Shown here one piece after another: positions 1 to 49,078 of a DNA stretch of 49,078 bases. Numbering within the stretch: position 1 is the stretch's first letter; each line of letters starts with the position of its first letter. The stretch is from a virus: positions 1-49,078 of the IMG/VR virus record IMGVR_UViG_3300035076_000007, one strand, 5' to 3'. A program made the position numbers and the translations under genes. The notes beneath the pieces are model-generated. The model was given only the letters and a program-made list of their open reading frames with translations. It did no database searches and was not told where the DNA came from.

Positions 1-15
1 GTTCACCATTGCGAC
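1..15. repeat. 15-bp terminal direct repeat (matches 49064-49078)
   Basis: The first 15 bases of the window are identical to the last 15. Either a circular genome was cut open with a short assembly overlap, or the repeat is a filled cohesive end, which would suit the lambda-type terminase encoded just downstream. Sequence alone cannot choose between these. Confidence 0.8.
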
Positions 16-50
16 CGGCCGGCTCTCGCAAACTCCGACTTTTCGGCCGA

Positions 51-72
51 GTGTTAACCCAGCGTGTTAACC
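51..72 (+). promoter_or_regulatory. Paired GTGTTAACC motifs upstream of terS
   Basis: Two copies of GTGTTAACC start 13 bp apart (51-59 and 64-72), about 80 bp before the small terminase gene. Exact copies also occur at 47496-47504, 47915-47923 (inverted) and 48000-48008. Such AT-rich sites stand out in a high-GC genome. They could be cosB-like small-terminase binding sites or operators for one of the nearby helix-turn-helix proteins; this role is inferred. Confidence 0.45.
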
Positions 73-150
73 GGTGCGGCGGTGTGCGCGGAGCGGATCG
101 CGCCGCGCCGTCCATGGGAATAGACGCCGCGCTAGTGCTCCGCGAGGCCG

Positions 151-939
151 ATGGCCGCTAAGCGCGAGGCGCCGCGCCCGGCGGTGCACCTGGTCTCGCG
201 CGCCGAGATGGCGCGCCGGCTCGAGCTCTCCAGGCCCGCCATTACCAAAGCTTGCCGCGAGGGCGGGCGGCTCCACCCCGCGTGCGAGGGCGCCTCGGTC
301 AACGTGCTTCACCCGGTCGCCGCCGCTTGGCTGGTCGAGCGCGCGGCCTCGCTCCAGCCTCCGCAGCGCGAGCCGGCGCGGCAACCCACGCCGCGCGCCG
401 CGCCGCCGGCGCCGGCGCCCGCTCGGGTGCCGCGGCGTCGCCCTCCGCCCGCACCCGAGCCGGTCGAGCTGCCCCCCATCGACGTCGATGATGATCCGCC
501 CGAGGATCCGCAATCGATCGATAGCCTGGAGGCCAAGCTCGGGCCTCGACAACGCGTCCCGCTTGCCGAGCTCGCCCAGCCGCTCACCGCTCTCACCGAG
601 AGCTATGGCGACGTCCGCGAATTCGAGGGATGGATCCGCGCGCGCAAGGCGCTCGAGGAGGCGCGCAAGGCGCAGATGATCCGCGAGCGCCTCGAGGGGC
701 GGCTCATCGCGCGCACCACCGTGGTGAGGATGTTCGATCACGTCGACACCGCGTTCCGCTTGCTGCTCTCCGATGCTCCCCGCTCGATCGCGACCCGCAT
801 CGCGCCGCAGGATGTGGCAACGGTCGCCGCGCTCATCCGCGAGACGATGAGCCAACACCTGGCGACCTGTCGCGGGCAGCTCGATCAATCCCTCGCCAAC
901 GATGATCCGATGGCCGCCCTCGCGGAGGCCGCAGAGTGA
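151..939 (+). CDS. terS: Terminase small subunit
   Basis: Protein of 262 aa that would recognise phage DNA and recruit the large terminase. A helix-turn-helix lies near residues 15-60 (SRAEMARRLELSRPAITKA). A long Pro/Arg/Ala-rich linker (about 70-125) follows, then a helical C-terminal domain with a charged coiled-coil stretch near residues 165-190, a plausible oligomerisation region. Position directly before a gpA-type large terminase supports the call. ATG 151 follows a weak GAGG, and the gene ends in a GTGA overlap with the next, implying translational coupling. Confidence 0.85.
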   Translation: MAAKREAPRPAVHLVSRAEMARRLELSRPAITKACREGGRLHPACEGASVNVLHPVAAAWLVERAASLQPPQREPARQPTPRAAPPAPAPARVPRRRPPPAPEPVELPPIDVDDDPPEDPQSIDSLEAKLGPRQRVPLAELAQPLTALTESYGDVREFEGWIRARKALEEARKAQMIRERLEGRLIARTTVVRMFDHVDTAFRLLLSDAPRSIATRIAPQDVATVAALIRETMSQHLATCRGQLDQSLANDDPMAALAEAAE

Positions 940-2915
940 TCGCGGTCGAGAGCTATCACCGCGAGCAAGAGTCGATCAAATGGCAGAGCGACGTCGCATT
1001 TTTGCGGCGCCGTTGCGCGACCCTCACCACCGAGACGCGCGAGCTATTGCCTTCGGAGTGGTCGGAAAAAAAGCGCTACCTCCCCGCCTCGAGCACCTCG
1101 ATCCCGGGCTACTATCGGTTTGATGTTTCCCCGTATATGCGGGAAATCATCGATTGTATGTCACCGGAGAGCCCGGTGCGGCACGTCACGATCATGAAGG
1201 GCGTGCAGATCGGCGCCACCACGCTGCTCGAAAACACGATCGGTTACTACATCGACCAGGTCAAAACCGCGCCGATGATGTTGGTGACCGCGGATGCGGA
1301 GCTCGCCAAGCTGCGGATCGAATCCTTTGTCGTGCCGATGCTCAAGCATTCGGGGCTCGATCACCTCATCAAAAGTCTCGACGAGCAGAACCCCCGGAAG
1401 ACCGGGCGAACCGACAAAAAATATGAATGGGAGGGCGGAGGGTTCCTGGTGCCGCTCGGCGCGGTCAACGCGAACAAGCTTCGATCGCTGCCGATCCAGG
1501 TGTTACTCCGCGATGAGATCGACGGCTGGGCGGACAATGTTGGACGCGACGGCGATCCGGTCAAGCTCTCCGCCGACCGCACGGCGTCCTATGAGGCGAC
1601 GCGCAAGATCTTCGATTGCAGCACGCCGCTCATCAAAGGCAGCTCGAAAATCGCGCGCCTCTTCGATGGCGGCGACCAGCGGCGCTACCATGTGCGGTGC
1701 CTCGGGTGCGGCCACCCGCAAGCGCTGCGCTGGCGCCGGACCGACAATGAAACCGGGGTGATCACGGGCATCGTTTGGCAGAGCGATAACGGGCGCCTGG
1801 TCGAGGGCTCGACCCGCTATCTCTGTGAGCAGTGCGGGCACGCCCACACCAACAACGACAAAACCAGACTGTTTGCCGAGGGCAACGCCGAATGGGTACC
1901 AACGGCGGTACCGGAAACGCCGCACCATCGTAGCTACCACCTGAGCGCGCTCTATTCGCCGGTGGGCATGCAAACGTGGGATGCGTGCGTGTCCAAATGG
2001 CTGGAGGCGTGGGATGAGGAAAACAACCGGGCGCGGGATAACCTCGCGCTCCAGGTGTTTTACAACAACGTGCTCGGGGAGCCCTTCGAAGCGCGAGGAA
2101 TCAAGCTGCGTTTCGAGATCGTGAGCGGGCACCGCCGGCATTGCTACCACTACGGGCAGGTTCCCAATCGCTGGCTCACCGAGTTTGCAGGCTCGCCGCT
2201 ACTCATCGTGACGCTCGCCGTGGACGTGCATATCGACAATCTCGCGGTGGGCGTGATCGGCTGGTGCCGCGAACGGCGCGCGGTGCTGCTCGATTACTGG
2301 CGGTTCCAGGGCGACACCGAGCAGCTCGACAACCCTGCAACGTGGGGGCGCCTTCGGGAAGTGATCGAGGGCAAAGAATACGTGGGCGACGATGGGAAGA
2401 CCTATCGGATCCAGCTCTCCCTCATCGACTGCGGTTACTTGACGGACACCGTCTATCGATTCTGTGAGCGATACGAGTCGGGAGTTTTCCCGGTGCGCGG
2501 GCGCGAGTCGCCGCCGCGCAACGCGCCGATCAAAGAGTTCTGGAAATATCAGACCGAGGGCGGGCAGCTCGCCTGGGCGGCGAGCGTCGACATGTACAAA
2601 GACCGCTGGAGCTCGGCGCTACGCCGTTCGTGGGATGGGCTCAGCATGCAACCCGAGGGGTATTTCAACGCCCCGATCGATGCGAGCGATGAGCAACTCA
2701 AAGAGTTGACGGTCGAGACCCGCCGCGAAAAGATCGACAAAACATCCAATCGCCGATACGGGTTCGAGTGGCATCGCCCGAGCGGCGCCAACAATGAGCT
2801 TTGGGATCTGCTCGTTTACAACAACGTAGCGCTCGACATTCTCGCGTACGACGTTTGCATCCAGCAAATGGGGCTCGAGGCCATCGACTGGCATACGTTC
2901 TGGAGCGCGCTCTAA
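936..2915 (+). CDS. terL: Terminase large subunit, lambda gpA family
   Basis: Packaging ATPase and nuclease of 659 aa, similar in length to lambda gpA. A deviant Walker A-like segment (MKGVQIGATT, residues 87-96) and a Walker B-like LLRDEID (190-196) mark the ATPase domain. A four-Cys zinc-ribbon insertion (C255, C258, C297, C300) is typical of this family. The C-terminal half carries acidic nuclease-like segments (TLAVDVH, SLIDCGY). GTG start at 936 overlaps the terS stop. The gpA family usually cuts at cos sites, which suggests cohesive-end packaging. Confidence 0.95.
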   Translation: MIAVESYHREQESIKWQSDVAFLRRRCATLTTETRELLPSEWSEKKRYLPASSTSIPGYYRFDVSPYMREIIDCMSPESPVRHVTIMKGVQIGATTLLENTIGYYIDQVKTAPMMLVTADAELAKLRIESFVVPMLKHSGLDHLIKSLDEQNPRKTGRTDKKYEWEGGGFLVPLGAVNANKLRSLPIQVLLRDEIDGWADNVGRDGDPVKLSADRTASYEATRKIFDCSTPLIKGSSKIARLFDGGDQRRYHVRCLGCGHPQALRWRRTDNETGVITGIVWQSDNGRLVEGSTRYLCEQCGHAHTNNDKTRLFAEGNAEWVPTAVPETPHHRSYHLSALYSPVGMQTWDACVSKWLEAWDEENNRARDNLALQVFYNNVLGEPFEARGIKLRFEIVSGHRRHCYHYGQVPNRWLTEFAGSPLLIVTLAVDVHIDNLAVGVIGWCRERRAVLLDYWRFQGDTEQLDNPATWGRLREVIEGKEYVGDDGKTYRIQLSLIDCGYLTDTVYRFCERYESGVFPVRGRESPPRNAPIKEFWKYQTEGGQLAWAASVDMYKDRWSSALRRSWDGLSMQPEGYFNAPIDASDEQLKELTVETRREKIDKTSNRRYGFEWHRPSGANNELWDLLVYNNVALDILAYDVCIQQMGLEAIDWHTFWSAL

Positions 2916-3182
2916 ATGACAGATTGCTGCGATGAAAGCGCCTGGCTGGAGGAACGCATCGCCGCAAAGAAAGCGGCGATCCTGGCGTATGAGGCGGCGC
3001 TCACGTCCCTCGCCAGCGGCGCTCAAACCTACTCGATCGACACCGGCCAAACCCGCCAGACGGTGAGCAAAGCCAACCTCACCGAGATCCGCAATGTGAT
3101 CGCCCAGCTCGAGAGCGAGCTCTCGAGCCTTCAAATGCGCCTCTACGGTTGCGGCAGATTTCAAGCGAGACCCGGATGGTAA
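2916..3182 (+). CDS. Head-tail joining protein, gpW-like
   Basis: Small 88-aa protein between large terminase and portal, the position of lambda W. Helical and charged, with a conserved-looking YSIDTGQTRQTV segment near residues 39-50 and a coiled-coil C-terminus. It starts directly after the terL stop. Lambda gpW completes filled heads before tail joining; that role is inferred from position and general similarity. It could instead be another small connector family. Confidence 0.65.
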   Translation: MTDCCDESAWLEERIAAKKAAILAYEAALTSLASGAQTYSIDTGQTRQTVSKANLTEIRNVIAQLESELSSLQMRLYGCGRFQARPGW

Positions 3183-4840
3183 AATACCCGATCCTCAATC
3201 GACTGGTGAGCTGGCTCTATCCGGCGGCGCCGGCGGCGCCGACCGAGATGATGGGCCGCGCTACGGGGCAGGTGCGGCAGCAATGGCACGACGGCGAGAA
3301 ATACCCGGGCGGCTTCGGGTTCACCGAGCTGCTCACCGCGGACTATTGGACGTTGCGGCAGCGCTCGGCGCAACTGTTCAAAACCAACATCTATGCCCGC
3401 GGCATCGTGCGCCGCCTGGTCACGAACATCATCAATACGGGCTTGCACCTCGAGTCGACGCCCGAGGATGCGATCCTCGGCCTGGGCGAGGATGCGCTCG
3501 CTACCTGGTCAGAGCTCACCGAGAACCGGTTCCACCTTTGGACGCGCTCGCCCGAGCTCTGCGATTACTGCGGCGCCAAGTCCTTTGGCGGCATCCAAGC
3601 CGCGGCGAAATTGGCGGCGCTGATCTCGGGCGATGTGCTGGTGGTCGTGCTCCAGGATGCCGTCACCGGCCTGCCGCGCGTGCGCCTGGTCGACGGGCAG
3701 CGCGTGCAATCGCCGTTCGGCGCGGTGCTCCCCACGCTGCCCGCGGGGCACGAAATCAAGCACGGTGTCGAGCTGGACGGCGACGGGCGCCAGATCGCCT
3801 ATTGGCTGGTCTCGAACAATGCAAACCAGCTCCGCGCCGAGCGCCTGCCCGCGCGCGGTCCTACGGGGCGCCGGGTGGCGTGGCTGGTCTATGGCACCGA
3901 TCGCTTGCTCGATGAGGTGCGCGGCGAGCCGATCCTCAGCATCATGCTGCAATCGCTCCGCGAGGTCGATCGCTACCGGGATGCGGTGCAACGCAAGGCG
4001 GCGCTCAACGCGATCCTCGCGATGTTCATTTCCAAAGACCAGGAAACGATCGGCACGCGCCCGCTCTCGGGCGGCGCCATCCTTCGGGGAAAGGATGCCG
4101 TTGCCGGCCCCGTCGGCGGCAAGCAACGCACGTTCAATTTTGCCGAGATGATCCCGGGCGCGGTGCTCGATGAGCTCGCCCCCGGCGAGAAACCGAACGG
4201 GTTCCCCGCCACGGGCACCGATGAAAAGTTTGCGGACTTCGAAGCCGCGATCGTTTGCGCGATGGCCTGGGCGCTGGAAATCCCGCCCGAGATCCTGCGG
4301 CTCTCGTTCTCGAGCAACTACTCGGCATCGCAGGCGGCGATCAATGAGTTCAAGCTCTATTTGAACCCGGTGCGCGCGGCGTGGGGGGATGATTTCTGCC
4401 AACCGATCTATGTCGAATGGTTGCTCAGCGAGGTGCTCGCGGGGCGCATCGTCGCCAACGGGTTGCTCGAGGCCTGGCGCGATCCGCTCAAATTTGACCA
4501 GCTCGCGGCCTGGACGGCGGCCGACTGGAGCGGCGCTATCAAGCCGAGCGTCGACCTGGTCAAGCAAGCCAACGGCTATCAATTGCTGGTCGAGCAGGGG
4601 TTCATTTCTCGCGACCGCGCCGCGCGCGAGACCACGGGAACCAAGTTCAGCAAAAACGTTCAAAAGCTCGCGCGCGAGAACGAGGCGCTAGCCAAGGCGA
4701 TGATGCCGATCAAAGAGCTCGAGGCCGCGGCCAAGCCGACGCCGGCGCCGCGCGGCGGGCTCGCGCCGGTACCGGACGCCGAAGGCGACGGCGACGAGGG
4801 CGACGAAAAGGAGACTAAGAAAAATGCTTTGGTTGCTTGA
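3176..4840 (+). CDS. Portal protein, lambda gpB family
   Basis: Protein of 554 aa forming the portal vertex through which DNA enters and leaves the head. Features typical of the lambda-type portal family include RSAQLFKTNIYARGIVRRLVTNIINTG-like N-terminal text and a C-terminal SFSSNYSASQAAINEF segment. The acidic, low-complexity tail is a usual feature. ATG 3176 (MVKYPIL) overlaps the end of the gpW-like gene; an upstream in-frame ATG at 3149 is less likely because of the longer overlap. The 3' end overlaps the protease gene. Confidence 0.92.
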   Translation: MVKYPILNRLVSWLYPAAPAAPTEMMGRATGQVRQQWHDGEKYPGGFGFTELLTADYWTLRQRSAQLFKTNIYARGIVRRLVTNIINTGLHLESTPEDAILGLGEDALATWSELTENRFHLWTRSPELCDYCGAKSFGGIQAAAKLAALISGDVLVVVLQDAVTGLPRVRLVDGQRVQSPFGAVLPTLPAGHEIKHGVELDGDGRQIAYWLVSNNANQLRAERLPARGPTGRRVAWLVYGTDRLLDEVRGEPILSIMLQSLREVDRYRDAVQRKAALNAILAMFISKDQETIGTRPLSGGAILRGKDAVAGPVGGKQRTFNFAEMIPGAVLDELAPGEKPNGFPATGTDEKFADFEAAIVCAMAWALEIPPEILRLSFSSNYSASQAAINEFKLYLNPVRAAWGDDFCQPIYVEWLLSEVLAGRIVANGLLEAWRDPLKFDQLAAWTAADWSGAIKPSVDLVKQANGYQLLVEQGFISRDRAARETTGTKFSKNVQKLARENEALAKAMMPIKELEAAAKPTPAPRGGLAPVPDAEGDGDEGDEKETKKNALVA

Positions 4841-5993
4841 ACCGACCACGCTGCGGCGCCTCATCCACGCGCAGGAAACTTTCCGCGATCCGGAGGCGGC
4901 GATCCGATGGGAGGCCGAGCAAGCCGCGCAGGTGGCCGAGGCCGAGCAGCGCGATGGGCTCCCCCAAGGTCTGCAAATCACCGGCAGCACCGCGACCATC
5001 AACGTCGAGGGCGTTCTCACCAAGCGCCCGGATTTCTGGGCCAAGTTTTTCGGCGGCAGCAACACCACCTATTCCAGCATTCGCAACGCGCTGGCGTACG
5101 CCTCGAGCTCGGCGGAGGTGGGCGAGATCGTGTTCAGCGTTGACAGCCCGGGCGGCAATTCGGAGGGGCTCATCGAGCTGCTCGATTCGATCGCCTATGC
5201 GCGCCAGGCCGCGCACAAACCGATGCGGGTGAGCGCGGACAATGCGCAATCGGCCGCGTACGGCATCGCCGCGGCCGTGGGCAAGATCGAGGCGCGAGGG
5301 CGCGGCGGAGTGTTCGGCAGCATCGGCACGGCGGCATCCTTCTATCTGCCGAGCAACGTGGTGACGCTCACCAACACCGATAGTCCCGACAAGCGCCCGG
5401 ACCTCACGACGCCCGAAGGAAAGGCGGTCGTAGTCAAATACCTCGACCAGATCAATCACGAGTTTGTGAGCGCGATCGCGCAAGGGCGCGGCGTAACGCT
5501 CGGGCAGGTTTCCGAGGGCTATGGCCGCGGCGCCTCCATGACGGCGACCGAGGCCAAGCGCCTCGGTCTCATCGACTCGATCGCAACCACTGCACCGCGC
5601 GCGGTGCCTAGCAGCAAGGTAGTTTCAATGGCGGATAAAGATCAGGAAACCGAGGCGGCCAAGGAAGCCGCCACGCAACGCGGTGTCGAGCAGGAACGCG
5701 ATCGCGTGCTCGCGCACCTCACCATGGGCGAGAGCTGCGGCGACATGACGATCGCGCTCGAGGCGATTCGCTCGGGCGCCGGTATGTCGCAAGCGATCCA
5801 GGCGCGCTACTTGAGCGCGGGCATGAACCGGGCTGACCGCGGCAAGCGTCAGACCGAGAGCAACACCGCGGAGGTCCAGCTCGCTGGCGTCGCCGCATCG
5901 TCACCCGTCACCCCCTCCACTGCCGACCTGGGCGACCAGGTTGTTTCCGTTCTGAAATCTCAGGGCGGAGAAAAGAGCTTTGTCCGTGCCTAA
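4824..5993 (+). CDS. Prohead protease, S49 (lambda gpC-like), with C-terminal scaffold domain
   Basis: Protein of 389 aa that would mature the prohead. The N-terminal two thirds is a ClpP/SppA-fold S49 serine peptidase: the oxyanion segment DSPGG is near residue 110, the probable nucleophile Ser lies in AQSAAYG (about 142), and GSIGTAAS follows. The last 120 residues are charged and helical and resemble a scaffold. An internal in-frame start (5628) suggests a separate scaffold product, as with lambda C and Nu3. It overlaps portal by 17 bases. Confidence 0.92.
   Translation: MLWLLEPTTLRRLIHAQETFRDPEAAIRWEAEQAAQVAEAEQRDGLPQGLQITGSTATINVEGVLTKRPDFWAKFFGGSNTTYSSIRNALAYASSSAEVGEIVFSVDSPGGNSEGLIELLDSIAYARQAAHKPMRVSADNAQSAAYGIAAAVGKIEARGRGGVFGSIGTAASFYLPSNVVTLTNTDSPDKRPDLTTPEGKAVVVKYLDQINHEFVSAIAQGRGVTLGQVSEGYGRGASMTATEAKRLGLIDSIATTAPRAVPSSKVVSMADKDQETEAAKEAATQRGVEQERDRVLAHLTMGESCGDMTIALEAIRSGAGMSQAIQARYLSAGMNRADRGKRQTESNTAEVQLAGVAASSPVTPSTADLGDQVVSVLKSQGGEKSFVRA
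5628..5993 (+). CDS. Nested scaffold protein (Nu3-like), internal start in the protease gene
   Basis: ATG 5628 is in frame with the protease gene and preceded by AAGGTAG at suitable distance. It would give a 121-aa product (MADKDQETEAAKEAATQ...) equal to the protease C-terminus, rich in Glu, Ala and Gln. Lambda and relatives make scaffold this way, from within the C gene. The start is seen in the sequence; its use is inferred. Confidence 0.6.
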   Translation: MADKDQETEAAKEAATQRGVEQERDRVLAHLTMGESCGDMTIALEAIRSGAGMSQAIQARYLSAGMNRADRGKRQTESNTAEVQLAGVAASSPVTPSTADLGDQVVSVLKSQGGEKSFVRA

Positions 5994-6639
5994 TATCACC
6001 ACCACCAACATCGATCTCGGGCGCGTCGCGCTCGAGGTTTGGGGCGTGCTCGCCGCCGTTCTGCAAAATGTCGAGGTCACCGATCAGAGTTACCTCGAGG
6101 GAACGTTGCTCACGCGCAACGCCGCCAACGGCAAGCTCATCCCCGTTGCCGCATCGGCTGCCGATACGATCGTGGACGTCACGGTCGACGTCGCCTCGCT
6201 CGCGGCAAACACCGAGACCGACACCGCCGTGGTGGTGCCGGGCGCACTCGTCGGCGACTCGATCATGGTCACACCGCTGGGCGTGTGGCCCGCCGGTCTC
6301 ACCGCGCCGCAAGGCCGCTGCCTGGTCGCGGGAACGGTGCAGGTGCGGATCGGAAACGTGACCGCGGCGCCCATCGATCCAGCGTCGCAATCCTTCCGGT
6401 TCTCGCTGGAACATGATCTCGGGGCGCCGGAATACGTTCTCACGTATCCGGTCACGGTCACCGCCTCGAGTGACGGCGCGGTCACGGTGTTGTCTGCCGG
6501 CAAGGTCAACCAACGGCTACTCAAGATCCATGGCGCGCCGCCGACCGCAGCGACCGCTGATCAGATCCATGCGTTGCTCAATCGACCGATCATCCCGGTG
6601 GACGGAACGCAGCTCGCGAAGATCGACAACCCGCAATAA
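5980..6639 (+). CDS. Head decoration protein (gpD-like)
   Basis: Protein of 219 aa between protease and major capsid, the lambda D position. Residues 35-65 (EGTLLTRNAANGKLIPV) resemble the head decoration fold, which stabilises the expanded capsid. The rest is beta-rich and about twice the usual gpD length, so an extra surface domain is likely. The start is TTG 5980 after a GGCGGAG stretch; GTG 5986 is an alternative. It overlaps the protease end. Confidence 0.75.
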   Translation: MSVPNITTTNIDLGRVALEVWGVLAAVLQNVEVTDQSYLEGTLLTRNAANGKLIPVAASAADTIVDVTVDVASLAANTETDTAVVVPGALVGDSIMVTPLGVWPAGLTAPQGRCLVAGTVQVRIGNVTAAPIDPASQSFRFSLEHDLGAPEYVLTYPVTVTASSDGAVTVLSAGKVNQRLLKIHGAPPTAATADQIHALLNRPIIPVDGTQLAKIDNPQ

Positions 6640-6716
6640 GGCCTGAGCGAGCTCCGCGCCTCCACCACTCCCAACCCCCGCCCCTACGCACTTGAGCCCA
6701 AACCTGAGCTAACCCA

Positions 6717-7793
6717 ATGAGCGACAAATCCACCATTGCACTGATCGACCTGTATCTCGAGGACGCGAGCACACCGCCGTTTCTCTCGGGATTCTTTCGA
6801 TCGCCGCCTAAAAATTTCCACACCACCGAGGACATCGAGATCGACATCCAGCGCGACACCGAAGAGGTCGCGATCGTCATCAATGATCTCAGCTTGCCCC
6901 CGAATCACAACGAAAACTCGCTGTATACGAACAAGCGGTTCAAGCCTCCGATCTACGATGAAGAGGGCTCGGTCACGTCGTTTGACATGATCCAGCGGAT
7001 GCCCGGGGAGAACCCCTTTCAAAATCCGAACTACGCCGCAAACGCGGTGCAACAATCGTTCGCGATCTTCCGCAAGCTCGAGAGCAAGATCCGCCGCGCG
7101 ATCGAGCTCATGGCCTCGCAAGTTCTGCAAACCGGGACGCTCTCGCTGATCAACAAAGCGGGCGTGGTTTCCTACACGATCAATTTCTCCCCGAAGGCCA
7201 CGCACTTCACCACGCCCACGGCGTGGGCCGTCAACGGGGCGACGGGCGATCCGTTGGGAGATATTGAGGCGCTCGCTACGATCGTCCGGCGCGACGGCAA
7301 GCGCGAGCCGAACAAACTGATCTATGGCCTGGGCGCATACAAACGGTTCCTCGCCAATGCCACGGTCAAAGAGCGATTGCTCCAAACCCGCGGGCAGCTC
7401 ATCGAGGCGGCGCCGGCGGCGCGCGGAGCGGGCGCGACGTTTCAGGGATGGGTTTGGGCCGGACACTACCGGTTCGAAATGTGGACCTATGACGGGTTCT
7501 ATATGCACCCGCAAACGGGCGCGTTTACGCCCTTCATGGGCGACAACAAAGTGGTCATGCTGGGCGATGGCCGGCTCGATCTCACCTACGGCGCCATCCC
7601 GATGATCGTTTCCCCGGATCAGCGGGCGTTGCCGTTCCTGCCTCCGCGCATTTCGAGCGCGGGCGCAGGTCTCGATCTCACCACCAACGCATGGGTAACC
7701 CCCGACGGCAAGCGCGTGATGGTATCGGCGGGCACGCGCCCGCTCACCATCCCGACGGCGATCGACACCTTCGGTTGCATCACCGCTTTCTGA
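6717..7793 (+). CDS. Major capsid protein, lambda gpE family
   Basis: Protein of 358 aa, the usual gpE-family length. Typical segments include an N-terminal FRSPPKNFHTTEDIEIDI stretch, DMIQRMPGENPFQNPNY near residues 90-105, a helical spine (FAIFRKLESKIRRAIELMASQVL), and a C-terminal VSPDQRALPFLPPRI segment. It should form the capsid shell. A 77-base gap separates it from the decoration gene. ATG 6717 directly follows a TAACCC sequence. Confidence 0.95.
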   Translation: MSDKSTIALIDLYLEDASTPPFLSGFFRSPPKNFHTTEDIEIDIQRDTEEVAIVINDLSLPPNHNENSLYTNKRFKPPIYDEEGSVTSFDMIQRMPGENPFQNPNYAANAVQQSFAIFRKLESKIRRAIELMASQVLQTGTLSLINKAGVVSYTINFSPKATHFTTPTAWAVNGATGDPLGDIEALATIVRRDGKREPNKLIYGLGAYKRFLANATVKERLLQTRGQLIEAAPAARGAGATFQGWVWAGHYRFEMWTYDGFYMHPQTGAFTPFMGDNKVVMLGDGRLDLTYGAIPMIVSPDQRALPFLPPRISSAGAGLDLTTNAWVTPDGKRVMVSAGTRPLTIPTAIDTFGCITAF

Positions 7794-7799
7794 GAGCGA

Positions 7800-8177
7800 A
7801 TGGGGCTGAGAGAACAAGCCGCGCTAGATGCTCAAGCGATCCTGGAGGATGCATCCGGGTTCGCTTGGGCGTTTACGTTGACGTCACCGCTCGGGGTGTC
7901 GGCGGACTATTCGGGGTTCACGACGGACGTGGGCCAGACGATCGATCCCGAGACCGGGCAGGCCGTGGCGGGCCGGCGCGCGTCCGTTGCGGTGTCGTTG
8001 CTCTCGCTGCCGGAGATGCCCGCGGGCATCGCGGAGAGCACGCGCAAACCGTGGCTAGTGCGGTTCCTCAGCGTGCAAGGCGTAGAGGCTACATTCAAAG
8101 TGATCGAGGTGCTGCCCGATCGCGCCGCCGGCGTGGTCGTGATGATCCTCGAAGCGTACCAGCAAGCCAGCGCGTGA
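7800..8177 (+). CDS. Head-tail connector or neck protein
   Basis: Protein of 125 aa six bases after the capsid gene. It is beta-rich, without membrane segments or Cys motifs. Proteins of this length and position in lambda-head phages usually form the neck or head-completion ring. No specific family recognised; the role is inferred from gene order. Confidence 0.55.
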   Translation: MGLREQAALDAQAILEDASGFAWAFTLTSPLGVSADYSGFTTDVGQTIDPETGQAVAGRRASVAVSLLSLPEMPAGIAESTRKPWLVRFLSVQGVEATFKVIEVLPDRAAGVVVMILEAYQQASA

Positions 8178-8181
8178 TCTG

Positions 8182-8847
8182 ATGGCCGCCCTCATCCTGG
8201 AGCTCATCGACAAGCGAGACAATGTCGAGATCGTCCGCGACCAGATCGCGGCGATCCTGGTGGTCGAGCTCGCCCACCAAGCAACGCTCTCTGGCGCTAC
8301 CGATCTGCCGCGAGTTTTCATCGAGCGCAGCAACCCATGGGGCGCCTTTATCGAGGGCGATCCCGAGGCCGCGCCCATCATCAATGTTTGGTTTGACAAC
8401 GCCAGTTTCGACCCATCCTCGAGCAACGTGGTCGAGCGCCAAACGTGCGAAGCAACATTCAACATCGACTGTTACGGGTACGGCGTGAGCGCCGATGATG
8501 GCGACCCGTCCGGCGGACACTCCCCGGGCGATCTCCGCGCCGCCCTCGAGGCGCAACGCGCGGTCCGTTACGCTCGAAATATCCTGATGGCGGGCGCGTA
8601 TACGTACCTCGGCCTTCAAGGCGTCGTTGGCAAACGCTTCCCCCAAACCATCAGCATGATGCATCCGCAGATCGACAATCGAGCGGTGCAACGCATCGTC
8701 GCCGCGCGGTTCGCGCTCCAGGTGCGGTTCAATGAGTTCTCGCCGCAAGTGCAAGGCGAGGCGCTCGAGACCCTGATGGTCGACGTCAATCGCAAGGAAA
8801 CGGGCGAGCTGCTCATCCGCGCGGAATATCCCAACCCAACACCATAG
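8182..8847 (+). CDS. Neck or tail-terminator-like protein
   Basis: Protein of 221 aa just before the sheath gene, where contractile-tail phages carry their tail-terminator or completion protein. It has a helical N-terminus (MAALILELIDKRDNVEIVRDQIAAIL), a beta-rich middle and a C-terminus with RFALQVRFNEFSPQVQGE. ATG 8182 lies four bases after the preceding stop. Assignment is by position. Confidence 0.55.
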   Translation: MAALILELIDKRDNVEIVRDQIAAILVVELAHQATLSGATDLPRVFIERSNPWGAFIEGDPEAAPIINVWFDNASFDPSSSNVVERQTCEATFNIDCYGYGVSADDGDPSGGHSPGDLRAALEAQRAVRYARNILMAGAYTYLGLQGVVGKRFPQTISMMHPQIDNRAVQRIVAARFALQVRFNEFSPQVQGEALETLMVDVNRKETGELLIRAEYPNPTP

Positions 8848-8857
8848 GAAATCAATC

Positions 8858-10357
8858 ATGCCCGTAACAGCCTCGGCCGTCGCTCGCGTCGTCGGCATCG
8901 CCACTGCATTCAAGGATCTTCGGGGGAGCTCGGCGCAATCGCTGCCGCAGCACATCGGCATTTTGGCGCAGGGCGCGACCGCTTCGGCGGGCTACTCGCT
9001 ACTGCCGCTCCGCCTCACCGGCGCCGCGCTGGCGGCGTCGACCTACGGGTTCGGCTCGCCCATCCACCTCGCCGCGCTCGAGCTATTTCCGCCCACGGGG
9101 GGCGGCGTGGGGAGCATCCCGGTAACCGTGTTCCCCCTCGTGGACGACGGCGCCGGCGTCGCGGCCGTGGGCACGATCACGCCCGCGGGCGTAGCGCCCG
9201 CAACGGCGACCTTCTATGCGAGGATCTCCGGCATCCTCAGCTCACCGATCGCGGTGACGGCGGCCGATAACGTCGCGGCTCAGGTGGCCTCGTTCGTGGC
9301 GGGCATCAATTCGATTTTGCAAATGCCCACGCTGGCCACCAACACCGGACCGGGCACCGCTTGCACCCTCACCGCGAAATGGAAGGGCGCGACGGGTAAT
9401 GAAATCAAGGTGGAGATCCTGGACGCGAACCTGAACCCCGCGCTCGGCAGCCTTTACACCGTCGTGCAACCCGCCACGGGCGCCGCCGATCCATCGGTCA
9501 CGACCGCGCTCGCCGGCATTGGTGGCGAATGGATCACGCTGCTCATCAATGGCTTCCACGCCACCAACACCACGATCCTCAACGCGATTCAAACCAAAGG
9601 GGAAGCGCGCTGGGATCAGCAGGTACGGCGCCCGTTCGTGGCGATCGCGGGCAACGATGAGTCGACCCTGGCGACGGCCATCGCGACCACCAATGCGCGC
9701 AAAACCGATCGCATCAATTGCCAGGTGGTCTCCCCCGGCTCGGTGCATTTGCCCGTGCAAATCGCGGCCGCGCAGGTTCGCGAGATCGCCAAGGTGGCGG
9801 ACGACAACCCGCCGACGGATTATGGGAGCCGGCGCGTTACCACGCTCATCCCGGGCGCCGATGCGGTGCAATGGGATTACGCCACGCGAGACGCCGCGGT
9901 CAAAGCGGGGAGCTCGACGGTCGAGATCAAAAACGGCGTGGTGCAAATCAGCGACGTCGTGACGATGTATCACCCGGACGGCGAGATCCCCCCGGCCTAT
10001 CGCTACGTCGTGGACATCATCAAGCTCATGACGGTGATCTATAACCTCGACCTGGAGTTCAGCCAGCCGCAATGGGCCGGCGCGCCGCTCATCCCCGACG
10101 GTCAGCCCACCACCAACCCCAATGCGCGCAAACCGAGCTCCGCCAAAGCGGCGATCGGGCGCATCCTGGACGGCCTCGGGCTCGCGGCGGTGATCTCCGA
10201 TCCGGAGGCGGCAAAGGCCGCGACCTTTGCGAACATCAGCGGCACCAATCCCAAGCGCCTGGACGTGACAACGGTCGTCCAGCTCTCGGGCAACACCAAC
10301 ATCATTTCGGTCGATCTCAATTTCGGCTTCTTCTTCGGCTCGGCCGTCGCTGCCTAA
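8858..10357 (+). CDS. Contractile tail sheath protein
   Basis: Protein of 499 aa, the usual Mu gpL-like sheath length, followed by a small tube gene. Sheath-like features include FLRGSSAQSLPQHIGILAQG-type N-terminal text, a middle region with WKGATGNEIKVEI, and a C-terminal ISVDLNFGFFFGSAVAA. It should form the contractile outer cylinder and so implies myovirus morphology. GGAAATC upstream of ATG 8858 serves as ribosome site. Confidence 0.9.
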   Translation: MPVTASAVARVVGIATAFKDLRGSSAQSLPQHIGILAQGATASAGYSLLPLRLTGAALAASTYGFGSPIHLAALELFPPTGGGVGSIPVTVFPLVDDGAGVAAVGTITPAGVAPATATFYARISGILSSPIAVTAADNVAAQVASFVAGINSILQMPTLATNTGPGTACTLTAKWKGATGNEIKVEILDANLNPALGSLYTVVQPATGAADPSVTTALAGIGGEWITLLINGFHATNTTILNAIQTKGEARWDQQVRRPFVAIAGNDESTLATAIATTNARKTDRINCQVVSPGSVHLPVQIAAAQVREIAKVADDNPPTDYGSRRVTTLIPGADAVQWDYATRDAAVKAGSSTVEIKNGVVQISDVVTMYHPDGEIPPAYRYVVDIIKLMTVIYNLDLEFSQPQWAGAPLIPDGQPTTNPNARKPSSAKAAIGRILDGLGLAAVISDPEAAKAATFANISGTNPKRLDVTTVVQLSGNTNIISVDLNFGFFFGSAVAA

Positions 10358-10406
10358 GCCTCGCCGCCTGAACATCCAAACCCCTGAAAATTAGGAGCGT
10401 CAAGCT

Positions 10407-10790
10407 ATGCCCGCAGTAGGAGGATCCATCCAGTCGATCTCGATCCGAGGTCGCATTTTCCCCGTCGCGTCCGATGCCGAGGCCAACAAAAAATTGGGCG
10501 GCTTTGAGAACGAAGTGCAAGCCAACGGCGACGGCACCGCGCGCCTGGTCAAGACGCGCGTTCCGTGGTCGATCGACGGGTTGCAGGTCGAGATCAATGA
10601 CGACCGCGGCGATCATGAGTTTCTGCAAGAGATCGCCGATGGCCTGGACTTCGTCTCGATCACCCTGGAGCTCGCGAGCGGCACCGTTTACGAGGGTACG
10701 GGCACCATCACCGATGAGGTGCAAGCGAGCAGCCAGAACGCGACGGCCTCGATCAAAATGGGCGGACCGGGAACGCTCGGCGCGCAGTAG
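10407..10790 (+). CDS. Tail tube protein
   Basis: Protein of 127 aa immediately after the sheath, matching Mu gpM-type tube proteins in size and order. It starts with MPAVGGSIQSISIRGR, is beta-rich, and contains DDRGDHEFLQEIADG. It should polymerise into the inner tube. A clear AGGAG precedes ATG 10407. Confidence 0.85.
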   Translation: MPAVGGSIQSISIRGRIFPVASDAEANKKLGGFENEVQANGDGTARLVKTRVPWSIDGLQVEINDDRGDHEFLQEIADGLDFVSITLELASGTVYEGTGTITDEVQASSQNATASIKMGGPGTLGAQ

Positions 10791-10795
10791 CAAAG

Positions 10796-10813
10796 GCCCG
10801 CGAGCTCGCGGGC
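10796..10813 (+). terminator. Perfect palindrome after the tail tube gene
   Basis: The 18-bp self-complementary sequence GCCCGCGAGCTCGCGGGC lies six bases after the tube stop. It can fold into a strong hairpin but has no T-tract, so it may be an attenuator, an RNA stabiliser or a processing site rather than a full terminator. Confidence 0.4.
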
Positions 10814-10818
10814 GGTGA

Positions 10819-10868
10819 GCGGGTGGCAGTGACACATGGGGCTTAGGGGTTCGAATCCCCGCACCTGC
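10819..10868 (+). other. tRNA-like element (T-arm and acceptor-like stem, no D-arm)
   Basis: GGGGTTCGAATCCCC at 10846-10860 is a canonical T-arm core. GCGGGTG at 10819-10825 can pair with CACCTGC at 10862-10868, giving a seven-bp acceptor-like stem with one wobble. Only about 19 bases separate the first strand from the T-arm, so there is no room for both D and anticodon arms. It could be a tRNA 3' remnant, a second attachment-like site or an RNA regulatory fold in the tube-chaperone leader. Not a functional tRNA as it stands. Confidence 0.4.
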
Positions 10869-10897
10869 GCGGACTTTCGAAAAATGGAGGACACCAA

Positions 10898-11305
10898 TTG
10901 GCGACGTTGAAAGTAGCGGCCGAGGTCGCGGAGCTGGAGTTTGTGCGGATGTGCGAGCACAACCGGATCGAGCTCGATGAGAGCAAGCTCGAGCCCGCCG
11001 AGCTCACGGAGTGGACCGAGATCCGCAGCAAGATCGTAGAGGACATTTGCAAAGGCTGGCTGGTGATCGATGCCGAAGGGCGCCCGGTCTACTCGCCCTC
11101 CACGGGTAAGGCCGTGACATTCAACCCGGCCACCGGCGCGACGCTCATCGCGCTCGAGTCGCACGCCAAAGGAAAGGACGTTTCGAACATGGTCGCCGCG
11201 ATGGCGGACATGACCGGCGCCACCAAAGGGGATTTCTCTCGAATGCAGGCGCGAGACTTCCAAGCGTGCGGGAGGATTGCGCGCCTTTTTTTGGCGGACA
11301 GGTAA
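10898..11305 (+). CDS. Tail assembly chaperone, short (G-like) product
   Basis: Protein of 135 aa encoded between tube and tape measure, the place of tail chaperones in lambda, P2 and Mu-like phages. It starts at TTG 10898, strongly supported by GGAGG seven bases upstream. Near its end lies a seven-T run where ribosomes can shift frame. Both the short product and the fusion normally coat the tape measure during tail assembly. Confidence 0.8.
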   Translation: MATLKVAAEVAELEFVRMCEHNRIELDESKLEPAELTEWTEIRSKIVEDICKGWLVIDAEGRPVYSPSTGKAVTFNPATGATLIALESHAKGKDVSNMVAAMADMTGATKGDFSRMQARDFQACGRIARLFLADR

Positions 11306-11496
11306 TCGATCAAATCGTGCGCAGCGGCGCCGACGCGAGGCTACCGAGCGCGCAGGCCACCTATCGCGAGATGATGCTCCAGTGCGCGCGCGACTATGCA
11401 GGCCTGCCCGATGTGCGAACCCTCACCATCGGTGAGATCGTTTACTTCTATGAGGGTCTCCGCGCCGAGCTGCGGAAACACACGCGCGGCACCTAG
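10898..11496 (+). CDS. Tail assembly chaperone, -1 frameshift (GT-like) fusion product
   Basis: A second frame runs to 11496, overlapping the end of the short chaperone frame. In-frame codons CTT TTT TTG form a T TTT TTG slippery heptamer at 11287-11293. A -1 slip there joins the frames (…FFGGQVIDQIVRSG…) into a protein of about 199 aa. The downstream part (residues after about 132) is helical and ends in YFYEGLRAELRKHTRGT. Conserved frameshifting of chaperone genes is well established in tailed phages; use of this site is inferred. Confidence 0.75.
11287..11293 (+). promoter_or_regulatory. -1 ribosomal frameshift slippery site
   Basis: T TTT TTG in the chaperone reading frame, a standard X XXY YYZ heptamer, lies 10 bases before the zero-frame stop (11303-11305), where the -1 frame is already open. 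No obvious strong pseudoknot was identified by eye. Confidence 0.75.
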
Positions 11497-11503
11497 GTAA
11501 ATC

Positions 11504-13771
11504 ATGGCCGGGAAAAAATTCAGCATCGAGGCGGTGTTCAGCGCGATCGATAAGATCTCTGCGCCCATCGCCAAGATTCGAACCAAGCTCGGCAGCCTAG
11601 GCAAAGGAGCGACGAGCGCGCTCAAGGGGGCAAACGCCGCCGTCGATAAGGGCATTGCGGGCATGGGCCGCTTTAGCAATGCCATCGGCATCGGCGCGGC
11701 GGTGAGCGTCGCGGGCCTCGGCCTCGCCTTGAAGGATACGATCGACGAGGGCGCGACGTTTGAGCGAACGATGGTTTTCGCCGCGGCTCAGTTCCCCGGC
11801 ATGATCAAACAAGGCACCAAGGAATTTGAGAAACTCCAGGCCGCGGCGCGCAAGGTCGGCGATGAGACCGAGTTCTCATCGCAGGATGCGGCCGAAGGCC
11901 TCACGCTGCTCGCGACCGCCGGGCTCTCGGCGGAGGCGGCGATCGGGGCGCTCCCCAAGGTCGTAAACTTTGCGACCGCGAGCAAGGTGGAGTTTGCCCG
12001 GGCGAGCGACATTGCCAACGACTCCATGGGCGCCTTTGGGCTCACGACAAAGGACGCCACGAAAAACGCGGCGAACATGGGGCGCGTCATGGACGTGCTC
12101 ACGCGCGCCGCGGCCGACTCGACCACCAATGTCGAGGAACTATTTGAGGCCGTGCGGATGGGCGGCCCCATCGCAAAAACGGCGGGCGCCTCCCTCGAGC
12201 AATTCATCGGTTACACCGAGGTGCTCGCCAGCGTGGGCATCAAAGGCTCGGAGGCGGGCACCGCAATCCGCAACATGTTCCTCGAGCTCGGTTCCCCGAG
12301 CACCGCCGCGAGCAAGGGCATGGCCGCGCTAGGGGTCAAGCTGGCGAAAACAAAGAGCGGCGCGATCGACATGACGACCACCGTCTCGAGGTTCGCCAAG
12401 GCGACCGCGAAAATGACAAAGGCGCAGAAGATCCAAGCGCTCGGCAACGTCTTTGGCGCGCGCACGGTGGGCCCGTTTATCGCGCTCATGGATGCGGGCG
12501 CGGACAAGATCGGCGAGTATCAAAAGAGCCTTGAGGGAGCGAGCGGCACGACCGAGGGGATGGCCAAGCTGCTCAGCGCCGACATGCTCGGCGCGCTGCG
12601 GAACTTCAGCTCGCTGATCGATGGGGTCAAGCTCGACATTTTCACGGCGATCCGCCCGGTGCTCGCCGACCTGGTGAAGGGTACCAGCGAATGGGTTACC
12701 GCCAATCGCGAGCTCATCAAAACCAAGGCGGGCGAATGGATCGCGATGCTCCGCGATAACCTCCCCGAGATCTGGAAATGGACGGTACGGATCGCCAAGG
12801 CGTTCGCCGGGTTCCTGGTTTTTGCCGGCGTGGTTTGGGGCATCAATGCAGCGGTGACCGCGTATGAGGCGATCACGATCCTCGCCGCGGGGGCGGCGTG
12901 GCTTTGGAACGCCGCGGCCGATGCCAATATCGTTTCGACCGCGTTGCTCGCGATCGAGATCGTTGCCTACCGGGTGGCGCAATGGGCGTCTCACGCCGCG
13001 ACCGTCGCGGTGACGGCCGCCACCTGGCTCTATGAGGCGGCGATCTGGGCGGGCAAGCTCGGCACGGTCGAGTTTACCTTTGCCGCGGTCGCATCCAAGG
13101 TCGCGCAATGGGCATCGCACGCCGCGACCGTCGCGGTGACGGCGGCCACCTGGCTCTATGAGGCCGCGGTGTGGGCCGTCCAGTTGGCTACCTCAGAGTT
13201 CACCTTTGCCACCGTCGCCGCCAAGCTGGCGCAGTGGGCGAGCTCGGCGGCGACCTGGGCGGCGAACGCGGCGCAGGTTGCCTATGCGGTCGTGGTCGGC
13301 GGCACCTCGGGCGCGCTCGGGATTTTCACCGGCGCGGCGTGGACGAGCGTCACCGCGATCGCCGCGCAGGCCGCAGCGCTCGCCCCGTTCGTTCTGACCG
13401 TGGGCGCCGCGGCCGCGGCGGTGCTCGCCCTGGCGGCAGCGTGGCAACAAATGAGCAAGCTCAGTGACGCGCTCTCGGGCTCGGGCGGCATCATGGGCAC
13501 GGCCGGCAAAATGCTCGAGATGGGCACGCTCGACCCGTTCGCCGCGCATGATGCCGCGATGAATGAGAAGGCGCGCAAGGAACGCGACGCCCGAGGGGCG
13601 CCGCAGATCGTTTCACCGCAGGCGCGCGCCGCGGCCGAGACGGCGGAGGCCTCCGCCAACGCCAGCGTCAACGGGACGATCACCGTCGCCCCGGCAGCTG
13701 GCGCGACGGCGACCGTCTCGAGCAAGCCTCGCTCGGTGCCGCTCAAGCTCCAGCCCTCGGGGGCGTTTTGA
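11504..13771 (+). CDS. Tail tape measure protein
   Basis: Protein of 755 aa directly after the chaperones. The N-terminus (KFSIEAVFSAIDKISAPIAKIRTKLGSLGKG) is the usual phage tail tape-measure start. The TP901-type core region (about residues 80-330) is followed by a hydrophobic, Ala/Trp-rich centre (about 425-650) that includes a 42-residue repeat. It sets tail length and passes into the host membrane during ejection. It overlaps the next gene by TTGA. Confidence 0.92.
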   Translation: MAGKKFSIEAVFSAIDKISAPIAKIRTKLGSLGKGATSALKGANAAVDKGIAGMGRFSNAIGIGAAVSVAGLGLALKDTIDEGATFERTMVFAAAQFPGMIKQGTKEFEKLQAAARKVGDETEFSSQDAAEGLTLLATAGLSAEAAIGALPKVVNFATASKVEFARASDIANDSMGAFGLTTKDATKNAANMGRVMDVLTRAAADSTTNVEELFEAVRMGGPIAKTAGASLEQFIGYTEVLASVGIKGSEAGTAIRNMFLELGSPSTAASKGMAALGVKLAKTKSGAIDMTTTVSRFAKATAKMTKAQKIQALGNVFGARTVGPFIALMDAGADKIGEYQKSLEGASGTTEGMAKLLSADMLGALRNFSSLIDGVKLDIFTAIRPVLADLVKGTSEWVTANRELIKTKAGEWIAMLRDNLPEIWKWTVRIAKAFAGFLVFAGVVWGINAAVTAYEAITILAAGAAWLWNAAADANIVSTALLAIEIVAYRVAQWASHAATVAVTAATWLYEAAIWAGKLGTVEFTFAAVASKVAQWASHAATVAVTAATWLYEAAVWAVQLATSEFTFATVAAKLAQWASSAATWAANAAQVAYAVVVGGTSGALGIFTGAAWTSVTAIAAQAAALAPFVLTVGAAAAAVLALAAAWQQMSKLSDALSGSGGIMGTAGKMLEMGTLDPFAAHDAAMNEKARKERDARGAPQIVSPQARAAAETAEASANASVNGTITVAPAAGATATVSSKPRSVPLKLQPSGAF
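12980..13231 (+). repeat. 126-bp tandem repeat in the tape measure gene
   Basis: Two near-identical 42-codon units (QWASHAATVAVTAATWLYEA core) begin at about 12980 and 13106. They are hydrophobic and amphipathic; unit gain or loss would change tail length by a fixed step. Confidence 0.7.
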
Positions 13772-15027
13772 GCTGGATCGATCGGCTTGCCGAGGCGGCG
13801 TATACCTCCCCCGGAGGCACGCGCCAGACGTTCACCTTTGAGGATGTTTCGAAGGAAGTAGACAAGCGGACCGCCCCCTTTAGTTTCCCCGGCGTGGACG
13901 GCACCTACGTCCAGGACAACGGGCAGAGCGAGCGCCGCTATCCCCTGCGGTGCATTTTCACGGGCAGCGATTGCGACCAGGCCGCCGAAGCATTCGAGGC
14001 GCTGCTCTTGGAACGCGGCCAAGGCAAGCTAGAGCATCCCCTCTATGGGAAAAAAAACGTGGTGCCGTTTGGCACCATCACGCGGCGCGATGATCTGCAA
14101 AGCGGCGCCAACCAAAGCATCATCGAGGTAACGTTCTGGTCGACGATCGGCGCCGTCTATCCCTCCAGTGGGTTCAGCGCGGGGGGCGAGCTGGTCAAAT
14201 CGCTGAGCAAATCCACGGCGAAAATCTCCCACGCATTCTCCAAAGCCACCAAGCTGCAAACCGAGGCGCGCCGGTCGGCGGCTAAGCTCTCGGTGCGTGA
14301 AGCCTTGCGCAACGTTCAAGCGTCGCTCGGGCGCGTGGCGGCCGTGACCGATAGCATCGACCGCGAGTTTCGCCGCCTGCAAAGCGAGATCAATTTCGGC
14401 ATCGATGTTCTCATTGGCCAGCCGTTGCTACTCGCTCGCCAGATCATGAGCCTCGCGACGCTGCCCGCGCGCGCGCTCGCGGGCATCCTGTCTCGCCTCG
14501 AGGGGTATGCGAACCTGCTCGATCGGATGGTCAATTCCTCGGTGAGCTCGCCGGCGGATGTGACCGTGATCCCGGCCTTGCGCGTGCGCCGCCAGAATGA
14601 ATTCCAGATCGCAAACCTGGTCGCGTCGGCCGCGGTGCAAGGGAGCGTTGCCTCGGTGCTGGAGAACACCTTTACCGCCAAGCCCGAGGCGCTCGCCGCG
14701 GCCGAGCAGATCCTCGCCCAGGCCGAGGCGCTCACCGATTGGAGCGACGAGCGCAACACCGAGCTCGAACAGATCGACGAGGGCGAGGCCTACCAGGCAT
14801 TGCAAGAAACGGTCGCGCTGGCGGTGGGGTTCCTGGTCGAGATCAGTTTCTCGCTGGTGCCCGAGCGCTCGATCGTGCTCGACCGCCCGCGCAACATCAT
14901 CGAGATCGCGGCCGAGATCTATGGATCCGTGGACGACCGCCTCGACTTTTTGATCAGCACGAACAAGCTCACCGGCTCGAATATCATCGAGCTGCCGCGC
15001 GGGCGGCGCATCGTTTACTATGCCTGA
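13768..15027 (+). CDS. DNA circulation / baseplate protein (Mu gp43, N-like)
   Basis: Protein of 419 aa. The N-terminal 120 residues carry the DNA-circulation N domain seen in Mu-like phages (SPGGTRQTFTFEDV, then FPGVDGTYVQDNG). The C-terminus (IVLDRPRNIIEIAAEIYGS) resembles a LysM-like hub adaptor. TTG start at 13768 overlaps the tape measure stop. In Mu-type tails this protein joins the tape measure to the baseplate hub. Confidence 0.85.
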   Translation: MSWIDRLAEAAYTSPGGTRQTFTFEDVSKEVDKRTAPFSFPGVDGTYVQDNGQSERRYPLRCIFTGSDCDQAAEAFEALLLERGQGKLEHPLYGKKNVVPFGTITRRDDLQSGANQSIIEVTFWSTIGAVYPSSGFSAGGELVKSLSKSTAKISHAFSKATKLQTEARRSAAKLSVREALRNVQASLGRVAAVTDSIDREFRRLQSEINFGIDVLIGQPLLLARQIMSLATLPARALAGILSRLEGYANLLDRMVNSSVSSPADVTVIPALRVRRQNEFQIANLVASAAVQGSVASVLENTFTAKPEALAAAEQILAQAEALTDWSDERNTELEQIDEGEAYQALQETVALAVGFLVEISFSLVPERSIVLDRPRNIIEIAAEIYGSVDDRLDFLISTNKLTGSNIIELPRGRRIVYYA

Positions 15028-16066
15028 GAGCGTCGCGATCGAGCACGTTGACGGGCGCCGCTTCGGGCAATGGTCAGAGATCGAGATCCAGCTTGGGATC
15101 GATTCCTATCGCGCGGTCTCGCTCTCGGGCCCATGGGATCCCGAGCGAAAGGACATGCGCGCGGCGTTCGAGCCGCTCGCGTTCCCTCGGGTCACGGTCA
15201 CGGTCGGCGATGAGCTGCTCGTTACGGGGAGCGTCAAAGACGTAGCGCCGAGTGTCGACGCCAACCAATCGTCCATGGGCGCAACGGTCTACTCGCTGGC
15301 GCATGAGCTCACCGAGTGTTGCGCGCCGCCGGACTTGCTGCCGCTCGAATTCAACGGCATGAACTTGAAACAGATCGCCCAGCGCCTGGGCGGCTCCACG
15401 TTTAGCCTCGCGGTCAACCTGGACGGTGCGCCCGGCGCGCCCTTTGCGCGCTGCCGGTGTGAGGCTGACCAGGAAATGCATGCGTTCCTCGCCGAGCTCG
15501 CGCTCCAGCGCGGTTTCGTGGTGAGCGATACGGCAAGCGGTGATCTGCTGTTTCGAAGCGAGGGCGCGACGGGTTCGCCGGTGGCGCGGCTCTCGGGGCA
15601 ACCCCTCGGCAAAGTCTCCGCGCAATTCCAACCGAGCCGATGGTTTTCCCATGTGACCGGGCGCGCGTGCAAACGCGCCGGCACCGCGAACGGATCGAAA
15701 TACACGCAACTCAATTCGCTGTTTCGATCGTCGTTCCCTCGCCATACCTGCGCCACGGCCGGCGACACCGGATCGGCGGACGTACCGCGCGCCACCAAGG
15801 CGATCGTTGGCAGAATGGTTGCGAGCGTCGCGACGTATACGGTCGAGGATCTGCCCACCTGGCGCGACCCGTCCGGCAATCTTTGGGAGCCCAATACGAC
15901 GCTCATGATCACCGCGCCGGGCGCGATGATCTACAGGGAAACCGAGCTGCTCATCCGGGCGGTCAAGCTCAAGCAAAGCGGCGATGAGGAAACCGCAACG
16001 CTCGAGCTGGTGTTGCCCGGATCATTCGGCGGCACGCTGCCGAAAAGGCTTCCATGGGATTTCTAG
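15020..16066 (+). CDS. Baseplate hub protein (Mu gp44, P-like)
   Basis: Protein of 348 aa, beginning PESVAIEHVDGRRFGQWSEIEI and containing VTVTVGDELLVTGSVKDV. Size and order match the gp44/gpD hub family that holds the spike at the tail tip. It overlaps the preceding gene by eight bases and the following spike gene by 13. Confidence 0.85.
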   Translation: MPESVAIEHVDGRRFGQWSEIEIQLGIDSYRAVSLSGPWDPERKDMRAAFEPLAFPRVTVTVGDELLVTGSVKDVAPSVDANQSSMGATVYSLAHELTECCAPPDLLPLEFNGMNLKQIAQRLGGSTFSLAVNLDGAPGAPFARCRCEADQEMHAFLAELALQRGFVVSDTASGDLLFRSEGATGSPVARLSGQPLGKVSAQFQPSRWFSHVTGRACKRAGTANGSKYTQLNSLFRSSFPRHTCATAGDTGSADVPRATKAIVGRMVASVATYTVEDLPTWRDPSGNLWEPNTTLMITAPGAMIYRETELLIRAVKLKQSGDEETATLELVLPGSFGGTLPKRLPWDF

Positions 16067-16668
16067 GAACCGTGGTGGAGTTTCTCCGCAGCACGGTGGA
16101 GGACGTGCCCACGCCCGAGGTGAAGATCGATCGCGGGGGTGAGGATGCGGTCACCGGCTATCACTTTGCGCCGCCAGGAACCGACGCGCCGCCGCTGCCG
16201 GGGGATGTGTCCTATCTCGGGGACGACCTGGGCGCGGGCAACGCGCAAGCGCTGGGCTACCAGGATCCGAAAAACGCGGGCGTCGCCGTCGGCGGTGAGC
16301 ATCGGCTCTATGCGCGCTCGCCCGAGGGCGCGATCGTTGGATCCGTTTGGCTCAAGGGCGACGGCTCGATCCTCATCGCCAACGACCAGGGCAGCGCCGA
16401 GCTCGGCGCCGACGGGGCGATCACGCTCACCACGCCCGAAGGCTCCGCCGAGCTCGGCGCGGACGGGGCGATCGCGCTCACCACGCCGGCGGCCTCCGCC
16501 GAGCTCGGCGCCGACGGTGCGATCAATCTGAGCAACGACCAGGGCGGGATCGCTGTCGATGCCGCCGGCAACGTCGTTGCGACCACGCCGCTCGGCACCT
16601 TTGGCGCCGGCACGCACACGCACACATCCCCATTTGGCCCCACCGGGCCGCCCATTCCCGGCACCTGA
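16054..16668 (+). CDS. Baseplate spike / assembly protein V (Mu gp45-like)
   Basis: Protein of 204 aa forming the membrane-piercing spike. An OB-fold-like N-terminal part is followed by three 17-residue repeats (SAELGADGAITLTTPEG type, about residues 114-163) suited to a triple-stranded beta-helix. The C-terminal THTHTSPFGP gives the HxH metal-binding apex motif known from gp45/gpV spikes. Start ATG 16054 overlaps the hub gene. Confidence 0.9.
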   Translation: MGFLGTVVEFLRSTVEDVPTPEVKIDRGGEDAVTGYHFAPPGTDAPPLPGDVSYLGDDLGAGNAQALGYQDPKNAGVAVGGEHRLYARSPEGAIVGSVWLKGDGSILIANDQGSAELGADGAITLTTPEGSAELGADGAIALTTPAASAELGADGAINLSNDQGGIAVDAAGNVVATTPLGTFGAGTHTHTSPFGPTGPPIPGT

Positions 16669-16733
16669 GAACGGGCTTTAGCCAGCTGCGGATCTCGCCC
16701 CCGATTCTTTAGTTTCGAATGAAGGAGAAACCA

Positions 16734-16988
16734 ATGTCACTCGCTTTGAAAATGCGCCTCGATGCCGCGACGGTCAACCTGCTCACCGAGCACAGCGTTA
16801 GCTACGCGCTCACCGCCGTGGTCGGCGAGGAAAACAAACCGTGGAGCAAGTTCACCCCCTCGGGCTCGCTCCAGTTCACGGTCACCAATGAGAAGGCGCC
16901 CGAGCTCGAGGCGGGCGAATACATCGTGACGCTCACCAAGGTGGAGGCCAAAGAGCCCGAGCCGGTGAGCGTTTCACGCGAAACGTGA
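16734..16988 (+). CDS. Small hypothetical protein in the baseplate operon
   Basis: Protein of 84 aa with an excellent AAGGAG at 16722-16727 before ATG 16734. It looks like one small beta-rich domain (YALTAVVGEENKPWSKFTPSGSLQFTV), with no Cys motif or membrane segment. Its last codons cover a parS-like palindrome. Function unknown. Confidence 0.7.
   Translation: MSLALKMRLDAATVNLLTEHSVSYALTAVVGEENKPWSKFTPSGSLQFTVTNEKAPELEAGEYIVTLTKVEAKEPEPVSVSRET
16971..16984. promoter_or_regulatory. parS-like palindrome
   Basis: GTTTCACGCGAAAC differs at one base from the core of the conserved bacterial chromosomal parS site (GTTTCACGTGAAAC). It lies over the last codons of the preceding small gene. Chance occurrence is possible; if bound by host ParB it could aid maintenance or condensation of phage DNA. 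Confidence 0.3.
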
Positions 16989-17012
16989 ACCGTTCGCGCA
17001 GTTTTTGAACGC

Positions 17013-17453
17013 ATGCCGCTGAACCCCGCCACGCTGCAAAGCTCGCTCGAGTCACTGTTCGCCGCGCCCCCGCTCGCGCGCGCGGATTGCGCGCAGGCCT
17101 GGGCGGACGCCATCAACGGCTATGCCGCGGGCATCGTGCCGCCCTCCACCACGGTCGCCGCCGGCGTCGCCCCGCTCGCCAGCGCGCTTGCCGCGGCGTT
17201 CGCGGCGCCGTCGGCGGCCTCGGGCTTTGATGCCGCGTTCGCGGCCTTTGCGGTCACGGTCGCCGGCGGGCAGCTCCCCACCTTTACCGGCGTGCCTCCG
17301 CCCGCGCCGCTGAACATCGCCGCCCAGCTCGCCACGCCGCAGAGCTCACACGCCGCCGCGGCCGCGGCGTTCGCCACGCTGATCGATGCGTGGTTTCACA
17401 CGGGCACCGCGGTGCTCGTCGCGCCCCCCAATACGATCGTTCCCTGGAGTTGA
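17013..17453 (+). CDS. Hypothetical Ala/Pro-rich protein of the baseplate operon
   Basis: Protein of 146 aa, strongly Ala-rich and helical, with MPLNPATLQSSLESLFAAPP at the N-terminus and FATLIDAWFHTGTAVLV near the C-terminus. Proteins of this composition often sit between spike and gp46 genes in Mu-like tail clusters. Function unknown. Its stop is separated by one base from the next start. Confidence 0.7.
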   Translation: MPLNPATLQSSLESLFAAPPLARADCAQAWADAINGYAAGIVPPSTTVAAGVAPLASALAAAFAAPSAASGFDAAFAAFAVTVAGGQLPTFTGVPPPAPLNIAAQLATPQSSHAAAAAAFATLIDAWFHTGTAVLVAPPNTIVPWS

Positions 17454-17454
17454 T

Positions 17455-17868
17455 TTGACAGACGTTTTGCTGCGGCAAACCAACGACGGCGGAGACATTA
17501 CGATCGAAGGCGGGTTGGTGCTGCTCTCCGATGGCCTCGAGACGGCCGCCTATCTGTCGATGTTCGGCGGCAATGAGGACGATCCCGCGGACACCGACAC
17601 CACGCAACAATGGTGGGGGAACCTGCTCGAGGCGGAGCCCGAACGGGCTTACCGCAGCGAGACGCAATTCCTAGCAGCGCTGCCCGCCATCCCCGCCAAC
17701 CTGCGGCGGCGCGAGCAAGCCGCCTTGCGTGACCTGCAATGGTTCCTCGACACCGGGCTTGCCCAGAGTGTGACGGTGGAGGCCACCATCCCCGCGGTCA
17801 ATCGCGTGCGGCTCGCCATCGTGATCATCACGGCGAGCGGACAAACCCTCGAGCTGTTTTTCGGATGA
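17455..17868 (+). CDS. Baseplate wedge protein (Mu gp46-like)
   Basis: Protein of 137 aa. TTG 17455 is chosen because GGAG lies five bases upstream and it starts one base after the preceding stop; the upstream ATG at 17386 would give a 23-codon extension overlapping that gene. The product (TDVLLRQTNDGGDITIEGG, NRVRLAIVIITASGQTLELFF) matches the gp46 baseplate family, and a gp47-like gene follows, as in Mu. Confidence 0.85.
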   Translation: MTDVLLRQTNDGGDITIEGGLVLLSDGLETAAYLSMFGGNEDDPADTDTTQQWWGNLLEAEPERAYRSETQFLAALPAIPANLRRREQAALRDLQWFLDTGLAQSVTVEATIPAVNRVRLAIVIITASGQTLELFFG

Positions 17869-17875
17869 AAGAATC

Positions 17876-19075
17876 ATGGCGCTCGTAACACCGACCACTC
17901 AGCAGATCGCGAGCAACATCATCGGGCAGCTCGAGAGCTCGATCTCGCAAACGATCCCGCTGCTACCCAAGGCGTTTAGTCGCGTGCTGGCCAAGGTGCT
18001 CGCCGCGGTCTACGTCGTTCTCTACAAATATGCGGGGTTCTCGCTCCGCCAGCAATTCATCAGCACGGCATCCTTTGAGGAAACCGAGGTCAACGGGCAG
18101 CTCATCCGCCCGCTCGTCGAATGGGGGCGGCTCATCGGCGCGGGCGATCCGTTGCCGGCAACTCAGGCCGAGCTCGATCTAGAGGTTACCGTTCTCACGC
18201 TCTCGGGTTCGCTGCCCGGCGGCTCGCAATTGCTCTACGCGCCGACGGGCGTGGTCTATCTCACGACCGCGGCGGTATTGCTGAGCTCCCCCACGATCAC
18301 GGTCACCGCCCGGGCGAGCTCTGACCAGGATAACGGCGACGGCTCAGGCGAGATCGGCAACCTGGAGCCGGGGCAGGTGCTCGGGTTCGCGAGCCCGCTA
18401 CCCAACGTCGCGACGAGCGCCACGGTGACGGGCTCGCCGGTGGTGGGGGCGGAGGCCGAGAGCGAGGATACCTATCGCGCTCGCGTGCTGCGGCGGGCGC
18501 AACGGCGACCGCAGGGCGGCGCGTATGCGGACTATCAAGCGTGGGGTTCGGAGGTCGCCGGGATCCGCAATGTGTTCCCGTACACCGGCGCGCCCGGCGA
18601 GGTCGACGTCTATGTCGAGGCGGAGGCCGGGCCCGATGGCATCCCGGACCTTTCGCAACTGGCGGACGTGCTCGATTACATCGAGTTTGATCCGAACGAG
18701 GCGCCCTCGCCAACGGGCTTGGCGAACCGGCGCCCCGCCAACGCCGCGATCAATGTGCTGCCGATCATCCGCAGCGAGTTTGATGTGGACGTTACCGGTT
18801 TTTCGGCAGCCGATCCAACCACGGTGCTCGCTTCGATCGAGCTCGGCCTCGATGAGTTTCTCCGCGCGCGAGAGCCGTACATCGTCGGGCTCTCATCGCT
18901 GCCGCGCCTCGACCGCATCACGCAAGGCGCGATCGCTGGCGTCGTGCAAGAGATCGCCGAAGCCAACGGCGCAAGCGTCGCCTCGGTCACGCTGCGGCGT
19001 GGCGTGATCACGATCGTTCAATACACCTTGGCGCGCGGCGAGCTCGCAAAGCTCGGGGCGCTCACCTCCCTCTAA
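17876..19075 (+). CDS. Baseplate J-like protein (Mu gp47)
   Basis: Protein of 399 aa, the standard length for gp47/gpJ wedge proteins. Typical pieces are LRQQFISTASFEETEVNGQ, SEDTYRARVLRRAQRRPQGG (about residues 195-220) and GEVDVYVEAEAG. It forms the baseplate periphery and attaches fibres. Seven bases follow the gp46 stop. Confidence 0.92.
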   Translation: MALVTPTTQQIASNIIGQLESSISQTIPLLPKAFSRVLAKVLAAVYVVLYKYAGFSLRQQFISTASFEETEVNGQLIRPLVEWGRLIGAGDPLPATQAELDLEVTVLTLSGSLPGGSQLLYAPTGVVYLTTAAVLLSSPTITVTARASSDQDNGDGSGEIGNLEPGQVLGFASPLPNVATSATVTGSPVVGAEAESEDTYRARVLRRAQRRPQGGAYADYQAWGSEVAGIRNVFPYTGAPGEVDVYVEAEAGPDGIPDLSQLADVLDYIEFDPNEAPSPTGLANRRPANAAINVLPIIRSEFDVDVTGFSAADPTTVLASIELGLDEFLRAREPYIVGLSSLPRLDRITQGAIAGVVQEIAEANGASVASVTLRRGVITIVQYTLARGELAKLGALTSL

Positions 19076-19090
19076 GGAAACCTCCCCTCC

Positions 19091-20203
19091 ATGGCTCTCG
19101 TTCCTAGCTCCAGGTATCCCGGGCAAATCGATAGCAGCGGCGTCTATCCGCAAGGCAAGGCGCGCAATGCGGGCTCCTTCCAGGATGGCACCGGCACGCC
19201 GCTCGAGAAGGATTGGATCAACGACCTTTGGGGATTTCTCCAAGCGCTCTTAGCCTTTGCTTCGATCACGCCCAGCGGCTCCCCCGACCAGGTCGGCGCG
19301 AGCCAATATCTCGCGGCCGTCGAAGATGTTGCCTCGGTATCGAGCGAGCGATCGGTGCTCGGCACCTGGACGACGCTAGCGGGCGCCTTTAGCCAATCGC
19401 AAAGCGATGCGCTTTGGATCGAGAGCCTCGCTCTCTTTGTCACGGTCGGAGCCGTGAGCACCGCTTACACCTCGCCGGATGCCGTCAACTGGACGAGCCG
19501 CACCCCCGGCGCCAACGTCGGGACCTTGGGATTTCTCGCCGGCGTGGGCGTGGTCGGCGTAGGAAACACCGGCGCGGTCACGCTCTCGGCCGACGCGATC
19601 ACTTGGGGCGTTCAAGTGAGCGGCACGGTGGAGAACCTCCGGGGAGTCGCGGCTCATGGCGCTCTGTTCATTGTTGTCGGCGACAACGGGAAGATCATCA
19701 CCTCGCCGAACGGGGTTGCGTGGACGTCGCGAACCTCGGGCGTCGCCCCCACGCAACTCTTGGGCGTGGCGAGCAACGGAACGATCGCCGTTGCGGTCGG
19801 CGCCACCGGGACGATCATCACCTCGCCCGATGGTATCACCTGGACGACGCGCACCAGCGGCGTCGTGGTGTCGCTCGGGGATGTAGTGTGGAACGGCTCG
19901 CTATTCATCGTCGCCGGCAGCTCGGCAACGATCCTCACCTCGCCCGATGGCATCACCTGGACGCTCCGCACGGTGAGTGGTTTTGCTGGCCCTTTCTTCG
20001 GCCTGGACGTGACGGATAACTATGTGCTCGCGCTCGGCAACGGGGGCGAGCTATTCGCCTCGCGCGACGGCATCACCTGGAGGCGAGTTCAGCACGGGAT
20101 CACCGCCGGGCTCGGCCGCCGCGCGCTGGCGTGGAGTGGCGCGGCCGCGGTGACGGTGGGGGATGGCGAGCACTACCGGTCGGCGGCGAGGTTGCCCGTC
20201 TAG
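19091..20203 (+). CDS. Putative tail fibre or receptor-binding protein with propeller-like repeats
   Basis: Protein of 370 aa embedded between gp47 and gp48. The N-terminal 120 residues may be a baseplate adaptor (GTPLEKDWINDLWGFLQALL). The rest is about six repeats of the type TSPDGITWTTRTSG, spaced about 40 residues, resembling BNR or Ycf48-like beta-propeller blades. A propeller here could bind surface glycans. Insertion of such a gene before gp48 is not part of the basic Mu order. Confidence 0.6.
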   Translation: MALVPSSRYPGQIDSSGVYPQGKARNAGSFQDGTGTPLEKDWINDLWGFLQALLAFASITPSGSPDQVGASQYLAAVEDVASVSSERSVLGTWTTLAGAFSQSQSDALWIESLALFVTVGAVSTAYTSPDAVNWTSRTPGANVGTLGFLAGVGVVGVGNTGAVTLSADAITWGVQVSGTVENLRGVAAHGALFIVVGDNGKIITSPNGVAWTSRTSGVAPTQLLGVASNGTIAVAVGATGTIITSPDGITWTTRTSGVVVSLGDVVWNGSLFIVAGSSATILTSPDGITWTLRTVSGFAGPFFGLDVTDNYVLALGNGGELFASRDGITWRRVQHGITAGLGRRALAWSGAAAVTVGDGEHYRSAARLPV

Positions 20204-20973
20204 TGTTCAGAACCTTTCAGCACCTATTGCCGCGCGCGCTCGCGTGGCGAACGACGGTCGCCACCAATCTGCGGCGATACATCGAGGGGCTCGCGGCCTT
20301 TGCGGGCGACGTCCGCTCGTTTATCGATCTGGTGTATCTCGATTTGTTTCCGCCCACCACGCGCGAGCTGGCCGCGTGGGAAACTGAGTTTGCCCTCCCC
20401 GGCACCGGTGACGATGCGACGCGCCGGCTCCGCCTCGCCGCAGCGTGGGCCGCGCAGGGCGGGCAATCGCCCGCGTACATTCAAACGATCCTCCACGCCG
20501 CGGGGTTCACCGAGGTTTTTGTCTATGAGTGGTGGACGAGCGGACCGCCATACCTGCCGCGCGATCCGCGCGACTATACAACGCAGCCGGTGGTGGGGTT
20601 CTATCAGTGCGAAGGCACCTCACCGTGGGAGTGTTTCGACTCCGCGCCGGGGCAGCCGCTCGCGCCGCATTGTGACGACACCCTAGCGAATGAGCCGGGG
20701 TACATCGTCAATCTCGATCTCACGCGCCGCTCACCTCCGCCGGTGCCGGACGATCCCGCGTACTGGCCTTACTTTTTGTATTTCGCGGGCGAGGTGTTCC
20801 CCGAGCTCGCGCCGATCGAGGTCGATCGGATCGACGGCCTCAAAGAGTTGCTGCTGAGGATCGCCCCGGCGCAGCAATGGATCGTTTTGATGGTCGATCC
20901 CATCGCGCCGCTCGAGGCAGCCGGCGAGGGATTTGGATCGGCCCCCATGGGCACCACCGAAGTAGGTAGCTAA
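20203..20973 (+). CDS. Baseplate protein (Mu gp48, YmfQ/DUF2313-like)
   Basis: Protein of 256 aa. GTG 20203 overlaps the preceding TAG and is preferred over an earlier in-frame ATG (20131) that would overlap 24 codons. Core residues 1-110 (FRTFQHLLPRALAW, FPPTTRELAAWETEFALP, YIQTILHAAGFTEVFVYEWW) match the gp48 family linking wedge and fibre. A C-terminal extension ends in RIAPAQQWIVLMV. Confidence 0.82.
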   Translation: MFRTFQHLLPRALAWRTTVATNLRRYIEGLAAFAGDVRSFIDLVYLDLFPPTTRELAAWETEFALPGTGDDATRRLRLAAAWAAQGGQSPAYIQTILHAAGFTEVFVYEWWTSGPPYLPRDPRDYTTQPVVGFYQCEGTSPWECFDSAPGQPLAPHCDDTLANEPGYIVNLDLTRRSPPPVPDDPAYWPYFLYFAGEVFPELAPIEVDRIDGLKELLLRIAPAQQWIVLMVDPIAPLEAAGEGFGSAPMGTTEVGS

Positions 20974-22839
20974 ATGACCGCTCGAATCAAGATCAGTCAG
21001 GCCGGGCTCGCCGCCGGCGTCGCCGGCAAATCGCGAACCGATGGGCTCGCAACCGGCGCGCTCGTTACGCTCGAGGATGTGAGCGGCACGGGGTCGAGCA
21101 CGTTCCACCTGCTATGGGGTCCGGTCGAGGATACGACCGCGGAGGCCTCGCTCGCGGTGACGGGCGACCCGGACATTTGGACATTTTCGCCGACGGCTGC
21201 CGCGTATGGCAGCTATGAGATCGAGCTCCGCGACGATGGCGTGCCGATCGAGCGGCGCATCTTCGGCATCCGCACGCCCGCCAACCAGCTGCTCATCCCT
21301 GCGCTCAATGAGCGCGCGAGCAGGCACGCGGGATGGCATAACGACGGCGCCGATCAGATCGAGCTATGCGAGCAGAACGCGAGCGACTTTCCGATCGCGG
21401 CGCTCAATAACTTTCGTTACGCCGGCTGGTGGCGCTCGCTTTATGAGCTCTATCGCATCGTCGAATTCGGCATCGGCAGCATTGCAAACAATGCGGTCGC
21501 GCTGATCAAGCTGGTGAAGATCCCGGCCAAATCGATCCTCGCCAACCCCACCAACGCCCTCGCCGACGTAACGACGTTGGCGGGCAGCGCGGCGCTGCAA
21601 CATCTTCGGGTCAACGCCGCCAACAACGCCCTCGAATTCGTGACCATCGACGTCGGCGAATTCACGGCGGTGGGCTCGCGAACCGTTCTGATGAATGCAG
21701 GCGCCGTCAGCGCGGTGCCTGCATTCGTCGCCCCGTCCGCCCAGTTTCAATACCTGCGCGCCAACGTATCCAACACCGGGCTCGAGTGGAGCAACCTGAG
21801 CGGGCACGCCTCCACCTCGCTCGTCTACGACGGCGCCACCAATACTTACCAGCGCGCCGCGCTCACCGGCGCGGTCACCTCCGCGCAGAATAGCAACGCA
21901 ACGGCCTTCGGAGTGCTCGCCGCAAAGAGCGTCCTAGCCAACGCGACGAATGGTAGCGCGGTGCCGGCCGCGCTCGCGGGCTCCGCGGCGTCGCAACACT
22001 TGCGCGTCAACTCCGCCAACAACGCCCTCGAATGGGCGACCATCGACGTCGCGGAGTTCACGGCGTTCGCCGCAAAGAGCGTCCTAGCGAACGCGACGAA
22101 TGGTAGCGCGGTGCCGGCCGTGCTCGCGGGCTCCGCGGCGTTGCAACACTTGCGCGTCAACTCCGCCAACAACGCCCTCGAATGGGCGACCATCGACGTC
22201 GCGGAGTTCGGATCCGTAGCGGCGAAAAGTGTCTTCGTCAACGCGGGGCCTGCGCCCGCCGCGCCCGCGTTCCTAGCGCCCACGGTCGCCTTTAGCTACC
22301 TCCGCAGCAACTCATCCAACAACGTGCTCGAGTGGGCGCAGCAAGGCACGATCGCATGCCGGACGACCGTCACCACGGCCACCAATTCCACGGCGGTGGT
22401 CGACTGCACGGGTTCATTCTCGATCCCTGCAAACACGCTCGTCGCGGGTAGCAGCTTCCGCGTACGGTTCTCGTTTCAATTCCTACGGGGCGCGACCGCA
22501 ACGGCCTTGAACCTCGGCGCGTTTCTGGACGTGGGCGGCGTCCTACTTTCCGTGGTCGCCGCGCCGGCATCGACGGTCAACGGGTTTGTCGGTTACGTCG
22601 AGGTGGAGGCGGTGTTTACGGTGCTAACGACGGGCGCCGGCGGCACTGCGTTTGCATACCTGCGCGCCTCTTCGAACGCGAGCGCGGGCGCCGTCTTTAC
22701 CTGGACCGCAGCAAACACAAACCCTATGGCGATCGACACCACGATCGCCAATGTGATCCGGGGTTATGGGCAAATGAACGCCGCGGTAGCCAACTGCACC
22801 ATCAACGCAACGGGCGGCGATGTTCAGCGGGTCAACTGA
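20974..22839 (+). CDS. Tail fibre protein with 50-residue repeats
   Basis: Protein of 621 aa. The N-terminal 185 residues appear non-repetitive, including SYEIELRDDGVPIERRIFG. Residues about 185-430 are built of about 50-residue repeats with the core AAKSVLANATNG and LRVNSANNALEWATIDVAEF. The C-terminal 170 residues are beta-rich (VAGSSFRVRFSFQFLRG) and resemble a phage fibre tip. It lies last in the tail cluster, the usual fibre position. Repeats likely form an extended shaft. Confidence 0.75.
   Translation: MTARIKISQAGLAAGVAGKSRTDGLATGALVTLEDVSGTGSSTFHLLWGPVEDTTAEASLAVTGDPDIWTFSPTAAAYGSYEIELRDDGVPIERRIFGIRTPANQLLIPALNERASRHAGWHNDGADQIELCEQNASDFPIAALNNFRYAGWWRSLYELYRIVEFGIGSIANNAVALIKLVKIPAKSILANPTNALADVTTLAGSAALQHLRVNAANNALEFVTIDVGEFTAVGSRTVLMNAGAVSAVPAFVAPSAQFQYLRANVSNTGLEWSNLSGHASTSLVYDGATNTYQRAALTGAVTSAQNSNATAFGVLAAKSVLANATNGSAVPAALAGSAASQHLRVNSANNALEWATIDVAEFTAFAAKSVLANATNGSAVPAVLAGSAALQHLRVNSANNALEWATIDVAEFGSVAAKSVFVNAGPAPAAPAFLAPTVAFSYLRSNSSNNVLEWAQQGTIACRTTVTTATNSTAVVDCTGSFSIPANTLVAGSSFRVRFSFQFLRGATATALNLGAFLDVGGVLLSVVAAPASTVNGFVGYVEVEAVFTVLTTGAGGTAFAYLRASSNASAGAVFTWTAANTNPMAIDTTIANVIRGYGQMNAAVANCTINATGGDVQRVN
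21919..22218 (+). repeat. Two near-identical 150-bp tandem repeats in the fibre gene
   Basis: Units start at 21919 and 22069 and differ at only a few bases; a degenerate unit follows at 22219. Two more diverged units lie further upstream in the gene (about 21520 and 21670). Near identity at DNA level suggests recent duplication or recombination. Confidence 0.8.
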
Positions 22840-22841
22840 CC

Positions 22842-23408
22842 ATGCCCCCCGCATCCCTCTTCCACGTTCCCTATGTGCGGGCGGCGCACTGGACTCAGGT
22901 CGAGGCGCCTCCGCCGAAGATCTGGATCGTGATCCATTGCATGGAGTATCCGGAGAAACCGGACTCCGCCGAATGGTGCGCGCGCTATTTCGCAGGCAAG
23001 GAAGGCCCGGCACCGAAGGCCTCCGCGCATGCGTGCATCGATAGCAACACCATCGTGCAGTGCGTGCCGTGGGATCAGATTGCGTGGCACGCGCCCGGCG
23101 CCAACGCCCAGGGCATCGGCCTCGAGCATGCCGGCTATGCCCGGCAACACCCCTCCGATTGGGAGGATCCCTATAGCCAACAAATGCTCGATCTCTCAGC
23201 GTGGCTCGTCGCCCAGCTCGCGGGCAAGTTTCAGATCCCGATCGCGTACGTCAATGCCGAGGGTCTGCTCGCGGGCAGGCCCGGCATCACGACTCATCGC
23301 GAGGTCACCGCCGCTTTCAAAAAGAGCACGCACACCGATCCGGGCCGAGCGTTTCCGACGATCGACTATCTCGCCCGCGCGCGCCGCTATGCGCTCGCGA
23401 GCGCGTGA
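22842..23408 (+). CDS. Endolysin, N-acetylmuramoyl-L-alanine amidase (Amidase_2)
   Basis: Protein of 188 aa, a single Amidase_2 domain that would cut the amide bond between N-acetylmuramic acid and the stem peptide. Likely zinc ligands and catalytic residues are H32 (IVIHCME), H152 (GITTHREV) and D166 (HTDPGRAF). There is no signal peptide, so release depends on a holin-type protein. It starts one base after the fibre stop, so it is probably in the same late transcript. Confidence 0.92.
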   Translation: MPPASLFHVPYVRAAHWTQVEAPPPKIWIVIHCMEYPEKPDSAEWCARYFAGKEGPAPKASAHACIDSNTIVQCVPWDQIAWHAPGANAQGIGLEHAGYARQHPSDWEDPYSQQMLDLSAWLVAQLAGKFQIPIAYVNAEGLLAGRPGITTHREVTAAFKKSTHTDPGRAFPTIDYLARARRYALASA

Positions 23409-23486
23409 CTGGTCAGACCCCCCGCCGAGCGACGCTCGGTGCAACACCGAGTGTGGCGCTTTTGCACACGCCGGGGTGATGTACTC

Positions 23487-23514
23487 TTGCCCGGCGGCGT
23501 GATTTGGTTATGGT
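23487..23514 (+). promoter_or_regulatory. Candidate promoter before the lysis membrane gene
   Basis: TTGCCC (23487-23492), a 16-base spacer and TATGGT (23509-23514) resemble sigma70 boxes. The expected start point would be about 23521, just before the first start codons. Predicted by eye only. Confidence 0.35.
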
Positions 23515-23527
23515 ACCGTTCGCATGA

Positions 23528-23881
23528 GTGACCGACTCGCTACCTCAGATCGCGTTAGAGCCGGACTTATGGCGCTGGCTCATCGGGCAAAGCGTCGCGT
23601 TGACGGTCGCGGTGCTTTGGATCCTGTCTCTATTGCGAGCCGATACTCGCTCTCGGAAGCGGATCGACGAGTTATCGGATTACTTAGTCCACAGTACCGA
23701 GAGCGCTTTGGCAGAGCGCTTGCGGCAGAGCGAGGCGCACACGCAAAACTTGGAGAAGGCCGCGCTCGAACGATCGAAGCTGAGCGAGCAGCATTCATTG
23801 CAGCTCGACTCGACGCAGCGCGCAGTAACCGAATCATTCACACGGGTATTAGAGAAGGCGCTCGCATCGCCCGATCGCTAG
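23528..23881 (+). CDS. Membrane coiled-coil protein, possible holin or spanin component
   Basis: Protein of 117 aa with one N-terminal membrane segment (about residues 17-37, LIGQSVALTVAVLWILSLL) followed by a long charged helix (about 45-110). This plan fits an inner-membrane spanin or a one-segment holin, and it sits right after the endolysin. GTG 23528 overlaps an alternative frame that starts at ATG 23524 and runs to 23982; that frame lacks a membrane segment and is less convincing. The gene uses several TTA and CTA codons, rare elsewhere in the window. Confidence 0.55.
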   Translation: MTDSLPQIALEPDLWRWLIGQSVALTVAVLWILSLLRADTRSRKRIDELSDYLVHSTESALAERLRQSEAHTQNLEKAALERSKLSEQHSLQLDSTQRAVTESFTRVLEKALASPDR

Positions 23882-24039
23882 TCGCGGTCCTCCGGTCGCG
23901 GACGTTCTCGCAACGATGGGTTAGCGCCCACGATGAGGAAACCAGCCCGGGCATCCCCGCGCAGGTCGTCCGCATTTTCTGATTGACGGCGGCGCCCTCG
24001 CGGGCGCACTATCCGCGGCACATGGATCGCGTTCGTTAA

Positions 24040-24077
24040 AGCCTCGAGGCTCCCCGGCCTCGGGGCTCCTTCCTTTT
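24040..24077 (+). terminator. Rho-independent terminator
   Basis: A 10-bp stem (AGCCTCGAGG with CCTCGGGGCT, one wobble) and an eight-base loop are followed by CCTTCCTTTTG. It would end transcription after the lysis membrane gene. Confidence 0.65.
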
Positions 24078-24127
24078 GTGGCTTGAGAACGGTGGCCGGG
24101 ATGCCGAACGCATCCTAGGCTTGCGTG

Positions 24128-24649
24128 ATGCCGAAACCTCCGGAGTCGCCCCCCGCGCCGCCGGCGGAGCCGTTCCCGCTCACGCGAACGCCGCCGGCGG
24201 GCACGCTGCTAGGCCTTACGCCGCTGCCGCGCCCGAGCGCCACGCCCGCGCCGACGTTTGTGATCCCCCCGCCGCTCCCCGACGCTGCCGAGGTGCCGTT
24301 GCCGCGTAGCGTGCTGCAATCGCCCTCGCCGCCGCGGCCCACGGCCGACCTTGCGACGCTGCTCGAGGGCGCACGGGTCGAGCTGGTCTACTTTCGGCAC
24401 TGGTGGCCGCGGCAGCTCGCCGCGCTGCCTGGCGGCCCTCCCCCGAGGCCCGCGCCGGCGCCCCCCCCTGCGCCCGGGGTTCCCTCGCGCGCGCGCCAGG
24501 CGCTGGCGCTGGCGAGCGGCGCGGCCCTGGCGCTCGCCCTGGCGCTGGGGAGCGGCGCGGCCGCCCTCAGTTGGCCGGCGTATGGGCGTTTCGTGGCGCG
24601 AGCTGCCCACATCGGCGCACCCTGGGCGCCGGCCCTGCCGATCGATTAA
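24128..24649 (+). CDS. Proline-rich protein with a C-terminal membrane segment
   Basis: Protein of 173 aa. Residues 1-120 are dominated by Pro and Ala, like a rigid extended spacer. A hydrophobic stretch near residues 125-150 (ALASGAALALALALGSGAAALS) could anchor it. Its place between lysis membrane protein and metalloprotease suggests an envelope role, perhaps spanin-like. ATG 24128 chosen over adjacent GTG 24125. No family recognised. Confidence 0.5.
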   Translation: MPKPPESPPAPPAEPFPLTRTPPAGTLLGLTPLPRPSATPAPTFVIPPPLPDAAEVPLPRSVLQSPSPPRPTADLATLLEGARVELVYFRHWWPRQLAALPGGPPPRPAPAPPPAPGVPSRARQALALASGAALALALALGSGAAALSWPAYGRFVARAAHIGAPWAPALPID

Positions 24650-24680
24650 AGCCTCCGCCCGTCGTGCCGTTCTCAATGGC

Positions 24681-25205
24681 ATGCCCCGCTGGATCGCCGC
24701 CCTCGCCCTCGCCCTCGCCACCGGCTGCCTCCCCGAGTCGGTCGAGGTGGTCGTTTTGACCCCCGAGTCGCCCGAGGTCGAGGCGGTGCTCCGCGCCGCC
24801 GACGCGCGATGGGAAGCCGCCGGCGTCGCCCCGGACCGCATCCAGATCGCCGCGGGCGGCGCCCCGGTGCGGCTGGTGCCCGAGCGGTGCGGCTCGGTCA
24901 TCATCGGTAAGTGCGTTGCGGAAACGCGGCGGGTCATGCGCGGCCGAGCGTATGCCGGTGTGCGCTTCATGGAGCTCTATTCGCTCGATGTAGACGTTGC
25001 GGCGCATGAGATGGGGCACGCCCTCGGGATCCATTTTCACATCGACCAGGATGCCGAGCTCCACCCGGACGGCATCGCCGACTGTGCACCGGACGCCGCA
25101 CACCGTCCGCTGATGTGCTCGAGCAACGGCCCGTCGATCGCGGCCGTGGACCTGGGCGAGGCGTGCGCCGCCGGCGCGTGTGAGGGGTTCACCCCCGAGC
25201 TTTGA
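24681..25205 (+). CDS. Putative zinc metalloprotease lipoprotein (metzincin-like)
   Basis: Protein of 174 aa. A short signal peptide with lipobox ALATGC predicts lipidation at C16 and anchoring in the outer or inner membrane. The motif HEMGHALGIHFH (residues 109-120) carries the HExxHxxG zinc site; the third His is at 118 or 120 rather than the canonical 119. A later PLMCSS may be the Met-turn. Several Cys pairs suggest disulphides outside the cytoplasm. It may help lysis or alter the lysogen surface. It overlaps the convergent nuclease gene by 17 bases. Confidence 0.75.
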   Translation: MPRWIAALALALATGCLPESVEVVVLTPESPEVEAVLRAADARWEAAGVAPDRIQIAAGGAPVRLVPERCGSVIIGKCVAETRRVMRGRAYAGVRFMELYSLDVDVAAHEMGHALGIHFHIDQDAELHPDGIADCAPDAAHRPLMCSSNGPSIAAVDLGEACAAGACEGFTPEL

Positions 25206-25617
25206 CCCGCCCGGGCATCCTATCCGCGCAGGCCGAGCAGAGCGCTGGGCGCGCCCAGTAGCAGGGCTCCCCGGTGCGCCTCACGCATTGGCTGCAATCG
25301 CTATCGGTGCAATCGCACACCGAGCACTGGTCGAGCACCGGATCGACCATCCGCAATAGCTCGCGCGCCTCGCGCGCCCACGCGAGCGCGTTCGGTTTGT
25401 CCATGGCGGGATAGACCAGCAAGCGCCATCCGCGGAGCACGGCCGCGCGGTGTTTCTCCAGGTCGTTGCGGACCCCCGTGACGCTTTGATGCCGCCCGCG
25501 CCCGTCGATCTCGATCGCGACTTTGTACGGGGCGATCGCGAAATCGAAACGCCACGCCCGATCCGGGTGGAAAACAAACTCGGTGTCGAGGATCACCCCC
25601 TGGAGCGGCGGCAGCAT
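25189..25617 (-). CDS. PD-(D/E)XK-type endonuclease (DUF559/Vsr-like) with Cys-rich tail
   Basis: About 142 aa from ATG 25617. The core EFVFHPDRAWRFDFA…KVAIEIDG…HRAAVLRGWRLLVYP matches the DUF559/Vsr-like nuclease fold, with catalytic D in RFDFA and E/D in AIEIDG. The C-terminal segment has six or more Cys (CSVCDCTDSDCSQC, then CSACAD) and probably binds zinc. The reading frame extends upstream with family-like residues (RSLAERAFELAW) but has no clear start there, so the true N-terminus is uncertain. Last gene of the left operon. Could process phage or host DNA. Confidence 0.7.
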   Translation of the reverse strand: MLPPLQGVILDTEFVFHPDRAWRFDFAIAPYKVAIEIDGRGRHQSVTGVRNDLEKHRAAVLRGWRLLVYPAMDKPNALAWAREARELLRMVDPVLDQCSVCDCTDSDCSQCVRRTGEPCYWARPALCSACADRMPGRVKARG

Positions 25618-25646
25618 GAGCCAAGCGAGCTCAAACGCTCGTTCCG

Positions 25647-25874
25647 CTAGGCTCCGCTGGGCTCTCCGCCGACCACGCGGCGCCGGACCTTTCCGGCCTT
25701 TGCTTCGGCCTCCGCGATCGCTCGCTTGCCCTCGGGCCTTTGCGCCCACGCCTCGCGCGCTTGCTGGCACCAGATCGAGAACGGCGTGTTTCGCCGTTCG
25801 AAGTCCGACTTTTTTCGCGTGAGCAGCGCCCGGAATGCGAGCTCCGCCTCGGTCAAATCGTCGAAATGGATCAT
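25647..25874 (-). CDS. Small hypothetical protein
   Basis: Protein of 75 aa (MIHFDDLTEAELAFRALLTR…), helical and basic towards the C-terminus. It overlaps the upstream gene by ATGA and precedes the nuclease by 29 bases, so the two may work together. Function unknown. Confidence 0.65.
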   Translation of the reverse strand: MIHFDDLTEAELAFRALLTRKKSDFERRNTPFSIWCQQAREAWAQRPEGKRAIAEAEAKAGKVRRRVVGGEPSGA

Positions 25875-26422
25875 GCATCCTCATCCTCCAGCGAGACCCC
25901 GCACCAGCAATGCAGCTCGCATGCGGGGAGACCGCACGCCGGCGGCGCCGGCGCGCCCGGTCCGCTCGCCTCGCGGATCGCCCGAAGCGCGGCGAGGGCG
26001 CCGGCGTTCGAATAGGTGGTCGTGAGATGATAGATGTTCCGCAGGCGCCCGCGCAGGTCGCGGCAGCTCTCACACGCGGCGCCGGCGGCGAGCACTGCGC
26101 CCGCGAGCTCGGGCGGCGAGGCCTCCGCCGTCCGCTCGCGGCAGAGCTCATTGATGCGACCGCGGAGGCGGCCCACCTGCTCGAGGTCGTAGGGGATGGG
26201 CAGTGCCGCGAGCTCGCGCGATAGGACGCCGATCTCGGCATCGACCTCCGCCCCCGTCCGGAGGACGCGCGCCGCTTTACAGAGCGCGTCCAGCGCTCGA
26301 ATGACGCCCGTTGAAAGCGGCTTGGGTCCGGGCCCAGGGGTTCGCCAATAGGTGACCGACTCCCCGGCGAATTCCTCGAGCAGCTCGCGCCGCGGCCGGC
26401 TCCAGTCGTAGCGCTCGCTCAC
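25871..26422 (-). CDS. Hypothetical protein with Cys-rich C-terminus
   Basis: Protein of 183 aa, mostly helical (residues 40-150) with scattered Cys and a C-terminal CGLPACELHCWCG cluster that may bind metal. Linked by ATGA overlaps to both neighbours. No family recognised. Confidence 0.65.
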   Translation of the reverse strand: MSERYDWSRPRRELLEEFAGESVTYWRTPGPGPKPLSTGVIRALDALCKAARVLRTGAEVDAEIGVLSRELAALPIPYDLEQVGRLRGRINELCRERTAEASPPELAGAVLAAGAACESCRDLRGRLRNIYHLTTTYSNAGALAALRAIREASGPGAPAPPACGLPACELHCWCGVSLEDEDA

Positions 26423-27084
26423 AGTCGCATGCCTCGCGGCGCGGTCACCTTGCGCCCGCGCTTGCCCGGTGCCTTGCGAGCCGTCGCCTTGCGAGCCGTC
26501 GCCTGGCGCTTGGCGGCCTTGCCTTTGCGCGCAATGTCCTCACTTTCGAAAACCACGTTGGCGAGCACGCCCGGCATGGGATACGACGGCGGCAACGGCA
26601 GGCCCGCGATCGGAGCGTTGCGCGTGTGCTCGACTCGGCACCAGCGCTGGACGTCCGCGCGGACTTGCTCGCTCCACGACTCGACCTGTTTGATCGTGGG
26701 CACATACTCGGGCGGCCGCACGCAAGTGATCAAATATCGGAGCTCGACCGGAGGCAACATCGGTCCCTCGCCGTGCCGCGGCTCGCCCGTCAAACCGCTC
26801 CACCCGCCCAGCTGCGGCGCCGGCTCATCGTACGCTAGTGAGACTTGCCGTTCCTCGAGCACCGCGCCGCGATTCAACTCGCGGCGGATCTGCGCCTGCT
26901 GGAGGTCGAGCTTTTTGCGGCTCACGTTGAGCGCGCGGATCTCTTTGCGCTTGTCCGCGATCTCCTCGAGGTTTGCATCGCGCTGCGTTGCGAGCGCTAG
27001 ATGTAGCTTGGTGCGCTCATCGATCTCGAGCGGTGTGAGCGCGCGCTCGAAATAGCCTGGCTCTCGGGTGTCTTCGCCGTTCAT
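26419..27084 (-). CDS. Hypothetical protein with coiled coil and histone H1-like basic tail
   Basis: Protein of 221 aa. Residues 14-75 form a charged helical coiled coil. The centre has LRYLITCVRPPEYVPTIKQV. The last 35 residues are repeats of ARKAT/KR type (KAAKRQATARKATARKA), like bacterial histone H1-like tails, so DNA binding is likely. Overlaps the LexA-like gene start by ATGA. Confidence 0.65.
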   Translation of the reverse strand: MNGEDTREPGYFERALTPLEIDERTKLHLALATQRDANLEEIADKRKEIRALNVSRKKLDLQQAQIRRELNRGAVLEERQVSLAYDEPAPQLGGWSGLTGEPRHGEGPMLPPVELRYLITCVRPPEYVPTIKQVESWSEQVRADVQRWCRVEHTRNAPIAGLPLPPSYPMPGVLANVVFESEDIARKGKAAKRQATARKATARKAPGKRGRKVTAPRGMRL

Positions 27085-27389
27085 TGTGTTGCTCCGTCTG
27101 GTGGTGTTTCGAGGCGAGCTCGCGCGAGCAATTGCCGCGCCGCCTCGGTGAGTGTGAGACCTCGCGCGGTGCGCGCGTGGCGGGTGATCAGTTGCTTGGC
27201 GGCGAGGCGGCAGAGATGCTCATGAATGACCTGCCGGCTATGCGGGCTCAGGCCGAGCTCGATGGTAAACTCCGCATAGGTCGGAGGGAACCCCCGCGCC
27301 TCGACCGATCGCTCGATGATGCGCAGGATCTCGAATTGTCGCGGAGACACCGGACGCTCGCCGGCGCGCGCCCCGAGGGGGGCGCTCAT
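27081..27389 (-). CDS. LexA-like winged-helix DNA-binding protein
   Basis: Protein of 102 aa. Residues 15-80 (SPRQFEILRIIERSVEARGFPPTYAEFTIELGL…) match the LexA N-terminal DNA-binding domain, including the recognition-helix region (SRQVIHEHL). The LexA protease domain is absent, so it is a stand-alone DNA-binding module. ATG 27389 is chosen because it overlaps the stop of the acidic gene upstream; an earlier ATG (27404) would overlap it more. It may regulate early genes or replication. Confidence 0.75.
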   Translation of the reverse strand: MSAPLGARAGERPVSPRQFEILRIIERSVEARGFPPTYAEFTIELGLSPHSRQVIHEHLCRLAAKQLITRHARTARGLTLTEAARQLLARARLETPPDGATQ

Positions 27390-27511
27390 GGAACAAACTC
27401 CCAATCGGCGCCGTCGTTCAAATCGAGATCCTCGAACGCCTCGCCCTCCGGAGGCTCGGGCCCGAGCTCGGGCTCGAGCTCATCGACGGGCTCGCTTTCC
27501 TGCACCATCAT
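27386..27511 (-). CDS. 41-residue acidic protein
   Basis: Very small frame (MMVQESEPVDELEPELGPEP…DWEFVP), with about 14 Asp/Glu. It is joined by ATGA overlaps at both ends to the initiator-like and LexA-like genes, which argues that it is translated. It might be a DNA-mimic or an inhibitor of a neighbouring DNA-binding protein; this is speculative. Confidence 0.55.
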   Translation of the reverse strand: MMVQESEPVDELEPELGPEPPEGEAFEDLDLNDGADWEFVP

Positions 27512-28401
27512 GCCGCCCCCACCCGCTGGCTCGCCGCGGTGATGAGCCGCGCCGCGAGGCGCGTTTGCACCTCCGCCGGCGTGAGCTCCGCGGTGCCCGG
27601 ATCGCTCTCGAGCTCCGCGAGCACCGCCTCCGGATCGACACCATAGTCGGCCGCAAATTGGCGATGCGCCGCGCTGATTTCGAGCGCGGCCGCGGCCTCC
27701 GGAGGGCGGTCCTCCGGAGGCTCGGGCCCGAGCGGCGCGGGGGTTCGCGTGCGGCCGCGCGGATCTCGGATCGTGCTTGATAGACCTCGAAGAGTTTTTA
27801 AATTTGGTTGGGGAGGGTTGGGGAGGGTTGGGGAGGGAAGCGCGCCCGCCCGCGTAGGCGCGCCCTCGCGCGGGCGCCCGCCCGGGGGTGACACCCCGCC
27901 CGCATCGCGTGACAGGTCACACGGATTGTCACGCGCGCCGGGTGTGACAGGTTGCGTGACACCCTCGCCCGCGGGCACCTGGGCGAGGTCGACCCGGAGG
28001 CGCTTGACGGCGGCGAGCTCGCGGCGCTTGTTCTCGCGGTGCGCTTGCTGGCGGAGCCGGGCCTTCTCTCGGCGGAGCTCGGTCTCTTCGGGCGCCGGCG
28101 CGTGATCACCATAGTCGTGCATTTGCCATCCGCCCTCAGTGGCCTCGACCAGGCCGGCGCCGCGCTCGCCCCCCGGCAGCAAACGCCCGCAATCGATCAG
28201 CGCCTGGAGCGCCTTGCCCGAGCGCCGCGGCGCTCCAGGCAGCTCCGCGAGATCCTCCGCGGGCACAAATCCCTGAGTGTCCGGGTGTTGTGAGCAATAG
28301 CATTTGAGCGCAAGCCACATCGCGATCGCATCGCTGCCGCCGAGCGTCACCGCTCGGCGGTATTTCGGACCCCCGACAAATTCCTCTTTGATGAGGATCA
28401 T
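27508..28401 (-). CDS. Replication-initiator-like protein (phage replisome organiser type)
   Basis: Protein of 297 aa. The N-terminal 85 residues (ILIKEEFVGGPKYRRAVTLGGSDAIAMWLALKCY…) look like the winged-helix domain of phage replication initiators and DnaD-like proteins. A basic coiled coil follows (about 105-135), then a Pro/Gly-rich linker (about 140-215) and a helical C-terminal domain. The linker DNA holds iteron-like repeats, as in lambda O. ATG 28401 has GGGAGG upstream and is preferred over 28458. No helicase gene is evident, so host DnaB recruitment is likely. Confidence 0.65.
   Translation of the reverse strand: MILIKEEFVGGPKYRRAVTLGGSDAIAMWLALKCYCSQHPDTQGFVPAEDLAELPGAPRRSGKALQALIDCGRLLPGGERGAGLVEATEGGWQMHDYGDHAPAPEETELRREKARLRQQAHRENKRRELAAVKRLRVDLAQVPAGEGVTQPVTPGARDNPCDLSRDAGGVSPPGGRPREGAPTRAGALPSPTLPNPPQPNLKTLRGLSSTIRDPRGRTRTPAPLGPEPPEDRPPEAAAALEISAAHRQFAADYGVDPEAVLAELESDPGTAELTPAEVQTRLAARLITAASQRVGAA
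27791..27961. other. Candidate replication origin inside the initiator-like gene
   Basis: An AT-rich patch (AGAGTTTTTAAATTTGG, 27791-27807) abuts three perfect tandem copies of GGTTGGGGAG (27806-27835). Within 130 bp follow GTGACA at 27888, 27909, 27944 and 27956, TGTCAC at 27927 and GTCACA at 27916. Iterons beside an AT-rich element within the initiator gene parallel the lambda origin. The G-rich repeats could also form a G-quadruplex. Role inferred. Confidence 0.5.
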
Positions 28402-28454
28402 TTCTCGCTGCCTCCCTCCCCGCGCCCTTCCATGTGCGCGGGGATTTCGAAACT

Positions 28455-28721
28455 TCAACCCGTAGTGTTGGGCGCCGGCGAATGCTTGGCGCAGTAAGCG
28501 ATCGCGTAGCGCGCTGCCCGAGCTCGCGTTACGTCCTCATCCATGAGACCGACGATCGGATCGCGGCGCATCTTCGCAACGACTAGATCGAGGTTCGCGA
28601 GGTCGCGCGCCTTGAGCTCGAGGTGCACGGTTTGCCGATAGCCCGCGGGCCTTTCGGCGGGCGGGATGTTCTCTCGTTTGGTTGGTTTCTTTTTGTTCAA
28701 AGGGTCTCCGTGCGGGCTCAT
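28455..28721 (-). CDS. Small hypothetical protein, possibly DNA-binding
   Basis: Protein of 88 aa with a Lys/Arg-rich N-terminus (LNKKKPTKRENIPPAERPAG), a beta-like stretch (YRQTVHLELKA) and helices, a layout resembling ribbon-helix-helix proteins. ATG overlaps the upstream stop (ATGA). It ends 54 bases before the initiator-like start. Confidence 0.6.
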   Translation of the reverse strand: MSPHGDPLNKKKPTKRENIPPAERPAGYRQTVHLELKARDLANLDLVVAKMRRDPIVGLMDEDVTRARAARYAIAYCAKHSPAPNTTG

Positions 28722-28963
28722 CGCCCGCGCTCGTTTACTGCCGCGACCACCAGCGCCGCGAGCTCTGCCGTTGGCATCGTGACCACCGGGCGATCGCCGA
28801 TGTAGACATGTTCAGGCACGCGCGCGCCGACGCGCCAACGCTCCGCCGGCGCGCCGAGCTCGGGCGCGTGGTGCTCGCAAACCCGGTCGCCCGAGGGCAT
28901 GGGAACGTGCAACGTTTTGCATTTGCACCGCTCGCAAAAGTCCACGGATGCGACCGTGATCAC
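28718..28963 (-). CDS. Small zinc-finger-like protein
   Basis: Protein of 81 aa with FCERCKCKTLHVPM…RVCEHHAPE, where C-x2-C and C-x2-H spacing could bind one zinc. GTG 28963 is chosen because it overlaps the upstream TGA (GTGA). Function unknown. Confidence 0.65.
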   Translation of the reverse strand: MITVASVDFCERCKCKTLHVPMPSGDRVCEHHAPELGAPAERWRVGARVPEHVYIGDRPVVTMPTAELAALVVAAVNERGR

Positions 28964-29517
28964 AACGGCGCCTCCCCCTCCCATTCGCGGATCGTCGCCG
29001 CGCTCGGGGGTTCCTCCGGTGGGCAGGTCTCAAACCACTCGGGGCGCTCCGCCCGCAAGATCGCGATCGTCTCATCCGGCGAGAGCTCCACCGATCGGGC
29101 GACCTCGCATTGCCAGACGACCGCCTCGGTGACCAGCGCGAGCACCGCGGCCTCGAACGCCGGCCGATGCTTGGCGAGAACGTCCAGACTGAACATCGGG
29201 CGATCGCCCTCGCTGAGATCGCTCTCATCCTCGAGCGCCTCGCGCGCGCGTTCGAGGGCGGCATCGATGGCATCCTCGATGTGCGTGGTGGAGTGTTTCG
29301 ATCGCCGATACGCCTCGACCGAGATCTCTCCCATCGTGCGGATCACTTCCTCCACGCTCATCGTACGGTGGTCAACGATGGCGCGATGATGGTCAACGAT
29401 GGCCTCGAGCGCGCTGATGGGGTCGAGGTGCTTGAGCACCTCGGGATCCTCGCAATCCCAGAAGTCTGCGGCGATCCCTTTGAACTTATCGCGTGCGGCC
29501 ATTTCTCGATCGGTCAT
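28960..29517 (-). CDS. Hypothetical helical protein
   Basis: Protein of 185 aa, acidic and mostly helical, with a short internal duplication (AIVDHHRAIVDHR, about residues 40-52). It has no membrane segment or known motif. It starts 16 bases after the methyltransferase stop. Confidence 0.6.
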   Translation of the reverse strand: MTDREMAARDKFKGIAADFWDCEDPEVLKHLDPISALEAIVDHHRAIVDHRTMSVEEVIRTMGEISVEAYRRSKHSTTHIEDAIDAALERAREALEDESDLSEGDRPMFSLDVLAKHRPAFEAAVLALVTEAVVWQCEVARSVELSPDETIAILRAERPEWFETCPPEEPPSAATIREWEGEAPL

Positions 29518-29533
29518 GCAAATGATTCTCCCT

Positions 29534-30226
29534 TCATGCGAGTAACACCCCCTGCGCCAGGCGCCGGACGGCGCGCGCGCAGTATTCTTCCACCAGCTCG
29601 ATCCCTACGTAACGCAACCGGCGCGCTTTGCAGGCCGCGGCGATCGGGCCCGATCCCATGTACGGATCGACCACCGTTCGCGCCTCGGGAAAAAAGTCCA
29701 AACACCACGACATGAGCGCGACGGGCTTTTGTGTCGGGTGGAGCGAGCCCTCGCCCCATTCGCTCGCGCGCCGGATGCCGCACCACTGGTGACGAAAGAT
29801 CCGCACGGTTCGGAACCGGTGCCCGGCGACCCAAGCGAGCTCCAGGTTGGTGGAGGTCGTGCCGTCGGTCACCCGATCCCAACCGAGCCAGAACGGGGAA
29901 TCGGGCAGCTTGCTCGAGTAGTTGTTGGCGCCCCAAAGCACGGTAGCTGGAGCGATGCCGAGCAGGTGCCTCGGATTGAAGGGCTTGGCATCCCCCGCGA
30001 CCCTCGGGTGCTCTTTGCGCAACACGCCCCCTTTGGCTCCGCGCGTCCCGATCTTCCCGCTCCAGCCTGCCCCCCGCCCCCGATAGTTGGTGTCGAGGTC
30101 GATCCCATACGGCGGATCGGTGAGCTCGAGATCGAAGCGCCCGAGCAGCGGCAAGATCTTGCGGCAATCGCCGTGATAGATCGTGATGCCGTCGTGGTCG
30201 TAGTAGGGGGCGGGCAGGCTCAGCAA
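29534..30226 (-). CDS. DNA methyltransferase (N6-adenine/N4-cytosine, beta-class order)
   Basis: Protein of 230 aa. Catalytic motif IV is DPPYG (residues 37-41). The S-adenosylmethionine motif DPYMGSGP begins at residue 187, so motif IV precedes motif I as in the beta class. HPTQKP near residue 163 is a further family mark. TTG 30226 is well supported by a GGGGGAGG eight to nine bases upstream. No partner restriction enzyme is evident, so it is probably a solitary protective or regulatory methyltransferase. Confidence 0.92.
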   Translation of the reverse strand: MLSLPAPYYDHDGITIYHGDCRKILPLLGRFDLELTDPPYGIDLDTNYRGRGAGWSGKIGTRGAKGGVLRKEHPRVAGDAKPFNPRHLLGIAPATVLWGANNYSSKLPDSPFWLGWDRVTDGTTSTNLELAWVAGHRFRTVRIFRHQWCGIRRASEWGEGSLHPTQKPVALMSWCLDFFPEARTVVDPYMGSGPIAAACKARRLRYVGIELVEEYCARAVRRLAQGVLLA

Positions 30227-30229
30227 AGG

Positions 30230-30718
30230 TCACACCTCCCCCACCGGTTCCCGAGCTCGCGCGACGCCAAAGGCAACGCTCGGCGCTGGATCGCTCGCCA
30301 TCGCCCGAAACCACCCGATCCCGAGCGGCGCCGCGAGCAACCATAGGTGCCGCATGTTGGCAACGTGGACGAGGTCACGCTCTCGCGGATAGACCTCGAC
30401 CGCGTACCAATCGCCGTGCCCGGTCTCGCGCTTGCACCGCTGCAAATCTTCCCACGGGATGCCCTGCTCATAGTGCCCATCGCGGCCGAGGGTCACGCGA
30501 TTGACGGTGAGCCGGCGGACCTCGATGCCCACGAACGCCGGCGCCGCGTACAACATCGCGAGATAGTGGCGGCTCCGCCAAAGCGCGATCGGGCGCTCGA
30601 CCTCCGGGCGCGCCTCGGGCCAATCGCTCATCGGCACCGAGACCAGGTGCAACGGCCAAGCCTGCGCCTGGCGTTGCGTGTCGCGCGCTAGCGCTCTGCG
30701 TTGGTTGCGTGTTTTCAT
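30230..30718 (-). CDS. Hypothetical protein (DUF7694-like)
   Basis: Protein of 162 aa. N-terminal basic MKTRNQRRALARD is followed by WPLHLVSVP and a C-terminal block CKRETGHGDWYAVEVYPRE…NMRHLWLLAAPL recalling a widespread phage DUF. ATG 30718 overlaps the upstream stop by ATGA. The 39269-39790 gene carries a diverged copy of the same C-terminal block. Function unknown. Confidence 0.65.
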   Translation of the reverse strand: MKTRNQRRALARDTQRQAQAWPLHLVSVPMSDWPEARPEVERPIALWRSRHYLAMLYAAPAFVGIEVRRLTVNRVTLGRDGHYEQGIPWEDLQRCKRETGHGDWYAVEVYPRERDLVHVANMRHLWLLAAPLGIGWFRAMASDPAPSVAFGVARAREPVGEV

Positions 30719-31101
30719 TGGGTCGGCCCTCGCAATGCCTGCCCGCGCTCGGGCGGATAGGTCAGCCAGCGCATAAAATCGGGGGTCTCGAGATGGGCGA
30801 GGCGCCACGGTTGGATCCCGCGCTGCTCTGCATATTTCGATTCAGCCGTTGCCCCATCAGAGTCGCGCCACCCCGGCAGCAATAGGATCCCATCGCAACG
30901 CGAGAGCAGTAAGAGCGTTCCCGCGAGCCAGAACGTTTCGTCGATGGTGCCCGCCATCCGCTGCCCGAGCGAGTGAGGCACCACCGGCATGCCGCCGAGC
31001 GTCGCCACCAGCAACGCCGCGGCCTCGGCCTCATGGACGTTGCAGGCAACCTCCCAAGCGTTCGCGCCGCGGAACTTGCCCGCGATGTAAATGAGCCTCA
31101 T
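30715..31101 (-). CDS. DUF4406 / nucleoside 2-deoxyribosyltransferase-like protein
   Basis: Protein of 128 aa beginning MRLIYIAGKFRG, with SRCDGILLLPGWRDSDGATAE near residues 67-87, the usual pattern of DUF4406 and related nucleotide-processing folds. Such proteins are common in phages and may act on nucleotides or NAD-like molecules; activity here is unproven. ATGA overlaps on both sides. Confidence 0.8.
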   Translation of the reverse strand: MRLIYIAGKFRGANAWEVACNVHEAEAAALLVATLGGMPVVPHSLGQRMAGTIDETFWLAGTLLLLSRCDGILLLPGWRDSDGATAESKYAEQRGIQPWRLAHLETPDFMRWLTYPPERGQALRGPTQ

Positions 31102-31715
31102 GGGGTTGCCCCGATCGCCTGATGATAGGCCTGAGTGATCCGCGAGAACGCCTCGCTACTGCCCCCGTGATCCGGGTGCTCGGTGCGCGTGAGCTCGCGG
31201 AGGCGCTCGGTCAATTGCTGCCGGCTCGCGCCGCGAGCGACGCCCAGGATCGTCCAGCAATCGAAGGGCTCGACGCCGGTGGTCTCGGGCAGGCGAGCAA
31301 ACCCGGTATAGGCGCGTTCCTGGATCTCGCCGGCGCCGCAGCGCGCGAGGCCGCGGATGCAATCAATCGCCATCCCGAGGGCGCGGACATTTTCCCTCAC
31401 CGTGTACCAGTGATCGCACGGGATGCCGCGAGGCACGCGCTCCCCCTTCGGACCGCGCGCCGTCCAATAGACCGCTACCCCCGGATCCGGGATGCGCTGC
31501 TCGGCATGGTCGCCGCGATACATCGTGCCATCGCGGCGGGTGGGCACGTTGCTCGAGATGATGATCTCGCTGCCGCCCGCCAGGCGCACGCTCGCGATGA
31601 GATCGGTAACGGCGGCATCCGTCGACACCTTGTAGGGGCTACTCGCGCGGTGTTTGGTGCGCGCCCAACCATCAGGCCAGCAGAGCGGGAACGCTTTGAT
31701 CGTGTCTGCGGCCAT
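31098..31715 (-). CDS. J-domain (DnaJ-like) protein
   Basis: Protein of 205 aa. The N-terminal 140 residues (AFPLCWPDGWARTKHRASSPY…) are a domain of unknown function often paired with J domains in mobile elements. The C-terminal 55 residues form a J domain with the essential HPD (TEHPDHGGSSEAF). It could recruit host DnaK to phage or host complexes. ATG 31715 shares a base with the upstream stop. Confidence 0.85.
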   Translation of the reverse strand: MAADTIKAFPLCWPDGWARTKHRASSPYKVSTDAAVTDLIASVRLAGGSEIIISSNVPTRRDGTMYRGDHAEQRIPDPGVAVYWTARGPKGERVPRGIPCDHWYTVRENVRALGMAIDCIRGLARCGAGEIQERAYTGFARLPETTGVEPFDCWTILGVARGASRQQLTERLRELTRTEHPDHGGSSEAFSRITQAYHQAIGATP

Positions 31716-31972
31716 CACTCGGGCTCCCCATCATCCTCGATGATGCGATCGAAGCGCGGCGAGGGCACCGCATCCCCAAAGCAACCCTCACACCAGCGCG
31801 TCCCGGCGTCGCCGCGCATGAGATCGGCGGGCATGAAGGAGTCGCGGCAACCGTCACAACGGATCCGCTCGTCGAAATCCTCATCGTCCAGCACCACCGA
31901 TCCGACCGCAGCGATGGGAATCGCGATCGCACCTGCAAACGCAGCGCGTTGTATAAACGTCCGTTCCTTCAT
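31715..31972 (-). CDS. Small zinc-ribbon protein
   Basis: Protein of 85 aa with a short hydrophobic N-terminus (FAGAIAIPIAAVGSVVL) and two Cys pairs (CDGC and CEGC) in its second half, which would bind one zinc. ATG 31972 follows AAGGGAG seven bases upstream and is preferred over a start 39 bases earlier. Confidence 0.65.
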   Translation of the reverse strand: MKERTFIQRAAFAGAIAIPIAAVGSVVLDDEDFDERIRCDGCRDSFMPADLMRGDAGTRWCEGCFGDAVPSPRFDRIIEDDGEPE

Positions 31973-32017
31973 TGAGTTGCTCCCTTGCGGCGGAGCGGCC
32001 TCGACCACCACGGGTGA

Positions 32018-32311
32018 TTAGGCGCGCCGTCGATACCGTGCGAACCCCTCGGGCTCGCCTTTGCCATCCCAACCGATCGCGGAGCGCCACGCGGCGTCAC
32101 CATCGGCAAAATCAAACACATCATCGCCCGCGCGATCGCGGACCACTAGAACAAACACGCGGCGCCGGTTCAGCACCAGCCGAAGGAGTGACAGCTCGCG
32201 CGCTCGCGATAGCCGGCGGTGAGCGAGGCACCGGGCGCCGCAGCGCACCCGATCCTCAGCTTCCCACGCGAGGCGGATGATCTCGCCGTCGCTCACCGCG
32301 CGTTGCCCCAT
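32018..32311 (-). CDS. Small hypothetical protein with GWDGxGEPEG motif
   Basis: Protein of 97 aa; N-terminal helix, beta-rich centre and C-terminal AWRSAIGWDGKGEPEGFARY. The same C-terminal motif occurs in the 40296-40640 protein at the other end of the early region, so both belong to one small family. Starts by a TGATG overlap. Confidence 0.65.
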   Translation of the reverse strand: MGQRAVSDGEIIRLAWEAEDRVRCGARCLAHRRLSRARELSLLRLVLNRRRVFVLVVRDRAGDDVFDFADGDAAWRSAIGWDGKGEPEGFARYRRRA

Positions 32312-32568
32312 CAGCCCGGCTCCGAAACGCGGCAGGCACGGAACGTGGGTTCAAATTCACAACTCACGCGAAAGGTGAGAGCCAGCTCAGAACCCCCGAG
32401 GCGCACGTTGACGTTTTGCCCGCGCTCGAAATCGTCGTAACAGTCGCTCTCGTTCCTGCATTGCTGGGCGGCGTAGCGCTCGGCGGCTTCCTGGGCGTCG
32501 ATGGCCTGGAGCGGCGGTGACCAATCGTCGCCGTCGCTCGAGGGCCAACAACACTCAAAGCTCGCCAT
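32311..32568 (-). CDS. Small hypothetical protein
   Basis: Protein of 85 aa (MASFECCWPSSDGDDWSPPL…) with helical DAQEAAERYAAQQC and a beta-rich C-terminus. ATG 32568 overlaps 14 bases of the upstream gene. Function unknown. Confidence 0.6.
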   Translation of the reverse strand: MASFECCWPSSDGDDWSPPLQAIDAQEAAERYAAQQCRNESDCYDDFERGQNVNVRLGGSELALTFRVSCEFEPTFRACRVSEPG

Positions 32569-32809
32569 CGGTTGCCCCCCCGGCGTCCGGCACAAAGGAC
32601 GAGCAGCGATCGGCGTAGGTCAGCACATAGGCGCCGCGCGGGTCGTGGGCGGGGAACGGGCAGCGGTCGTGCCGCTTGTCCAGGTTGACCCATGCCCCAT
32701 CGGCGAGGCGTTGCAGGCGCACGACCGTGCCCCATTCGCCGATCTCGCCGTCGCTCTCATCGCGCAACACAAACACGCGCTGGCCAACGTCCAGACGAGC
32801 GACGGTCAT
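32555..32809 (-). CDS. Small SH3-like beta protein
   Basis: Protein of 84 aa (MTVARLDVGQRVFVLRDESDG…GTVVRLQRLADGAWVNLD) whose strand pattern resembles a small SH3-like barrel. ATG 32809 overlaps the upstream stop by ATGA. Function unknown. Confidence 0.6.
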   Translation of the reverse strand: MTVARLDVGQRVFVLRDESDGEIGEWGTVVRLQRLADGAWVNLDKRHDRCPFPAHDPRGAYVLTYADRCSSFVPDAGGATDGEL

Positions 32810-32940
32810 GGTCTCCACTCCACCGAGACATGCCGCCGCACATACGACCATCCCCGCTCGCATCCGATGCCGAGCAGCGCGCCGACGGTCGCGACGAGCG
32901 CGAGGAACCCGATCCAGTCTCTGCCGCTTGCGCCGTACAT
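32806..32940 (-). CDS. Small single-pass membrane protein
   Basis: Protein of 44 aa with one hydrophobic segment (IGFLALVATVGALLGIG) and a basic C-terminus. ATG 32940 shares its A with the upstream stop; GTG 32943 is possible. Small membrane proteins in early regions may block superinfection, but this is inference. Confidence 0.6.
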   Translation of the reverse strand: MYGASGRDWIGFLALVATVGALLGIGCERGWSYVRRHVSVEWRP

Positions 32941-33206
32941 CACGCCGCCCCCTTGCGAGCTCGGGCCCGGGCGTTGCGCTCGCGCGAGCTGCTCGCGTCG
33001 TTGATGAGACCGCGGAGCACCTGGCGCAGGCCATAGAGGATCCATCCGCAATTGGTGGTCGTGAGACCATCGAGCGCGCGGAGCGCGGCGGAGCGCTGCC
33101 GTGGAGTCATGTTGTAGATCGCCGAATAGAGCGCGTCGGCGAGATCGCCGAGTTGTTGCTTGGCCGTGCGGCGAGGGTAACCGAGGTCGATGATACGCCG
33201 GCTCAT
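32940..33206 (-). CDS. Small hypothetical helical protein
   Basis: Protein of 88 aa, helical, with SRRIIDLGYPRRTAKQQLGD at the start and an Arg/Ala-rich tail. No known motif. Overlaps both neighbours. Confidence 0.6.
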   Translation of the reverse strand: MSRRIIDLGYPRRTAKQQLGDLADALYSAIYNMTPRQRSAALRALDGLTTTNCGWILYGLRQVLRGLINDASSSRERNARARARKGAA

Positions 33207-33574
33207 CGGGCCGCCTTGCGGGTCGCCTTGCGCGGGCGCGGCGTCCGCTTGCGAACGGGGGTGCGTGCTCCCCGAGCTCGCGGCAGCATCGTGACGATGA
33301 GCGCGGCGACGTTGGCGGCCTCGCGTGCGGCATCGTCGAGCGCGGCCTCGCGGGTGGAGCCCACGCCCGGATAGCGATCGGCTCCGATGCGGAGGCGGGC
33401 ATGCCAGACGGTTTTAGGCTGGTGAACTTTCCACTCGGCGGAGCGATCCCCGAGCTCTCGGGTGGCGCCCTTATAGAACCCGCGCGGCTCGGACGCGTCC
33501 GGCGGTGAGAACGCGATCCCTCGCCAGGTGAACCCCTCGGGCCCGGGCGCCCGCTTCGCCCTGCGCGCGGTCAC
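33203..33574 (-). CDS. Hypothetical basic protein, possible AP2-like DNA-binding fold
   Basis: Protein of 123 aa. The centre (TVWHARLRIGADRYPGVGSTREAALDDAAREAA) resembles the small strand-helix pattern of AP2-like DNA-binding domains, followed by an Arg/Lys/Pro-rich tail. The similarity is weak. ATGA overlaps at both ends. Confidence 0.55.
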   Translation of the reverse strand: MTARRAKRAPGPEGFTWRGIAFSPPDASEPRGFYKGATRELGDRSAEWKVHQPKTVWHARLRIGADRYPGVGSTREAALDDAAREAANVAALIVTMLPRARGARTPVRKRTPRPRKATRKAAR

Positions 33575-33744
33575 CGGCGCCCCCGCTCAGCGCGCGCGGG
33601 CGGTGCCTTCGGAGGCTCACCGTTGAGGCTATTGCAACCCGGGCACGACGTATACGAATAGACCCCCGCGGCGGAGTAGCGAACCCAAGTATTGACCTCG
33701 GGGCATCCGCAATGCGGGCAGCGGTCGGCGCTGGTCGCGGTCAC
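33571..33744 (-). CDS. Small zinc-ribbon protein
   Basis: Protein of 57 aa with CPHCGCPE and CPGCNS, a typical two-knuckle zinc ribbon. GTG 33744 is chosen by GTGA overlap; longer frames upstream are shadows of the next gene. Confidence 0.65.
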   Translation of the reverse strand: MTATSADRCPHCGCPEVNTWVRYSAAGVYSYTSCPGCNSLNGEPPKAPPARAERGRR

Positions 33745-33890
33745 CAGACCCCCCAAGCACGCACCGCGAGGGCAATGCAGATCCAGCCGGCGACGGTGAC
33801 CAGCGCGCCCGTAAACCGAGGCGTGCCCGGCAGCACGATCACCACGCCGCAAACACAGGCGGCGAGCGCCCACCCTACCCCGGGGTTCAC
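33741..33890 (-). CDS. Small membrane protein with two hydrophobic segments
   Basis: Protein of 49 aa (VNPGVGWALAACVCGVVIVL…VTVAGWICIALAV). GTG 33890 overlaps the upstream TGA. Probably inserted in the inner membrane; function unknown. Confidence 0.6.
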   Translation of the reverse strand: MNPGVGWALAACVCGVVIVLPGTPRFTGALVTVAGWICIALAVRAWGVW

Positions 33891-34147
33891 CGGCTGCCCC
33901 CCACGCTGCGGAGGGCGCTCTTGGCGCGTAGCCTGTTCATGTAAGACCATTTGTGAGAGTCGGAGCAATACCGGCGCGCGGCATTGGTGAGCGCCACCCC
34001 GCACCATCGGCACGCGCCAGGCTTGACGCGAGCTCGCCGGCGGAGGACGTCCGCGGTACGGCACGCATCAGTGCACCACTGGCGCGGTCGGCCCCTGCCG
34101 GGTTGCTCGAGCGCGGCGCCGCACTGGCAATGGGTCGGCTTGCTCAT
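33887..34147 (-). CDS. Double zinc-finger protein
   Basis: Protein of 86 aa with two Cys clusters (CQCG…CTDAC and CRWCG…CSDSH), each able to bind zinc. Basic and likely nucleic-acid binding. ATG 34147 overlaps the integrase stop by ATGA, so its translation is linked to integrase expression. Confidence 0.7.
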   Translation of the reverse strand: MSKPTHCQCGAALEQPGRGRPRQWCTDACRTADVLRRRARVKPGACRWCGVALTNAARRYCSDSHKWSYMNRLRAKSALRSVGGSR

Positions 34148-36153
34148 CGGCTGCCCCCCTCGCCGCGCTTGGCCCGGACGACCTCCAGCCGGACCGGCTC
34201 GGGCGGGGCAGCTCGGGCGGCCTCCGCGATCCGGCGGAGCTCCGCATCGATAACCGGCTCCAGGGCTCGCGCGGCCGCCCAATTGTGTTCGTCGCCGGCC
34301 TGGCGCCGGGCGGCCTCCAGCTGCTCGAGCAGCGTCACACCCGGGTGTGACGGTAGGTGGTTTCCGGTAGCCTCGGGCGCAGGGTCACCCCCCGGTTTGT
34401 CCGCGGTTTGTGCGTTCCCGTTGCTTGGGTTCGGATTTAGGTTCCGGCGCCTTCGGGCTTGGGAGTTCGAGTCTCCCCTCGCGCACAGAGCATCAATCAT
34501 GCTGGTTTCGCCAACGGGCGGAGCCGGCGGCGCCTCCCCCTCGGGGCGAGCGTCACGGGTAGCGTCACACGCATGCCAACTGTTCAGTGCCCCGCCGGTT
34601 GTATATGCCGCCTCGGGCGTTTCCCCTCGCGGGCTCGGGATGCCCTCGCGCGGCGCCTGGGCGCCATCGTGCTGCGGCGACCTTCCGGCGACTGACAATC
34701 GCTCGGCGGTGTGCTCGGCGGCGCCTAGGCGCGCGCCGGGGAGGGCAGCGCCCGGCGTGCTCGTATCGGGCCCCTGACCAGGCCGGTTGCCAGAATCGAT
34801 CTCGGTTGCGGCAACGGTCGCCGGTTGCGCGGCGGCCTCCGAAGTCTGCTCGACCTCGGCCGCCTCCGCCAACGATCCAAACGCAGCGTCCAGGGGGAGG
34901 TAGGGCGCGAGCCCGAGGTGCTCGACCGTCGCGCGGCTTCGGTTGTATCTGGCGATCATGGTCGAGCTCTCATGCCCGGTGTGTTGGCTGATGGTTTCGT
35001 TATCCACCCCCGCCAGCTTGCACCACGTTACGTAAGTGCTGCGGAGGTCATGCTCGCGGAGGCGCCGCAACCGACCCTCGGTGAACAGCAAGCGCTCGCG
35101 GGTCGTGCCCGAGAGCTCGATGTGTTTGCGGAGACCCTCCGCCGCTTTTTTGATGTTGGTGGCCTTCAACCATTTGAACGGCCCGGCGAGCTCGGGCATC
35201 CGGCGCCGCAGCTCCGCGAGCACCTCGCCCGTTCCAGCGTTGAACACGAAATTCAAAGCGCGTCCAGTTTTCGTATCCGGCACATCGAGCAACCATTTGC
35301 CGTTGTCGAGCTGGCTCAGGTGTTGCCACTCGATCCGGTGCGCCTCGCTGATGCGCAACCCCTCGCGGATGATGAATCCCCAAAGCACCCGATACTCGAA
35401 ACGGATCGCGCGGCAGCGCACCAGCCGCACATATTCCTCCGGATAGAGGAACGGAAACTCGGGGGAAGTGCCTTTGGTGATCTTCGGCAGCTTGCACACC
35501 GCCGAGAGCGGCCACGCGGGGATGATGCGGAGCTCGACCGCGATTTTCAAAACGCGCCGGACGACCTGGCTATAGGCTTTGAACGTCGCGTCGGTTTTGC
35601 ACCGCGCGCGCGCCGGTCGCATCGCGCGCCAATAGTCATCATCCGAGAACGTCGCGAGCGGTGCATCGGCAATATATTTGCAGATGAATTCCACCCGCGG
35701 CTCATCGGTACCCTCCGCGGACTTTTTGCCATACCCGGCATTGGGATACATCCGATCGAGCTCTTGCGAGCACCACGCGCGGGCGAGCTGGCCCCAAGTG
35801 CTGAACTTGGCGGAGGCCTCGCTCTGTCGCTCGCTCGGGCGGCTCATCACCACGTTTGCCGCGGCGATGGCAAACGCGAATTTTTCCTCATCGTCGGCCA
35901 CCATGCCCGCCTGGCGCATCAGATATTCGCACTGCTCGACCCGGCCGACCGCAACCAGCGCATCCCGCATCGCGGTAATGTCGACCAGGCGCGAGAGCGC
36001 CAACGCCTTGCGGACCTGGAGCGATCCATAGGACTCATCGATCGCGAGCTTGAGTCGAAACTGGAGTCGTTTGCGCGACCCGTTGGCGCGCTTGACGCTG
36101 CCCGAGCTGATCGATTGCGAGAACCCGCCCGCGACTTGCACCAATCCCGACAT
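34144..36153 (-). CDS. int: Tyrosine integrase with attP in its coding sequence
   Basis: Protein of 669 aa, much longer than most tyrosine recombinases. The catalytic set is present: R267 (EGLRISEA), K295 (TKTG), H368-R371 (EHDLR), H394 (HTGH) and nucleophile Y403 (ARYNR). Everything after about residue 425 is a low-complexity Ala/Pro/Glu-rich extension of about 245 residues. Codons for residues about 556-574 overlie the tRNA-Leu-like attP core on the opposite strand. Integration would therefore change the Int C-terminus. ATG 36153 shares its A with the upstream stop. Confidence 0.92.
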   Translation of the reverse strand: MSGLVQVAGGFSQSISSGSVKRANGSRKRLQFRLKLAIDESYGSLQVRKALALSRLVDITAMRDALVAVGRVEQCEYLMRQAGMVADDEEKFAFAIAAANVVMSRPSERQSEASAKFSTWGQLARAWCSQELDRMYPNAGYGKKSAEGTDEPRVEFICKYIADAPLATFSDDDYWRAMRPARARCKTDATFKAYSQVVRRVLKIAVELRIIPAWPLSAVCKLPKITKGTSPEFPFLYPEEYVRLVRCRAIRFEYRVLWGFIIREGLRISEAHRIEWQHLSQLDNGKWLLDVPDTKTGRALNFVFNAGTGEVLAELRRRMPELAGPFKWLKATNIKKAAEGLRKHIELSGTTRERLLFTEGRLRRLREHDLRSTYVTWCKLAGVDNETISQHTGHESSTMIARYNRSRATVEHLGLAPYLPLDAAFGSLAEAAEVEQTSEAAAQPATVAATEIDSGNRPGQGPDTSTPGAALPGARLGAAEHTAERLSVAGRSPQHDGAQAPREGIPSPRGETPEAAYTTGGALNSWHACDATRDARPEGEAPPAPPVGETSMIDALCARGDSNSQARRRRNLNPNPSNGNAQTADKPGGDPAPEATGNHLPSHPGVTLLEQLEAARRQAGDEHNWAAARALEPVIDAELRRIAEAARAAPPEPVRLEVVRAKRGEGGSR
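34431..34485 (+). other. attP: attP core: 3' half of tRNA-Leu(UAG)
   Basis: From the anticodon stem onward this matches a class II tRNA-Leu: stem TCGGA, loop TTTAGGT (anticodon TAG at 34438-34440, G37), stem TCCGG, long variable arm GCC-TTCG-GGC, T-arm GGGAG-TTCGAGT-CTCCC, then acceptor strand CTCGCGC and discriminator A. No matching 5' half precedes it. Integration by Int at this core would rebuild the host tRNA gene. Antisense, it encodes the RGDSNSQ stretch of the integrase. Confidence 0.8.
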
Positions 36154-36566
36154 CAAAACACCGCTTTCTTTTGTTGCGTCAACTGATGCCGCCGCATCCG
36201 AAGGGTAACGAGCAGCTCCCAACGCGCCCCCATCAGAGTTTGCGGGCAGCGGTCGTGCCGCCGGATCGCCGTCACCAGCGAGGTCACGACGTCGCCCAGG
36301 TCGGCGGGCAGCAACACATTTTCACGCACGCCGCACCGATGGCAGTGCGCCCAGATCGCGTTGCCCGCGCGCGCCTCCGCGGGCGTGGGATCGTCGAGCG
36401 TGACCCAATACTGCCCCTTGCGCCACGGCGGCCACAGTCGCCGCCGCTCCGCGAACGCCTCCCCATACCCGGGATGCATTTCCTCGAGCCGCGCCACCAG
36501 CTCGCGATCGATCTCATCCTGCGCCATCGCCGCGCGGAGGGCTCGGCCATCGGTGCCGCCCATCAT
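36153..36566 (-). CDS. Hypothetical protein with CxxC
   Basis: Protein of 137 aa: helical N-terminus (AQDEIDRELVARLEEMHPGYGEAF), WVTLDDPTPAEARAG, then CHRCGVRENVLLP. Directly upstream of int with a TGATG overlap, so possibly expressed with it. Function unknown. Confidence 0.6.
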   Translation of the reverse strand: MMGGTDGRALRAAMAQDEIDRELVARLEEMHPGYGEAFAERRRLWPPWRKGQYWVTLDDPTPAEARAGNAIWAHCHRCGVRENVLLPADLGDVVTSLVTAIRRHDRCPQTLMGARWELLVTLRMRRHQLTQQKKAVF

Positions 36567-36967
36567 CCGACGCTGCCCCCGCCAATGTCTCGCTCGAGCA
36601 GCTCGGCGCTGCGGCGGAGCAACGCGATCAATGCTTGGCACCGCGCGTGATACTCATTGCGCGGAGGGAACCCATGGATCAGCGGCATGCCGCCGGTGCC
36701 GAGGTTGCCGTTGACCACGAAACAATAGACGTCGCCGCCCGTTGCTTGCTGGAATTTCACGATCGCGGGGGTGTAGCGCGAGAGCCCGGGCATCGCGCCG
36801 GCGACGGTCTCGCCGGCGGCCTCGCGGCAATGCTGCTCGGCCGCGATCACCCCCTCTTTGAGTCGTTCGAAGTGATCGCCGAACGCATCCGGATCGTTGC
36901 CGCTCGAGAGCTGAGCCGCGAGGTCGTGGAATGCGCTCGAGCAAACCCATTGCTGAAACTTGTTCAT
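36563..36967 (-). CDS. Hypothetical protein
   Basis: Protein of 134 aa, helical with a beta-rich part in the middle (VYCFVVNGNLGTGGMPLIHG). No motif recognised. ATGA overlaps with neighbours. Confidence 0.6.
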   Translation of the reverse strand: MNKFQQWVCSSAFHDLAAQLSSGNDPDAFGDHFERLKEGVIAAEQHCREAAGETVAGAMPGLSRYTPAIVKFQQATGGDVYCFVVNGNLGTGGMPLIHGFPPRNEYHARCQALIALLRRSAELLERDIGGGSVG

Positions 36968-37242
36968 TTGGAGACCTCCGCGGCCATCCCGCGTGTTGCC
37001 GCAAACTCATCGGCCATCCCGCTGCAATTCTCCTCGAGCATCCCGAGGTCGATGGCGAGCGTGACCGCGCTGGACGTTGGATCGCTCCGCAACCGGGCTT
37101 TGACGACCTCGCGCCCAAACCCCTTGCGGATCCCGAGTTGCCAACACACCGCCGCGAGGCGCACCAGCATGTAAACGTCGCGCGTGAGCTGCCGCAGCTC
37201 CAGGCCCGGTGCCCACGGTACGGTGTGAAACGTCGTTTGCAT
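36964..37242 (-). CDS. Hypothetical helical protein
   Basis: Protein of 92 aa (MQTTFHTVPWAPGLELRQL…), mostly helical. ATG 37242 shares its A with the upstream TGA. Function unknown. Confidence 0.55.
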   Translation of the reverse strand: MQTTFHTVPWAPGLELRQLTRDVYMLVRLAAVCWQLGIRKGFGREVVKARLRSDPTSSAVTLAIDLGMLEENCSGMADEFAATRGMAAEVSK

Positions 37243-37424
37243 CACGCCGCCGGCCTCGGGCCGTGCCGCAGCACCGCGCCGGCCTCGAGCCTCGCTAGCA
37301 GGCGCACGACGTTGGGGGATTCGACCGTGCCCCATTCGGTGGCGCGCGCGCGGAGGTTGTCGATGTATTCCCACGTATAGCGCGAGGGCGGGTCGTACGC
37401 GGGCGCGTCGTCTGGCTCGGTCAT
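37242..37424 (-). CDS. Small hypothetical protein
   Basis: Protein of 60 aa (MTEPDDAPAYDPPSRYTWEY…), helical C-terminal half. Overlaps both neighbours by a few bases. Function unknown. Confidence 0.55.
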   Translation of the reverse strand: MTEPDDAPAYDPPSRYTWEYIDNLRARATEWGTVESPNVVRLLARLEAGAVLRHGPRPAA

Positions 37425-37828
37425 GTTTTCACCGCGCGCAATCCGCTCATGAGCTTGCGCTCAAAATCGCTCACCTCGCGAGCGCGGCCGCGGCCGTTGC
37501 CCGCGGGGTCTCCGGAGGGCGCGCTCGCGGGCGCCGGCGCCGGGCCTCGCGCGAGTTCCTCGCGGACGGCCTCGGGCGTGAGAAGGAATTTGCGACCATC
37601 GGGCGAGACCGCCGCGCCGCCCTGCCCCTGCTCGATCCGACGCTTGACCGCCGCGCGGTGCCGGCGAGGCCCGAGCTCGCTCTGTGCTTGTGACACCATC
37701 CGCTCGCGCCCCTTCATGAGGCGCGCCGAGATGCGGTCGGCGAGATCATCGAGGTACGGCTCGAGCGCATGCAAGAGCGCGCTATTGACCGGGCTCGAAT
37801 CGGTGTGCCCGTGCTCACTATCATTCAT
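37421..37828 (-). CDS. Putative excisionase-like DNA-binding protein
   Basis: Protein of 135 aa. The segment RRHRAAVKRRIEQGQGGAAVSPDGRKFLLTPEAVREEL (residues about 55-92) has the helix-wing pattern of MerR/Xis-type DNA-binding domains. A long low-complexity linker follows. It sits four genes upstream of int, and phage Xis genes are usually near int. ATG 37828 is preferred because an upstream start would overlap the preceding gene. Confidence 0.5.
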   Translation of the reverse strand: MNDSEHGHTDSSPVNSALLHALEPYLDDLADRISARLMKGRERMVSQAQSELGPRRHRAAVKRRIEQGQGGAAVSPDGRKFLLTPEAVREELARGPAPAPASAPSGDPAGNGRGRAREVSDFERKLMSGLRAVKT

Positions 37829-37844
37829 CGCGGAACCCCTAACC

Positions 37845-38369
37845 CTATCGATCCGTTGCAACCTGCTCACCGGACACCGCGCCGCGGGATCCTCGCTTGA
37901 GGGCGGCGAGGCCAATCGCTGTCACACAAAACACCGTGTCACCGCCGGAGAGCTGCGAGGGCTTGCGGCTCACCCGCATCAGACCGCGATCGATGAGGCG
38001 CGCAATCGTCGCCCAATCATCGCTTCCCTCGCCTGTGCAAAAGTGATTGCGGTAAAGCGGCCATTTCGTCAACCACCCCGTAGTGTGCTCGAGGATGTGT
38101 TGCTCATCCTCGGTGAGCGCGCCGAGCCCTTCGGCGACCTGCTCGAGCGCGACCGCGAGCGGGCTATCTGCCGCAACCGGCGGAGGCTCATCGGAGATGA
38201 GGCGACTGGACGCGCCGAACGCCGCGCGGAGGCGGTCACACTTGCGGCAGCGGCGCGCTGGATCGATCGGACCGAGATCGCAAACCACGCTCAGGCGAGA
38301 CGCGCCGCCCAGGCCGCACACCGTCCGGTGGTCGACCGCGCCCCATGCCCATTCATGCGCTTTCATCAT
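37845..38369 (-). CDS. Zinc-finger plus winged-helix protein
   Basis: Protein of 174 aa. The N-terminus (VDHRTVCGL…RRCRKCDR) looks like a small treble-clef zinc site. The C-terminal half (LTEDEQHILEHTTGWL…IARLIDRGLMRVSRKPSQ) has winged-helix features. A DNA-binding or regulatory role is plausible. Starts with an ATGA overlap. Confidence 0.6.
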   Translation of the reverse strand: MMKAHEWAWGAVDHRTVCGLGGASRLSVVCDLGPIDPARRCRKCDRLRAAFGASSRLISDEPPPVAADSPLAVALEQVAEGLGALTEDEQHILEHTTGWLTKWPLYRNHFCTGEGSDDWATIARLIDRGLMRVSRKPSQLSGGDTVFCVTAIGLAALKRGSRGAVSGEQVATDR

Positions 38370-38566
38370 GAGATGTTTCGCCGTCGCATTTGCGCGCGCC
38401 CAAAGAGATCGATCTCGGCCATCGCTTGGGCGTGCGTGATCTCCCCGCGGAGCTCGCGCTCCGCGAGCTTGTCAAAAAGTTCCTCGGCCTCGGCCGCCTC
38501 GCCCTTGCTGCATAGCCGCAAGCCGATGAGGCGCCGCATCCGCGCGCGGAACTTTTCGGGCGTCAT
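38366..38566 (-). CDS. Small hypothetical helical protein
   Basis: Protein of 66 aa, charged and helical (LCSKGEAAEAEELFDKLAEREL). Its ITHAQAMAEIDLF recalls the spacing of VTREQAESELSRF in the next gene upstream, so the two may be related. Overlaps by ATGA. Confidence 0.6.
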   Translation of the reverse strand: MTPEKFRARMRRLIGLRLCSKGEAAEAEELFDKLAERELRGEITHAQAMAEIDLFGRAQMRRRNIS

Positions 38567-38988
38567 TGCCCGCCCCCGTGCAACCGAGCGACAAACCGCG
38601 AGAGCTCGCTCTCCGCCTGCTCGCGCGTGACCGTGCCGCGCTCCGCGCGCGCCGCGAGCCCTTGCACCATCGCGCGCGCCTCGGCGGCTTGGCTCTCGGT
38701 GTAGACCCCCTGCGCCACCAATCGATCGAGCTCGGCGGAAAACTCTCCCTCGCTCGGGGGCTTGCCGGCGTCATGTGCGAACGCCTCGAGCTCGGCCGCG
38801 AGCCGGTCGAGCATCACGATGCCCTGAGCCTCGGAAACGTCCGCGCTCTCGACACGCCCGATGAGCGCATACAACGCGCCGGCGCCCCCATAGAACGCTT
38901 GGCGGAGCGCCACCCGTTGGCTCTCGCTCGCGGCCACCGTGATCACCTCGGCCTCAAAGGAGGCCCACTGCTCGGCAATCGTGCTCAT
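38563..38988 (-). CDS. Hypothetical helical protein
   Basis: Protein of 141 aa (MSTIAEQWASFEAEVI…QRVALRQAFYGGAGALYALIG) of a type common in phages, with unknown function. ATG 38988 shares its A with the upstream stop; the frame stays open to 39408 but that part overlaps real genes. Confidence 0.65.
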   Translation of the reverse strand: MSTIAEQWASFEAEVITVAASESQRVALRQAFYGGAGALYALIGRVESADVSEAQGIVMLDRLAAELEAFAHDAGKPPSEGEFSAELDRLVAQGVYTESQAAEARAMVQGLAARAERGTVTREQAESELSRFVARLHGGGQ

Positions 38989-39266
38989 CAGTACCAAACC
39001 TCGATGATGTGCGGATCGTCGCCCGGGTAGCGCCCGTCTCGATAGAGATACGGCGGCACCAGTGCGCGCGCGCTCTCGAGGTCGACCGCCAGGCGCGGCA
39101 CGACGTCTAGCCGTTCCTGCCCGCTCGGCAGAACGAACATGCGCCGCACGACCCAATGCGCGGGATAGTCCGTCGGGAACGCATAGACCGTGAACATCGC
39201 GAGCGCGCCCTCGGTGCCGTCGATCTCGGGCCAACGCCAGCCGATCTCTGCGGTGGTCGCGGTCAT
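38988..39266 (-). CDS. Hypothetical protein
   Basis: Protein of 92 aa (MTATTAEIGWRWPEIDGTEG…DDPHIIEVWY), beta-rich. No motif recognised. Two bases separate it from the upstream stop. Confidence 0.6.
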   Translation of the reverse strand: MTATTAEIGWRWPEIDGTEGALAMFTVYAFPTDYPAHWVVRRMFVLPSGQERLDVVPRLAVDLESARALVPPYLYRDGRYPGDDPHIIEVWY

Positions 39267-39268
39267 GG

Positions 39269-39790
39269 TCAGACCCCCGCCGCGTGATAGGCGCGCGAGA
39301 ACGACGGCAGCGCGTCACTTTCGAGCGGTGCATATAGATGCACGCTGCGGAGCCCGGCATCGAAGGCCTCCGCCTTGCGCGGCAGAACTTGGATCGCCTT
39401 GCGGTCACCGAGAAACGCCTCGCGGCACCAGCCGATCTCCGCGAGCGTGGGCGTCATGCTGCGCCCGGTCGCCGCCAGGTGCGCCCAGAATTCGCCTTGC
39501 CAGACTTCGATCTCCACGACCACCGTGATCGTGCTCGCGCCGAGCCGCACCCGATACCACCGGCTATGAGCATCGTTGACGGTCCGCTCGACACCCGGCG
39601 GCAGCGCCTCGGGCGTGAGCAGCGCGAGCCAACGCTCCGCCTCGCGCGCGCGCCCTGCGGCATGCCCCGCTCGCCCGGCGTTGCCGGTGCGCGCTACATA
39701 GCCCGCCCGTTCGCGCCCATCGTTGCCCCCGCCGGTGCGCGTCTCGCGCTCCGCCGCATCATTGCCCACCGACATGCGTACACCCGCCAC
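39269..39790 (-). CDS. First gene of the left operon, DUF7694-related hypothetical protein
   Basis: Protein of 173 aa. After an Arg/Gly-rich N-terminus comes a beta-rich domain ending WCREAFLGDRKAIQVLPRKAE…SVHLYAPL, a diverged relative of the C-terminal block of the 30230-30718 protein. GTG 39790 has GGGAGG seven bases upstream and is the preferred start. Confidence 0.65.
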   Translation of the reverse strand: MAGVRMSVGNDAAERETRTGGGNDGRERAGYVARTGNAGRAGHAAGRAREAERWLALLTPEALPPGVERTVNDAHSRWYRVRLGASTITVVVEIEVWQGEFWAHLAATGRSMTPTLAEIGWCREAFLGDRKAIQVLPRKAEAFDAGLRSVHLYAPLESDALPSFSRAYHAAGV

Positions 39791-39910
39791 GACCGAACCT
39801 CCCCGAAACGTTTGAACCTATATTCTCACTGAACAGCCGACACCATACCAAATCGACACACCTGGACACGGCTGCCTCGATTGGTCGCATCCCATGCTAC
39901 ACCGGTGCTT
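39791..39910 (-). promoter_or_regulatory. Intergenic region with probable left-operon promoter
   Basis: This 120-base gap between repressor and operon is AT-richer than its surroundings. On the minus strand it holds TTGGTA followed by GAGAATATAGG and then the GGGAGG ribosome site of the first gene. Boxes are weak; the assignment rests on position. Confidence 0.35.
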
Positions 39911-40204
39911 TCATGCCCCGGTTGAAATGTTGGCGCGCAGGATCCGCGGATGCCGCGCGGCGATGCGAAGCAACGCGAGGCCCGAGCCGCTCGGCATCGT
40001 TCGATCCTGTTCCCAATTTTCGAGCGTGCGCCGGCTGATGCCGAGAGCCTCGGCAAACTGTGCTTGCGTAAGCTCGACCAGGCGCCGCAGCGCCGCTACA
40101 TCGCCCGCCTGGAGCCTGCCCGTGGCAATGCGCCGGCGTTGCTCGTTCGGCAGCGCCCGCCCGGCGCGGGGCGCCTTGCTCCGCGGGGTATACTTTCGTC
40201 TCAT
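39911..40204 (-). CDS. XRE-family repressor (HigA/NadS-like)
   Basis: Protein of 97 aa with a helix-turn-helix (LRRLVELTQAQFAEALGISRRTLENWEQ, about residues 38-65) and a short C-terminal tail. No oligomerisation or RecA-cleavage domain is present, so induction must work differently from lambda CI. It is divergent from the right-facing genes, the classic place for an immunity repressor. No ribosome site is seen; ATG 40204 lies at about the expected start point of a TATGCT box, so the mRNA may be leaderless. ATG 40216 is an alternative. Confidence 0.75.
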   Translation of the reverse strand: MRRKYTPRSKAPRAGRALPNEQRRRIATGRLQAGDVAALRRLVELTQAQFAEALGISRRTLENWEQDRTMPSGSGLALLRIAARHPRILRANISTGA

Positions 40205-40211
40205 GGTTTCA

Positions 40212-40265
40212 AGCATACGCTAGGCGCGTAGCGATTGCACGCGACGGTGCCCCGTTCTGTGATAT
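40212..40265. promoter_or_regulatory. Divergent promoter and operator region
   Basis: Leftward boxes GTGCAA and TATGCT (17-base spacer) and rightward boxes TTGCAC (40235-40240) and TGATAT (40260-40265, 19-base spacer) share the same -35 position. The inverted repeat CGCGT-N9-ACGCG (40225-40243) overlaps both and is a good operator candidate for the repressor. All predicted by eye. Confidence 0.4.
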
Positions 40266-40295
40266 GCCCGCGCTTCGAAAGGTGGAGGGTTGCAA

Positions 40296-40640
40296 ATGGG
40301 AACGAGAACGGTGGAGCTCGAGGAAATGATGGTTGCCGAGCTGCTCGGGTGGGCCGCGCGCCAGGCGGGGGCGGACTATCTCTCGGTGCGTGAGCTGGGC
40401 GACGGTCGCGCGGTGTATTTGTGCGACATGTTGCTAGGTAACCTGCGCCTCGCGATCGGGGAGGTCGGCGATTGCGGTTATCGCGACGTCTGGTGTTATC
40501 AGGCGGAGCAAACGCAAGCGGCGTGGTGCGCCGCGCTTGGATGGGATGGCGAGGGCGAGCCCGAGGGATGGTATCGGCATCCGACCACCGGTCGACGCCG
40601 CCCGGGCGGCGATGCCGCCCAGGAACATCGGTACTGGTGA
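40296..40640 (+). CDS. First right-facing early protein, GWDGxGEPEG family
   Basis: Protein of 114 aa with a C-terminal AWCAALGWDGEGEPEGWYRH motif, shared with the 32018-32311 protein. GGAGGG six bases before ATG 40296 fixes the start (TTG 40290 lies inside the site spacing). It heads a four-gene overlapping operon. Function unknown. Confidence 0.7.
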   Translation: MGTRTVELEEMMVAELLGWAARQAGADYLSVRELGDGRAVYLCDMLLGNLRLAIGEVGDCGYRDVWCYQAEQTQAAWCAALGWDGEGEPEGWYRHPTTGRRRPGGDAAQEHRYW

Positions 40641-40822
40641 TGAGCTACGTTGCGCCCACGACTCCCCCGCGCGGCGGCCCGGCATCGCCCGAGGCCGTCC
40701 GCCGAGCTCGCGCCGAGCTCGCGCGCTTGCTCGCTCCGCCCCCGCTGGCGCTGGCGCTGCTCGCGCTCTCGCTGCCGCTCGCGCTGGTCACGGTCGTGCT
40801 TTGGTGGAGGGCGTGGCGATGA
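40640..40822 (+). CDS. Small membrane protein
   Basis: Protein of 60 aa: Pro/Arg-rich first half, then a hydrophobic segment (LALALLALSLPLALVTVVLWW). ATG 40640 shares its A with the upstream TGA. Being early and membrane-bound, it might be a superinfection-exclusion factor, but this is inference. Confidence 0.6.
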   Translation: MSYVAPTTPPRGGPASPEAVRRARAELARLLAPPPLALALLALSLPLALVTVVLWWRAWR

Positions 40823-41364
40823 GTTGCCCGAGCTGCTCGGCGCGCACCCGAGGCGACCTCGGGACGACCTGCCCCGCGTGCGGTTTCGTCTCGGTGGGGT
40901 TCCTGGACGGCTATCTAAACCTGCCCCCCGCGGTGAGCGCGGCCGAGGCGATCCGTGCCGCCCAGGTGGAGGTCCGGGCGCGAGGCGCGTCGCCCGAGGC
41001 CGCGCAACGGCTGTTCGAGAGCCACCTCCGGACGGCGCTCGAGAGCGGCGCGATCACGACGGGGGAGGCGTACGACCTCGGGCACGAATGGGGCGGCACC
41101 GTCACCATCCCTGCAAACACGCTCCGCGCCGGCGAGCGGTATCGCATCGCCGCCGGCGAGCGGTTTTACACCGTGCCGTGGGATCCCGATCTCGAGGGCG
41201 AGAACCTCAAAGGGGGCGCGCTCCGCACGATATTTTTTGCCGCGCTGGTCGCGACCGCCGAAGGCTGGAGCGCCGAGACCCTGCGGCAGCGCCCGCGATG
41301 GCATGAGCCAACGATCGCAGGCGCCGCGGTGCGGACCGCGGTGCGATGGGGTCTCATCCCATGA
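40819..41364 (+). CDS. Zinc-ribbon protein of unknown function
   Basis: Protein of 181 aa. The N-terminal CPSC…CPACGF is a zinc ribbon. A helical region (40-90) and a beta-rich part with GTVTIPANTLRAGERYRIAAGERFYTVPW follow. ATGA overlap at both ends. Not recognised. Confidence 0.65.
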   Translation: MSCPSCSARTRGDLGTTCPACGFVSVGFLDGYLNLPPAVSAAEAIRAAQVEVRARGASPEAAQRLFESHLRTALESGAITTGEAYDLGHEWGGTVTIPANTLRAGERYRIAAGERFYTVPWDPDLEGENLKGGALRTIFFAALVATAEGWSAETLRQRPRWHEPTIAGAAVRTAVRWGLIP

Positions 41365-41816
41365 ATGTCCGCGAGCAGCGCGCCAAACTCTATACCGAGC
41401 TAGATGCGCTGCTCGAGCGCTTGGCCGAGCTCACGCCCGATGAGCGGGCCGCGTTTGTCGAGCGCTTCGGCAGGGTCGCGCGCGCCGCCGGCGTGAGCGC
41501 GGACGACACCGCCGCGGCGATGCGTGACCTCGCGGCGCGCCTGCGCCCGGGCGGCCTCGACCCGTGCGACTGTCGCGATTGGCGAGGGCGCGCGTGGAGC
41601 CGTCCGGGCGAGCCGCGCGCCGATGCCGCTTGCGAGCCCGAGATCGAAACGACCGAGGTGGTCGACGATGGCGACGCCTCGCCGCGCCCGGTCGCCAATT
41701 GGCGAGAGCTCGCGCTCCGCGCCGCTGCGGTGTGGCCGTGCCATCCCGAGCCGCCCCGGATCGGCGAGCGAAATTGCGCGGGCGGGCTCCAGGTCGAGCG
41801 CGCCGCGCCGTTCTGA
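41361..41816 (+). CDS. Hypothetical protein, last gene before the cassette array
   Basis: Protein of 151 aa. Residues 1-55 form a helical domain (REQRAKLYTELDALLERL). The last 20 codons run into the first copy of the array module, and its TGA stop is the TGA of TTCTGA in that module. This suggests that the module was inserted at, or recruited, the 3' end of an existing gene. Confidence 0.6.
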   Translation: MNVREQRAKLYTELDALLERLAELTPDERAAFVERFGRVARAAGVSADDTAAAMRDLAARLRPGGLDPCDCRDWRGRAWSRPGEPRADAACEPEIETTEVVDDGDASPRPVANWRELALRAAAVWPCHPEPPRIGERNCAGGLQVERAAPF

Positions 41817-41911
41817 TCAGTGCGCAAACCGATCCCGACGATTCCCGTTTTGGGGCACGCAAAACGGTACACGCGGATTTCGCTCCAGGTTCGGCGCGCG
41901 GCGTCGTTCTG
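41787..41911 (+). promoter_or_regulatory. Array modules 0 and 1 (tandem)
   Basis: First copy: CTCCAGG 41787-41793, box 2 at 41809, leading into GATCAG without an ATG. Second copy: CTCCAGG 41883-41889, box 2 at 41905, then the gene start. A possible 30-codon leader begins at GTG 41820 and stops in the second module's TGA. The same double layout recurs at 43390-43521. Confidence 0.7.
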
Positions 41912-42181
41912 ATGGGTATGTGCGACGCGAGCAACACCGCCGGCCTGATGCCCCTCACCACCACCCGGATCACCTCCGCCGTTGCGGGCAACCCGCCCGC
42001 GGTCGGCGAGCACGTCGAGATCGGCCGCCATAGCGGCGCGGTGTGCGCGCGGTACCGCATCACCGCCGTTCGCGCCCTCGGGGGCGGGATGTATGAGACC
42101 GACCTCCGCAAGGTGTTTTCTGTCTCGGTGCCGATCGCGGGCTCGCCCGGTTGGTTCCGCAGCGAATACATCGACGCCTAA
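41912..42181 (+). CDS. Cassette 1 protein, unknown
   Basis: Protein of 89 aa (MGMCDASNTAGLMPLTTTRI…). It has a beta-rich centre (VGEHVEIGRHSGAVCARYRI) like a small SH3-type fold. A second in-frame start lies six bases after the first, as in the other cassettes, but the rest of the shared N-terminus has diverged. No ribosome site. Confidence 0.65.
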   Translation: MGMCDASNTAGLMPLTTTRITSAVAGNPPAVGEHVEIGRHSGAVCARYRITAVRALGGGMYETDLRKVFSVSVPIAGSPGWFRSEYIDA

Positions 42182-42206
42182 CCCCCCGCGGTGCTCCCCC
42201 CCCCCC

Positions 42207-42237
42207 GAGCCCGGCCTCCCCCTGGAGAGCCGGGCTC
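42207..42237 (+). terminator. Array hairpin 1
   Basis: GAGCCCGGC pairs with GCCGGGCTC, and the inner CTCC with GGAG, giving about 13 bp with one bulge; GCGCCATTTCGG follows. The stem recurs almost unchanged nine times in this region. The T-tract is short, so termination strength is uncertain. Confidence 0.6.
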
Positions 42238-42284
42238 GCGCCATTTCGGGCCGCAGCGTTTCGGCGATCGATTTTCGCGTTCGG

Positions 42285-42313
42285 CTCCAGGTTGCCCGCG
42301 TGGTGTCGTTCTG
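42285..42313 (+). promoter_or_regulatory. Array module 2
   Basis: CTCCAGG 42285-42291, 15-base spacer, CGTTCT 42307-42312, then the start codon. No Shine-Dalgarno. Confidence 0.65.
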
Positions 42314-42589
42314 ATGAGCATGGACCTGAGAAACATCACCCGCGAACAGTTTGAGACCACCGTCTGCAACCTATGCCGCATCTATTCGGAGCGCGCCGAA
42401 ACGATCGGGCGTGAGCAAGGCTGGGCGGCGCCGGCATGTGTCGAGCTGCTCGCGCTCGATCTTTTCATCATCGGCGCCGACTCGCGCCCGGTTCAGGCCG
42501 TCCGCGCCTATCTCGCGGCGGGATGCGAAGCCTATTTCAAGGGCGAGCGGACCCCCGAGGCCGAGGCCGCTCACCTCGCGTCACTCTGA
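42314..42589 (+). CDS. Cassette 2 protein, unknown
   Basis: Protein of 91 aa (MSMDLRNITREQFETTVCNL…), helical throughout with two central Cys. Only MSM of the shared N-terminus remains. Function unknown. Confidence 0.7.
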   Translation: MSMDLRNITREQFETTVCNLCRIYSERAETIGREQGWAAPACVELLALDLFIIGADSRPVQAVRAYLAAGCEAYFKGERTPEAEAAHLASL

Positions 42590-42607
42590 ACCCCCCGCGC
42601 GCCACCC

Positions 42608-42638
42608 GAGCCCGGCCTCCCCTAGGAGAGCCGGGCTC
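42608..42638 (+). terminator. Array hairpin 2
   Basis: Same stem as hairpin 1; loop variant CTCCCCTAGGAG still pairs internally. Confidence 0.6.
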
Positions 42639-42685
42639 GCGCCATTTCGGGCCGTCTCATCCTGGCGATCGATTTCCGCGATCGG

Positions 42686-42714
42686 CTCCAGGTTGCCCGC
42701 GTGGTGTCGTTCTG
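42686..42714 (+). promoter_or_regulatory. Array module 3
   Basis: CTCCAGG 42686-42692, 15-base spacer, CGTTCT 42708-42713. Upstream CGATCG occurs twice as an inverted pair (GCGATCGATTTCCGCGATCG). Confidence 0.65.
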
Positions 42715-43314
42715 ATGAGCATGAGCAACGCAGCACAGAACATCCGCAACGACCTCAAAGCCGCCGGGTTCGCCCTGCGGTCGTTCTCGGTCCGCAGCTC
42801 GCGCGGGGGCAGCGTCACGGTCGAGATCAAAGATCTCGCGATCTCCAAAGCGCGGATCACCGAGATCGCGAGCGCGCATGAGAAGATCGATCGCTGCTCG
42901 GTGACCCATGAGATCCTCAGCGGTGGAAACACGTTCGTTTCGGTACGCTACGCCGACACCGCGATCGAGCCCGCCGGCGCCGCGCTCACCGCGCGCCTCC
43001 ATGCTGGCGAGCGCAATTTCGGCGCGGTGCACGTCGACACCGAGGGCGACCGTCGCCATACGTGGCATGTGTGGTCTAACGGCGCCGTCGGCCGCCACCT
43101 CCGCCAGATCACCCCCTTTGACGGCGAGGCGCTCGCGGAGTTGCTCGCCTCGCGCGGCGAGCTCGCCGCGGTGCTCGCCGCGGCGCCCGCCGCGCCCGCC
43201 GCAGCGCCCGAGCTTGCCCCGGCGCCCGCCGCGCCCGCCGCAGCGCCCGAGCTCACCACGCGGCGCCTGAACATCGCCCCCGCGCTACTCCGCGAGCTCG
43301 CCGGCGAGAGCTGA
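42715..43314 (+). CDS. Cassette 3 protein, LPD29-like domain
   Basis: Protein of 199 aa, the largest in the array. After MSMSNAAQ, residues 9-80 (IRNDLKAAGFALRSFSVRSS…SVTVEIKD…VSVRYAD) resemble the LPD29 domain found in large polyvalent proteins of phages and conjugative elements. Residues 80-150 are a second domain (HTWHVWSNGAVGRHL). A twofold Ala/Pro repeat (AAPAAPAAAPEL) links to a short helix. Function unknown. Confidence 0.7.
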   Translation: MSMSNAAQNIRNDLKAAGFALRSFSVRSSRGGSVTVEIKDLAISKARITEIASAHEKIDRCSVTHEILSGGNTFVSVRYADTAIEPAGAALTARLHAGERNFGAVHVDTEGDRRHTWHVWSNGAVGRHLRQITPFDGEALAELLASRGELAAVLAAAPAAPAAAPELAPAPAAPAAAPELTTRRLNIAPALLRELAGES

Positions 43315-43324
43315 GCCTCCCCCC

Positions 43325-43355
43325 GAGCCCGGCCTCCCCCTGGAGAGCCGGGCTC
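43325..43355 (+). terminator. Array hairpin 3
   Basis: Same stem and loop as hairpin 1, followed by GCTCCATTTCGG. Confidence 0.6.
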
Positions 43356-43389
43356 GCTCCATTTCGGCGATCGATCTTTCGCGGGCGGG

Positions 43390-43521
43390 CTCCAGGTCGA
43401 GCAGCTCGCGCCGTTCTGATCAGTGCGCAAACCGATCCCGACGATTCCCTCTTTGGGACGTCGCGTTTCGGCGAGCGATTTTCTGGGCGTTGCTCCAGGT
43501 CGCTCGAGATCCGTCGTTCTG
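43390..43521 (+). promoter_or_regulatory. Array modules 4a and 4b (tandem)
   Basis: 4a: CTCCAGG 43390-43396, box 2 at 43412, followed by GATCAGTGCGCAAACCGATC as in module 0. 4b: CTCCAGG 43493-43499, box 2 at 43515, then the start codon. The shared sequence after 4a and module 0 shows that the pair was duplicated as a unit. Confidence 0.7.
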
Positions 43522-43917
43522 ATGAGCATGAGCAACGCAGCACAGAGCACCGAGGCCGCCAAATTCATCCGCTCCGCCAAGCGCGTGATGCGCCAGATCG
43601 AAACCTACGCCACCACCGGCGGCGACTGTCTCGAGGCGACCCGCACCGAGGTCAAGCTCGCGGCCGCTCGCGACCGTCTCGAGGATACGCTCCGCCCCCT
43701 CGGGCTCGAGAGCGATGCGGCGTGCCTGGCGCTGATGGGGCAGGTCAAGCAAGCCTGCCGCGATTGCGGCGACCGTGCCGCGGCCGCCCGCCGCGCCGCC
43801 AACAATGCCGAGATCGCCCGCATCAATGCCGAGATCGCGGACGCCCGCGAGGCCGCGGAGCGGCGCAACCCCGGCGCCGCGGCGTTCCTCCGCGAGCTCC
43901 GCCTCGCCGCCCGCTGA
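43522..43917 (+). CDS. Cassette 4 protein, coiled coil
   Basis: Protein of 131 aa starting MSMSNAAQSTEAAKF and helical over its whole length, with heptad-like Ala/Arg/Glu content near the C-terminus (ARINAEIADAREAAERR). A GTG at 43423 is in frame but the extension is just module sequence. Function unknown. Confidence 0.7.
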   Translation: MSMSNAAQSTEAAKFIRSAKRVMRQIETYATTGGDCLEATRTEVKLAAARDRLEDTLRPLGLESDAACLALMGQVKQACRDCGDRAAAARRAANNAEIARINAEIADAREAAERRNPGAAAFLRELRLAAR

Positions 43918-43936
43918 AACCGCAGCGGCGCCCCCC

Positions 43937-43967
43937 GAGCCCGGCCTCCCCCTGGAGAGCCGGGCTC
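43937..43967 (+). terminator. Array hairpin 4
   Basis: Same stem and loop as hairpin 1, followed by GCGCCATTTCGG. Confidence 0.6.
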
Positions 43968-44015
43968 GCGCCATTTCGGGCCGTCTCATCGCGGCGATCG
44001 ATCTTTGGCGATCGG

Positions 44016-44044
44016 CTCCAGGATGCCCGCGCGGTGTCGTTCTG
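44016..44044 (+). promoter_or_regulatory. Array module 5
   Basis: CTCCAGG 44016-44022, 15-base spacer, CGTTCT 44038-44043; two CGATCG-like sites upstream. Confidence 0.65.
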
Positions 44045-44272
44045 ATGAGCATGAGCAACGCAGCACTAAAGGCCGAAACCACCACCCCCGAAACGCTGCT
44101 CGCGGCCGCGCTAGAGCACGTCGAATCCGCCTCGGTGCGGGCGTGGGCGACCACGGATCACAACCGGCCGATCTTCGTGACGATCGCGGCCTCCGCGATT
44201 CAAAAGAGCAACGGCTCGCCGGACGTCCACCGGTTCGCGGCGTACATCGTCGCTCTCGCGATCGGGTTGTAA
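44045..44272 (+). CDS. Cassette 5 protein, unknown
   Basis: Protein of 75 aa (MSMSNAALKAETTTPETLLA…) with a central beta-like stretch (RPIFVTIAASAI) and a hydrophobic C-terminus (AAYIVALAIGL). Function unknown. Confidence 0.65.
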   Translation: MSMSNAALKAETTTPETLLAAALEHVESASVRAWATTDHNRPIFVTIAASAIQKSNGSPDVHRFAAYIVALAIGL

Positions 44273-44292
44273 GCAACCCCCCGCGCTCCCCC

Positions 44293-44323
44293 GAGCCCGG
44301 CCTCCCCCTGGAGAGCCGGGCTC
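44293..44323 (+). terminator. Array hairpin 5
   Basis: Same stem and loop as hairpin 1, followed by GCGCCATTTTGG. Confidence 0.6.
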
Positions 44324-44349
44324 GCGCCATTTTGGGGCTGTCGATTTCC

Positions 44350-44378
44350 CTCCAGGATCGGCGCGCGGCGTCGTTCTG
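44350..44378 (+). promoter_or_regulatory. Array module 6
   Basis: CTCCAGG 44350-44356, 15-base spacer, CGTTCT 44372-44377. It precedes the cassette with no convincing ORF. Confidence 0.6.
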
Positions 44379-44541
44379 ATGGTTTGAGAGCAACGCAGAG
44401 CGAGTCAGACCGCCAGGCGCCCAGACCCCCGCAAGGATTGCACGGGGAGCGCTGCGACCGACGGCCGGACCTCCGAACCTAGCTGGACTTCTCACCGCAT
44501 ACCCCCGGCCTCGCGAGAGCGTCCGGGGGTTCGGCATTTTG
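44379..44541 (+). ncRNA. Cassette 6: possible structured small RNA
   Basis: The ATG after the module is followed at once by a stop (ATG GTT TGA), and the second ATG is lost, yet GAGCAACGCAG is kept at DNA level. The next 150 bases have strong pairing: CCCCG…CGGGG and CAGGCGC…GCGCTG form a stem-loop at about 44414-44454, and a CCCCCGG…CCGGGGG hairpin with trailing T's ends the unit. A 32-codon frame from TTG 44384 is possible but unconvincing. Transcription is predicted, not shown. Confidence 0.45.
44502..44536 (+). terminator. Cassette 6 terminator
   Basis: CCCCCGG (44502-44508) pairs with CCGGGGG (44523-44529); the loop holds a CTCGCGAG palindrome. TTCGGCATTTT follows. Unlike the ten array hairpins, this stem is unique. 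Confidence 0.6.
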
Positions 44542-44570
44542 TGCACCGGATCGGCGCAGTACGATTTTCG

Positions 44571-44599
44571 CTCCAGGGTCGCCGCGATCTGTCGTTCTG
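44571..44599 (+). promoter_or_regulatory. Array module 7
   Basis: CTCCAGG 44571-44577, 15-base spacer, CGTTCT 44593-44598. Confidence 0.65.
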
Positions 44600-44842
44600 A
44601 TGAGCATGAGCAACGCAGCACTGACTATCCGATGCATCGCCCGCCCCCGCGGCAACATGGTTGACATTCTGGTCAACGGCCGCCGCATCGATGCCGCCCC
44701 CGCCGGCGGTGACCTCATCCGCCGCGTTCGCGGTCTCGTTCGCGACCTGCGCGCGGCGCACGAGGGCGCGACTGTGACCGCCCCCGGCGGTGTCGTGGAC
44801 ATCTTCGCAATCATCCCGGATGCATCGATCCTCATCGGCTGA
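44600..44842 (+). CDS. Cassette 7 protein, unknown
   Basis: Protein of 80 aa (MSMSNAALTIRCIARPRGNM…) with alternating strands and one helix (GDLIRRVRGLVRDLRAAHEG). Function unknown. Confidence 0.65.
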   Translation: MSMSNAALTIRCIARPRGNMVDILVNGRRIDAAPAGGDLIRRVRGLVRDLRAAHEGATVTAPGGVVDIFAIIPDASILIG

Positions 44843-44863
44843 GCGCCGCCCCTGGCGCCCCCC

Positions 44864-44895
44864 GAGCCCGGCCTCCCCCCTGGAGAGCCGGGCTC
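44864..44895 (+). terminator. Array hairpin 6
   Basis: Same stem as hairpin 1 with one extra C in the loop. Confidence 0.6.
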
Positions 44896-44942
44896 GCGCC
44901 ATTTCGGGCCGTCTCATCGCGGCGATCGATTTTCGCGATCGG

Positions 44943-44971
44943 CTCCAGCTTGCCCGCGCGGTGTCGTTCTG
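44943..44971 (+). promoter_or_regulatory. Array module 8
   Basis: CTCCAGC variant 44943-44949, 15-base spacer, CGTTCT 44965-44970. Confidence 0.65.
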
Positions 44972-45229
44972 ATGAGCATGAGCAACGCAACGATGAGCCC
45001 GCCCGCCCCCGCCCCCGCAACGCCCGCCGCGCCGCTATACGTCAACGTCCGCGCCCGGTTCGGCGGGGGTAAGGTTCACGTCCAGGTCAACGGGCACACC
45101 CGCACGCTCTGCGGCTGGTGGCACGGCGGGCGCGCTCAGCGCGTGCCGCATAGCGCGACCTGCGAGCACTGCCGGTTGCGCGCCGGTGCGGTGCGGATGG
45201 CCGACGCCGGCACGCCCCCCAAACCCTGA
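44972..45229 (+). CDS. Cassette 8 protein, zinc-finger-like
   Basis: Protein of 85 aa. After MSMSNATMS comes a Pro/Ala linker, then VNGHTRTLCGWWHGG…HSATCEHCRL, a Cys/His set like the N-terminal zinc site of the 37845-38369 protein. It probably binds one zinc. Function unknown. Confidence 0.7.
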   Translation: MSMSNATMSPPAPAPATPAAPLYVNVRARFGGGKVHVQVNGHTRTLCGWWHGGRAQRVPHSATCEHCRLRAGAVRMADAGTPPKP

Positions 45230-45254
45230 GCCTCGCTGCCCCCGCACCCCCCCC

Positions 45255-45285
45255 GAGCCCGGCCTCCCCCTGGAGAGCCGGGCTC
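45255..45285 (+). terminator. Array hairpin 7
   Basis: Same stem and loop as hairpin 1, followed by GCGCCATTTCGG. Confidence 0.6.
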
Positions 45286-45333
45286 GCGCCATTTCGGAGC
45301 GTCACGTTTCGGCGATCGATCTTTGGCGTTCGC

Positions 45334-45362
45334 CTCCAGGTTCCCCGCGCGGCGTCGTTCTG
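45334..45362 (+). promoter_or_regulatory. Array module 9
   Basis: CTCCAGG 45334-45340, 15-base spacer, CGTTCT 45356-45361. Nearly identical over about 70 bp to module 12. Confidence 0.65.
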
Positions 45363-45629
45363 ATGAGCATGAGCAACGCAGCAAAGACCCTCGAGATGGT
45401 GACCCTGAACACCGCGCGCGGCGCTTACTCGGTCGCCGTATACGAAACCGCCTCCCTCGGGTGGGCCGCCAACTACGGGGCGCTCGAGACCTACAACAAC
45501 CCCTCGCGCGCGGCCGCCCTCGCGTCGCTCAAGCTCTCCCTCGAAATCTGCCGCCCGGCGTGCTCCCCCAACTCCGCCCTCGGGTTTGCGCGCACCTTGC
45601 GCGCGGCAGAGCGCGGCCAAGCCTACTAA
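45363..45629 (+). CDS. Cassette 9 protein, unknown
   Basis: Protein of 88 aa (MSMSNAAKTLEMVTLNTARG…) with a beta-rich first half (YSVAVYETASLGWAANYGAL), a helix and two Cys. Function unknown. Confidence 0.65.
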   Translation: MSMSNAAKTLEMVTLNTARGAYSVAVYETASLGWAANYGALETYNNPSRAAALASLKLSLEICRPACSPNSALGFARTLRAAERGQAY

Positions 45630-45651
45630 CGCCCGCCCCCCGGCGCCCCCC

Positions 45652-45683
45652 GAGCCCGGCCTCCCCCATGGAGAGCCGGGCTC
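45652..45683 (+). terminator. Array hairpin 8
   Basis: Same stem as hairpin 1 with an extra A in the loop. Confidence 0.6.
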
Positions 45684-45730
45684 GCGCCATTTCGGGCCGC
45701 AGCATTTCGGCGATCGATTTTCGCGTTCGG

Positions 45731-45759
45731 CTCCAGCTTGCCCGCGATCTGTCGTTCTG
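45731..45759 (+). promoter_or_regulatory. Array module 10
   Basis: CTCCAGC variant 45731-45737, 15-base spacer, CGTTCT 45753-45758. Confidence 0.65.
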
Positions 45760-45981
45760 ATGAGCATGAGCAAAACGGGGGGGCGTCCGGTGGCGAAATG
45801 GCAGTTTAGCAACCCGTCCGCGCAACGGGCGGAGGCGGCGCTAAACCTCACCGAGGCGCGCGAGCTGCTCGAGCGCGTGGTGCCGTCGCACTTGCGCGAG
45901 CAGGCGCCGGCCGAGCCCGAGCCCACGCGGGCGGGCCAATGTTTTCGCAACGTGACGCGCATACTCAAAACGGTGCGCTGA
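45760..45981 (+). CDS. Cassette 10 protein, unknown
   Basis: Protein of 73 aa (MSMSKTGGRPVAKWQFSNPS…), basic at both ends with a central helix. This is the only protein cassette not followed by the standard hairpin; instead GCGATCT-TTCCG-AGATCGC can pair just before the next module. Confidence 0.65.
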   Translation: MSMSKTGGRPVAKWQFSNPSAQRAEAALNLTEARELLERVVPSHLREQAPAEPEPTRAGQCFRNVTRILKTVR

Positions 45982-46022
45982 ATCGGGGCGTAGCGTTTCG
46001 GCGAGCGATCTTTCCGAGATCG

Positions 46023-46051
46023 CTCCAGGATGCCCGCGCGGCGTCGTTCTG
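46023..46051 (+). promoter_or_regulatory. Array module 11
   Basis: CTCCAGG 46023-46029, 15-base spacer, CGTTCT 46045-46050. A 7-bp inverted repeat lies directly upstream. Confidence 0.65.
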
Positions 46052-46324
46052 ATGAGCATGAGCAACGCAGCACCGAAAACGTTCCAAGTTCCCTATCTGC
46101 TCTCGTTCGGCACCGAGACCCGCGCGGACGGCTCGCGCGTGGAGGTCATGGGTCGGGGCAACGCTGGCTGGACGACCGCGGATTTTGCGGACGGCGCAAC
46201 GGCGCTGGCGTTTGCCGAGGCGGTACCGCGGCAAAGCCGCACCCGAGCCCACGCCCGCGTGCTCGCCCAGCTCGCCCCCCACGCGGCGGCGCTAGAGGCC
46301 AAGCGGCGGCTCGGGCGAGCCTGA
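46052..46324 (+). CDS. Cassette 11 protein, unknown
   Basis: Protein of 90 aa (MSMSNAAPKTFQVPYLLSFG…), beta-rich first half, then an Ala-rich helix (RAHARVLAQLAPHAAALEA). Function unknown. Confidence 0.65.
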   Translation: MSMSNAAPKTFQVPYLLSFGTETRADGSRVEVMGRGNAGWTTADFADGATALAFAEAVPRQSRTRAHARVLAQLAPHAAALEAKRRLGRA

Positions 46325-46341
46325 ACCCCGCAACGCGTTCC

Positions 46342-46372
46342 CGAGCCCGGCCTCCCCCTGGAGAGCCGGGCT
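46342..46372 (+). terminator. Array hairpin 9
   Basis: Same stem and loop as hairpin 1, followed by GCGCCATTTGGA. Confidence 0.6.
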
Positions 46373-46421
46373 CGCGCCATTTGGAGGCGTAGCGTTTCGG
46401 CGATCGATCTTTGGCGTTCGC

Positions 46422-46450
46422 CTCCAGGTTCCCCGCGCGGCGTCGTTCTG
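46422..46450 (+). promoter_or_regulatory. Array module 12
   Basis: CTCCAGG 46422-46428, 15-base spacer, CGTTCT 46444-46449. Last copy of the array. Confidence 0.65.
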
Positions 46451-46627
46451 ATGAGCATGAGCAAGGCGGCGACACTGCAACGCATCGAAGAGGAAACCAT
46501 CGCGCGGATGATGCGAGAGCTGCAAAGCGAGCTCGCGGCGCAGGTCGAGGCGGGCGAGCTCACCGACACTCAGGCGAACGAATGGGCGAACATGAAGGCC
46601 GATCAATGGGCGCGGGGTTTGTCGTGA
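46451..46627 (+). CDS. Cassette 12 protein, short helical
   Basis: Protein of 58 aa (MSMSKAATLQRIEEETIARM…) wholly helical and acidic, with GELTDTQANEWANMKADQW near the end. It ends in a GTGA overlap with the next gene, so this cassette carries two genes. Confidence 0.7.
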   Translation: MSMSKAATLQRIEEETIARMMRELQSELAAQVEAGELTDTQANEWANMKADQWARGLS

Positions 46628-46845
46628 AATACCCTCGCGAGGCCCGCAAGGCGGTGATCGGTCCTTTCACTCGGCGCAAGCTCTCGAGCGGCGAGCACCG
46701 GACGATCGAGCGCCTGCGGCGCGAGGCGGACTCCCTCGGGGAGCCCGGCACGGTCGCCGCGTGTGAGCGCGCCCTCGCCGGGTGGGCGGAGGATGCGGAC
46801 GATTGCCTACTCGAGGCGCTCGCGCTCCAGGGGCACTACAGTTGA
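46624..46845 (+). CDS. Hypothetical protein coupled to cassette 12
   Basis: Protein of 73 aa, helical (HRTIERLRREADSLGEPG). GTG 46624 is chosen by overlap; ATG 46606 would add six residues. Function unknown. Confidence 0.6.
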   Translation: MKYPREARKAVIGPFTRRKLSSGEHRTIERLRREADSLGEPGTVAACERALAGWAEDADDCLLEALALQGHYS

Positions 46846-46878
46846 CCCCACGCGGCACCGCCGCACCTACACCCCCCG

Positions 46879-46911
46879 AAGGGCGCCCCCACCGGCGCCC
46901 TTTGTTCGTTT
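46879..46911 (+). terminator. Rho-independent terminator ending the array
   Basis: AAGGGCGCC (46879-46887) pairs with GGCGCCCTT (46894-46902) around a six-base loop; TTTGTTCGTTT follows. It separates the array from the late regulators. Confidence 0.75.
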
Positions 46912-47033
46912 CGGGCCGTCCCCAATCGGGACTCGCCGCCCATCCCTCCCCAACCATCAGAACGGATCGGCGGCGCCAAACTTGAGCGGGAAAAAATCGC
47001 CCTCGGCCTCGCGCCCTGTCATGCTCGGCCGAG

Positions 47034-47519
47034 GTGACACCAACCCGCGATCCGGACCTCGAATGGTTGCTCTGTGAGCTGCCCGCGCTGCTCGGGGAGC
47101 GATCCGGGCATGGGGCGTTGATCGCCGCTCTCGAGCGCGGCCCTGGAGGCGTCTCGAGCGGTGACGGGGCATGGGATGCCATCGAGCGAGCGCGGCCGCA
47201 CGTTGCCCGAGCCCGGCGCCTGCGCGCGGCCTGGTCGAGGCTCGCCCCCGATGAGCGCGGCATCCTCCAGGTGCACTACACCGCCCCCGCGTGCCGCGAG
47301 GTGGGGGTCAACGCCCAGCTCGGCGCCCTCGCGGCCGCAGCGGTGGCGCTCTCGAGCAACCGGCGCGCGCTCCAGCTCGCGTGCGGGCATCCCGCCGGCG
47401 CCGGCAACGCCGCCCGGATCGCGGAGGCCCGGCGCCTCGCCACCCGCGCGCTCGCCCATGCCCACCGTGCTTGGCTGGGCGCGCGCCGCGAGCTGGTGTT
47501 AACCTGGGCGGGTGGTTAA
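47034..47519 (+). CDS. Helical protein, possible late transcription regulator
   Basis: Protein of 161 aa, all helical. The core IERARPHVARARRLRAAWSRLAPDERGILQVHY resembles the spacing of phage sigma-like or late-activator proteins, and it lies just upstream of the head genes where such regulators often sit. GTG 47034 is the likely start. Similarity is weak. Confidence 0.5.
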   Translation: MTPTRDPDLEWLLCELPALLGERSGHGALIAALERGPGGVSSGDGAWDAIERARPHVARARRLRAAWSRLAPDERGILQVHYTAPACREVGVNAQLGALAAAAVALSSNRRALQLACGHPAGAGNAARIAEARRLATRALAHAHRAWLGARRELVLTWAGG

Positions 47520-48008
47520 CAGGGTTTGGGTAGCCTACCGCGGCGAGTATGACGGCCGCCGCGCGTGCGGCGTGTTCAGCTCGCGCGGCTCGGCCGTTCG
47601 AGCCTGGGCGATCGAGCTAGATGCCCCGCTTTTCGTGATGCTCCGCGATGATGGGGGTTACATCGACGTTGAGGAATTCGTGGTCGACGGCGCCGGACCC
47701 ATCATCACAACCGACGGCTGAGCGCTGGGCGCCCCCCCCTGGAGCCGTTGCAAACCGAATGGGTCTCGGTCGCCGTTGCGGCCTCGCTGATGGGGCTTTG
47801 CAAGCGCCAGGCGCTCCGCCGGCTGCGGCGCATTGATGCCGAGCTCGGCGGGCGCTTGCTGCGGTCGATCGGTGACAAGCGGATGCCGCGCGGCGCGCAG
47901 GCCTCGAAATTCTTGGTTAACACCGCAGCGCTCCGCGATGCCATCCACCCGCCCGCGAACAGCCTAGAACGGGACTTCGAACGGCTCCGCCTCGAGCAGG
48001 TGTTAACC
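47495..48008. promoter_or_regulatory. Cluster of GTGTTAACC motifs
   Basis: GGTGTTAACC at 47495-47504 and 47999-48008, its exact inverse GGTTAACACC at 47915-47924, and a GTTAAC half-site at 47515. With the pair at 51-72 they flank the presumed packaging region. The 47515 copy spans the start of one gene and the stop of another. Confidence 0.45.
47512..47721 (+). CDS. Small hypothetical protein
   Basis: Protein of 69 aa (MVNRVWVAYRGEYDGRRACG…), beta-rich. GTG 47512 overlaps the preceding stop. The frame is intact but no motif was recognised. Confidence 0.6.
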   Translation: MVNRVWVAYRGEYDGRRACGVFSSRGSAVRAWAIELDAPLFVMLRDDGGYIDVEEFVVDGAGPIITTDG

Positions 48009-48083
48009 GCCCAGAAACTAGAGGCGCTTTGCCGGCGCGTGCGCCCCTTGCTGCGGCGCCCGAGCGAGCCGAACGGGACGTAA
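47748..48083 (+). CDS. Helix-turn-helix DNA-binding protein
   Basis: Protein of 111 aa. Residues 5-45 (WVSVAVAASLMGLCKRQALRRLRRI) form a helix-turn-helix, then a wing-like part and a C-terminal coiled coil (SLERDFERLRLEQVLTAQKL). The layout recalls the N-terminus of TerS, encoded 1.1 kb later. TTG 47748 follows GGAG, though only three bases apart. Candidate binder of the GTGTTAACC sites. Confidence 0.6.
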   Translation: MQTEWVSVAVAASLMGLCKRQALRRLRRIDAELGGRLLRSIGDKRMPRGAQASKFLVNTAALRDAIHPPANSLERDFERLRLEQVLTAQKLEALCRRVRPLLRRPSEPNGT

Positions 48084-48131
48084 CGAGACCTGCGGCCCCG
48101 ATCCCTCTATGAGGGGCGCGCAGGCCTGGCG

Positions 48132-48857
48132 ATGAGCAATAGCGAAACGTGGGGTCTGGAGGTCCGCGGCCTCGATGAGATGCTCCGCGAGCTCGAAACG
48201 ATGGCCAAGCGGGCCGTTCCCTACGCGGCGCGCGAGAGCCTCACTAGCCTCGCGTTTGCGGGGCGAGCGATTTGGCAGAGCGAGATGGCCTCGAGCCTAA
48301 CGCTTCGCAACAAATGGACCCAACGGCGCGCGCTGGTCGAGCGCGCGCGCGGCTCGCGGATGGCCGAAATGGAGGCCGTGCTCGGCCACACTGAGGACTA
48401 CGTACGCCGGTTGGAATTCGGCATCGGTGAGCGCGCCAAACGCGGCGGCGTCGCCATCCCTTCGGAGACCGCCGCAGGGCAAGCCAAAGGCTCGCTCTCG
48501 GGCGGGCGCCGGCGCGCGGTGCGCAAATCCCTCATCATCCGCCAGCTCGGCAAAATCAAACGCCAGTCGAGCGGGATGCCACGCAAGGCACGCAACGCGC
48601 GCGCGGTACGCCAGGCCATCAAAGACGGGTCGCGCCTTGCCTACCTAGAGTTCAGTAAGCGCAGGGGCATCTATAGGGTGATGGGGGGTAGGAAGAAACC
48701 CACCGTTCTCAAGCTCTACGACCTCACTCGGCCATCAGTGCCATTGCCCCGCATCCCCACACTTCAACGCTCAATAGACCAGGCTCTACTGCGCGCACCT
48801 ACCATCGCCCTCGCTGCGGTCATGAGGCAGCTGGAGCGGCATCGGATTGGTAGCTGA
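48132..48857 (+). CDS. gpZ-like minor tail or tail-completion protein
   Basis: Protein of 241 aa, basic and helical (RGLDEMLRELETMAKRAVPYAARESL… and VPLPRIPTLQRSIDQALLRA near the C-terminus). The pattern resembles lambda gpZ family tail proteins, somewhat longer. Codon use shifts after about base 48640 to AGG, ATA and CTA codons unlike the rest, suggesting a recombination boundary. It is separated from the main tail cluster. Confidence 0.55.
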   Translation: MSNSETWGLEVRGLDEMLRELETMAKRAVPYAARESLTSLAFAGRAIWQSEMASSLTLRNKWTQRRALVERARGSRMAEMEAVLGHTEDYVRRLEFGIGERAKRGGVAIPSETAAGQAKGSLSGGRRRAVRKSLIIRQLGKIKRQSSGMPRKARNARAVRQAIKDGSRLAYLEFSKRRGIYRVMGGRKKPTVLKLYDLTRPSVPLPRIPTLQRSIDQALLRAPTIALAAVMRQLERHRIGS

Positions 48858-49063
48858 GATCACGAAACCAGCATGTTTTGTGCTGCTACCAAATGCCTTG
48901 TTTTATGCTGAATCCTCGGGCCGACACGCCTTGTGGCCGAGGTAGGACACGCATACCGGCCCAATGATTCAGCATAAAACAAGGCACTTCAGATGGCATC
49001 ATAAGTCATTGTTTTTGTTCATCTTTTCAAAGGTACTGTGGAAAGACCCCCACCCCGCCCAGG
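48858..49063. other. AT-rich intergenic island, probable packaging or recombination region
   Basis: Together with bases 1-150 across the join this is the longest gene-free stretch. It is clearly AT-richer than the rest and contains runs such as TTGTTTTTGTTC. It lies directly upstream of terS, where cos phages keep cosN and cosB. It also should hold the promoter for the head genes, but no clear boxes were found. Confidence 0.5.
48894..48986. repeat. 21-bp perfect inverted repeat
   Basis: Arms at 48894-48914 and 48966-48986 are exact reverse complements (TGCCTTGTTTTATGCTGAAT plus one base) around a 51-base loop. The loop itself has a nested GGCC-centred stem (CCTCGGGCC with GGCCGAGG). It could be a large hairpin terminator, a recombination or packaging site, or a replication element. 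Confidence 0.85.
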
Positions 49064-49078
49064 GTTCACCATTGCGAC

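Follow-up and report, generated by a model that had tools for sequence, protein, structure and literature searches.

A putative mobile array of single-gene cassettes with a common start module in a temperate soil phage

The window analysed here (the whole stretch of DNA, 49,078 nt) is a phage contig from IMG/VR (IMGVR_UViG_3300035076_000007), assigned to a temperate, GC-rich soil myophage that encodes a tyrosine integrase. As shown in Table 1, the region 41787–46453 contains 14 forward copies of a module of the form CTCCAG[G/C]-N15-CGTTCTGAT[G/C], each with at most one mismatch. All of them (14/14) keep a gap of exactly 15 bases, and dinucleotide shuffles gave a mean of 0.11 matches (maximum 2) when three mismatches were allowed. 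A sequence-only reading of this DNA had described a dozen genes with unrelated products, each placed behind CTCCAGG and a 15-base gap. The spacing was borne out, but the modules lead to (i) 11 short ORFs, for which mutual comparison likewise revealed no convincing homology, (ii) one stretch without a long ORF and (iii) two mini-units of approximately 50 nt; moreover, the modules at 44943 and 45731 are spelled CTCCAGC. Those heading the mini-units (41787 and 43390) end in GATC (CGTTCTGATC type).

Table 1. Features of the cassette array and its boundaries (positions in the window).
Feature	Position	Strand	Remarks
Mini-unit 1, left boundary of array	41787..41880	+	module ending CGTTCTGATC, then AGTGCGCAAACCGATCCCGACGATTCCCGTTTTGGGG with short CCC/GGG hairpin
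Module 41883-41914 and ORF W1 (ATG2 41918-42181, 87 aa)	41883..42181	+	
Hairpin 1, terminator candidate	42207..42237	+	
Module 42285-42316 and ORF W2 (42320-42589, 89 aa)	42285..42589	+	homologue in ordinary G003 operon
Hairpin 2	42608..42638	+	
Module 42686-42717 and ORF A (42721-43314, 197 aa)	42686..43314	+	orthologue in G001, 3′ part in G003
Hairpin 3	43325..43355	+	
Mini-unit 2 (CGTTCTGATC type)	43390..43460	+	
Module 43493-43524 and ORF W4 (43528-43917, 129 aa)	43493..43917	+	
Hairpin 4	43937..43967	+	
Module 44016-44047 and ORF B (44051-44272, 73 aa)	44016..44272	+	5′ part in G003; broken copy in G001
Hairpin 5	44293..44323	+	
Module 44350-44381, then ~150 nt without long ORF, own hairpin at end	44350..44545	+	candidate small RNA
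Module 44571-44602 and ORF W6 (44606-44842, 78 aa)	44571..44842	+	
Hairpin 6	44864..44895	+	
Module 44943-44974 (CTCCAGC) and ORF W7 (44978-45229, 83 aa)	44943..45229	+	
Hairpin 7	45255..45285	+	
Module 45334-45365 and ORF W8 (45369-45629, 86 aa)	45334..45629	+	
Hairpin 8	45652..45683	+	
Module 45731-45762 (CTCCAGC) and ORF C (45766-45981, 71 aa)	45731..45981	+	orthologue in G001 array; also ordinary G003 operon
Module 46023-46054 and ORF W10 (46058-46324, 88 aa)	46023..46324	+	homologue is ordinary gene in G013
Hairpin 9	46343..46373	+	
Module 46422-46453, ORF W11 (46457-46627) and overlapping ORF D (46624-46845, 73 aa)	46422..46845	+	
Terminator-like hairpin 3′ of D	46877..46904	+	
Inverted degenerate module (2 mismatches) with mini-unit, facing array	46955..46986	-	right boundary

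Nine hairpins of the form GAGCCCGGC...GCCGGGCTC are distributed along the array (0.00 expected by chance), in line with the earlier observation that most of the genes are separated by one; none is present between 45981 and 46023. Their stems are followed directly by GCGCCATTTC rather than by a T run, and a terminator scan does not select them. Exact repeats common to the cassettes reach 72 bp, and the repeat of this length shared by W8 and W11 includes the W8 module.

An upstream box, GGCGAKCGATYTTTCGC, is also common to the modules. On the gene side, ATGAGCATGAGCAACGCAGCA is exactly conserved in six ORFs (modules 42686, 43493, 44016, 44571, 45334 and 46023) and MSMS-type starts occur in three others (MSMSNAT at 44943, MSMSK at 45731 and 46422); the remaining ORFs begin with MSMD (42285) and MGM (41883). 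The identity of six MSMSNAA starts at the DNA level, and the occurrence of MSMS in further genes, had been recognized from the sequence; the likely start codon of the array genes is, however, the second ATG (ATG2). Its position is fixed in 20 of 20 coding modules, the three preceding bases vary (AGC, GGT, GGC, GTC), and it is missing from modules that head no gene. The first ATG is present even where no gene follows and is therefore regarded as part of the motif.

None of the 20 coding modules contains a Shine-Dalgarno match of at least 4 nt, compared to 12 of 21 other phage genes. The mean fold energy of the first 36 nt from ATG2 was -3.6 kcal/mol, compared to -11.3 kcal/mol inside genes, a weakness of 5′-end structure that partly reflects the descent of the MSNAA codons from a common source, so that the p-value of this comparison exaggerates how independent the starts are. 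No match to the sigma-70 consensus promoter was detected within 41600–47100, and no sigma factor was found among the window proteins scanned.

Comparison of the array proteins with Pfam, PHROGs and PADLOC gave nothing above cut-off, and the role in host takeover or defence that had been suggested for them found no support. The N-terminus of protein A shows weak similarity to LPD29, and the predicted structure of this protein has a pLDDT of 42. The non-coding unit 44350–44545 has no match in Rfam, and its fold is no better than those of shuffles.

Analysis of syntenic relatives revealed that three of them, G006, G007 and G019 (terminase 81–85% identical), lack the array: the slot is only about 0.8–1.2 kb long, and no module was found in these phages at two or fewer mismatches. 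At this position a fourth relative, G001, carries an array of its own, whose genes differ in part. The order A-B-C-D is kept between the window and G001, whereas whole cassettes between these genes differ, and in G001 the gene that D (82% identical) follows is not W11 but another one. The same boundaries are marked in both phages, by a mini-unit on the left and an inverted module on the right, and the two arrays may descend from a single one. Outside the terminator, their long non-coding units show no likeness (a local score of 22, compared to as much as 29 for shuffles), and a shared small RNA is therefore not proposed. In orthologous cassettes of different phages, the modules are 58–72% and the ORFs 75–76% identical (DNA), whereas modules within one phage are 68–81% identical on average (best pairs up to 93%), and each phage has hairpin loops of its own. 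The modules and hairpins are thus homogenised within each phage. The earlier expectation that related phages would differ in the genes between modules while the modules stay conserved was confirmed.

The third of only three arrays found is a piece located in an unrelated phage, G003, inside an insert of 1107 bp. It includes the 3′ part of A and a hairpin, gene T1, and a mini-unit with the 5′ part of B. The empty site of this insert is seen in three relatives (L078, L079 and L080). The G003 mini-unit is homologous to mini-unit 1, and the same combination of mini-unit and module stands before W1 in the window and before B in G003. Three array genes have homologues that lack a module: W2-like and C-like genes share one ordinary G003 operon, and G013 has a solitary W10-like gene. 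The start regions in the array therefore look grafted on. These module-free homologues are ordinary genes at other sites, and no related genome was found with the same genes in the same order and no module.

Genes A, B, C and D, searched in viral contigs, gave matches only in G001 and G003, and INPHARED phages contained no match to gene C or to the array DNA. Single module matches in L060, L061 and G002 were read as chance. The same applies to 20 isolated matches, compared to 7 for the reversed control and never two per contig, in 379 genomes of candidate hosts. These genomes belong to the same phylum as G024, in whose bin a related terminase is present. A terminase search of genome contigs for the host identified only two distant loci. 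The sequence comparisons support the view, proposed earlier as gene collection by cassettes, that such arrays are phage-borne rows of cassettes that appear and disappear, turn over their genes and enter unrelated phages.

The array resembles several known systems and differs from each of them. Morons are extra phage genes with their own promoter and terminator. Like these, the G003 insert places a single gene with its own predicted signals between phage genes, and both the module-free slots of the three relatives and the empty site in L078–L080 match this pattern. The pattern does not extend to a uniform array of several genes that share one start region. Promoter-early stem-loop (PeSL) cassettes have reportedly been described in T4-type phages (Arbiol 2010, Comeau 2014; see PMC4503421). 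In these cassettes an early, host-type sigma-70 promoter is paired with a stem-loop in the spaces between small genes, an arrangement associated with the shuffling of genes among related phages. The array is similar in combining a promoter-like module with a stem-loop and in the differing genes between motifs. It departs from PeSL in that (i) the repeat includes the start codon and first codons, with neither a Shine-Dalgarno sequence nor a sigma-70 consensus, (ii) the copies are homogenised in one compact block, a piece of which is found in an unrelated phage, and (iii) the window phage is temperate, GC-rich, about 49 kb in size and equipped with a tyrosine integrase, none of its structural matches being T4-specific. 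In cluster K mycobacteriophages, the short SAS/ESAS repeats lie just before the starts of many non-structural genes: SAS (GGGATAGGAGCCC) includes an AGGAG ribosome site at a distance of 3–7 bp from the start codon and occurs throughout the right half of the genome, while ESAS has a consensus that varies by subcluster and contains putative promoters (PMC3203893, PMC11373665). The array repeat likewise sits directly before start codons but lacks a ribosome site and runs into coding sequence, and its genes form one block with a hairpin after each. The view that this is an analogous but different system was therefore upheld.

We consider that the locus is probably a mobile array carried by a temperate phage and made up of cassettes that each express a single gene, with leaderless promoters in the modules, insulating hairpins, and a history of capture and recombination. 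The fixed ATG2, the missing Shine-Dalgarno sequences and the weak 5′-end structure favour this model; the missing sigma-70 consensus, the negative result for a sigma factor among the scanned proteins, the hairpins without a T run and the small number of arrays count against it. The promoter would comprise the upstream box, a -35-like CTCCAGG, a 15-bp spacer and a -10-like CGTTCTGAT, followed by three free bases, the true ATG, often a fixed MSNAA-coding stretch, a short gene and a strong hairpin. Counting the A of ATG2 as +1, CTCCAGG occupies -35 to -29 and CGTTCTGAT occupies -13 to -5; the mRNA would accordingly begin at the start codon or a few nt before it. Each cassette would yield a leaderless mRNA, presumably through a host sigma factor that reads the module, and would be insulated by its hairpin, probably by termination.

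The modules might instead be operators of a phage repressor or activator, bound at the box GGCGATCGATTTTTCGC, through which all cassettes would be switched together. This box also adjoins gene 47034 in the module-free G006 and stands between divergent units in G001, and a LexA-type DNA-binding protein conserved in the relatives is encoded at 27081–27404 (- strand); nevertheless, the upstream box is shortened or absent at modules 41883, 44350, 44571, G001 44784 and G003 13114, and we regard this explanation as unlikely. Operators and promoters are compatible and do not exclude each other.

It is improbable that the module forms part of a longer transcript, as an element of translation or regulation. 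In that case, TGATG would couple a short upstream frame (LQ....SF*) to the gene and the hairpins would serve mRNA processing or stability. The TGA does overlap the ATG in every coding module, the ...SF-stop frame is open into it, and CTCCAGG is a whole number of codons away. However, that frame has no conserved start codon or Shine-Dalgarno sequence, spacer changes lack codon periodicity (judged by eye), modules also head the non-coding and mini-units, and the first ATG, occurring without a downstream gene, belongs to the motif. Integron-like site-specific recombination, with the hairpins as attC sites, would suit single-gene units separated by hairpins in a phage with a tyrosine integrase, but was rejected as highly improbable, since the attC R′ site GTTRRRY is absent from 41700–47000, relatives that lack the array have the integrase as well and each cassette itself carries the start region.

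Under the leaderless cassette model, capture would presumably place a module, including the start codon and first codons, before an ordinary phage gene. Near-identical modules and hairpins would recombine, and cassettes would be gained, lost or exchanged, the same process keeping the repeats uniform in each phage; the long exact repeats and the within-phage homogenisation fit such recombination in the shared flanks. More tentatively, the mobile leaderless promoter may be a gene-capture device of phages, which replaces gene starts, is kept uniform by gene conversion and lets a phage build an extensible collection of individually controlled genes that could pass to unrelated phages sharing its host.

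It has long been asked how phages acquire foreign genes and express them while leaving their operons intact. Phages with and without the array, an exact empty site, genes that occur both behind a module and free of it, and repeats that have been homogenised make the steps of capture testable. A compact leaderless start module would serve as a small expression part, and the array flags a set of uncharacterised phage proteins maintained as individual units.

The predicted gene products of the 49,078-base window, an IMG/VR virus record, include a terminase, portal, protease, major head protein and endolysin, as well as a sheath, tape measure, baseplate and tyrosine integrase, a gene set by which the phage is identified as a temperate myophage. 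The closest terminases among cellular genome bins share 61% and 49% identity with that of the phage, the former coming from a bin labelled Deltaproteobacteria.

Features of the window and their positions
Feature	Position	Strand	Remarks
Large ORF near tail genes	20974-22839		good conservation among relatives restricted to its first part
Direct repeats within this ORF	21940-22210		67 and 31 bp, 150 bp apart
Small protein with LexA DNA-binding domain	27081-27404	-	kept in four relatives; candidate phage regulator
Integrase ORF	34144-36222	-	692 aa, longer than is usual for tyrosine integrases; catalytic domain at residues 258-430, rest less conserved
Forward module copies	41787-46453	+	14 copies
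Border mini-unit	41787		right-facing
Border mini-unit	46955-46986		inverted
Inverted repeat near contig end	48891-48989		33 nt, 91% complementary, arms 33 nt apart; in a lower-G+C stretch, with the gene at 48132 on one side and terminase genes on the other

The repeated-module array proposed in the sequence-only reading is real: the forward copies of the module CTCCAG[G/C]-N15-CGTTCTGAT[G/C] and the nine hairpins of one sequence family located between array units are both far more numerous than expected by chance. Apart from one inverted copy at 46955-46986, no module with so few changes was found in the rest of the window. Alignment of all copies revealed a further common box, GGCGAKCGATYTTTCGC, which in most modules lies approximately 22 bases before CTCCAGG. 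The dozen short genes originally placed behind the modules are now reduced to 11 ORFs, whose lengths from the second ATG are 56-197 aa; one module heads ~150 nt without a long ORF, and two head mini-units of ~50 nt each, closing with a small CCC/GGG hairpin. Mini-units form both borders of the array, as they do in G001, a relative of the phage.

Relatives were collected via the terminase. Three of them (G006, G007 and G019) are syntenic with the window across the structural genes, integrase and flanking genes, and their array slot, between the genes at 40290 and 47034, is only ~0.8-1.2 kb long and contains no module at ≤2 mismatches. In G001, which is equally close to the window, the slot is occupied by a 5-kb array, whose modules have the same design but carry GGT instead of AGC before the second ATG, and whose hairpin loop is different. 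ORFs A, B, C and D are present in both arrays in the same order (B is broken in G001), separated by different genes; in the last unit, D is 82% identical, but the gene that opens the unit differs between the phages. A reverse-strand small gene, located between A and B in G001 and absent from the window, is also found in the slot of G006 and G019.

A piece of the array was identified in G003, a phage sharing no structural gene with the window (tblastn, 1e-4 to 1e-5); the matches beyond this piece are limited to a distantly similar integrase and a few small genes. The piece (3′ part of A, hairpin, gene T1, mini-unit, module, 5′ part of B) lies within a 1107-base insertion extending from the endolysin stop codon to the start of the next gene, while at three loci showing the empty site these two genes overlap, with nothing inserted. 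The same block of mini-unit and following module precedes W1 in the window and B in G003. Array material has entered this unrelated phage.

As anticipated, modules are kept while the genes between them differ. PeSL cassettes of T4-type phages help shuffling (as cited in PMC4503421), while cluster K mycobacteriophages carry start-associated sequences with AGGAG, 3-7 bases ahead of the start (PMC3203893), which in extended form contain SigA-like promoters (PMC11373665). The analogy drawn previously holds: the array works like both systems but fits neither definition.

Over the 68 bases leading up to the second ATG, orthologous modules share 58-72% identity between phages, lower than or about equal to the value for the ORFs behind them (75-76% DNA identity), whereas modules within one phage have a mean identity of 68-81%, with best pairs reaching 93%. 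W8 and W11 have 72 identical bases in common, ending inside codon 3. All four combinations occur at 26 of 91 site pairs in the window modules, which only hints at recombination inside them, since repeated mutation could have the same effect. Taken together, the within-phage similarity, the W8/W11 repeat and the site pairs indicate concerted evolution.

In all 20 coding modules, TGATG is followed by three variable bases and then ATG. This second ATG is absent from units without a gene, while the first also precedes non-coding units and so belongs to the motif. When positions are numbered from the A of the second ATG (+1), CTCCAGG (-35 to -29) and CGTTCTGAT (-13 to -5) have the normal geometry of a promoter, here putative. 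A Shine-Dalgarno sequence of 4 nt precedes none of the 20 array starts, compared with 12 of 21 other phage genes, not all of which have verified starts. Starting at the second ATG, the first 36 nt are A- and C-rich with almost no structure, and the NAA codons are invariably AAC GCA GCA, although GCA accounts for 7% of the alanine codons of the phage. These features, together with the geometry and the fixed ATG, would suit mRNAs beginning at, or just ahead of, the start codon. The gene at 47034 may be leaderless too, since in relatives TATGCT lies ~7 bases ahead of its GTG start. The -10 element resembles that of some extracytoplasmic-function sigma factors (TCTGA); the factor is probably encoded by the host or by the array, since G003 and the window have little else in common. 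The hairpins, with folding energies of -24 to -28 kcal/mol in each of the three phages, are likely terminators, although no T run directly follows them.

The array proteins gave no Pfam match above the curated cut-off and nothing convincing in PHROGs or PADLOC. The suggested role in host takeover or defence is still a guess. The N-termini of protein A (E 0.0006) and its G001 orthologue (E 0.0045) show weak similarity, in both cases below the cut-off, to the LPD29 domain of large polyvalent proteins.

Homologs of array genes were also found outside arrays. G003 contains, far from its array piece, an ordinary operon with a W2-like gene (31% identity across 74 residues) adjoining a C-like gene (60%) with a GGGGG stretch ahead of its ATG. 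A W10-like gene (61%), with GGAG ahead of its start, occurs in the array-free relative G013. All three genes lack both the module and the MSNAA start. It is less probable that these genes derive from array genes, as the shared start would then have to be lost separately from unrelated genes. The most economical interpretation makes the array genes former ordinary phage genes, whose starts the module would have replaced.
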